A stretch of 36,302 nucleotides of DNA from a virus: the IMG/VR virus record IMGVR_UViG_3300008107_000362, positions 1 to 36,302 of that record; one strand, given 5' to 3'. Below the pieces are notes generated by a model. That model had not been told where the DNA came from, did no database searches, and saw nothing but the letters and a program-made list of their open reading frames with translations. Numbering within the stretch: the first letter of the stretch is position 1; each line of letters opens with the position of its first letter. Both the position numbers and the translations under genes were made by a program. Below, piece after piece: positions 1-36,302 of this stretch.

Positions 1-186
1 GTATTCTTTGTAGCGCAGTCCGAAATCTAAACTGTATTTTTTAGCCCACCGTTCAGCACCCTGATCGGTACCACCTGAAAGTATAGTTGCTGTATTGCCG
101 AATTGGTCACGTATTCGTTTGACAAACGAAGCGACTTTACTTTCACGGACATAATCTTTGCTACCGATTATCGCAATACTATACAT
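1..186 (-). CDS. SLOG-type (YspA/DUF2493-like) nucleotide-binding protein, 3' end outside window
   Basis: Only the first 62 codons are present; the gene runs off the left edge. The translation starts MYSIAIIGSKDY and contains SGGTDQGAERWAKKY. A hydrophobic first strand ending in GS/GSR, followed about 40 residues later by SGG-x-x-x-GA-(D/E), is the signature of SLOG Rossmann-like proteins (DprA/YspA group), which bind nucleotides or nucleotide-derived ligands. Phages often carry short stand-alone SLOG proteins of unknown role. The ATG overlaps the stop of the upstream nuclease gene by 8 bases, so the two are probably translationally coupled. The family call is fairly sure; no substrate can be inferred. 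Confidence 0.75.
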   Translation of the reverse strand, partial: MYSIAIIGSKDYVRESKVASFVKRIRDQFGNTATILSGGTDQGAERWAKKYSLDFGLRYKEY

Positions 187-1135
187 GTTCGATTCTATTT
201 TCTCTTGGACACAAATCAGTCATCTCTTCGTATTCACAAAATCTGCAATTGAATCCGCCCTTTCCCATAAAAGCAGGATGACTCTTATCGATATAATTAC
301 CGTCCTTATCGAAACATGAATCGATAAATTCTTGAAACGATTTTTCGAGTGACCGCATCGAAACTTTGCCGGATGCTGGTGAAAACTGAGCGACACGTTT
401 TATAGGCCATAAACTATCTTCATCGATCTTTTGGCGCAATATAAAATATACAATATCGACCTTATCTTGATCGATATTGAACTTTTCACAGAAATGTTTT
501 TTATATAACACCAATTGATCTGTAGTCGTTTTGTCCTGACGTTTCCATTTATTCCAACCTTTTTTAGCAGTCTTTATATCTAATATCGTATATCGCTTCG
601 ATGTCTTATCGTAAAACACCAAATCTAAATGCTGTTGTAATAATACAGTCGGCCGTTTCGGATCTGCGGTAACTGTCAACGGTAATTCTACACCGACTAA
701 ACTGACACCTTTTGTTGAAAAGTATGCGGTTCTTTTAGATTTTATGTGCCGTAATATTTCACAACCATCTTTATAATATTCAGCAAGTTCCTCTTTGGTC
801 GAAAAATGTGAACCGTGCTGCTCTACTGCAAGTTGATATTCTTCTTTCATCAACTCCATAAGACGTTTGCTGAGATCCATTTCGTTTGCAACCTTTACGG
901 CTCGTACATAACATGCATGAATGAATTCTTGCAATACACGGTGCATTGCAGTACCGTATACAAAACTTATCGATTGTGAAGGTACTTTATGTTTTCTTAC
1001 GTATCGCAACTCCCACTGTTTGGGACATTTTTTATATTTCGTGTATTGACTAAACGATACGATTTTTTCGGTTTCCCAGTTGATTTCTTTTTCCACAACT
1101 AAACCGAATACGCCACTTGCATACGTAAGACTCAT
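179..1135 (-). CDS. PD-(D/E)XK exonuclease of the Cas4/RecB type with Fe-S cysteines
   Basis: This 318-residue protein has the ordered motifs of Cas4/RecB nucleases: Cys37, GTAMH at 61-65, Asp171, DIK at 186-188 and a DQLVLYK motif around 206-212. A C-terminal cluster follows with Cys297, Cys300 and Cys309. Cys37 plus the three C-terminal cysteines is the usual [4Fe-4S] arrangement of this family. Such proteins are single-strand DNA exonucleases or helicase-nuclease partners that act in end processing and recombination. The gene is 5 bases downstream of the clamp-loader small subunit gene, at the end of the replication operon, which suggests a role in phage recombination or DNA turnover. No Cas1/Cas2 or CRISPR array is nearby, so a CRISPR role is unlikely. 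Confidence 0.82.
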   Translation of the reverse strand: MSLTYASGVFGLVVEKEINWETEKIVSFSQYTKYKKCPKQWELRYVRKHKVPSQSISFVYGTAMHRVLQEFIHACYVRAVKVANEMDLSKRLMELMKEEYQLAVEQHGSHFSTKEELAEYYKDGCEILRHIKSKRTAYFSTKGVSLVGVELPLTVTADPKRPTVLLQQHLDLVFYDKTSKRYTILDIKTAKKGWNKWKRQDKTTTDQLVLYKKHFCEKFNIDQDKVDIVYFILRQKIDEDSLWPIKRVAQFSPASGKVSMRSLEKSFQEFIDSCFDKDGNYIDKSHPAFMGKGGFNCRFCEYEEMTDLCPRENRIEHV

Positions 1136-1140
1136 CTTGA

Positions 1141-1620
1141 TTATTTTTTAGGTATACCATATACTTTAATTGCTTCTGCTTCACTGATTCCATACATTCT
1201 CAAGTAGTCTTTTAGTATCTGTGTTCCGTTTGCCGATTCGAATATGAACGACAAATTATCGTAGGTTTCCGATGTCGACCATTGTTCTTGCTGTGACAAA
1301 AATTCTATAAGTCTTTTCGATATTTTACTATCCTCTTCTGATTTTGATTTTATATACTTTGCCCAAAACTTCTTTTTAGGTAGTAAATCAAGATACAAGT
1401 TGTAAACATCCTTAGGTCGCATACCGGTAAGTGTATATTGTTGTAAATAGTTTACCGTTTCGATATAATCAGGATCCATTGAAATGAAACGATTTATCAT
1501 ATACGGACTGAATTGCTTCTGGTCAACATCTGATAGATCGTTCCATTTCGTTTTTTTATCGAATAGACAGCTTAGTAGGTCGAATATTGTTTTACCTTTT
1601 ACAGTATTAGTTTTCGCCAA
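1141..1620 (-). CDS. sliding-clamp loader small subunit (T4 gp62-like)
   Basis: This 159-residue protein resembles T4 gp62, the subunit that joins four gp44 ATPases to form the clamp loader. The matching core is a PYMINRFISM segment (residues about 39-48) followed by a helical LLPKKKFWAKYIK segment (about 79-91). These correspond to the FMVNxALS and PxGKRxGKWAK parts of gp62. It is a little shorter than T4 gp62 (187). Position supports the call: it follows the gp44-like gene with only a small zinc-ribbon gene between them, overlapping the latter by 14 bases. Similarity is modest at residue level, and gene order contributes much of the confidence. Confidence 0.78.
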   Translation of the reverse strand: MAKTNTVKGKTIFDLLSCLFDKKTKWNDLSDVDQKQFSPYMINRFISMDPDYIETVNYLQQYTLTGMRPKDVYNLYLDLLPKKKFWAKYIKSKSEEDSKISKRLIEFLSQQEQWSTSETYDNLSFIFESANGTQILKDYLRMYGISEAEAIKVYGIPKK

Positions 1621-1867
1621 GGTCTATCAATTTAGTATCATTAACTAATTGGTCTTCGTCAGGCATCATATCACCAATTGGTGTACCGCAGTCGTCACAT
1701 CTGAAAACCGGTATCGGCACCAGTTGGTCTTGTGGCGACCCGACTAAAATTTTTGAAACACGTCGAAACATGAATGTCTGTGCGAAAAACCTACCATCGC
1801 AATTCGAACAAACTTCCGGTGTCGACTGTGATAATAATTGTGCCGGTGAAATTCCGTGTAAATCCAT
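1607..1867 (-). CDS. small zinc-ribbon protein between the clamp-loader genes
   Basis: This 86-residue protein has two CxxC pairs, Cys20/Cys23 and Cys57/Cys60, separated by about 33 residues and a basic stretch (FRRVSK). The layout is that of a zinc ribbon, which usually binds nucleic acid or protein. The C terminus is acidic. The ATG is preceded by AAAAGGAAGTT, a clear ribosome binding site, and the 3' end overlaps the gp62-like gene by 14 bases. T4 has no gene here, so this is an addition to the clamp-loader cassette. The specific function is unknown; an accessory of the clamp loader or a transcription-related adaptor are both possible. Confidence 0.7.
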   Translation of the reverse strand: MDLHGISPAQLLSQSTPEVCSNCDGRFFAQTFMFRRVSKILVGSPQDQLVPIPVFRCDDCGTPIGDMMPDEDQLVNDTKLIDLGEN

Positions 1868-1876
1868 AACTTCCTT

Positions 1877-2812
1877 TTATTTTAAATGTGAGATTATACC
1901 AATAAACATAGCCATAATACTGATTTCTTTATCGACACACATTGCATCTTCACGCATTGTTTTTGCAATTTCAAGTATTATAGCCGCCTGAGTTCCTTCC
2001 TTTGCATACTGTTCGATATTATCGTACAGGAATCGATATAAATCATCGAACGTTCTGACTTTACTATCGGCAACAATCTGTCTGATATTTGTAAACATGT
2101 CCTTTGATGTAGATTTCGATTTCAACACATCTAAAATCTTATTCATGTAATCGACCTCCATCACAGATTGCTTTGTCAATTTCAATTCACCATTGACGAT
2201 TTGACGTTGTGTTGAACCGATGACTCTACGAATATCAGGATAACTGTTATTTATAATTATACCGACATCTTTCATATCGAACTGCACATTTTCCTGTTTC
2301 AATATATCGACAAGACGAATCGCTACATCTTTTTTAGATGGTGGATAGACTTCGAATACTGTACATCGACTCTGAATCGGATCGATTATTTTCTCAGGAT
2401 AGTTACATGTCAATATGAACCGTGACTTTCTTGAGTACTGCTCCATCATGTTTCTCAGTACTGCCTGTGCGTTTGGTGTTAGATAATCGGCCTCATCAAG
2501 AAACACAATTTTCCACTTCTTGAAACCTACACTCGATACAAAGGATTTTATCTTTGTACGTATAGTATCGACATTGTTTTCATCTGATGCATTGATATAT
2601 AACACATCGCAATCGATTGTGTTTGTGATTATCTTACCTAATGTTGTTTTACCGGTACCTGCTCTTGCATGTAATAACAAGTGAGGAATATCATCCTGAT
2701 CGATATAACGTTGGACAGTTTCTTTTAGGTTTTCATTGCCGATATAATCGGCTAATTTATGTGGACGATGCTTCTCTGTCCATAACGAGTGTGTAATTAC
2801 GTTTTCTTGCAT
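1877..2812 (-). CDS. sliding-clamp loader large subunit (T4 gp44-like AAA+ ATPase)
   Basis: This 311-residue RFC-type ATPase opens and loads the sliding clamp at primer ends. Visible motifs are Walker A (HARAGTGKT, 48-56), Walker B with a DEAD box (106-109), sensor 1 (ILTCNYPEKI, about 133-142) and the SRC motif with the trans-acting arginine finger (148-150). The N-terminal WTEKHRPHKLADYIGN segment is the usual RFC start. Length is close to T4 gp44 (319). It overlaps the upstream glycosyltransferase gene by 16 bases. A well-formed promoter lies inside that gene about 85 bases upstream (2896-2927), so the clamp-loader genes can be transcribed separately from the polymerase and clamp genes. 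Confidence 0.95.
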   Translation of the reverse strand: MQENVITHSLWTEKHRPHKLADYIGNENLKETVQRYIDQDDIPHLLLHARAGTGKTTLGKIITNTIDCDVLYINASDENNVDTIRTKIKSFVSSVGFKKWKIVFLDEADYLTPNAQAVLRNMMEQYSRKSRFILTCNYPEKIIDPIQSRCTVFEVYPPSKKDVAIRLVDILKQENVQFDMKDVGIIINNSYPDIRRVIGSTQRQIVNGELKLTKQSVMEVDYMNKILDVLKSKSTSKDMFTNIRQIVADSKVRTFDDLYRFLYDNIEQYAKEGTQAAIILEIAKTMREDAMCVDKEISIMAMFIGIISHLK

Positions 2813-3849
2813 TCTGCTAAATTTTTTATTATTTGTTTAAATGTATCTGAACTGAAATGCCGTTCAATGATTTTTTCAGTCTCTTCTGCAATATTCAAAT
2901 TTACGTAATTTTCCTGAATATTCCAAATTTTTTCTCGTATAATTTCACCCTCACGAATGAAATTTATATAAGGTGGCCTGGTCAATTTATTTGGATACAA
3001 CCATTTGGAATTATACAGTTCTGCATAAATCGGTATATCAGGTAATATTGGTATACATCCTAACACCATCGATTCTAAAACATAATACGGATCCGAATCT
3101 GCCTGATTTATCGAAAACAATATTTTTGCACGTGCTAAAACTTTTCGATATTCTGCCGGTGATAGATTCGCTTGATATAAATTTATGAACGCAAATGACG
3201 TGAATTCTTTTTGCAGTGCCTCAAATAATTTGATGTCATGTGTAGAATCAGGCGTCGTATTCATTACGATCAAATCTTCTTTTACAATGTCATAATCCGC
3301 AACACTCTTTCGAATATTATCGACTACAGAACTAAAGGGTAGGGGACAAAACATTATTTTATTTTGCCACCTACCACTATAGATTCGCCGGAAAGTGTGT
3401 AGTTTCGATTCGACAGTCACAAGATTATAGTCGTAACATGCAACTAAAGATCTTTCGAACCTGTCGGACCAGTCGTAATTTTTGCCACGCAATTTTGTTC
3501 TTAGATCTCCATGTTGATAGAAAGAACCATCGTTCCAAAAACCTATCAATTTAAAATCAAGATCGAATGCTTCACTGTATTCCTTTAGTGTAATTGTTAG
3601 AGGGTCTCGTGCGTTCGGAAAAATGAATACAGATCCTTTTTTGGCGTAATTACGCAAATGGTGAACCATATTCGTAGATAGTGTCGATGCAGAATAGAAA
3701 TTACTAAACATGTAATCTTTGTTACGGTGCCCTTTAATAAAGGTTACCGATTCTACATTTTCAAGTGTACGTAATTCGTCACAAACAAGTTGCCATCGAA
3801 TATCGTATGACAAACCACCTGATGCATTATCTATAACAAATATGTTCAT
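2797..3849 (-). CDS. GT-B fold glycosyltransferase (GT4-like)
   Basis: This 350-residue protein starts with a Rossmann strand (MNIFVIDNASGGLS). Its C-terminal half has the donor-binding pattern of retaining GT-B enzymes: an AKILFSIN strand, then DPYYVLESMVLGCIPILPD (253-271), with Glu259 as the conserved glutamate and Gly264 of the EAMxxG-type motif. Such enzymes move a sugar from a nucleotide sugar to an acceptor. The gene lies inside the replication cassette between the sliding clamp and clamp-loader genes, whereas virion glycosylation genes usually sit near tail genes. In T4, glucosyltransferases decorate hydroxymethylcytosine in DNA. I infer that DNA, perhaps a modified base, is a plausible acceptor here; a surface or protein acceptor cannot be excluded. 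No signal peptide or membrane segment is visible. Confidence 0.75.
   Translation of the reverse strand: MNIFVIDNASGGLSYDIRWQLVCDELRTLENVESVTFIKGHRNKDYMFSNFYSASTLSTNMVHHLRNYAKKGSVFIFPNARDPLTITLKEYSEAFDLDFKLIGFWNDGSFYQHGDLRTKLRGKNYDWSDRFERSLVACYDYNLVTVESKLHTFRRIYSGRWQNKIMFCPLPFSSVVDNIRKSVADYDIVKEDLIVMNTTPDSTHDIKLFEALQKEFTSFAFINLYQANLSPAEYRKVLARAKILFSINQADSDPYYVLESMVLGCIPILPDIPIYAELYNSKWLYPNKLTRPPYINFIREGEIIREKIWNIQENYVNLNIAEETEKIIERHFSSDTFKQIIKNLAECKKT
2896..2927 (-). promoter_or_regulatory. Bacteroidetes-type promoter inside the glycosyltransferase gene, upstream of the clamp-loader gene
   Basis: On the minus strand TTTG (2924-2927) and TAAATTTG (2896-2903) are separated by exactly 20 bases, giving TTTG-N20-TAnnTTTG. 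The bases after the -33 box read GGAAT, as in the intergenic promoters of this window. The predicted start near 2889 leaves a leader of about 77 bases to the gp44-like ATG. It lies in coding sequence, so part of the match could be chance, but the spacing is identical to the six intergenic copies. Confidence 0.6.
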
Positions 3850-3862
3850 ACGTTGTTAGAAA

Positions 3863-4081
3863 TTATACAACTTCGACAATTTTGGTTTCTGAAACATTCT
3901 TCACGCGATAATCACGAATATCACCTACTGTCGTGAAATTTTTAATTACCTGTGCTTCTGCTTCAGTAACTCCTGTTGCCAATGTCAAATACTGTTCGGT
4001 ACTTTTTTTGTACTTTCCGGTATTCGATTCTGACTTAATCTCTACATCTACTCGAAAATACATTTGTCCATCTGTTCTCAT
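3863..4081 (-). CDS. small DUF4494-like protein
   Basis: This 72-residue protein reads YFRVDVEIKSES, then a basic stretch, EQYLTLATGVTEAEAQVI and a C-terminal IRDYRVKNVSETKIVEVV. A short beta strand, a lysine-rich turn and TEAEAxxI followed by a variable strand resemble DUF4494 proteins, small proteins of unknown function known mainly from Bacteroidetes and their phages. It lies 13 bases upstream of the glycosyltransferase start. I recognise the pattern from memory and cannot score it. The function is unknown. Confidence 0.6.
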   Translation of the reverse strand: MRTDGQMYFRVDVEIKSESNTGKYKKSTEQYLTLATGVTEAEAQVIKNFTTVGDIRDYRVKNVSETKIVEVV

Positions 4082-4098
4082 AAAACTATTTTTAATGC

Positions 4099-4314
4099 TT
4101 AATTTATTAATACAATTTTGAATGTGTCAGGATACTTTTTAGGTGTCTCTAAATATCGGTGTTCTGTTAATATAATACCAACAGGGTCACCGTAATTGTC
4201 TAACTCGACTAAATGTGCTCTTTTAGGTGCCGCGTATTTAACGAATATGAAAAGTCGACCATCGTCGATATGTTGTACTAACTGACCTTTTTTGAATTTC
4301 TTATTCTTTGTCAT
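4099..4314 (-). CDS. small basic protein of unknown function
   Basis: This 71-residue protein has a lysine-rich start (MTKNKKFKKGQLV) and several short predicted beta strands (LFIFVKY, AHLVEL, PVGIILT). KKGQLVxHxDDGRxFxxV looks like a small SH3-like or KOW-like beta barrel, but I cannot assign a family. It overlaps the small membrane protein gene upstream by 14 bases, so it belongs to the same operon. Function is unknown. Confidence 0.6.
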   Translation of the reverse strand: MTKNKKFKKGQLVQHIDDGRLFIFVKYAAPKRAHLVELDNYGDPVGIILTEHRYLETPKKYPDTFKIVLIN

Positions 4315-4459
4315 GCGTACACTCGTGTTTCGAATCGAATTTCATACGTAACCAACACCAACAATAACGATACGCTACAACTAAACCACCGGCACCTAAT
4401 AGTAAATTGGGATGACCTTCACCGCATAATCCAGTCGCATGTCTTAAAAATTCAATCAT
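4301..4459 (-). CDS. 52-residue membrane protein (short gene)
   Basis: The reading frame from the ATG at 4459 to the TAA at 4301 encodes MIEFLRHATGLCGEGHPNLL followed by a hydrophobic segment (LLGAGGLVVAYRYCWCWL) and a charged tail. It fills an otherwise empty 137-base gap. Its start overlaps the phosphoribosyltransferase stop by 8 bases and its end overlaps the next gene by 14 bases, the normal packing in this genome. Small proteins with a similar FxxHxxGxCGExHPN start and a single membrane helix are common in phages of Bacteroidetes, to my recollection. The function is unknown; a membrane-associated host-takeover or superinfection role is only a guess. Confidence 0.72.
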   Translation of the reverse strand: MIEFLRHATGLCGEGHPNLLLGAGGLVVAYRYCWCWLRMKFDSKHECTHDKE

Positions 4460-5024
4460 CGTTTTTCATTTTTAGTATTGACGGAATCTGTCGCATATAA
4501 CCATGAGGATTATCCATACCATATCCAACCAACCATTCGTCTTCTAATTCGAATAAACTCCAAACTTCTGAATAATATTTTCGCAGTTCTTCAACCGGTG
4601 TCGTTTTACGTCTTGCACATGTGCATAATACTAATTCGACCGGTGCGCCGTTTGCCTCGTAGTATTCCGCAATAAGTTTTGCGGTCTCACCACTATCTGC
4701 AATATCGTCGAATATATAAATGCGCTGGTTAGGTTCTATATGTAAGTCGTTGCCGTCTGCATCAGTGAAACGTTGTAATCGTGTGTTTCCTGATTTTTCA
4801 GTACCAGTGTAAGAGGTAACTTTACAAAAGTCTACATGCGCATCGAATGCTAAATATCGTGTAATATCACTGAAGAATCGATACCCTCCATCTAAAACAC
4901 ATACCCATGTACTTTTAAGTGGGCTTTCTTTATGATACGAGTTTATATGTGTCGCCATCGATTTGATTCTCGTTTCGATTTCACCACTCGTATATAAAAC
5001 ATTGTACTTGCCTGTTTCTACCAT
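4452..5024 (-). CDS. phosphoribosyltransferase, hypoxanthine/guanine PRTase-like
   Basis: This 190-residue protein has the PRPP-binding loop IFDDIADSGET (104-114) with the paired acidic residues. A VLDGGYRF loop lies at 43-50, a flexible SYTGTEKSG loop at 71-79, and WLVGYGMD at 163-170, which matches the VVGYGLDY segment of HPRTs. HPRTs join a purine base to PRPP to give the nucleotide. A purine PRTase in an operon with DNA polymerase, and downstream of a 7-deazaguanine pathway, could salvage guanine or hypoxanthine. It might instead act on an unusual base; this is inference. A strong ribosome binding site (AAAAAGGAAGTT) precedes the ATG, and the gene sits 10 bases downstream of the clamp gene. 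Confidence 0.85.
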   Translation of the reverse strand: MVETGKYNVLYTSGEIETRIKSMATHINSYHKESPLKSTWVCVLDGGYRFFSDITRYLAFDAHVDFCKVTSYTGTEKSGNTRLQRFTDADGNDLHIEPNQRIYIFDDIADSGETAKLIAEYYEANGAPVELVLCTCARRKTTPVEELRKYYSEVWSLFELEDEWLVGYGMDNPHGYMRQIPSILKMKNDD

Positions 5025-5034
5025 AACTTCCTTT

Positions 5035-5775
5035 TTATTGTATCATTACTAATAAATACTTTGTACTGAATCCATCACCTGCAAATTTAATTGTCATCAG
5101 ACCTTGTGAACTTAATTCGATACTACCTGTCGTACAGTCTTTATTCGCTGCAAATATCTCTTTTATCGTATTCGAATTGAATTTCATTGCAGGTATAGAT
5201 CCGTCAATCGAGTCGACTGATAGTGCCAATGTAATCTTATCGGTGTTGTGCTCTGCATAGTTAATTACTAAATTCACATCGTCACCATCTTGAATAAATG
5301 CCACAACCTCACTATCAGGCAATGCGTTTTTTGCTTTGATATACTGATCGATTGTTATCGAATTAACATTCAATTTCACATCAACAGGTGGCAATTGATT
5401 TATCGAAGGTGGTGTTTCAATAATATCCAAATCGGCTAACATTATCTGACCTGACATAATGTCATCGATTATATCCATTGATACCACTTTACCTAAGTCT
5501 TGATTAAACGATACCTCAACTTCGGTTTGCATTGCCGATAATATTTTCGATATTGTCGTTGTGTTGAATACACCGAACTCGAATTCATCGCCAAGAGTCG
5601 TATCACCAGGATGTTTCACATCGACATCATTTACAACAACAAACCCTAATAGATCCTTTTGGTCTGTTGCAAAACTTGTCAATAATTTACGATCCTTCGA
5701 CGTGATTCTGACCTGGTTACAAAGACCACCTAATGAATACTTGCTTATAAAATTTACTAACTTTTCCTTTTTCAT
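5035..5775 (-). CDS. sliding clamp (T4 gp45-like processivity factor)
   Basis: This 246-residue protein has the length and strand-rich composition of T4 gp45 (228), the trimeric ring that tethers the polymerase to DNA. Diagnostic parts are the DEFEFGVFNTTTISKIL segment (about 63-79), an AxxIMLADL-type strand, SITIDQYIKAKNALPDS (about 139-155) and a C-terminal beta-rich KYLLVMI. Gene order (polymerase, then clamp, then clamp loader further on) supports the call. It is the first gene after a promoter at 5791-5822 in the short gap behind the polymerase gene, so it can be expressed above the polymerase level. Confidence 0.88.
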   Translation of the reverse strand: MKKEKLVNFISKYSLGGLCNQVRITSKDRKLLTSFATDQKDLLGFVVVNDVDVKHPGDTTLGDEFEFGVFNTTTISKILSAMQTEVEVSFNQDLGKVVSMDIIDDIMSGQIMLADLDIIETPPSINQLPPVDVKLNVNSITIDQYIKAKNALPDSEVVAFIQDGDDVNLVINYAEHNTDKITLALSVDSIDGSIPAMKFNSNTIKEIFAANKDCTTGSIELSSQGLMTIKFAGDGFSTKYLLVMIQ

Positions 5776-5790
5776 AAAATTTAATTTAAA

Positions 5791-5822
5791 CCAATATACG
5801 TATTTTTTTTAAGATAACCAAA
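5791..5822 (-). promoter_or_regulatory. promoter upstream of the sliding clamp gene
   Basis: TTTG (5819-5822) and TATATTGG (5791-5798) on the minus strand are spaced by 20 bases. The -7 box departs at one base from TAnnTTTG. The element lies in the 55-base gap between the polymerase stop and the clamp ATG and shares the ATATTTGG context of the other promoters. A run of eight A residues lies in the spacer. It is the weakest match among the intergenic copies. Confidence 0.6.
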
Positions 5823-5830
5823 TATTTTCA

Positions 5831-8449
5831 CTAAAATTTAAAAAATTTATTTGACAGATCGTTGAGAACAATTTCACCCCATCCTAAACTTAACCAGAAA
5901 TTCGTTAGTTTTGTTTTCAACACGCTTTCAAATATCGCATCTCTGTCGATGTGTGCATGGACAAAGTCTCGTATATTTTTAGGATCTTCAAAACCTTTCA
6001 ATGCCATCGTGTCGAAATTATACTTGTTCTGTTTTAGATAGCCCCACAAGATTTTTTCACCGTCCTGTATATGAGGTATTGTGTAATTCTTATCTAAATC
6101 TAATAAATCGTTATAATTCATTGCGGCCTTTACGTGTACAGGAGTACCTTTTTGGCGTTTACCGAATATTCCAGTATGCCATTTTTCTACATCTTTTACA
6201 CCGGTCGGCAACATCAGTTCGTGTATTTCGACCGAATTCAATTTCGATTTGAATTTACGCACCTTTTCATTCATCGATTCTTTATCGGCGTCGTGTAATA
6301 TATCACGCAATATCTCATCCATGAATGATCTGAACTTTTCAGGAAAACTTGAACGCACTACATCTAACCCTTTCACATCCATATGGTCAACTCGATGGCC
6401 TTCCTTGTCGACGATCCATTGTGCATAACGTTTCTTTACACCTTCGAACTGTTTGGTTTTTGTACTAATCGCACCTACCCAAAATGCACGTTTCGCAATC
6501 AGCTCTTGCTTAATATCCCATCTATGAGTATCGACATTATGATACCGTTTTGCGTATGCTGAATACGAACCGTTAACAAATGTCTGCACATCATTTATTA
6601 TGTCTTTCGATTTCGCAACAATTTCATCATCAGTATAAGATTCCATTACGCCGTGGCGGTGAACAAACAACGGTTCAAGAGGTTCGAATATCGAATCCGT
6701 ATCGGTGTATATACAATACGACTTGTCCGTTGTTCCTAATTCTTTGTTGTAAAAGAAATCGGCTGCTCTCGTTGCCCACTGAATAACCGACTGCCCAGTT
6801 AACGTAACCGCTTCACCATTTGCCTTATCATAGAATCTAAATGACGGCAGTAACAATACACCATAAAACGAGTTAAGCAAGATTTTTGTAATTAACTGCT
6901 TACGATCGTAATATGCGGCAAGTTTCATGTCGCCATCGCGTTCTGCCTCTTTACGTAGATCCTTGAATCTTTTTCTATCGTCGAACCATACTTTTAGAAT
7001 TGCAGGTATTACGCCATCTTTCTCTAATGTGTATGTGACACCGTTCGATGCTACTGATAGATTGTTATCGATAAGATACTGTTTCAGTGCAGCAGATCCG
7101 ACAATTTCAGTCTCAGTCGTTTTTTTCACTTTAAAGAAATCGTCGAATTCGCCAGTGACTGTGTTGTCACGATAAAACTCTAATCGATACGTGCGTTCTG
7201 TACCCTTAACATATTCCTCTTCGTCCCAACCATGTATCTTACAATATTTTGTTTCCGGTGAAATATTCAAGGTAATCATATTCATCGGATACAGTGACGT
7301 TAGGTCCAAATCATACACCCATTTGTATAGTCCTGGTGTAGGTTGTTTAACAAAGGCTCCTTGTGCTTGGTCTTCACGTTGTGATTTATTTGCCGAAGCG
7401 ATTAATCCGTTACGCCTACAATACGTAAGGGCTGCGCCATCCAAATATGCGCTTGTGAACTGAATATCCTGGTGTGCGCAATGTCCTTTATGACATAGAC
7501 CTAACGCAGTCATAATCAGTTCTAATTTGTTTTCCAATGCTACAACCAATTCGACGTCTACAATATTATACTCGGCAAACTTCACAATATCGGTATTATA
7601 CAAATGGTCCAAATCGCCCTCGTATTCTACCTTACCACGCCCCAATTCGAACTTCGCAATTGTATTCAAACGGTAATTCGATTGTTCGATATATGTGAAT
7701 TTTTTATAGAGATTCAAATAGTCAAGCACCGTAACACCTGCAATCGATATCAGTTCACCACTGTTTGTGAATTTCTTTTTTACAAGTTTAGCATCAGGAC
7801 TTAACGAGTTCGCAACATCGTAACCGAATATTTTTACAATTCGATTATACAAATACGGCATATCGAAAAACTCTACGTTCCAACCAGTGATTATATTGTG
7901 ACCGACTTTTTGATATGCGTTCATGAACGACATCAACACATCACGTTCGTTTTTATATGTCTTGATTTTAGCAGTAACCGATGCACCATTTATATCGATC
8001 GTTGTCATGTATTCCTGTGCGTCTCTATGCGTATCTAACAATAAACATGTATAGTGAGGATCTCCGGTGGCGAAATAGGTTATCGCAGTGACTGTATTGT
8101 CTGCATCTTCTGGTGTACTGTACTTTTCTTCTTTGGCAACCTCTATGTCGATGTATAGTATTTTAGTATCTTTCGACACCTCATCTGAATCTGCATAACG
8201 ATCAATAAGGAATCTTGTTGCAGGTGATACGTTATGCTCGTATACAAGGCCCATTTTAATTGAATCATCTGACCAGTCTTTCACCTTTTTACATCGATAA
8301 CCATCGATAGTAATTGAATCACCATCACGGTCAATCATATACGCATAAGGTTCATAATCATGAACCGTGTAACCTACATCGTTGTGTTCACCATCGCCCC
8401 ACAAATGTATCTTCTCTTTCCGTTCATCATAATATATCGATCTATACAT
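5831..8449 (-). CDS. family B replicative DNA polymerase (T4 gp43-like)
   Basis: This is an 872-residue polymerase, close to T4 gp43 (898). The 3'-5' exonuclease motifs are present: DIE with Asp101/Glu103 (Exo I), NVEFFDMPYLYNRI at 191-204 (Exo II) and YNIVD with Asp298 (Exo III). Polymerase motifs are DLTSLYP (382-388, motif A), KILLNSFYG (522-530, motif B) and YTDTDSI (581-587, motif C). All catalytic aspartates are therefore in place. The C-terminal tail ends in an aromatic SNKFFKF segment, a plausible clamp-binding peptide like the gp43 tail. Its ATG overlaps the dpdA-like stop by one base (TAATG), so base modification and replication genes are translated from one message. Confidence 0.97.
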   Translation of the reverse strand: MYRSIYYDERKEKIHLWGDGEHNDVGYTVHDYEPYAYMIDRDGDSITIDGYRCKKVKDWSDDSIKMGLVYEHNVSPATRFLIDRYADSDEVSKDTKILYIDIEVAKEEKYSTPEDADNTVTAITYFATGDPHYTCLLLDTHRDAQEYMTTIDINGASVTAKIKTYKNERDVLMSFMNAYQKVGHNIITGWNVEFFDMPYLYNRIVKIFGYDVANSLSPDAKLVKKKFTNSGELISIAGVTVLDYLNLYKKFTYIEQSNYRLNTIAKFELGRGKVEYEGDLDHLYNTDIVKFAEYNIVDVELVVALENKLELIMTALGLCHKGHCAHQDIQFTSAYLDGAALTYCRRNGLIASANKSQREDQAQGAFVKQPTPGLYKWVYDLDLTSLYPMNMITLNISPETKYCKIHGWDEEEYVKGTERTYRLEFYRDNTVTGEFDDFFKVKKTTETEIVGSAALKQYLIDNNLSVASNGVTYTLEKDGVIPAILKVWFDDRKRFKDLRKEAERDGDMKLAAYYDRKQLITKILLNSFYGVLLLPSFRFYDKANGEAVTLTGQSVIQWATRAADFFYNKELGTTDKSYCIYTDTDSIFEPLEPLFVHRHGVMESYTDDEIVAKSKDIINDVQTFVNGSYSAYAKRYHNVDTHRWDIKQELIAKRAFWVGAISTKTKQFEGVKKRYAQWIVDKEGHRVDHMDVKGLDVVRSSFPEKFRSFMDEILRDILHDADKESMNEKVRKFKSKLNSVEIHELMLPTGVKDVEKWHTGIFGKRQKGTPVHVKAAMNYNDLLDLDKNYTIPHIQDGEKILWGYLKQNKYNFDTMALKGFEDPKNIRDFVHAHIDRDAIFESVLKTKLTNFWLSLGWGEIVLNDLSNKFFKF

Positions 8450-9651
8450 TATACGAAAAATGTGTGTTGACCGGCTGTCGTTGAACCAACAGGACGTTGT
8501 TGAGATAAATTAGGTAACATTCGTTGAAACTCTTTTCTTGGATTGTCAGATTTTATAATCTTATCGATCAGTTTAAGGTTTCTAAAAATATCTTTTGGTA
8601 AGATTTGTTCTTGGAAATAGTCATCACATCTAACCAAATTGTGTAGTAATTCCTGAGTATCTTTGAATACCGACAGATTGTAGAGTACAATTGCAGCATA
8701 TGCTTCTGACTTGAACTGACCGATAATATCGGTATCTTTATATTCCTCACGTAAGATCTCACCGATTTTATTATTCACTGGAGGAAATATACCACCTTGT
8801 GAATAGTCGATCTTACCACCTTTCAGTGTGATGTCTCTTGGAACGTGTATGACTTGCCAGTTCCATCCTCTTGGTATAAACATGCCACCGAATTTCGCTT
8901 GAATATTAGGTGTTGACGAGTCGGTCGATATCTGAATATGTGAACCGATATCGTTCATCGATTTTTGTAACTGTGTAAGATATACAAGTTCTTCAGTAGC
9001 AGTGACACCCAAAAAGTGAATCCACTCGTTGTTTTTATTTTCGTGTTCTTTACCTTCCATCAGTACAACTGTCGATGCTAAGATTTGATACAACGGTGCA
9101 GTACGTTGAGCAACACCTATGGCCCATCCATTAAATTCAAAACCCTTTACCTTATTATACCATGCAGAATATTTCTGTTCGGTCAAACCTTGAAGAACGT
9201 TTAGAAACTTGACCTTACCAGTTTGGTTCTGTTCGAAGTATTTGAAATTATTGTAACTAATATCCAAACATTCATCGAAGTGGCCCGACTTAGTTACTTT
9301 GGGTGGTATATCTAAATTTGCAGCTATTGTTGAATTGTCCTCCAACCATCTAAAAATTCTGTGACGTAATTCGTCTGTGTATTGCAGTTTACCCATGGCG
9401 ATCTGAAAACCACCAGAGTCACCGAATATCGTACTACTTTTAGGAAAACCGAATGCTTCGATATAGTTTTCAGTTTTATAACAGTGTCCGGCTGTTGTGA
9501 GATATGCAGGTATACGATATTCCTCAGGATACTCATCTGAATAGTATCTGAACGACAATTTACGGTTCGGCGTCCACTGATCTTTTTTCATTGCTGCCGC
9601 AATAGGTCCTGCACTACAAGCAGGAAAATAAAATAAACTACGATCTTGCAT
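8449..9651 (-). CDS. dpdA: DpdA-like DNA-guanine transglycosylase (7-deazaguanine insertion into DNA)
   Basis: This 400-residue protein is a distant tRNA-guanine transglycosylase relative. It has FGDSGGFQIAMG (76-87) with Asp78 in the TGT active-site loop, ANLDIPP (111-117), a NVLQG strand (151-155) followed by FNGWAIG (173-179), and ISTDSS (241-246), whose Asp244 is the likely nucleophile. The CxCxxC zinc site of bacterial tRNA TGTs is not seen, which fits DpdA proteins that act on DNA. DpdA swaps guanine in DNA for a 7-deazaguanine such as preQ0, protecting phage DNA from restriction. Neighbours agree: queC overlaps its start by 14 bases and the DNA polymerase start overlaps its stop. Which subfamily and which DNA sites are used cannot be told from sequence. 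Confidence 0.88.
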   Translation of the reverse strand: MQDRSLFYFPACSAGPIAAAMKKDQWTPNRKLSFRYYSDEYPEEYRIPAYLTTAGHCYKTENYIEAFGFPKSSTIFGDSGGFQIAMGKLQYTDELRHRIFRWLEDNSTIAANLDIPPKVTKSGHFDECLDISYNNFKYFEQNQTGKVKFLNVLQGLTEQKYSAWYNKVKGFEFNGWAIGVAQRTAPLYQILASTVVLMEGKEHENKNNEWIHFLGVTATEELVYLTQLQKSMNDIGSHIQISTDSSTPNIQAKFGGMFIPRGWNWQVIHVPRDITLKGGKIDYSQGGIFPPVNNKIGEILREEYKDTDIIGQFKSEAYAAIVLYNLSVFKDTQELLHNLVRCDDYFQEQILPKDIFRNLKLIDKIIKSDNPRKEFQRMLPNLSQQRPVGSTTAGQHTFFV

Positions 9652-10279
9652 TTATATATTCATTTAATGTTTTACAATTATTACAGTGTCCGCACTTTTC
9701 TGTGTCTGAATTGAAGCAATTCCACATATCATCTATGGTAAACCCGTATGCTTTCAATTCATCGTATACTTCCCATTTTGTCATCTTTGTATTGCGGTTT
9801 TCCATCAGTATAGGATCTGTTTTTATTTTACCATGCGTCAAATAGTTCAACATCGCATCCATGTGTAAATAGAATCCTAATGTCGAATCAGTAAACGACC
9901 AAGGCGTACCGTCAAGATTCAATGTTTTACTGCCTGATACAATTACAGATGCACCTAAACGTTCTGCAAGAGATGCTGCAATTGCACCTATTACTAAATT
10001 ACGTAAAGGTGTATACACATCTGAAACCTCACCGACATTATGCTCACCATTGACTGCACCTGTCGTAAACAGTCCACGTGATACAATCTCATGCAATGTT
10101 ATTCCCATACGATCGCAAAATGCACGGGCCTTTTTCCATTCTATATTAAGTGGCACTTGACCGTAGTTAAGAAACACGCCATGATATTCACAACCAGTTC
10201 CGTACTTGTCGATTGCTTTCAATGCAGCTAACATACTATCTGCACCTCCTGATATTTCGATCAATATTTTTTGTTGCAT
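9638..10279 (-). CDS. queC: 7-cyano-7-deazaguanine (preQ0) synthase QueC
   Basis: This 213-residue ATP-dependent enzyme converts 7-carboxy-7-deazaguanine plus ammonia to preQ0. It has the PP-loop SGGADS (10-15), a LNYGQ strand with a conserved tyrosine (38-42), and four C-terminal zinc ligands at Cys188, Cys196, Cys199 and Cys202 (CGHCNNC). Length is normal for the family. No glutamine-amidotransferase domain is fused, so this is ordinary QueC. The gene overlaps the aminotransferase gene upstream by 19 bases and dpdA downstream by 14. The phage therefore makes at least preQ0; whether preQ0 is the final base in DNA is open. Confidence 0.93.
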   Translation of the reverse strand: MQQKILIEISGGADSMLAALKAIDKYGTGCEYHGVFLNYGQVPLNIEWKKARAFCDRMGITLHEIVSRGLFTTGAVNGEHNVGEVSDVYTPLRNLVIGAIAASLAERLGASVIVSGSKTLNLDGTPWSFTDSTLGFYLHMDAMLNYLTHGKIKTDPILMENRNTKMTKWEVYDELKAYGFTIDDMWNCFNSDTEKCGHCNNCKTLNEYINARS

Positions 10280-11247
10280 GCTTTTTGTATTATCTTGTTT
10301 AGATTTTCGTATTTTTCAACTGCATGATTAAACATACCGATCTGAAATTTATCTTTCATATACACTGAATTATAGTATATGTTAATATCATGTTTCTGAA
10401 TTTCGTCGATTACATTCCGCATCACTCGTTTGTCGTTAAATGCAAATGTCAATACAGGTGCAACTCGTTCACCTAAAAATTGATATGCACCGTTATCTTT
10501 TATCGCTGCACAATTTTCTTCGATCTGTTCCTTTGTACAGAAATTGTTCGCATCGATACTCAAAATTTGAGGTAACATTGTAGTGTGAGGTGTTTCTCTA
10601 TTACGTTTCGAATCGATGTATCTTCTAAAATTCAAATAGAATCCAGTCGAACCATCTATCAGTTTTTCAATTTCTTTACGATACGCCAATATTCCAAGTG
10701 CTGGTAAACCACGTAATATTTTCGCAGTACTTGAACAGATTACCGATGCCGGTGTAGGATCGTAAAATCCTAAGGCAGATACCATGTCGACGATACTTAT
10801 AACACCGATCCTATTACATTCTTCAATCAGTGCATCAATCTTATTTTTCTTCGATACACTCGTTTCAAAACAAACACAAATGAATACTTCGAATTTACCG
10901 GTCTCCAATTTACGCATCGCATCGGTTTCATTTGTAGCGACAGTTATATTTGCATTGCGACTTACACGTGTACACATATCAACTATCCTTTCTGAAAATG
11001 TACCGTTTGAAAGTATTAATACATTTCTAAAAGCCGTTAATCCGTTAACCGCAGTTTCAATTGCCGACGTACCAGACCCTTGTGTAAGAATCACATCGTA
11101 GTCCGCATCATCCATACTGAAATACGAATCACGAATTAGATCGCATTTGTCCTCATATAGATTATGAAACTGTTTCGATCTGTGATGGAAGTCGATTTCG
11201 ATATACCACCTTGAATTCACTGGACCAGGACTGAATAGATCTTTCAT
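10261..11247 (-). CDS. class V PLP-dependent aminotransferase in the deazaguanine operon
   Basis: This 328-residue protein is a fold-type I PLP enzyme of the AGT/PhnW group. It has FSPGPV near the N terminus (5-10), a HRSKQFHNLYE segment (22-32), QGSGTSAIETAVNGL (56-70), FETS (127-130), SIVDMVSALG with the pyridine-binding Asp154, and SSTAKILRG with Lys176 as the PLP lysine. In these enzymes an FRIG motif near the C terminus carries the Arg that binds the substrate alpha-carboxylate. Here the segment reads FQIG (301-304), placing Gln302 at that position. It sits between folE (one-base TAATG overlap) and queC (19-base overlap), so it is almost certainly part of the deazaguanine pathway. A role in making an amino-bearing 7-deazaguanine is inference; amino acid metabolism is the alternative. 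Confidence 0.85.
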   Translation of the reverse strand: MKDLFSPGPVNSRWYIEIDFHHRSKQFHNLYEDKCDLIRDSYFSMDDADYDVILTQGSGTSAIETAVNGLTAFRNVLILSNGTFSERIVDMCTRVSRNANITVATNETDAMRKLETGKFEVFICVCFETSVSKKNKIDALIEECNRIGVISIVDMVSALGFYDPTPASVICSSTAKILRGLPALGILAYRKEIEKLIDGSTGFYLNFRRYIDSKRNRETPHTTMLPQILSIDANNFCTKEQIEENCAAIKDNGAYQFLGERVAPVLTFAFNDKRVMRNVIDEIQKHDINIYYNSVYMKDKFQIGMFNHAVEKYENLNKIIQKACNKKY

Positions 11248-11879
11248 TACTTCAACCTATTTATAAATGAATAAAACTCATCTCGTACTTCATGTGTGTT
11301 GAGAAACGCACCGCTTAGTTTACTCGTCATCATTGTAGAATCGTGACGTACGCCTCTAATACACGCGCACATATGATTCGCTTCAATGACAACGGCAACC
11401 CCTTTATTTCCACCACAAACCGAATCGATATAGTTATGTATTTGCATTGTAAGATTCTCTTGTACCTGTGGTCTTCGTGCAAACCATTCAACAATACGAT
11501 TCAATTTCGATAACCCAATTACCTTATCACCTGGTAAATATGCGACATGCGCTCTACCTACAAACGGTAAGTGATGATGTGAACAGATCGATTTGACATC
11601 GATATTACCTTGAAATACCATGCCATCATAACAATCTACATTATCGAATGCTGTAATATTCGGTGCATTCGTATAACACCCTTCAGCCAAATCGTTGATA
11701 AATGATTTTGCTACACGTCTTGGTGTATCTGAACTATTCGGGTCATTTCGCCAATCGATACGCAATGTGTCCATAAATACCTCGTATGCCTTTGCAGCAT
11801 CGTCGATCATCGATTTACGTTCATCCTCAGTGAACGGAACATTGCTATTTGCGTATTTTAACATTTTGTCATTAAACAT
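11247..11879 (-). CDS. folE: GTP cyclohydrolase I (FolE)
   Basis: This 210-residue protein catalyses the first step from GTP to dihydroneopterin triphosphate, shared by folate and 7-deazaguanine synthesis. Zinc ligands are seen as Cys99 and His102 in [12 protein letters not shown] and Cys171 in [12 protein letters not shown]. The conserved [19 protein letters not shown] segment (123-141) and a DTPRRVAKS segment (51-59) are present. Length is close to E. coli FolE (222). The context (aminotransferase, queC, dpdA directly downstream) points to preQ0 supply rather than folate. The start overlaps the end of the denV-like gene by 8 bases. Confidence 0.95.
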
Positions 11880-12345
11880 AGTGCAATTTTGATTTTATAA
11901 CGTTACGTGAAAAATTGTCGATATTTGGAATGGCTACACGACTATACCGATAAAACCCTTGACCAGGTTTACCGTTGGTTCGTGTGTGCAATCTTGATGC
12001 AATTCGTAGACGTATATCTACTGAATCTTTATACGATGGTTTCCAGTTATTCAGATACTTTTTAGGTGCCTCTGTAATCACATTGTCGATTTGAGTTGTC
12101 GCATTAAAACCTCTGCGTTTCATCTCAGTGTTGACTGAATCGAGTCTATCTTTAAGATACAATAACTTGTCTTTGAAAAAGTTCATGTGACCTTTACCTA
12201 ATGAAAATTGTTTAGGTATTTCTGAAACTATACGATACTCGTTCTTACGAAAACTGCCTGTTATCATTGTGATCTCTACAGATTCTGCAATTAAGTGCTG
12301 GTCTGATAGAAACATAGGATTGACACCAACATTCACTCTTGCCAT
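11872..12345 (-). CDS. denV: pyrimidine-dimer DNA glycosylase / endonuclease V (DenV-like)
   Basis: This 157-residue protein aligns with T4 endonuclease V from the first residue. MARVNV corresponds to [15 protein letters not shown] to [22 protein letters not shown] to LGAGHVTFFYDKL, and KRRGFN to LKRGFN. The enzyme excises UV-induced cyclobutane pyrimidine dimers. The catalytic glutamate (Glu23 in T4) corresponds to Glu24 here. The nucleophile is the alpha-amino group of residue 2 after Met removal; T4 has Thr2 and this protein Ala2, which still allows Met removal. It is the first gene after a strong promoter (12365-12396) with a leader of only about 13 bases, heading the folE-aminotransferase-queC-dpdA-polymerase run. 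Confidence 0.88.
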
Positions 12346-12364
12346 ATTATAAATTTTGTATGCA

Positions 12365-12396
12365 CAAACATACGAAAAATATTTGAGAATTCCAAA
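12365..12396 (-). promoter_or_regulatory. promoter for the DenV-FolE-aminotransferase-QueC-DpdA-polymerase operon
   Basis: TTTG (12393-12396) and TATGTTTG (12365-12372) on the minus strand are 20 bases apart, a perfect TTTG-N20-TAnnTTTG. The -33 box sits in ATTTGGAATTCTCA, shared with two other promoters here. The -33 box abuts the stop codon of the MazG-like gene. A short inverted repeat GTATG-N6-CATAC covers the -7 box (12358-12373) and could be an operator. Confidence 0.8.
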
Positions 12397-12819
12397 TTAT
12401 CCTTCAAGCATTTCACGTTCAGCATCTAAATTTCTATTGATTGCGTTATCGGTTGTGAATTTCTCAGGATACCTTGCACGTAACTTCGCAATATTTTTAG
12501 CCAATACATGTGTCAGATCGATCTTATTCGCATTGCAAAACTCGGAAATGTACCATAAAAGATCTCCCAATTCTTCTTCGACATTGAACCAGTCGATCGG
12601 TTTGTCATATGCTAAATTCTTTTTAAATTGATCGGTAAGTTCGCCTACTTCGGTTGCCATTCCCATCACCATGTGCAGTGATGTGAGGTCGGAGTAAGGT
12701 TTATTCAATGGTGCGTTTGTACGACCTGTAAGACTCGTATACTCGCGTAATGACATGTTTCTACTAATTTCCAACGACATCAGAATCTGTTTTATCTGTT
12801 TTAAAATAATCTCCAACAT
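12397..12819 (-). CDS. MazG-like nucleotide pyrophosphohydrolase
   Basis: This is an all-alpha NTP pyrophosphohydrolase with the EVGE (57-60) and ELGD (83-86) metal-binding pair, the ExxE-n-ExxD signature. The WFNVEEELGDLLWYISEF stretch is typical. MazG-type enzymes hydrolyse (d)NTPs to monophosphates and often occur in phages, where they may adjust nucleotide pools. The frame opens at 12819, giving 140 residues and a 56-base overlap with the membrane-protein gene. Internal Met14 (12780) or Met22 (12756) would remove most or all of the overlap, and MSLREY at Met22 looks like a natural start, so the N terminus is uncertain. Confidence 0.85.
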   Translation of the reverse strand: MLEIILKQIKQILMSLEISRNMSLREYTSLTGRTNAPLNKPYSDLTSLHMVMGMATEVGELTDQFKKNLAYDKPIDWFNVEEELGDLLWYISEFCNANKIDLTHVLAKNIAKLRARYPEKFTTDNAINRNLDAEREMLEG

Positions 12820-13030
12820 ACATACCGTATAAATTCAGTACGATAATTACAAAACTAAGAACCATGTGACTCCAGTTCATGATGAATACATCGTATACGA
12901 CCCATCCTAAGTCTCCGACTATCCATGTAACAAATGCAGTTTTTCTCTTATCGACTGAATTGAAATAGTATCCGCATAGGATTAGAACAGTCGATACCCA
13001 TCCTAACGAATCTAAAAAAGTGTCTATCAT
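12764..13030 (-). CDS. small membrane protein with about three transmembrane segments
   Basis: This 88-residue protein has hydrophobic stretches at about 6-22 (LDSLGWVSTVLILCGYY), 33-52 and 55-72, giving two or three helices and a short charged tail. The GW-x5-LxLxGYY, W-x-VGDLGWVVYD and LNLYGMY patterns recall one half of PnuC-like or other small sugar/vitamin-transporter repeats. I cannot assign it firmly. It follows the 130-residue gene by one base and lies in the queE operon. A role in uptake of a nucleobase or vitamin is only a guess. Confidence 0.6.
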   Translation of the reverse strand: MIDTFLDSLGWVSTVLILCGYYFNSVDKRKTAFVTWIVGDLGWVVYDVFIMNWSHMVLSFVIIVLNLYGMYVGDYFKTDKTDSDVVGN

Positions 13031-13031
13031 C

Positions 13032-13424
13032 TTATTTGTATTTACCGTTTGTTAACATTAATGTCTCATCAGGGAAATCGACCGATACGCGGCACTGGTC
13101 TAATCCGTACATGAGTTCATGGGCAAGTTCTAATGCTTGCGATTTAAGTTTGACTCGATCTGATTGGAATCTTGGGTAGTGTATAAATCCGATAATTGCA
13201 CCGTCTTCGGCACCATTTGTGTAAACATACCGGGTCGGCGTTACAGTTACACACTGACCTACACGATCTACCCATTTTTGAGCGATCTTTTCCGCATCTT
13301 GTATTGGGCGAATAACGCCGGTCTGTTTACATTTCAAACCGACGTATATGTTAATCGTATAGCCCGTTACTTTTGTTATTGGTATCATTTTCATATTATA
13401 CGCATCTTTCAGTGTCAAAGGCAA
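13032..13424 (-). CDS. unknown protein overlapping queE
   Basis: This 130-residue protein is of unrecognised family. It has an N-terminal beta hairpin (GYTINIYVGLKC), a helix (DAEKIAQKWVDRVG), a second strand pair (QCVTVTPTRYVYTNG, AIIGFIHYP), a helix (LKSQALELAHELMYGL) and a final strand (CRVSVDFPDETLML). It overlaps queE by 29 bases, an unusually long overlap here. QueD is the missing pathway enzyme and also small, but this protein has no HxH zinc motif and no recognisable QueD active-site residues. I therefore do not call it QueD. An upstream Met or the internal Met11 could be the true start. Confidence 0.6.
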   Translation of the reverse strand: MPLTLKDAYNMKMIPITKVTGYTINIYVGLKCKQTGVIRPIQDAEKIAQKWVDRVGQCVTVTPTRYVYTNGAEDGAIIGFIHYPRFQSDRVKLKSQALELAHELMYGLDQCRVSVDFPDETLMLTNGKYK

Positions 13425-14184
13425 TTATGTGAGGTCTGCCTGTAAAATTATAACCAGTGTCTCTACAAAAATTCATAACATCACCATAACTTAAAAACAG
13501 TGCCGCTCTGTTGTCGCCAGGAGGCATAATATAAGTTTTCGATTTAGGTGCGCCTAACTCGTCTAAAAACGTTTGAACTTCAGACCAAATTTCAGGATCT
13601 TGAATCGGATTCACAACAGGCTTCAAATGATAATCTGTATGCGTTTCCATGTTGTATTTAATCGCATCGAAATTCAATCTGAATTTATTATGCTGGTCGA
13701 TCATCTTTTGGTCTACCGTTGCACCCTGAGGAGTTTTAATACCTAATTTAGGTACTGAATTGCTGAATTTAGGTGATATTGAAACTAAACCAATAGGCTT
13801 GTCTGTGAAATCTATCCGATGAGAACCCTCAGTTTCAATTGTCATTACAATACCACGTTCATGACAAAAGTTATTCAGTGTATTTACAATTGCAGGATGC
13901 ATTGTCGGTGCGCCTCCTGTCAACATCATTTCTGAAATGTGAGGATTCGCATCATACATTTTGATAATATCATTGATAGTGTATTTACCCTTTTCAGGAT
14001 GAATCGATGTATACCAAGAATCGCACCAACCACCTTGTTCACCGAACCAACATCGATGTGTGCAACCTGTTGTACGTATCACAATTGTCGGCATACCTGC
14101 TCTTGAGCCTTCACCCTGTACAGCAGTGTATACCTCTACAATTGGTAGCGTCTTGTCGAAATCTTCTATTGATTTGTTACGCAT
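13396..14184 (-). CDS. queE: 7-carboxy-7-deazaguanine synthase QueE (radical SAM)
   Basis: This 262-residue radical SAM enzyme contracts carboxytetrahydropterin to 7-carboxy-7-deazaguanine. The N terminus shows the QueE pattern VEVYTAVQGEGSRAGMPT (residues 16-33) and IRTTGC. The Fe-S cysteines are Cys41, Cys45 and Cys54, so the spacing is CX3CX8C rather than the radical SAM standard CX3CX2C. The third cysteine lies in GGWCDSWYT, matching the WCDT segment of QueE. MLTGGAPTMHP (87-97) matches the TGGEP-type SAM-binding motif, with Ala in place of Glu. The gene is separated from folE and queC by the MazG and DenV genes but clearly belongs to the same pathway. Confidence 0.92.
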   Translation of the reverse strand: MRNKSIEDFDKTLPIVEVYTAVQGEGSRAGMPTIVIRTTGCTHRCWFGEQGGWCDSWYTSIHPEKGKYTINDIIKMYDANPHISEMMLTGGAPTMHPAIVNTLNNFCHERGIVMTIETEGSHRIDFTDKPIGLVSISPKFSNSVPKLGIKTPQGATVDQKMIDQHNKFRLNFDAIKYNMETHTDYHLKPVVNPIQDPEIWSEVQTFLDELGAPKSKTYIMPPGDNRAALFLSYGDVMNFCRDTGYNFTGRPHIIAFDTERCV

Positions 14185-14338
14185 CTAACTTGTTTTTAGG
14201 TTTCTTTTTTTTAGAAAACTGTTTTTCAATTCTATTTATTTTTTGCGATATCTTATCTTTTATGTTGGTTATTGCCGATACCGCATCTAAATCTTCCCAG
14301 TCGAAAATATCTTTCGGGCTGACTTTTTTAGGTTTCAT
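14177..14338 (-). CDS. 53-residue basic protein (short gene)
   Basis: The frame from the ATG at 14338 to the TAA at 14177 encodes MKPKKVSPKDIFDWEDLDAV, a central helix and a C terminus that is almost all lysine (FSKKKKPKNK). It fills the 155-base space between queE and the next gene upstream and overlaps the queE start by 8 bases, the usual coupling here. The very basic tail suggests binding to nucleic acid or to an acidic protein. No family is recognised and the function is unknown. Confidence 0.65.
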   Translation of the reverse strand: MKPKKVSPKDIFDWEDLDAVSAITNIKDKISQKINRIEKQFSKKKKPKNKLDA

Positions 14339-14339
14339 A

Positions 14340-14993
14340 TTAACTCAAAAACTTTTCTTTGATTTGTGAAATACTATCGTTTGTAATCATTTCGAGTAAT
14401 TGATCGATTTTAGAATCGATATTTGCCGGTGTAATATTGCAAACAATAGTGTCTACAACTTCACGCAGTGTTAATTTACTACCAACCTCATCGAATGATG
14501 ATACTTCGTATTTCGAATATTTACCGGTTGCTTCGAAATCGTTTGCAGGATCGAATGTCATTGTGACTTTCTTCAAACCTAAAATTGCCGAAGGTGGTAT
14601 TTTAAAATAGTGATATTTTTCTGCAAACGGGTTCCATGCAATCACACGAAGCACGCCGTATTTTTTATCGACATCAGCAATCTTAGCAACATACGATACC
14701 GATTTATAACGTCGTTTTCTACCGTCCTTTAAAACTGTGCGTTTTATCGATTCGTCTTTTAAAATAGTTACTGTCTTTACATCTGAATCGTCTACTAAAT
14801 CACGGTTGTAACCAACAGGACACATTTCGATATCGTTAACACGACTGACTGCAAGTTCGATCAGTTGTGTGCCGTTGATGATGTTGTCCTCTACTAATTT
14901 GTGAAATGAAGGTTTACCACCAGGATACGCCTTTTCTAAAAAATCATAAATCAATCTCGTGTTGTGATGTTGATTTTTTGCTAACGTGTGCAT
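14340..14993 (-). CDS. unknown protein, possibly nuclease-like
   Basis: This 217-residue protein has a helical N terminus (TRLIYDFLEKAY) and a central motif MCPVGYNRDLVDDSDVKTVTIL (57-78). A beta-rich core follows (YVAKIADVDKKYGVLRVIAWNP, AEKYHYFKIPPSAI). A G-x-NRDL-x-D-x-SD-x-K pattern followed by a strand-rich core with a tyrosine-rich FYYF-like segment would suit a small restriction-like nuclease, but that is a weak guess. The gene lies just upstream of the 53-residue gene and queE. Its conserved acidic/lysine cluster makes it worth a profile search. Confidence 0.55.
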   Translation of the reverse strand: MHTLAKNQHHNTRLIYDFLEKAYPGGKPSFHKLVEDNIINGTQLIELAVSRVNDIEMCPVGYNRDLVDDSDVKTVTILKDESIKRTVLKDGRKRRYKSVSYVAKIADVDKKYGVLRVIAWNPFAEKYHYFKIPPSAILGLKKVTMTFDPANDFEATGKYSKYEVSSFDEVGSKLTLREVVDTIVCNITPANIDSKIDQLLEMITNDSISQIKEKFLS

Positions 14994-15002
14994 AAATTAG
15001 AT

Positions 15003-15374
15003 TTAAGTGTTAATAAATAAATGTGTTATATTAAATTCTTGACTATCATTTAAGTAAGTGAAAAACTCGCGTTCTAACCAGTCCAAGTTTTCCATAGTTA
15101 ACTCTTCCGGTTCTGTTGCTACCGCAATACAATCGAATACGCCATTCTTGTAGATCCCCATCATATACTCGAAATTCTCATCTTTGTTCGATATGATTAA
15201 ACCACCATTCAGTAAATCAATCGAGTTTTTAATTAGAATATCAATTTCTTCGGTAATACGATCCGATGTGTTTTCGTATGTCAATAGTATGTCAACTGAT
15301 TTAGGTCTATAAAATCCGTCACCATTCCTATCATTCAATATGAATCTGAAATCTTTATATGTAAACTTATTCAT
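15003..15374 (-). CDS. unknown acidic protein with its own promoter
   Basis: This 123-residue protein has a net acidic composition and no recognised motif. It starts MNKFTYKDFRFILNDRNGDG and ends in a strand-like FNITHLFINT. The alternation of short strands and helices suggests a small alpha/beta domain. It is the first gene after a strong promoter (15402-15433), with a leader of about 20 bases, and heads the run that leads to queE. A leading position behind a strong promoter is common for early phage proteins. Function is unknown. Confidence 0.6.
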   Translation of the reverse strand: MNKFTYKDFRFILNDRNGDGFYRPKSVDILLTYENTSDRITEEIDILIKNSIDLLNGGLIISNKDENFEYMMGIYKNGVFDCIAVATEPEELTMENLDWLEREFFTYLNDSQEFNITHLFINT

Positions 15375-15401
15375 CGTTTTCTCTTATTTAAAATCATAAT
15401 A

Positions 15402-15433
15402 CAAATATAGATAAACTTTTTGACATTTCCAAA
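15402..15433 (-). promoter_or_regulatory. promoter downstream of nrdA, heading the QueE operon
   Basis: TTTG (15430-15433) and TATATTTG (15402-15409) on the minus strand have a 20-base spacer, a perfect match to the Bacteroidetes sigma-A pattern. The -33 box lies in ATATTTGGAAATGTCA. It sits in the 75-base gap between the nrdA stop and the ATG at 15374. Confidence 0.8.
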
Positions 15434-15449
15434 TATTTCTCGTTATTTT

Positions 15450-17123
15450 TTATGCCTCACACGCGCTACATACCATTAAATTCTCATTGAACTTCTGTGC
15501 TGCATTAATTGAATACTGATAATACAGTGTCTTTATACCTTCATCGTGTGCAAGTAATACAAGATTACTCACATCCTTAGGTGGAGTGTCAGGATGTATC
15601 ATTATGTTTATAGATTGACCCTGGTCGATAAATTTCTGACGTTGTGCTGCAAGTTTAATTACATCGACTTGAGAAACTTCAGAAAACGTTTTAAACACGT
15701 CCTTTTCTAAATCCGATAAAAATTCTAAATGTTGCACACTTCCATTGTTTTCCAATATCGATTTCCAAACCTCACGTGTATTTTGTCCGTGCTTTTCAAG
15801 TATTGGGATTAACTGCGGATTCTTGTAAGTCGTCTGAATCTTCGCCAGTGTCTTTTCATGATAGTTACTCTTAATCGGTTCAACTGAAAGTGAAAGTTGT
15901 CCCATGATGAATGATGACGATTTAGTAGGTGCAATTGCGATACGTGTCGTATTTCGCAGTCCGTATCCTTTTAGCATTTCAGGTTCGCCCCATTGCTCTG
16001 CCATCCATCTACTTGCATAATCCGATTCGTCTCTTAACTTTTTGAATATTTTAGCATTTGTTTGATACGATTCCAAACTGCCGAATGGAATCATTTTCTT
16101 TTGCAAATAGTCATGGAAACCTAAAATGCCTACACCAATTGCTCTATGTTCAGTTGCGAACTTGACCGCCTTTTCTAAACCTTGCATTTCAGATCCTTTG
16201 GCGATATATTCACTTATAACGCAATCGAGTATGATATTCGCAACGAATACGAGATCGTCAGGCCATTCATCGAATTTTGCAGCATTCAGTGACATCAAAC
16301 AACAAGTAAATTCCTTTTCCGAATCACAATATTCGATAACTTCGGTACAAATATTGCTTGTGAATATACGCATATCCTTGTCGACATATACTTGAGGTTT
16401 CTGGTCATCGCAGTTATCTTCAAACAGAATATAAGGAAATCCGATCTCACTTCTACGTTTCAAAATTTTGGCGTAGGTTTTTCGTTTATCTTTATCACCT
16501 GCACGCATTGCATCGATCCAACCCTTCGGTATTGTCACACCGGTAGTTATGTTTTGAATGCCGTATCCTGGCGACTTTTTAACATCACCGTTTGCACCGA
16601 CATCTAAAAACCAATCGATTTCAGGATGTTCGACAGTACAATATGCAGTGAGGAACCCACGTCGCATACCTCCTTGACTTACCTTCGCAATAATATTACT
16701 GTATTCGGTTAGCCAAGATATGAGGCCTTCAGAAATACCTGATTTGTCTTTTCCGTATTTTAAACCGTATGGTCGAATAGCCGATAAGTTTTTCGCAGTA
16801 CCTGCACCATTTTTTGCAAGTATGCCCATCTCATACATACCATGCAATATCGAATGCAGTGTGTCATCGACAACTCCAAAATTGCAAGATATCGGTAAAC
16901 CTTTATTATTACCGAAATTGCTCAGAATCGGTGACGAAAACGACAATAGATTGCGTTTCGAATATTCGTATACTTTTTCAGCAATACCGTTTATTTGGCT
17001 AATCTCACCTACACGTTTTGCTATTTGCATGTACCGCTCTTCGGCAGTGATACCTTCTATATATCCTCTATCTAAAAAGGTACGAGAGTCATCAGTTAGC
17101 CAATCAAACTTTTCGAGTTGCAT
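15450..17123 (-). CDS. nrdA: ribonucleotide reductase class I, large subunit (short NrdA)
   Basis: This subunit reduces ribonucleotides to deoxyribonucleotides with NrdB. I chose the ATG at 17123 (557 residues, MQLEKFDWLTDDS), 13 bases after the nrdB stop. An earlier in-frame ATG at 17180 would add a basic 19-residue stretch overlapping nrdB. Numbered from 17123: the redox pair is Cys80 (ISCNFG) with Cys274/275 (TCCLMSLN), the catalytic N257-x-C259-x-E261 is intact, the tyrosine pair is Y534/Y535, and the C-terminal shuttle is C552SAC555. The protein lacks the N-terminal ATP cone, so dATP feedback inhibition through that domain is absent. That fits a phage maximising dNTP supply. Confidence 0.93.
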   Translation of the reverse strand: MQLEKFDWLTDDSRTFLDRGYIEGITAEERYMQIAKRVGEISQINGIAEKVYEYSKRNLLSFSSPILSNFGNNKGLPISCNFGVVDDTLHSILHGMYEMGILAKNGAGTAKNLSAIRPYGLKYGKDKSGISEGLISWLTEYSNIIAKVSQGGMRRGFLTAYCTVEHPEIDWFLDVGANGDVKKSPGYGIQNITTGVTIPKGWIDAMRAGDKDKRKTYAKILKRRSEIGFPYILFEDNCDDQKPQVYVDKDMRIFTSNICTEVIEYCDSEKEFTCCLMSLNAAKFDEWPDDLVFVANIILDCVISEYIAKGSEMQGLEKAVKFATEHRAIGVGILGFHDYLQKKMIPFGSLESYQTNAKIFKKLRDESDYASRWMAEQWGEPEMLKGYGLRNTTRIAIAPTKSSSFIMGQLSLSVEPIKSNYHEKTLAKIQTTYKNPQLIPILEKHGQNTREVWKSILENNGSVQHLEFLSDLEKDVFKTFSEVSQVDVIKLAAQRQKFIDQGQSINIMIHPDTPPKDVSNLVLLAHDEGIKTLYYQYSINAAQKFNENLMVCSACEA

Positions 17124-17136
17124 GTTATTCCGTTTT

Positions 17137-18120
17137 TTAATCAAATAATGAGTCTTCGCTGTAATCTTTACCTTTCGCATAATCGACGCTTCGTTGATCG
17201 AAAAAGTCGAAATCGGCTGTGGCTAACAACATGTTTGTGAGATAGTCGGATTTTTCTAATAGATTCTCATCGGTTTCGAATTCTGGTGAAAATCCTATCA
17301 GTTCCAAACTATTATTGAATCGTAGTTTCAAAAATTCATCGATGCAGTTTCTTGGTAGAAAATCTAATTCGCCGTGTTCAAATATCCAATCCAATACTTT
17401 CATCTCAGCTGCAAATGCTTTACGAGCATTACGTCGAATTTTATCTTCCATCTCCGCATCGAACCAGTCAGGATTTTCTTTTTTGATAATATTAACTAAA
17501 TTACTACCAAATTTTCCATGGATTATTTCTTCGCGAGCAGTTGCATTGATAATTTTATGTATCGTTTTCAGTTTATTTTTATATTTCGAAAACGATGATA
17601 CGATTAAGAACTGACTGAATAACGACACGTTCTCAACAAGTAGTGTAAACAAGATCAATGATTTCGTAAACTCTTTGTTCGAACGTGAATTGATGCCCTC
17701 TAAATATTTTTTCAAATAACGAGTGCGGTCATGAATTGCCGGTATATCCATCAGTTGTTGAAAATCCTCGTCTAAACCTAACTCCTTAAGCAGTTCCGCA
17801 TATGCAAACGAATGTACCACTTCATTACCGGCAAAACAACTGCCGACAAACGCAATCTCCGGTTTGTCCATACGCATATCGAGTCGTGCCCAAAATGTTT
17901 TCACTGCATGTTCTACGTGTGATATTGCCAACATTGCACGTTTTGCCGATTCTTTTTCTACATCGGTTAGAGTCGTATTGAATTCTAACATGTCGAGTTT
18001 TAACTGACTGCTGAATTCCTTCACTTGCCAATGCGAGTCGATAATCGCTTGAGCGTACTGAATCAATTCAGGATATTCGTACGGCTTTATAGTATGACGA
18101 GGTTCAAATATGTTTGTCAT
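17137..18120 (-). CDS. nrdB: ribonucleotide reductase class I, small subunit (NrdB)
   Basis: This 327-residue protein is the radical-generating subunit of class I ribonucleotide reductase. Probable metal ligands are Glu70, Glu100, His103 (NEVVH), Glu163 (LVENV), Glu198 and His201 (EEIIH). Tyr107, seven residues after Glu100, occupies the place of the E. coli tyrosyl radical Tyr122, so this looks like a tyrosyl-radical enzyme rather than a Tyr-less class Ic enzyme. The acidic C-terminal tail ending DSLFD is the usual NrdA-docking peptide. nrdA follows after 13 bases. The 66 bases upstream hold no convincing promoter and no gene. Confidence 0.95.
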   Translation of the reverse strand: MTNIFEPRHTIKPYEYPELIQYAQAIIDSHWQVKEFSSQLKLDMLEFNTTLTDVEKESAKRAMLAISHVEHAVKTFWARLDMRMDKPEIAFVGSCFAGNEVVHSFAYAELLKELGLDEDFQQLMDIPAIHDRTRYLKKYLEGINSRSNKEFTKSLILFTLLVENVSLFSQFLIVSSFSKYKNKLKTIHKIINATAREEIIHGKFGSNLVNIIKKENPDWFDAEMEDKIRRNARKAFAAEMKVLDWIFEHGELDFLPRNCIDEFLKLRFNNSLELIGFSPEFETDENLLEKSDYLTNMLLATADFDFFDQRSVDYAKGKDYSEDSLFD

Positions 18121-18186
18121 ATAGACGAGTTTTTAGTTATCAATATTCTACTATCGATTTATAATAAATTGATATGTGTTAAAATG

Positions 18187-18546
18187 TTACTGGGTATCAG
18201 TAGGAGCGGAAGGCGCCGACGTTGTTTTCGTTGTCACTTTCGGTTTAGCCGATTCCAATTCTTCCGCTTTTGTTTTCAATTTCAAACCTAAAAACTTAGG
18301 ATTCGATTGATTGCTTTTAGCAATTTCTGCTGCACGTTTTTCTATCTCTGAAAGTTCTTCGGCGTGTGCTAACATTGTTTTTGCGCATACTGCCATACGG
18401 TTTCTACCGTTACCATTACTTTCGTATACGTTAAAAAATTTCATCGGATCGATGTCGATTGTATCGTTGAATTTACCTTTATCTTGCTTCGAAATACCGA
18501 TATAGTATTCGCCAGATGGCGTGTGTGTAACTTTGTATATGAACAT
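18187..18546 (-). CDS. small protein with an incomplete GIY-YIG-like N terminus
   Basis: This 119-residue protein begins MFIYKVTHTPSGEYYIGISK, which matches the GIY...YIG hairpin that opens GIY-YIG nucleases (IYK at 3-5, YIG at 15-17). The conserved Arg, Glu and Asn that complete the active site are not evident afterwards. Instead there is a helical segment (LAHAEELSEIEKRAAEIAKS) and a tail rich in Thr, Ser, Pro and Ala. The gene is flanked by the helicase and nrdB genes and has a GGAGA ribosome binding site. It is most likely a non-catalytic descendant of a nuclease, or a protein that only resembles one locally. Confidence 0.6.
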   Translation of the reverse strand: MFIYKVTHTPSGEYYIGISKQDKGKFNDTIDIDPMKFFNVYESNGNGRNRMAVCAKTMLAHAEELSEIEKRAAEIAKSNQSNPKFLGLKLKTKAEELESAKPKVTTKTTSAPSAPTDTQ

Positions 18547-18576
18547 TTTTTCTCCGTTTTTTATAATAATAAGTAT

Positions 18577-19962
18577 CTAAAATAAATTACTTGCTTTCGT
18601 ATCTGACGTTAAATTATTTAACTGATTAAACCTTTGCTGCAAACGTCGTCTATCGTATTCTGTGTCGGTGCTCATTGTATTTGATACCTCTTTTCCCTGT
18701 GTGCTTGTTTCTGAATGTACGTTAATAACACCACGTGATGTGTCCATGTATACTGGGAATGTAACACCATCTATACCGAAACGGTTTTTGATTATGTGTA
18801 GTCTTGCCGTATTCGACAATTTATCCTGAGCCTTTCTTGACAACGACATAACAAAGTCTGCCGGAAATATTTTTGCGTATGCACCGGCTGCTTTGTCCGC
18901 TTCGATAATATCGGTATTTAAGCCTTCACGATTCGACTGTGATACTGTCCAAATAGGAACTTTGTTTTCACCTGCAAATCCTCTAAGTTCTTCATACAAT
19001 GCTTCGAGTATCTCATGCTTTGCAAGTTTACTATTTCCAAACTTTAATAGATCCGCATAATCGATTATCACTAAATCTGGTTCTGTTCCTAACATTCGTA
19101 ACTTAGTAAGGTGTGAACGCAATCCCATCAGTGATACCGATTTTGTAGGATACCATTTTATAATCAGCTGTCCTGCGATTTGTTTCAGTGCAGTTTTTAC
19201 CTTATCGACATGAAGACTTATTTTATCTAAACTAATACCTGACAATATACAATCGTATCGCCAACCGGTATAGTTTTCGCTTAGTTCCAATGAATAGTGT
19301 ACAACGGTCTTGCCGTTACGCATCGCGTTAGCACCTATTGCTGCTAATAACCAGGATTTACCTGCCCCGGAAGGTGCAATAGCAACACCCAATTCACCAG
19401 GTGCTAAACCACCTTTCATTATCTCATCGACAACAGGCCACCCAGTTGATAACGGTGAACGTGAATCCTCCATGTATCGTTGTTCGATCATCTCTAAATA
19501 GTCCATACCGATGTCAGTATCCATACCAACTTTCATTGCAGCATCGACTAATTGTTTTATTCGATCATAATCACCATTTTTTAAATGTTCAACAGATTCC
19601 AATATCGCAGACTTCAATTCCTGGTTTTTACAGAAATCGAGTGTTGTAGATTTTATGAAATCTAAATCGGTTTCGTTCACACATTTGACTGCATCTTTCA
19701 GTGTTGCAACAATTTCTTGTTTTAACAACTCGTCATCGACTTTATCGATAAAGACTTTCAATACATCTAATGTCGGTATCTTCTTGTTTTTCTTGAAATA
19801 TTCTAATGCACGGTCAACGATAAATTTCACCGACTCGGAATCGAAATATTCCAATTTTATAAGATCGTATATCTGACTGACGAATGCAGTATCCGTCATT
19901 ATAGATGCGATTATTTTAGTCTGAAATTTGTAGCCGTAATTAGCTAATTTTTGCTCCCGCAT
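18577..19962 (-). CDS. replicative DNA helicase, DnaB/T4 gp41-like
   Basis: This 461-residue RecA-fold hexameric helicase unwinds DNA at the fork. The N-terminal helical domain begins NYGYKFQTKIIASIMTD, like gp41 homologues of T4-type phages. Walker A is APSGAGKS (196-203) and Walker B is LVIIDYADLL (about 292-301). A TVSQSN segment (about 334-339) and a late basic IIKNRFG segment follow. Length matches gp41 (475). No primase (gp61-like) gene is visible in this window. It overlaps the FEN nuclease gene by 23 bases, so the two are coupled. Confidence 0.93.
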   Translation of the reverse strand: MREQKLANYGYKFQTKIIASIMTDTAFVSQIYDLIKLEYFDSESVKFIVDRALEYFKKNKKIPTLDVLKVFIDKVDDELLKQEIVATLKDAVKCVNETDLDFIKSTTLDFCKNQELKSAILESVEHLKNGDYDRIKQLVDAAMKVGMDTDIGMDYLEMIEQRYMEDSRSPLSTGWPVVDEIMKGGLAPGELGVAIAPSGAGKSWLLAAIGANAMRNGKTVVHYSLELSENYTGWRYDCILSGISLDKISLHVDKVKTALKQIAGQLIIKWYPTKSVSLMGLRSHLTKLRMLGTEPDLVIIDYADLLKFGNSKLAKHEILEALYEELRGFAGENKVPIWTVSQSNREGLNTDIIEADKAAGAYAKIFPADFVMSLSRKAQDKLSNTARLHIIKNRFGIDGVTFPVYMDTSRGVINVHSETSTQGKEVSNTMSTDTEYDRRRLQQRFNQLNNLTSDTKASNLF

Positions 19963-20995
19963 ATATGTCTAAACGTTTAAATGTATCTCTTAACCATGAA
20001 TCCACGTCTTTAATATTCGCATATAGTTTGTCTTCTAAAAACAATCTCTTAAACGTCTTAGTATTCATTTTGTTCACTGGCGAATCCATTAATTCACCTA
20101 TACGCAATTTGTTAGTCGCTGCGATATCGACATCGTTTAACTGCATCAGTTTATAATTACGTTCGATCAGATCTCTATTCTCACATAATGCATTGTATAT
20201 TTTTACACGTGTACCTTCGGCGATCTGTTTAGATGCGTTTTCGAGTAATTGGTCTACAGTACAAGGTTCTGATACCAGTGATGGGAACCGTTTTAAAAGT
20301 GTAGGTAAACCGATACCGGCAACGCCATTTATATTATCAGATGCATCTCCTGACAACATTCTGTAAAGTAAGTAATTTTTTGGTAGAATTCCAAATTCTT
20401 CTTGAATTTTTTCTTCTGTATATAATTTTTTCTTTACGGGACTCCAAACCTTTGTACGTTCGTTCACTAACTGAATAAAATCTCTATCTGTTGATACAAT
20501 AGTTATTTTATTGTCGGCCGTTTCATAATACTGCTTTGTTATGTAAGCGATAACGTCATCGGCTTCGATGTTATCGATCGATATTACTGTTATTGGTAGT
20601 GTGTCGAAATAATCGACGATGCGTCTAAACTGTGCTTTCATCGATGCCTGTTCATCAACTAAATCGGCAAACTCGTCGAATCGATTCATTTTCGTTTTAT
20701 TTTTACGATTCGATTTATAGTCAGGATATAGTTTTCTGCGGCGCTGAGATCCGCCAGTCCCATCGAAAACGACAACGCATCGAGTTGCTTGAAACTGGCG
20801 GATATTCGCACCTACTGATTTTAAAAAACCGATAACTCCACCGACATGCATACCGTCATCGTTCAATGCAGGCACGGCACTGAATACTCGGATGAATGTA
20901 TTCAATCCATCTATAATCAATACATGGTCATCTTTACCTCTTGGCGTACCTAATTCATCTCCGAATTTAGTCCACATTTCTTGGAGTCTATTCAT
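19940..20995 (-). CDS. 5'-3' exonuclease, FEN/T4 RNase H type
   Basis: This 351-residue structure-specific nuclease would remove RNA primers and flaps. The metal-binding acids are visible: Asp29 (LIIDG), Asp78 (VVFDG), Glu144/Asp146/Asp147 (IEADD), Asp170/Asp172 (STDRD) and Asp217/Asp220 (SGDASDN). A helix-hairpin-helix INGVAGIGLPT follows. RRRKLYPDYKSNRK (85-98) is the DNA-binding YK-rich segment typical of PolI-type 5' nucleases. T4 RNase H is 305 residues. The gene lies between a small unknown gene and the helicase, in the lagging-strand part of the operon. Confidence 0.93.
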   Translation of the reverse strand: MNRLQEMWTKFGDELGTPRGKDDHVLIIDGLNTFIRVFSAVPALNDDGMHVGGVIGFLKSVGANIRQFQATRCVVVFDGTGGSQRRRKLYPDYKSNRKNKTKMNRFDEFADLVDEQASMKAQFRRIVDYFDTLPITVISIDNIEADDVIAYITKQYYETADNKITIVSTDRDFIQLVNERTKVWSPVKKKLYTEEKIQEEFGILPKNYLLYRMLSGDASDNINGVAGIGLPTLLKRFPSLVSEPCTVDQLLENASKQIAEGTRVKIYNALCENRDLIERNYKLMQLNDVDIAATNKLRIGELMDSPVNKMNTKTFKRLFLEDKLYANIKDVDSWLRDTFKRLDIYAGAKIS

Positions 20996-20997
20996 AC

Positions 20998-21330
20998 TTA
21001 AAACGTTAAAGTATTAGTACCGGATGTTGTAATATAACCTGTAGTACCTGTAGTTAATGTTGTTCCTAATGTTATCCCACTTCCAGTTGTCCGTTTTGAC
21101 GGCCCACTAAATGTGTTGAAATCACGTATAACCAAATCGATATTATCTATACCATACTTTTTAATATCAGCATCAGATATACTACGAATCAATTCAAACT
21201 TTGCAGATTCCATATCCTTTGACAAAATACTTGTGATAGGATACACAATGTTTGTTTCTAAAATATCACCTTCATCATTGCACAAATAACCTATTGCAGC
21301 AACTTCAAATAAATAACCTTTACCTTTCAT
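20998..21330 (-). CDS. small unknown protein with a Gly/Thr-rich tail
   Basis: This 110-residue protein has a beta-rich N-terminal half (YLFEVAAIGYLCNDEGDI, TNIVYPITSIL) and a helix (MESAKFELIRSI). The C-terminal 30 residues are nearly all Gly, Thr, Ser and Leu (TTGSGITLGTTLTTGTTGY) and look disordered. It is the first gene after the promoter at 21355-21386 and ends two bases before the FEN nuclease start. No family is recognised; function is unknown. Confidence 0.6.
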   Translation of the reverse strand: MKGKGYLFEVAAIGYLCNDEGDILETNIVYPITSILSKDMESAKFELIRSISDADIKKYGIDNIDLVIRDFNTFSGPSKRTTGSGITLGTTLTTGTTGYITTSGTNTLTF

Positions 21331-21354
21331 AAATTTTACTTTTTAATTTCAAAT

Positions 21355-21386
21355 CAAATGTAATAATCTTTTGTGAGAATTCCAAA
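21355..21386 (-). promoter_or_regulatory. promoter between uvsX and the nuclease-helicase operon
   Basis: TTTG (21383-21386) and TACATTTG (21355-21362) on the minus strand have a 20-base spacer, a perfect TTTG-N20-TAnnTTTG. Bases after the -33 box are GGAATTCTCA, identical to the promoters at 12365 and 23511. It lies in the 70-base gap after the uvsX stop. Confidence 0.8.
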
Positions 21387-21400
21387 TAATTAGCAATTAA

Positions 21401-22633
21401 TTAATCGTTTTCCCCTAAGAAATCTTCCTGTACTACAATATCATCTACTCCGAAATCACGATTCACTTTATACGTCATCACGAAACGATCGCATATCATA
21501 TCGTAGATCCATTCACGCAATTCGGTATTCGCATCCATCCATTGCCCAAAATCTTTACTTCTAAATTTCAATTCACCGGCAAGTTTCTTTAATTCACCTG
21601 TTTCAGGATTAACAACATCGCCATCGAATGTTCGTAATACCGGTTTACCGTTCTCGTCGCGCTCCTTATTACTCTCGTATGATAGTTTAATCGTCCAGTA
21701 ACCACCAGAATTCGCCAATTTGAATGTCTTCATGGTGTTTAACCAACTGCCATAATTGTCAATACCAGATTCGAAATATATGTCGTAATCAACAGCTTTC
21801 AATGGTGGACCTAATCGATTCTTTTGAACTATCGCATGGGTTTTTATTCCCACTACCTGTTCGACACCATCTGAGTTTTTTGCTTTAATTTGTCCTAACG
21901 ACTTCAATCGAATCCTTACCGAAGAGTGAAACGCGACGGCTTTACCGCCCGATGTCGAATACGGATCTCCAAATGAAACGCCCATACGTATCCGTAACTG
22001 ATTCGTCAATATCAAACATACATTCTGTCTTGCTAACATGTTTGTTATCTTACGCATTGCTTTCGACAACACGATCGCCTTTTCAGTTGCATACCCATCT
22101 TTACCATGCTCTGCGTTCATCTCATTCTTAGTTGTTGCACCCATAATCGAGTCGACAACGATCGTGACAAGAACGTCTTTATTCGTCTTACGTACCTTTA
22201 CAATTGTCGCTTCAATTGTATCGAAGATGTCTTCCAATGATTCTAAAGGAACGTATACCATCTTCTCAATGTCAACACCAATTGCTTGTAGATACTCTCT
22301 ACTGATAGCGGCTTCTGTGTCGATGTATATCGCCAGTCCTCCTTGTTTCTGTGTACTTTTCAGTGCATACGCAGCTAACAAAGATTTACCAGAAGCCTCC
22401 ATACCTGTGATCTCAATGATTCTACCTGCCGGAAAACCACCATGCGGACGATTTGCAATTGCCAAATCTAAAATATCGCATCCTGTTGGTACCCATTTGT
22501 TAACATCACTGATCTTGTCATCCGATAAGAAGTAGGCAGCCTTGTCGGTTGAATGATTGAATTTCGTATTTAGTGTCGAAACCAAATCACTTGCAAGACT
22601 GTCTACTGTCTCTACATTAATTTTACTCGCCAT
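21401..22633 (-). CDS. uvsX: UvsX/RecA-like recombinase
   Basis: This 410-residue strand-exchange protein forms filaments on single-stranded DNA. Walker A is GMEASGKS (77-84), the Walker B aspartate is Asp161 (TIVVDSIM), and a TNQLRIRMG segment with the L2-like YSTSGGKAVAFHSS follows. Length is close to T4 UvsX (391). It sits 11 bases after the ssDNA-binding protein gene, its functional partner, and is transcribed with it from the promoter at 23511-23542. Confidence 0.95.
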   Translation of the reverse strand: MASKINVETVDSLASDLVSTLNTKFNHSTDKAAYFLSDDKISDVNKWVPTGCDILDLAIANRPHGGFPAGRIIEITGMEASGKSLLAAYALKSTQKQGGLAIYIDTEAAISREYLQAIGVDIEKMVYVPLESLEDIFDTIEATIVKVRKTNKDVLVTIVVDSIMGATTKNEMNAEHGKDGYATEKAIVLSKAMRKITNMLARQNVCLILTNQLRIRMGVSFGDPYSTSGGKAVAFHSSVRIRLKSLGQIKAKNSDGVEQVVGIKTHAIVQKNRLGPPLKAVDYDIYFESGIDNYGSWLNTMKTFKLANSGGYWTIKLSYESNKERDENGKPVLRTFDGDVVNPETGELKKLAGELKFRSKDFGQWMDANTELREWIYDMICDRFVMTYKVNRDFGVDDIVVQEDFLGEND

Positions 22634-22644
22634 ATTGTTTTCTG

Positions 22645-23475
22645 TTATCCGAACATTTCATCGAATGCAGCATCAATATCGTTAGTCACAGCAGCTGCTG
22701 GTGCTGACTTTTTGGCTGACGGTACATTTACACGAATCGGCCCATTCAAAGGATTGAGTGGATCTGCTAAGAAATCACTTGTCGGCAAGTCTTCATCATC
22801 ATCCGTAGCAGGTGCAGCATCCTCTTCAGCTGTGTTGTTGATAAACTTGTCTAATAGATCCGCCAGTTCTTCATATGTAGGAGGTTCCCATATGTCTTTG
22901 ACCGTAGGCATTTCTTTTAGAAGTTTAATCACTTCAGGATCTGTTGTTGCAGGTGACGTGTTTCTCTTAACACGGAAACTTGTTTTCGGATAAGATCCGT
23001 CTGCTGCTTTTTCGTATTCGACTGTAATATCGGTACCGTTCTTCAGATCTGTGATGTTACCATAATCAGGGTCATCGATCGTCTTCAGAAGTTCCTCGTA
23101 TACAGTTTTACCGAAACCCCAAAATTTTACACCCTCGTGTTCCTGACCTCTAACCAAAATAGGTACATAAGTACGCATCTTCGGTTCGATCTTCCGTGCT
23201 AACAACCAATCCTCACGTTCACCAGTGCCTTTCAGTTTGTCAGCCAATTCCTGAACTGGGTCAGGTTGATTGAAATTTTGCGGCGAAATGATAGTTTTCT
23301 TAGCCAAATCGTAGTAAAACAGTAGTTCCAAAAAAGGCCAATCTTTGTTATGTACATATGGTACAATACGAATTACCTGTGAACCAGGTTGCGGCTTCCA
23401 AATTTGTTTTGATGCCGACGGCTTGTTTTGATTTGTGAGAGATTCAAGCCTCTCTCTAATTTTGTTTAAGTCCAT
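22645..23475 (-). CDS. single-stranded DNA-binding protein (T4 gp32-like) without cysteines
   Basis: This 276-residue protein fits gp32 in layout. It has a basic N terminus (MDLNKIRERLESL), an OB-like core with a LELLFYYDLAKKTIISPQNF segment (residues about 49-68), and a long acidic linker. The tail is strongly acidic and ends DIDAAFDEMFG, the partner-binding C terminus. T4 gp32 uses one His and three Cys to bind zinc; this protein has no cysteine at all, so the zinc site is lost. Its genome neighbours are UvsX downstream and a dedicated promoter upstream. Homology is inferred from the core pattern, acidic tail and gene order. Confidence 0.88.
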   Translation of the reverse strand: MDLNKIRERLESLTNQNKPSASKQIWKPQPGSQVIRIVPYVHNKDWPFLELLFYYDLAKKTIISPQNFNQPDPVQELADKLKGTGEREDWLLARKIEPKMRTYVPILVRGQEHEGVKFWGFGKTVYEELLKTIDDPDYGNITDLKNGTDITVEYEKAADGSYPKTSFRVKRNTSPATTDPEVIKLLKEMPTVKDIWEPPTYEELADLLDKFINNTAEEDAAPATDDDEDLPTSDFLADPLNPLNGPIRVNVPSAKKSAPAAAVTNDIDAAFDEMFG

Positions 23476-23510
23476 AAATTAACCTGTTTAAAAAATTAAA
23501 TAATATAAAT

Positions 23511-23542
23511 CAAATATAAGTGATTTTTCTGAGAATTCCAAA
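23511..23542 (-). promoter_or_regulatory. promoter for the SSB-UvsX operon
   Basis: TTTG (23539-23542) and TATATTTG (23511-23518) on the minus strand are separated by 20 bases. The -33 box is in ATTATTTGGAATTCTCA. It lies in the 85-base gap between the Ntn hydrolase stop and the SSB start, with a leader of about 30 bases. It is one of the cleanest matches in the window. Confidence 0.82.
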
Positions 23543-23560
23543 TAATTTTAAATGTTTTTT

Positions 23561-24355
23561 TTAATCTTCGACTTGCGTCACTTTAATCGTAATTTTAGGT
23601 GTGTATCCTTTAGGAAATTCTTGCTTTATACCTACGAACGAATCGACATTTTTATTTATCAATACCAAATGAAATATGCGCTTTTCTAAGTCTAATAATA
23701 ATTGTGAAGAGGTGCGCATTTTTTCGGTGTCTCTTCGCATATTTAACGGACTATCATAGGAATACAGTTTTTTACGCAATGACGGGAGTATACCATCTGG
23801 TGTCGTAATACGATCGATCATCTTTTCAGCTGAGATTTTTCTGATTTTCGATGACACATAATCAGGACCTTGCGTATATCCTGCGTTCGAATAGAAGTGA
23901 CCATGATTTGTACGCACGACATTGTTTGTTTTGTGCAGTGCGTATTTAGGCGAGTGTTTCGATGTCGTTTCAATCGATACGGTCATTTTAGGATTCGATA
24001 CAAATGTGTGACCTCGTACACCGCCGTCGTATGAAACTGCGAACTGCACTGCATCGGTCATTGTTTTTTGACATAACGCCATTCGTATTTTGATGCCATC
24101 TTTTGAAGGCTTGCCGGTTTTCTTAACTATCTTATCTTCGATCTCATCGAACCCCACCATTAATGCAGTATTTAAGATTCCGATTCCGTATTCGTTCATT
24201 CCTTCCGACCAATCGGTTACCGTATCCCGTATATACGCAACCTCAACACCGTTCATGACTGTATGTATAATTTCAATCGATGCTTTGTATGCACGGTCTC
24301 TATTTTTCGCAATTACGCGTGAACCATCGATATATTTACTTGCAATTATACACAT
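23561..24355 (-). CDS. Ntn hydrolase with N-terminal cysteine (C45/choloylglycine hydrolase-like)
   Basis: This 264-residue protein starts MCIIASKYIDGSRVIAKNRDRAY. Removal of Met would expose Cys2 as the nucleophile, and the following NRD (18-20) is the motif of Cys-type Ntn hydrolases. GMNEYGIGILN (52-62) matches their oxyanion region, and VRTNHGHFYSNAG (147-159) matches the TNH motif of C45 acyltransferase-type members. Such enzymes cleave linear amides: penicillins, bile salts, acyl-homoserine lactones or peptides. There is no signal peptide, so it acts in the cell or in the virion. A structural-protein protease role or cleavage of a host signal are both possible. The ATG follows GATAGGAAAAAA. 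Confidence 0.78.
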   Translation of the reverse strand: MCIIASKYIDGSRVIAKNRDRAYKASIEIIHTVMNGVEVAYIRDTVTDWSEGMNEYGIGILNTALMVGFDEIEDKIVKKTGKPSKDGIKIRMALCQKTMTDAVQFAVSYDGGVRGHTFVSNPKMTVSIETTSKHSPKYALHKTNNVVRTNHGHFYSNAGYTQGPDYVSSKIRKISAEKMIDRITTPDGILPSLRKKLYSYDSPLNMRRDTEKMRTSSQLLLDLEKRIFHLVLINKNVDSFVGIKQEFPKGYTPKITIKVTQVED

Positions 24356-24362
24356 TTTTTTC

Positions 24363-24755
24363 CTATCTGTTTACTTTATGAATCTTTTCAAGTTTTAAAT
24401 CTATCTTAACTATCTCATCATTTTGAAACAAAATAAGGTTATTTGTATACATTGCCCAATCGATTTGATACGTCATGTCTAATAGACCGTTATTTACCTG
24501 ACGTATAATTTGATTAAGAGCATTTATTGTGTAAATAGTATTCGAATCGGATTTTCTATGCACCAATATAGTATTTGCAGTCAAATCGTAATTACCGACT
24601 ACATTATAAGTACAATATAATTGCTGCGGATTCTCTATATTACTGAAAACAAATATTAAATTTGAGTTAAGTTCGTATGTCCGTTGTATATAATCGAGTA
24701 CGAGGCCTAAATCACATTTTTGTACAAATGTACATAACAAGTGCGTTTTCACCAA
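24363..24755 (-). CDS. unknown phage protein
   Basis: This 130-residue protein starts MVKTHLLCTFVQKCDLGLVL and has NTILVHRKSDSNTIYTINALNQII (62-85). It appears to form an alpha/beta fold with a central strand and a helix after TINALN. I believe proteins with this TLYTINALN-type motif are widespread in T4-type phages without known function, but I cannot check. It ends 7 bases before the Ntn hydrolase and starts 19 bases after the nuclease-like gene. A Cys at position 8 is the only notable residue at the N terminus. Confidence 0.6.
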   Translation of the reverse strand: MVKTHLLCTFVQKCDLGLVLDYIQRTYELNSNLIFVFSNIENPQQLYCTYNVVGNYDLTANTILVHRKSDSNTIYTINALNQIIRQVNNGLLDMTYQIDWAMYTNNLILFQNDEIVKIDLKLEKIHKVNR

Positions 24756-24774
24756 ATCAGCTCCTTCGTTCTAT

Positions 24775-25686
24775 TTATCCGAATAGTTCATTATAATTCA
24801 ATTCAATTTCACCGGAATTCACCGCTGTATTTTTATTTAGGGTATCGAAATCGGTATCTCTAAGAATCGCTTCTGCGTTTGTTGGTATATAGAACGATTT
24901 AATATCTGTAGGTTTTTCCTTTAAACAATTAATCATATAACCTCCGAAACCTGGTTTCAAGTCCAATTTTTCAGAAACCACCTTCGCCATACACGCTTTC
25001 GCTAGATCCTGATCGTTATCTTTACCTTCAAACGTTTTCAGTACCCAATCGATTTCTGCCTTCATTTGTTTCGCATTTAGGTCAAGTAGACTTTCAAATC
25101 CTTGACGTAAATCCTCTACTGTGAATTTAGTTTCGGTAAAGAAACTCGAATCGGAATTTCGGTCAAACGCCTTTGTAAGATTTAGAATACCAAATACACG
25201 TGAAATGATCTGTCTTGAGTTACGTAATTCTTTGAATTTCCCAAGTTTTATTTTACCGTCATGCTTTTTATACGATTTAACTTCGCAATTAAGGCCACCT
25301 ATACGTAGATCGGCAGCTGCACCTTTTCCTGTGCTTTCGACAGTTGTACTTTTGCTGAATAACCAATACAACGCAAGTTCGCCGTTACCCACACCTGCAC
25401 CAGGTTTTACTTTAAACAATGTTTCATAGACCTTTTTATCACCCGGTGCAATACTAATAGGGCCAGTTTTTCCTTGTGGTATTTTATACGTACCAACTGG
25501 ATCAGGCACACCATTTGGAAACTTATCCGCTATAAGTTTATCCCATTCTGCATTCTCATTTAGTACAGTTGCTTGTGATTTGACAATACGTTCGAGTACA
25601 CGGATTTCTTCTTTGGTGTACGGTGGTATTGCGTATCCTTTTTCTAAATTCGCAAACCATTCTACTACTGCTTTTTCAAAATTCAT
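24775..25686 (-). CDS. PD-(D/E)XK-like protein with WFxxLxKGYAxPPYTKEE N-terminal module
   Basis: This 303-residue protein has an N-terminal segment (10-32) that is 17/23 identical to one in the gene just upstream (25688-26794). The centre carries GNGELALYWLF (100-110, Glu103) and, after a GKGAAADLRIG strand, Asp126 and GLNCEVKSY with Glu135-x-Lys137. That is the D-x8-ExK arrangement of PD-(D/E)XK nucleases, with Glu103 as a possible helix acid. A KIKLGKF segment follows. The C-terminal part is helical. It lies between tail-type genes and the SSB, so a virion-associated or recombination nuclease is possible. The nuclease call rests on the ExK pattern alone. Confidence 0.6.
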   Translation of the reverse strand: MNFEKAVVEWFANLEKGYAIPPYTKEEIRVLERIVKSQATVLNENAEWDKLIADKFPNGVPDPVGTYKIPQGKTGPISIAPGDKKVYETLFKVKPGAGVGNGELALYWLFSKSTTVESTGKGAAADLRIGGLNCEVKSYKKHDGKIKLGKFKELRNSRQIISRVFGILNLTKAFDRNSDSSFFTETKFTVEDLRQGFESLLDLNAKQMKAEIDWVLKTFEGKDNDQDLAKACMAKVVSEKLDLKPGFGGYMINCLKEKPTDIKSFYIPTNAEAILRDTDFDTLNKNTAVNSGEIELNYNELFG

Positions 25687-25687
25687 A

Positions 25688-26794
25688 TTATGCCAACAAT
25701 TTTTTGTTTATTGATTCACCCTTCACCTTAACAAAATACGATTCTAAATTCGATATCGCTCTTGAAATTCTGCGGTTTTCGATATCGGATTTGAGTATAC
25801 TATAAATATCAGATGAGGGTTCTAAATACACCGTGAACTTTTCCGAGTCGACGGTCGACCAATAGCCGGTCTGAGTTATTTTTGTTCGTAAGTATTCGTC
25901 GAACAAATTGAAAAAAGTGATAACTAATTGTTCAGGCGATTTATCACCTAATATGTTCGCTACCTTTTTTCCTAAACGTTGTACAACTTTTATTTCGGTA
26001 GTTTGATAGAGTTTCAGTAATTCGTTGATTTCTGCAATAATTTCAGGATCTGACATTAGTCGAAATATGTCGTTCAAAGAATCACGTTGCAGTTCTGGTT
26101 TTTGTTGTTGGTCTAACACTACATTCGCCATTTCGAAAACGTCTTCCAATGCCTCAATCGCTTCAGGTGACAACTTACCGAAATCCAATTCCGGTATCAA
26201 AGCAAAGTCTTTAACTATAATACCACGTGTACCATCGATATCGACGTTGCTCGTAATACTATCACCGGTTTCTGATGTGCCGGCTTTGATTCTACCACCT
26301 AAGACTATTGCTAAAAATAACTCGGTTGGGTCACCAGTTTGCATTTGTACATGTTTAATGAGTAGACGCATCAGAGTCTGCTCGTTTTCACCCATACCGA
26401 ATGAACCGTCATCAGGATTTCGGTTTGTACCAGAATTTATTATTTTAGCTACATCTTGAAATTTTTCAGGTGTCAGTTTTGAAAGATCTTGAAATACAAG
26501 TTCTAAGCCCGGTATCTGCACACCATTTGTATAATTGGTTATTATATATTCTGTGAATGCTTCTGGTGAATCCATAAACAATGCAGTCTTCGCTACGAAT
26601 CGGTCATCTTCAGTAGATTTTTCTTTTTCCGGTTTTTCTGGTGTTTCAGGTTCTGCTTCTGTTATGATTGTATATTCTCGTTTTAACGATTCTAATATAT
26701 CCCATTCCTCTTTCGTATATGGTGGATTTGCATAACCTTTATCTAATTGTGCAAACCATTTATTTATCAAATCTTTATATGTTATCGTTTTCAT
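25688..26794 (-). CDS. unknown protein sharing an N-terminal module with the next gene
   Basis: This 368-residue protein starts with the shared module WFAQLDKGYANPPYTKEE (13-30). A Glu/Pro/Lys-rich linker (EAEPETPEKPEKEKSTEDD) and a mostly helical, acidic body follow, with many Ile/Leu/Glu stretches and no cysteine. A short GGRIKAGTSETGDSITSNVDIDG segment (about 168-190) looks beta-rich. Composition resembles virion or scaffold-like structural proteins more than enzymes. It ends one base before the ATG of the PD-(D/E)XK-like gene, and the two are probably translated together and may act as a pair. Confidence 0.55.
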   Translation of the reverse strand: MKTITYKDLINKWFAQLDKGYANPPYTKEEWDILESLKREYTIITEAEPETPEKPEKEKSTEDDRFVAKTALFMDSPEAFTEYIITNYTNGVQIPGLELVFQDLSKLTPEKFQDVAKIINSGTNRNPDDGSFGMGENEQTLMRLLIKHVQMQTGDPTELFLAIVLGGRIKAGTSETGDSITSNVDIDGTRGIIVKDFALIPELDFGKLSPEAIEALEDVFEMANVVLDQQQKPELQRDSLNDIFRLMSDPEIIAEINELLKLYQTTEIKVVQRLGKKVANILGDKSPEQLVITFFNLFDEYLRTKITQTGYWSTVDSEKFTVYLEPSSDIYSILKSDIENRRISRAISNLESYFVKVKGESINKKLLA

Positions 26795-26797
26795 TAA

Positions 26798-28111
26798 CTA
26801 CCTTTTAGGTTTTATCATATTATCGTATCCTATTCCTACCTTTAAACTTGCACGCATTCCGTAATTATTCAGAATCATTAAAATATCATCTATAAAATTT
26901 TTACCGTCGCGTTTATCATACAAAAATAAGAAAGAATCGTATGTATATAGTACAATTTTACTATACTTTTCATATAAATATCTGAGAATTTTGTTTAACA
27001 TTAACGAATTCACATCTGTTTCATAGCCCTGCAATACATAGTTGAACAGTTTACTTGCGTTCATATTCTCATGATTTTTCGCATAGATTTTACGTTTAGT
27101 CAACGGCGTTTTTATATAACCGATATCGTCGAACTCGGACCATAAACGATTACGGTACTCTTGCACCATTTTAAAAAATGGAATATCACTGTATTCATTG
27201 TATATAGTACCGTACAACATTCTGAACGTTATTGTTTTCGACTCGGCGTATTGTTCATCTGTTATTACCGGTGTTTTAAAATATTGTCTGCCGAAATATT
27301 CGTGCAAGTTACCAGCAGGTAATTCGTAACCGATAAGTTTCGCAACAAGACGTACATGATGACTATCGTAATCGAATTCGATTAGCATCTGTGAATTGTT
27401 TTCAACTTCGATAATCGAACGTACACCAGTGCCTTTATCTAATGCAGCGAAATTTATACCACCGAAACGGTTACTTGGCCTGCCTGTTGCAGTATACGGA
27501 TAGTATTCGGTATAGAGTCGACTTTTATTGATATTATAGAATTGTTTCAGTTTATCGGAATTTATCGGTAAACCTGAGTTTTCGATTCGGTAAAAGTTTT
27601 CGATTACGTTTTCGTTATAGAAATTCAAAGTGTCATCGAATTCGATTCTGAAAATGCACTGTTCGAAATTAGTTCGTATAGTCCGACAGTATTCGATTAG
27701 ATTGACTATCGGTATAATGTCGTTTACATTTCGGAGATCTGAATACCATCTATGATATGCAGTTATATCTTGTGAATATTCGATTTCGATCGGTGTATTT
27801 TCTTGTAACCAATAACAAAGATCTGCATCATAACATTTAATGCCCTTTGACCATAATATCGATTTTTTATAGCAGATTGTCGATTCCGGTAAACTGATCT
27901 CTGTTAACCAATTTTCGCCGTTTTTTACAAGATCACTGTGACTACATCCGATTACAAATTCGTCACCGGTGCTGTAATTATAGAAATACACGAAACTGAT
28001 ACGATTTTCACAACGGTGTCGCGTATGGTCAGATAATACCGGTACAACGATAAGCATATCGTTGAGCATGTCAGACCAATTGACATCTGTATATGTTTGT
28101 ATGTATTTCAA
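26798..28111 (-). CDS. divergent family A DNA polymerase-like protein
   Basis: This 437-residue protein matches the PolI-type palm and fingers in order. It has TGR (209-211), motif A LIEFDYDSHHVRL with Asp247, motif B SKTITFRMLYG with Lys292, Phe296 and Tyr300, NYVLQG with Asn357/Gln361, and motif C LYTYDSF with Asp392. The two catalytic aspartates are kept. By position, E. coli Glu710 (steric gate) is His252, Arg754 is Tyr, Arg841 is Ser, and HDE of motif C is YDS. The first ~170 residues could be a degenerate 3'-5' exonuclease domain without its DxE. The start is TTG at 28111 behind a strong promoter (28131-28162), with a leader of about 13 bases. This is a second polymerase besides the family B replicase; its role is unknown. 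Confidence 0.8.
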   Translation of the reverse strand: MKYIQTYTDVNWSDMLNDMLIVVPVLSDHTRHRCENRISFVYFYNYSTGDEFVIGCSHSDLVKNGENWLTEISLPESTICYKKSILWSKGIKCYDADLCYWLQENTPIEIEYSQDITAYHRWYSDLRNVNDIIPIVNLIEYCRTIRTNFEQCIFRIEFDDTLNFYNENVIENFYRIENSGLPINSDKLKQFYNINKSRLYTEYYPYTATGRPSNRFGGINFAALDKGTGVRSIIEVENNSQMLIEFDYDSHHVRLVAKLIGYELPAGNLHEYFGRQYFKTPVITDEQYAESKTITFRMLYGTIYNEYSDIPFFKMVQEYRNRLWSEFDDIGYIKTPLTKRKIYAKNHENMNASKLFNYVLQGYETDVNSLMLNKILRYLYEKYSKIVLYTYDSFLFLYDKRDGKNFIDDILMILNNYGMRASLKVGIGYDNMIKPKR

Positions 28112-28119
28112 GTAATTGT

Positions 28120-28151
28120 GGAAATAAAATCAAATATACGACTTTATTTCC
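28120..28151 (-). repeat. 9-bp inverted repeat bracketing the -7 box of the PolA-like promoter
   Basis: GGAAATAAA (28120-28128) and TTTATTTCC (28143-28151) form a perfect 9-bp inverted repeat with a 14-base centre. That centre contains the whole -7 box (28131-28138). No U-tract follows, so it is not a standard terminator. It looks like a repressor operator or a hairpin that controls the PolA-like gene. The outer arm overlaps the last codons of the tail gene upstream. Confidence 0.6.
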
Positions 28152-28162
28152 AAAATTCCAAA
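28131..28162 (-). promoter_or_regulatory. promoter for the family A polymerase-like gene
   Basis: TTTG (28159-28162) and TATATTTG (28131-28138) on the minus strand have a 20-base spacer. The -33 box lies in ATTATTTGGAATT inside the last codons of the upstream tail gene. The predicted start near 28124 gives a leader of about 13 bases before the TTG start codon. The promoter separates the tail genes from the accessory and replication block. Confidence 0.8.
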
Positions 28163-28719
28163 TAATTTGCTAAATATTTTTGTATACCAGGGAAATTAAT
28201 TTCGGCTTTCATCACTGCATTTCGATTCAACTGTTCTGCATAGTCACCTGCAATTTGCCACTGTATTGTACAGTTATTCCATACAAGATTGCTTATACCA
28301 GGATAGTTTTGACCGTTTATTGTTTTGTATTGTTCGCCATCGACTTCGATTATCGTATTCTCTGGCGAATTTCTTTTCTGTACAAAGAATCTAAATATGA
28401 AGCCCGTTTGTCGATCGTCATCACCAATATACGGAAACTTTTGAATCGGACTTATATACTGATTTTCGGGTCGTTGTCGTATCTGATTATATCGTATCAC
28501 ATCAGCAGACGCTTCGAATCTTTTAGGCACAATACGTATCGACTTGCCTTCAGTTGGTATACTTTCGGTCCAATAATCACCATTTGGCAATTCGTGATAC
28601 AATCCAACGTATTCATCCGATGTACGAAAATACGGTACGAACTCGCCACCTTTCGTGTAGAGTCCAGTTCTAATTTTACTTAGTGGGTAATACGGTTCTA
28701 TGTAAGGACTTAATGGCAT
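28144..28719 (-). CDS. tail-associated structural protein
   Basis: This 191-residue protein is rich in Tyr, Pro and Asn. It has KGGEFVPYFRTSDEYVGLYHELPNGDYWTE (residues 24-53). A GGEF...Y-x-GxYH-x-x-NG-x-x-(W/M)-T pattern occurs in unassigned virion proteins of T4-type phages, to my recollection. The middle (QTGFIFRFFVQKRN) is beta-rich. It follows the hub-like gene by one base and is the last gene of the tail run. A baseplate or tail-tip role is likely from position; the exact part is unknown. Confidence 0.6.
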   Translation of the reverse strand: MPLSPYIEPYYPLSKIRTGLYTKGGEFVPYFRTSDEYVGLYHELPNGDYWTESIPTEGKSIRIVPKRFEASADVIRYNQIRQRPENQYISPIQKFPYIGDDDRQTGFIFRFFVQKRNSPENTIIEVDGEQYKTINGQNYPGISNLVWNNCTIQWQIAGDYAEQLNRNAVMKAEINFPGIQKYLANYLEFWK

Positions 28720-28720
28720 A

Positions 28721-30631
28721 TTATAATCGTATTGCTGCTAAATTATGATGAGTATTCAATTTACCGGTCAATTTTGTAGTCCAATCCGAACTCTCCCCGT
28801 CGAATTGGTGAACTACACTGTCTACATAAAAATAAATACCTTTATCTGTTGAATACGCATCCGGTAATTGGGTTGTAGAAATACCACAGCCTGGTCGTAT
28901 TCCCCATACACCATCGATTGTAACATCGATACCTAAACCAGGATATACTAATTGGTCGTATTTCGATTTTTCGTTTACGTTTTCCTGTCCACCATGTGCT
29001 GCCATGGAACTATTCGCTTCTTCAAGTGCTTTCATCGTTTCCTCAGAAAAACCAGATTTTTGCATTTTACCGGGCGACCACAATAATTGACCCCTTGAGG
29101 TCAATGCTTGAGTGTACGCTTTCAATCTTTCGAATTGTGGATTTTTGTCGGCAATTTTAGCGCATGTGTCACCGGATTTATGTGTACCGGCAAACATTGC
29201 TGCCTGAAACGTTTGAGATCCTGCATCGGATGTTAAAGAGCACGATCTTGTTGACCCGTCACCATCGATTGGATCGAATACTATACAGTCTAAAGCTGCA
29301 TCTAACCGACCATTGTTTTCATCAATAATGGTCATCGCATTCAGTTTTGACCCTTCAAACACATTGGGTGACATTGCTAAACGTAATTTCATAGCACCAC
29401 CCGTTGCACGATCGATCGCATCGAATATTGTGTTGAAATACTGTTTAACAGTTACATTCGTTTCCTGCTTCTCTTTTACATCATTCGATTCTGCCGATTT
29501 TTTTTCCGGTTTGGCAGCATTCAATGCTGCAAGTATAACTCCACGCTCTATTAGAATCCATCTATGATTTATTTCATTACGATCACCACTGGTCTTTACG
29601 CAAAAAGGTGATTTTGATTGGATAACGGTTTCGAAATCTTTACCCTGACCTGATGAATTTTTATAGTTTCCGAGTTTATTTCCAAGCATTAATACTTCTG
29701 TAGGCCTTGCTGGTGCTATAAATTTATTGATATACGAATAACTATAATCGGTAAAGTCTATTGTTGACCCTGCCATATCAGGATACGATGCTAATACGAC
29801 TTTGTTCCACATATTTACACAATATTCTAAAGTGTAATAACAGTGATTGTCATCCTCTTTGCCAAAAACACCGGATACCCATGAAAATATACGATTTCCA
29901 GTACCTTCAGCCACAAGCATTTCACGCAAGTCGAATACTGCGCAATGACCTAACCATAAACCACCCACTTTACAGTCATTTACGTAACCGTCAGTTTGCG
30001 ATTTCGTTGCTGTTTTTCCGTTACCCTGTGCGTGGTATTGCATCATTTCTGCAAGTCCAGTTACAGTGGCAGTTTCAGAATCTTTAAGTATAAATGACAT
30101 TCCTGATAGATTGGTACATGCCATAGTGATGTCGGCAGACTGTATCGCTTCACCAGGTGCAACTGCTGTAAACTTCGATGTCCAACTTCCATCGTCATTG
30201 GTAGAAAAACTGTATTTGCATACGAGAAACCCGCCTATTGATTTCTCTGAAGAATATGCCGGATCTGCAGGTTTCGCATAACCGAACGAGATATTTAATT
30301 TTTTACCGAATCTGCAATATTGTCGTTCAACGCTCTCAAAATCCCCTCGTGTAAATGTTTGTATCTCACCCTCTAATGTCATTGTGAGTCCATAATTTCC
30401 ACCCATTGTGAGTGTAACTGATTTGAGTATCGGTTTAAGTTTAAACGATCCGTATACTGCATTATAATTTGTAAAATTTTTATCAGGATAAGAACCGATG
30501 TGACAATACGCCGGGTTTTTTACTGATGCTTGCCAACCCTTTGTTGTTTTCGAGTCGACTTTCCATAGTGTACTTCTTTTTTGTAATTCGCCCTTGCCGG
30601 TTGTTGGATTTAATTTAAAAGGTGATGGCAT
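28721..30631 (-). CDS. baseplate hub-like protein
   Basis: This 636-residue protein has an N-terminal beta domain with KPILKSVTLTMGGNYGLTMT and FTRGDFESVERQYCRFGKKL, followed by LNISFGYA. This is the pattern of hub/late-control D-type proteins that form the central ring under the tail tube. The end (IYFYVDSVVHQFDGESSDWT, TKLTGKLNTHH) resembles their C-terminal domain. It lies between a gp53/LysM-type gene and another tail gene. No lytic-transglycosylase or peptidase motif is evident in the middle part. Assignment to the hub is by pattern and neighbours; it could be a related tail-tip protein. Confidence 0.65.
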   Translation of the reverse strand: MPSPFKLNPTTGKGELQKRSTLWKVDSKTTKGWQASVKNPAYCHIGSYPDKNFTNYNAVYGSFKLKPILKSVTLTMGGNYGLTMTLEGEIQTFTRGDFESVERQYCRFGKKLNISFGYAKPADPAYSSEKSIGGFLVCKYSFSTNDDGSWTSKFTAVAPGEAIQSADITMACTNLSGMSFILKDSETATVTGLAEMMQYHAQGNGKTATKSQTDGYVNDCKVGGLWLGHCAVFDLREMLVAEGTGNRIFSWVSGVFGKEDDNHCYYTLEYCVNMWNKVVLASYPDMAGSTIDFTDYSYSYINKFIAPARPTEVLMLGNKLGNYKNSSGQGKDFETVIQSKSPFCVKTSGDRNEINHRWILIERGVILAALNAAKPEKKSAESNDVKEKQETNVTVKQYFNTIFDAIDRATGGAMKLRLAMSPNVFEGSKLNAMTIIDENNGRLDAALDCIVFDPIDGDGSTRSCSLTSDAGSQTFQAAMFAGTHKSGDTCAKIADKNPQFERLKAYTQALTSRGQLLWSPGKMQKSGFSEETMKALEEANSSMAAHGGQENVNEKSKYDQLVYPGLGIDVTIDGVWGIRPGCGISTTQLPDAYSTDKGIYFYVDSVVHQFDGESSDWTTKLTGKLNTHHNLAAIRL

Positions 30632-30642
30632 ATTCTATATTT

Positions 30643-30951
30643 TTAAAACTGTGATTGACGTAATTTATCTTGAATTTCAAAATCGTTTAGAGGCCACGGT
30701 ATTCTAACACGTGTTCCTGGTTTTATCTGCAATGTACCGCCCGGTAAATTATTTGCACGTTGTATTACCCACCACAATGTCGCATCCTGATACCAATCGT
30801 ATGCGATCAAATCCATACGATCCATACGTTTTGTTATTATATAATAATCGGTAGTTTTCGGATCGAACTCAGGATATCTTATCGATTCAAATCTCGTTTT
30901 ACCGTCGCCATTGTGTCGAATTTTATCGACTGAAATTGTGTATCTATTCAT
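30643..30951 (-). CDS. baseplate wedge protein, gp53/LysM-like
   Basis: This 102-residue protein has RMDRMDLIAYDWYQDATLWW followed by VIQRANNLPGG and IKPGTRVRIPWP. The D-x-LA-x-x-xYGD-x-x-WW-x-I-x-x-AN...PG-x-x-(I/L)-x-IP pattern is that of small LysM-type baseplate proteins such as gp53 and the Mu/lambdoid tail X family, which fix wedge or hub parts together. Length and position (next to the hub-like gene) agree. It starts 3 bases after the preceding tail gene stop. Confidence 0.8.
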   Translation of the reverse strand: MNRYTISVDKIRHNGDGKTRFESIRYPEFDPKTTDYYIITKRMDRMDLIAYDWYQDATLWWVIQRANNLPGGTLQIKPGTRVRIPWPLNDFEIQDKLRQSQF

Positions 30952-30954
30952 CGA

Positions 30955-31374
30955 TTATATCTTTAACGCATTTCTGAATGATGACCCTACAGATTGTAAT
31001 AATATTTGACTGAATGTCGGTGTCGGGTTTCTTTTAGGTGGATCTTTCTCGTAGTTGACTACGGTATCAGGCGCACTATTTCCTGTTTCTTTATCTGTTT
31101 CCCCTTGATCGTGTTTACCGTCAAAAAATGTAGAATTCCCGTCCTTAAATTCAGGACGCTGGTTATTCTTGTTTGCCAATACTCGAAATGTCATATTTAC
31201 ATCCATATAGAACGGCATTATAACACCCTCTTTCATCGACCACGGGGAATCTTGGTCGACGTTAACACTTACAGATTCGATAAACCCGTAGATGTTATCG
31301 ACATATTTACCGATCTTTATACTCGCAAACATTCCATTAAAACCCTTACCCGTTTTGTATACCGGTTTTGTCAT
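30955..31374 (-). CDS. baseplate/tail-tip protein (start reassigned)
   Basis: I place the start at the ATG at 31374 (139 residues, MTKPVYKTGKG), which shares ATGA with the stop of the 47-residue gene upstream. The longer frame from 31407 would add 11 residues over that gene. The protein contains IGKYVDNIYGFIESVSVNVDQDSPW (residues about 20-44) followed by IMPFYMDVNMTFRVL. That is a beta sandwich-like pattern seen in small baseplate proteins that bind hub and tube, with a W after an acidic-Pro segment. The tail (KDPPKRNPTPTF) is disordered. The exact part of the baseplate is not determined. Confidence 0.65.
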   Translation of the reverse strand: MTKPVYKTGKGFNGMFASIKIGKYVDNIYGFIESVSVNVDQDSPWSMKEGVIMPFYMDVNMTFRVLANKNNQRPEFKDGNSTFFDGKHDQGETDKETGNSAPDTVVNYEKDPPKRNPTPTFSQILLQSVGSSFRNALKI

Positions 31375-31514
31375 ATATTGGAAGCGGCCGCTCCTGGTTC
31401 GATACACGTGATTATAAATTCGGTACCACCTGTTGGTTTTGTTACGCCTTTCGGCGGTTCGTAATATTTAGGTGCCAATGAACCGAATGGGCCGACTCCG
31501 ACTGGTATTGCCAT
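31371..31514 (-). CDS. 47-residue tail-cluster protein (short gene)
   Basis: The frame from the ATG at 31514 to the TGA at 31371 encodes MAIPVGVGPFGSLAPKYYEP followed by a Pro/Gly/Thr-rich stretch and EFIITCIEPGAAASNI. It fills the gap between the tape measure and the next baseplate gene, and its TGA overlaps that gene's ATG (ATGA). Proline-rich small proteins in this position are usually minor tail components. No family is recognised. Confidence 0.6.
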   Translation of the reverse strand: MAIPVGVGPFGSLAPKYYEPPKGVTKPTGGTEFIITCIEPGAAASNI

Positions 31515-31543
31515 AATATCTCTTTTTAAATAAGTATCTTTTT

Positions 31544-34500
31544 TTAGATATTGTTGTTCATACCACGAAACTGTTTATTCAGTGTTCGCAGTTCCATATC
31601 TCCGATCTTAACAATTATCGGCCTATTTGCTATTGCCAATAAAGCACTTTGTATATCTTTCACGTTGTTTGTAGGTGCAATTTGTGCTGCCGGTGCTGTA
31701 ACCTGTACCTGTGTTGAAGGTGTTGTTGCCGTGACTCCATCTGTAGCGATTGCTTGTTGTGCAGCGAATCCTTGTTCTACCGGATTATTTATTGACTGCA
31801 ATATCGGCGATTCACTAATCGTTGCACCAGCGGTTGCACCTCCCATATCATTTATATTTGTATCGATAGTACCTGCGATCGCCGTTCCTAATTCTGCGAG
31901 TTTTGATAGATCGACATCACCTAATGATGCGGAAAGCGAATTCAATGACTGTGCTATTTTTTCAATCGCGTTCGCAACGATCTGTAACGGGTTAGACATT
32001 GCTGAAAGACGTTCGAGTTTTTCAAGTGGATCCCCTCCGATGAATTCACCGATTGCAGAACCAATACCTTCAATTGCCGAACCGGCACCGAGTGTTGCAA
32101 ATGCTTTGCCTAAACGCATAATACCGTCGGCTGCGAGTCCGATTGCTTCTCCATCTATTCCTGAAAACTTTTGCATTGCTTCAGTTAACATATTTATCGA
32201 TGCTGCTGTCACTTGCAACTTAGGACCCAATTCACCGAGTTGTGTAAATTTTTCAATAGGGTCACCACCAAAAAATTCACCGAATGCTGCACCGGCACCA
32301 GCAATTGCCGATCCACCACCAAACGCTACTAATGCTGCACTAATTGCACCTATACCTGCTGCTGCACCGAATAACTTAGCCGGTTCTAATGATGTGAATT
32401 TATCGAATAGTACAGATATTGAGTTTGTAACCGTGCTTATTATCAGTGCTAAACCATCGAATACTTTTGATATGATATTGCCAAACGTTTCCAGTGCTGG
32501 TCCTGCTAAATTTAAGGCAAATGCTAACGGTATTAACGATGCGCCTAATAATGCTATAGCAATTGCGCCCGGAACGATAAACGGTAAAGCAAATCCTAAT
32601 CCGATAGCAGCTGCCGCTAATAAACCTAAAGCAATAAATCCTTTTCCTAAATCTTCCCAACTAACCGATGCGAATTTTTCGAAAGCATCTGCAGCAACCC
32701 ATAATGCACCGGCAACGACTACAAGTGTAGCAGCACCGAGTAACGCGTTTGCACTAAATGATGCCAATCCTTTACCTATACCAGTGAGTATCGATTGTAA
32801 AAATATACCGACACCTTGTCCGATTGAACCAAGAGCGTTACCGATCGCAGATGATAGTGAATTTATTGCAGATGCAACACCAGACGATATCGATGTCAGT
32901 GCAGATTGTATACCAGAAGATATCGATGTGATTGCCGACTGTATACCAGAAAATATCGAACTTAAAGAATTGCCGATAGCACTTGAAAGTGTTGTCAAGG
33001 AATTAGATACGGCAGTGACTATTTTCTGTAATGATTGTGTTATGAAATCTACAATAAATTCCAATACTTTTTTTATACCTTCACCGATACTCTTCATCGC
33101 ATCGCCTAATCTTTGAAAAGCACTCCGTGTATTATTTACCGATTCGGTTACACCTCCGGTATTCGGCGCCGGTATATTAGTTGTTGTGTCTGTTATCGTT
33201 TCGGTTACAGCATCGACTGGGGTTTTATCACCGCCAGTGAATATACCTTTAATTCGATCCGTCAAAGACTTACTGCCATCTTCACCACCTTTAAAAAAGT
33301 CTTTTAAACGTTGGGTTAGAGATTTTGCACCTTCATCACCGCCAGTGAATATACCTTTAATTCGATCTGCGAGTGATTTACTGCCATCTTCACCACCTTT
33401 AAATACCGATACAAGTTTTTCACCGAATCCCTTTGCACCAGAAATTCCACCTTTGAATATATCGAATACGCCACCCTTCACACCAGGTATCAACCCTTTA
33501 ACCATTTGAAAAGGCCATGTGAATGCTTTTGAAAATTGACCAGATACTAAAAAGAGTGCGCTTATTCCCCCTGTTATATATTTTAGTATGGTTTTCGTTT
33601 GTTCACCGATACCACCCATTGCACTTTCCGTATCGTCGGCCGCACCAAAAAGTTTTGCGGTGTAATCGTATGCCTCTTGCAATAAACTACCGATTTGTTG
33701 TAGAGGCCACAATATCATTTGAAATGCGGGTATTATTGTATACGATAATATGCCACCGATAAGTTTTAATACGTCACCGATAACATTCAAAAATGGTATG
33801 CCGGCCGCAAAGGCTTCACTTAATGATTCTGCTAATGGTAGTAAGGCTTTCATCAAAACGCCTTTCATTTTATCCATTGCAACATTCATTCTTTCTTGGG
33901 TATCGAGTCGTTCATGGGCTGCTAATGCACTTGCCGAATTAGCCAAATCCGCATCCGATAAAGAATCCATGTGACGTAATAACAGTTTTTGCTGTTCTGC
34001 ACTTAAGCCGTTCAACTCTTTGCGTATTTTACGGCCCTTCATCAATTCGTCGACTTCCATACCGGTCGCTTCGGCAAATTTACGCATATTGAATTCGTTC
34101 GCCTCACCGGAATCAACCATTCTATCGAACTGGTCTGCGATTTCACCGGCAAGTTCATCAGGTTTTGCACCACTAAAACGTAAATCGAAAAACTTTTGGA
34201 GATTTGCTGTTCCGCCTGTCATGATCGATAATTCGGTCATGTCTTGATAGAATGTGCCGATGTCTAATGCTTTGTCCATCACTTTACCGACCGACTTCAT
34301 CGACATACCCATCTTCTTTATCTGTATCACTGCACGGGCTGCATCTTTCGGCATCCCACGATAGTACAGTGCAATTTCTTGTGTGGAATCTGCAAGATCT
34401 TTTGTGACTTCTTTAAATGAAATACCGGCTAATTCTGAGGCTTGTGCTAACCATAAACTGAGACCTTGTGACTGCTCCATTGATGCACCCATGCCTTTGA

Positions 34501-36166
34501 ATTGACTTATAAGGCCGGCTGCTTCTGCCGAAGATATTCCGTATGTTTTACCGAGTGATGCGGCAAATTTAATCATTTCCTGATTTGATTGTTTCGACAA
34601 ATCAAGAATTGTACCGTTCCTCTCAACATGTGCAGCTAATATTTCTTGGATATCCTTTTCGGTAGCCAATCGATTATTCGATGCGGTTGTTATCTCTAAT
34701 GTCTGTTTATATATTTCAGCGCCCTGTTGTCTTGATACCCCCAACATCTCAGAGTACTGTTTTGCACTATCTTCTAAACCGGTCATCAATTTCCATAACG
34801 CCATTGCTGCTATAACAATGCCGCCGAAAATTAAACCTAAGCGCATTGCCGGTGTCAGTGTTGCCGATAGACTTCCGCCGAAATCTTTTATAAGTCCACC
34901 TAACGCTTCTGTTTGCGTTGCACCATTCGATATGTTTTCTGCGTATTTATTCAATGCGGTAGTTGCCGATGTTCGTATCGTTGTGAACGCATCTTCAATA
35001 CCTAATATATTCGACATCCACATCGGCATAACGTCATATATTTGACGTTCAACCGAACGGGTCAATTCGTCGACTGCACGTGCTGATATTTGAAAAGATG
35101 AACGAGATTCGGCTACACGGGTCATTCGTTGAAGATATACTGCAAGTTCAGCATTTATACCTTGCATCTCTCCTTGAAATACTATTCCACTTCGTGTTGC
35201 AATTTGAAACGCAGCACGTGCTTCATCACCCATATTCTGCAATGCGCTGTCGATTTCACTAATTTGGTCCGGTGACAATATTTGAACCGAATTACCTTCA
35301 AGATCTGAACGGAGTTGATCGATATATGCAGTCATCGTATCAACAGAGACACCGAATTCTGATGCAGACTGTTGCATTGCTGTTGAGAACGATTCAGTCA
35401 ATTTATTTTCAACTTCACTACTAAATGTTTCGAGTCGTGAATGTGCATCTGTAAAGTTCAAAGTTTCGCCGAATAATTCGAAACTTTCGGCCGATAAATT
35501 ATTTAATACTGTACCGAAAGTATCTTTAACATCTTGTGCAGTATTACCGATTAGATCCGCAAATATATTCGGTATACTGAATGAATTTAGTATGTCGAAC
35601 GAATTCGCTAAATTCGCTGAAATATCACTGTATGTTTGATTTGTCGATAACGCAAGTTCGAGTTGTTGTCGTTGTTGTTGATTGATACCAGAAAACGCTT
35701 TCGAAAGTCTTTCACTGAAATCGAGTTTTATTTCTTGTTGTTCGGAGATCTCCTCTTCGACATCACGTATTTTTTCAGTAGTATCAAGAAGTTTATCGGT
35801 ATTCTTTAAATGATCTCGTAAAAACTTACGAGTCTCTTCATTCAGATCACTAATTTCCAGTTCGATATCTAACTGATTTTTACTTAATTTTTCGATCTTA
35901 GTTAGATACGATACCCAATCGTTTAATTTGTCGCCAGAATCCGCAAAGTTTTTATTTAAAGCCTTTAGTGATTTGAAATCTGCACCCTTGAGTGACGATA
36001 AGACTTTTGCTAATTGTGTTTCTGAACTGATTAGTCCTTTATTTATTGCATCTACAACGGCAAGAACAGCCCGTTGTGCATCCTCAGTATTAGATGCAGC
36101 CTTTGCAATATCCTTTTGTATTTTTGCGCTTTTAAGTAGGTTTTTCGGATCGTTAGGATTCGCCAA
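31544..36166 (-). CDS. tail tape measure protein
   Basis: This 1540-residue protein sets tail length. It starts with a TTG codon six bases after GGAGG (36173-36177), the strongest ribosome binding site seen here. The N terminus is long coiled coil (about residues 100-180, EISDLNEETRKFLRDHLKN...). Several hydrophobic segments follow, for example MRLGLIFGGIVIAAMALWKL around 450. A helical core has the MTGGTANLQKFFDL segment, and a 60-residue repeat array (33224-33403) and an Ile/Ser-rich SGIQSAITSISS repeat come later. Gly/Ala-rich membrane-like segments occupy the C-terminal third. Size, repeats and position between tail genes make the assignment secure. Confidence 0.93.
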   Translation of the reverse strand: MANPNDPKNLLKSAKIQKDIAKAASNTEDAQRAVLAVVDAINKGLISSETQLAKVLSSLKGADFKSLKALNKNFADSGDKLNDWVSYLTKIEKLSKNQLDIELEISDLNEETRKFLRDHLKNTDKLLDTTEKIRDVEEEISEQQEIKLDFSERLSKAFSGINQQQRQQLELALSTNQTYSDISANLANSFDILNSFSIPNIFADLIGNTAQDVKDTFGTVLNNLSAESFELFGETLNFTDAHSRLETFSSEVENKLTESFSTAMQQSASEFGVSVDTMTAYIDQLRSDLEGNSVQILSPDQISEIDSALQNMGDEARAAFQIATRSGIVFQGEMQGINAELAVYLQRMTRVAESRSSFQISARAVDELTRSVERQIYDVMPMWMSNILGIEDAFTTIRTSATTALNKYAENISNGATQTEALGGLIKDFGGSLSATLTPAMRLGLIFGGIVIAAMALWKLMTGLEDSAKQYSEMLGVSRQQGAEIYKQTLEITTASNNRLATEKDIQEILAAHVERNGTILDLSKQSNQEMIKFAASLGKTYGISSAEAAGLISQFKGMGASMEQSQGLSLWLAQASELAGISFKEVTKDLADSTQEIALYYRGMPKDAARAVIQIKKMGMSMKSVGKVMDKALDIGTFYQDMTELSIMTGGTANLQKFFDLRFSGAKPDELAGEIADQFDRMVDSGEANEFNMRKFAEATGMEVDELMKGRKIRKELNGLSAEQQKLLLRHMDSLSDADLANSASALAAHERLDTQERMNVAMDKMKGVLMKALLPLAESLSEAFAAGIPFLNVIGDVLKLIGGILSYTIIPAFQMILWPLQQIGSLLQEAYDYTAKLFGAADDTESAMGGIGEQTKTILKYITGGISALFLVSGQFSKAFTWPFQMVKGLIPGVKGGVFDIFKGGISGAKGFGEKLVSVFKGGEDGSKSLADRIKGIFTGGDEGAKSLTQRLKDFFKGGEDGSKSLTDRIKGIFTGGDKTPVDAVTETITDTTTNIPAPNTGGVTESVNNTRSAFQRLGDAMKSIGEGIKKVLEFIVDFITQSLQKIVTAVSNSLTTLSSAIGNSLSSIFSGIQSAITSISSGIQSALTSISSGVASAINSLSSAIGNALGSIGQGVGIFLQSILTGIGKGLASFSANALLGAATLVVVAGALWVAADAFEKFASVSWEDLGKGFIALGLLAAAAIGLGFALPFIVPGAIAIALLGASLIPLAFALNLAGPALETFGNIISKVFDGLALIISTVTNSISVLFDKFTSLEPAKLFGAAAGIGAISAALVAFGGGSAIAGAGAAFGEFFGGDPIEKFTQLGELGPKLQVTAASINMLTEAMQKFSGIDGEAIGLAADGIMRLGKAFATLGAGSAIEGIGSAIGEFIGGDPLEKLERLSAMSNPLQIVANAIEKIAQSLNSLSASLGDVDLSKLAELGTAIAGTIDTNINDMGGATAGATISESPILQSINNPVEQGFAAQQAIATDGVTATTPSTQVQVTAPAAQIAPTNNVKDIQSALLAIANRPIIVKIGDMELRTLNKQFRGMNNNI
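33224..33403 (-). repeat. tandem 54-bp (18-residue) repeats in the tape measure gene
   Basis: The encoded units are FKGGEDGSKSLADRIKGI, FTGGDEGAKSLTQRLKDF, FKGGEDGSKSLTDRIKGI and a partial FTGGDK. Units alternate in type, so the DNA also shows a 108-bp period (GCCAGTGAATATACCTTTAA at 33233 and 33341 on the plus strand). Such arrays allow tape-measure length to change by unequal recombination. Confidence 0.85.
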
Positions 36167-36169
36167 TTA

Positions 36170-36302
36170 CTACCTCCATTTCGCTTTAACTAATTGATTT
36201 CCGTCCTTACACCACGGATGCGACGGTTGTGCTTTGCAAATGGCGCGCACTTTCGAATCCAATATCGATAATTGATGTTTTATTATCGCTGCACTTTTCT
36301 GT
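36170..36302 (-). CDS. unknown protein, 5' end outside window
   Basis: The last 43 codons of a gene lie here, ending in a TAG three bases before the tape measure TTG. The readable part is helical (SAAIIKHQLSILDSKVRAIC) and ends with a Cys pair around a Pro/His-Trp segment (CKAQPSHPWCKDGNQLVK). Its TAG overlaps the spacing region of the tape measure ribosome binding site, which supports coupled translation. By position it may be a tail assembly chaperone or a small tail protein; too little is present to tell. Confidence 0.55.
   Translation of the reverse strand, partial: QKSAAIIKHQLSILDSKVRAICKAQPSHPWCKDGNQLVKAKWR

Follow-up and report, generated by a model that had tools for sequence, protein, structure and literature searches.

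A divergent family A DNA polymerase-like protein of the divPolA1 family, with a conserved atypical active site, encoded beside a family B replicase in a virus contig

Why does a virus with a family B replicase also carry a second, family A DNA polymerase-like gene whose active site departs from that of Escherichia coli DNA polymerase I? The question was raised by the window, that is, the whole stretch of 36,302 nucleotides analyzed here (IMG/VR record IMGVR_UViG_3300008107_000362), whose features are collected in Table 1. A first-pass annotation made from the letters alone had proposed this pair of polymerases, and the proposal was borne out on both sides: the family B polymerase was identified, and the product of the gene in question scores 38.2 bits against a cut-off of 34.3 bits with Pfam DNA_pol_A (PF00476; E 1.1e-9). 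The same profile is matched at E<=0.01 by 59 of 73 relatives. The protein also matches PHROG_17 (DNA polymerase), and the family profile matches canonical phage PolA at E 2.1e-18. An AlphaFold2 model based on 73 aligned relatives has a Klenow-like fold (pLDDT 94.9, pTM 0.91). Its best PDB matches are of DNA polymerase I type; the polymerase domain of M. smegmatis Pol1 is matched at E 1.4e-18 and Klenow 1kln with a TMq of 0.74. The top matches are all DNA polymerases, the named viral ones being phage DNA polymerases. As had been anticipated, the two catalytic aspartates lie in the expected motif A and C positions as judged by secondary structure, Asp247 closing the strand of motif A (241-248) and Asp392 occupying the turn that joins the two strands of the motif C hairpin (385-390/393-399). 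Profile and model together indicate that the protein belongs to the family A DNA polymerase fold. Chance similarity to Pol I was ruled out by the profile, the structure and the family alignment. A T7-type single-subunit RNA polymerase was also rejected, since all of the best structure matches are DNA polymerases and the equivalents of Klenow Phe762 and Gln849 are retained. The TTG start codon is backed by the nearest relative (L112, 63% identical), which has an ATG at the equivalent aligned position.

Table 1. Features of the window and of the divPolA1 protein that it encodes.
Feature	Position	Strand	Remarks
divPolA1 gene	26798..28111	minus	437 aa, TTG start, family A polymerase-like
N-terminal exonuclease-like domain	about residues 1-125		limits estimated from model secondary structure
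Short thumb	about residues 135-212		limits estimated from model secondary structure
Palm and fingers	about residues 213-437		limits estimated from model secondary structure
Motif A, residues 245-252 EFDYDSHH	27356..27379	minus	Asp247, Asp249, His252
Motif B (O-helix), residues 288-301	27209..27250	minus	Tyr288 for Arg754; Lys292, Phe296, Tyr300 retained
Motif C, residues 390-394 TYDSF	26930..26944	minus	Asp392; Ser393 for Glu883
Promoter-like motif TTTGGAATTTTGG-N11-TATATTTG	28131..28162	minus	about 20 nt upstream of TTG start
All copies of the promoter-like motif	2896-2927, 12365-12396, 15402-15433, 21355-21386, 23511-23542, 28131-28162	minus	pattern match
Upstream neighbour, 191 aa	28144..28719	minus	end of baseplate block; in 136/155 loci
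p149 partner, 130 aa	24363..24755	minus	no known family; motif HRKKxTNTLYTINALN; co-conserved with divPolA1
gp32-like SSB	22645..23475	minus	PF08804 E 5.9e-12
RecA-type recombinase	21401..22633	minus	PF00154 E 7.5e-51
5'-3' exonuclease (Pol I N-terminal type)	19940..20995	minus	PF02739 E 1.2e-35
DnaB-like helicase	18577..19962	minus	PF03796 E 2.6e-16
Family B replicase with exonuclease domain	5831..8449	minus	PF00136 E 1.9e-31, PF03104 E 9.6e-23
T4-type clamp-loader large subunit	1877..2812	minus	AAA E 4.5e-16; Gp44_lid E 5.7e-4, under its cut-off
Clamp-loader A subunit	1141..1620	minus	PF16790 E 9.5e-7

Is this a new family? It is not: the protein is divPolA1, which was named in 2024 from 14 phages and includes gene 1 of Flavobacterium phage immuto (Virol J 2024, 21:200, PMC11348598). 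According to the main text of that paper, divPolA1 accompanies a regular polymerase, which may belong to family A, B or C, retains the palm residues, has an inactive exonuclease and a truncated thumb, and is followed by replication genes; whether it or the regular polymerase is the main replicase is left open there. The window protein is homologous to the immuto protein over its full length (tblastn E 4e-54, 84% cover; about 28-32% identity). It likewise comes on top of a regular polymerase, with the palm catalytic residues kept, the exonuclease inactive, the thumb short and replication genes downstream, and the assignment was made on these grounds. It is a new, deeply branching member. In the literature searched, no later use of the name was found. 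The main text of the 2024 paper, whose figures include motif alignments, nowhere mentions the steric gate, ribonucleotides, translesion synthesis or fidelity, and it does not discuss phosphate-contact residues, a p149 partner or a promoter-like motif. The present analysis adds the size of the family, the invariance of its residues, the exchange of the replicase, the p149 partner and the promoter-like motif.

A scan of IMG/VR with the immuto protein as query gave 312 relatives, and a scan with the family alignment gave at least 588 loci. In the annotated phage collection, divPolA1 was found in Flavobacterium immuto (four records), Microcystis Mel-JY01 and an uncultured 484-kb phage; a seventh matching record, MT837804, has an ordinary PolA and was set aside. 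Among 84,980 cellular genomes there was one match, in a metagenome bin (L191), which I take to be a phage contig.

The family profile was aligned to Klenow with HMMER (E 3.9e-8), and each position was counted in 92 aligned members. The first-pass annotation had listed the PolI palm and finger motifs, both aspartates and four departures from the norm, and all of these could be placed on the alignment. The replaced residues are Glu710 (His252), Arg754 (Tyr288), Arg841 (Ser353), His881 (Tyr391) and Glu883 (Ser393), so that HDE becomes YDS at 391-393. The retained ones are Asp705 (Asp247), Lys758 (Lys292), Phe762 (Phe296), Tyr766 (Tyr300), Asn845 (Asn357), Gln849 (Gln361) and Asp882 (Asp392), and His734 and Arg668 correspond to His270 and Arg211. 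Thus the window protein lacks the steric-gate Glu, the O-helix Arg and the HDE motif C, which are typical of, although not strictly defining for, family A. Asp247, Asp392, His252, Lys292, Phe296, Arg211, Gln361, Tyr391 and Glu364 are found in 92/92 members, and Tyr288, Tyr300 and Asn357 in 91/92. Position 249, a Ser in Klenow (Ser707), has a carboxylate in every member (90 Asp and 2 Glu). Position 393 is Ser or Ala, giving a YD(S/A) motif C in 92/92; no member has a Glu at 393 or an Arg at 353. Within the immuto clade, dN/dS is 0.068. Judging from this invariance and the low dN/dS, the odd substitutions are a fixed signature of the family, and decay into a pseudogene was ruled out on the same evidence. 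Two active-site carboxylates, the equivalents of Glu710 and Glu883, have been lost and one, at 249, has been gained.

At the N-terminal side, no carboxylate is conserved across the 92 aligned sequences where exo I and exo II were placed by eye. The exonuclease domain was judged inactive because these catalytic carboxylates are lost, in agreement with PMC11348598. The thumb is short, only about 80 residues separating the N-terminal domain from the palm in the model. To sum the comparison with E. coli Klenow, the fold, the catalytic aspartates, the O-helix Lys, Phe and Tyr and the Arg668, Asn845 and Gln849 equivalents are shared, whereas the overall identity is about 15% and the two differ in the active-site replacements listed above, the inactive exonuclease and the truncated thumb. 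A 5'-3' nuclease domain such as that of E. coli DNA polymerase I is absent from divPolA1; a separate gene for one lies nearby.

Which polymerase copies the genome? Besides the short divPolA1, immuto has a second family A polymerase, a 777-aa replicase (MW353176.1 37854-40187) whose exonuclease motif DTETTG is intact. A separate full-size PolA without PolB was found in immuto and six contigs over 100 kb, while PolB without full-size PolA was found in the window, Mel-JY01, LR756508 and 8 more contigs, and all of these have divPolA1; neither replicase is seen in some contigs, which are incomplete. In the divPolA1 tree, the phages with a PolA replicase are all on one side of one branch. Only this grouping was used, the deep branches (Mel-JY01, LR756508) being long and uncertain. 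These patterns show that the replicase, of family A or B, has been exchanged between phages with divPolA1 retained. Since the replicase changes while divPolA1 stays, divPolA1 is most likely accessory. In phages of this kind the replicase cannot be told from the presence of a PolA gene, a caveat for studies that deduce lifestyle or replication from PolA markers.

The gene had been described as lying after the tail genes, outside the replication block. The latter point is wrong in view of the gene order and a promoter-like motif shared with the replication genes. In the 155 loci compared, the baseplate genes are followed by the 191-aa protein, divPolA1, often a variable gene, p149, SSB, RecA, exonuclease and DnaB; in most relatives, as in the window, immuto and Mel-JY01, divPolA1 has the baseplate genes on one side and the SSB-RecA-exonuclease-DnaB genes on the other. 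It therefore heads this replication block. The counts fall from 137 of the 155 loci for p149 to 110 for the gp32-like SSB, 92 for RecA, 72 for the 5'-3' exonuclease and 58 for DnaB, which I read as the effect of short contigs. Shared ancestry within a single phage lineage, and not function, could account for the common order. The p149 gene was found in exactly those six phage records that have divPolA1. As this co-occurrence lies within one lineage, it is suggestive of a partnership at most. The p149 model is confident (pLDDT 95.9), and none of its PDB matches falls below E 0.1; Pfam and PHROG gave no match for the window p149 and scattered weak ones among its relatives.

The window was searched for TTTGGAATTCTCA-N11-TANATTTG with up to 3 mismatches. 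Six copies were found, each on the coding strand, whereas 100 shuffled controls gave none. They precede divPolA1, SSB, the gene ahead of the exonuclease and DnaB, and the clamp loader, as well as two further genes; the tail region of the window has none. Bacteroidota promoters have a -33 TTTG and a -7 TAnnTTTG element, a pattern that the window motif fits. The nearest relative (L112) retains the motif at the equivalent place, and the earlier proposal that the gene has a promoter of its own is supported by this pattern match. The motif is upstream of divPolA1 in only 3 of 148 other loci, one of them a poor match, and is thus specific to close relatives. The motif, a pattern match rather than a mapped transcript, ties divPolA1 to the replication genes and not to the tail genes. 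The six copies may mark a phage regulon that covers genes of replication and of metabolism.

What, then, might divPolA1 do? I lean toward an accessory DNA polymerase that is active, does not proofread and serves in gap filling or recombination, a reading drawn from sequence comparison and the model that seems rather probable. Such an enzyme would be template-directed and, with the exonuclease carboxylates lost and the thumb short, non-proofreading and weakly processive. The protein keeps the two metal-binding aspartates and the Pol I minor-groove and base-stacking contacts, and the residues that surround the sugar and triphosphate of an incoming nucleotide form a different but fixed set. Presumably it would be expressed together with the phage SSB, the RecA-type recombinase, the 5'-3' exonuclease and the helicase, and it might elongate short primers or the ends of D-loops during gap filling and recombination-linked repair, while genome copying would be left to a separate replicase, of family B in the window. 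That divPolA1 is itself the main replicase, with the regular polymerase as an auxiliary, is most improbable: its neighbourhood is indeed the more conserved replication block, but it has no proofreading domain and a short thumb, and the window PolB retains an exonuclease domain, its gene sharing a region with those of the clamp loader. The idea of a primer-making enzyme, which the first-pass annotation had raised, deserves just as little credence. In its favor, an altered steric gate could admit ribonucleotides. Both complete isolate genomes have, by existing annotation, a DnaG or DnaG-like primase (immuto35A_179; Mel-JY01 WWT39519), and a primase was rejected on this ground and because the fold is that of Pol I and not TOPRIM or AEP.

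A catalytically dead fold, serving as a DNA-binding or scaffold protein in a recombination complex, is unlikely, although somewhat better placed than these two. By Klenow standards, His for Glu710, Tyr for Arg754 and the lost Glu883 could cripple dNTP binding, the Arg841 equivalent is gone too, and the tight co-conservation of the small p149 suggests a complex. Against this, dead polymerases normally lose their metal carboxylates, and here both catalytic aspartates and the Lys758, Phe762 and Tyr766 equivalents hardly vary, if at all, among 92 divergent sequences, with the low dN/dS pointing the same way; the earlier suggestion of a non-catalytic protein lost ground accordingly. Altered substrate choice is a more serious though still doubtful candidate, in which His252 and Tyr288 would make divPolA1 a translesion or ribonucleotide-tolerant enzyme acting with ribonucleotides, modified nucleotides or damaged templates. 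The unusual pocket, with its His and Tyr kept almost without exception and its shifted carboxylates, may change sugar or lesion tolerance, and the lack of proofreading and the adjoining RecA and SSB genes fit this. On the other hand, the retained Phe296 and Gln361, together with the TGR/TSR arginine typical of DNA polymerases, argue for DNA over RNA synthesis. A tie to deazaguanine modification is weak and was rejected: going by annotation, immuto has the pathway, whereas Mel-JY01 carries divPolA1 with no annotated deazaguanine gene. Slightly more tentative is a combined version in which the relocated carboxylate and the His/Tyr nucleotide pocket give a new substrate preference (e.g. ribonucleotides, lesions or recombination intermediates) in an obligate pair with p149. 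In any case, at least 588 virus contigs carry a polymerase whose active site would count as damaged by textbook rules, with the odd residues invariant. If divPolA1 is an active accessory polymerase, as I favor, the Pol I fold would hold another workable solution for nucleotide selection and a possible source of unusual-substrate enzymes.

According to the main text of PMC11348598, divPolA2 of barbaviruses and Vibrio phages is likewise divergent, family A-like and additional to a regular polymerase, and its gene context is variable. No similarity between divPolA1 and the single divPolA2 sequence used was detectable (hhalign E 0.44). Unlike divPolA1, divPolA2 has by eye a Glu in a motif A-like stretch and FDE in a motif C-like stretch. 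The window resembles the T4-type replisome in its gp32-like SSB, family B polymerase, clamp loader, RecA-type recombinase and 5'-3' exonuclease. T4 is not known to have a family A polymerase, unlike the window.

Several minor observations were made. QueC, FolE, QueE, QueD and DpdA-like deazaguanine DNA-modification genes were recognized by eye at 8449-14184 (minus) of the window, a pathway that is annotated in immuto; the DpdA-like ORF has no Pfam match. Amid these genes, the ORF at 11247-10261 (minus) is class V aminotransferase-like (PF00266 E 0.005, below cut-off). The proteins encoded between divPolA1 and p149 have differing bodies, but several carry a common N-terminal tag, which might be a sorting signal. 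The window ORFs at 26794-25688 and 25686-24775 have the tag W/F..L.KGYA.PPYT.EE in common, and a PD-(D/E)XK-like stretch was noted by eye in the 303-aa protein there. Just after the polymerase in L147, L157, L164, L165, L169, L174 and L181, several proteins share another tag, xxxEWAYRVxDGxPDxxNxxHxxxL.
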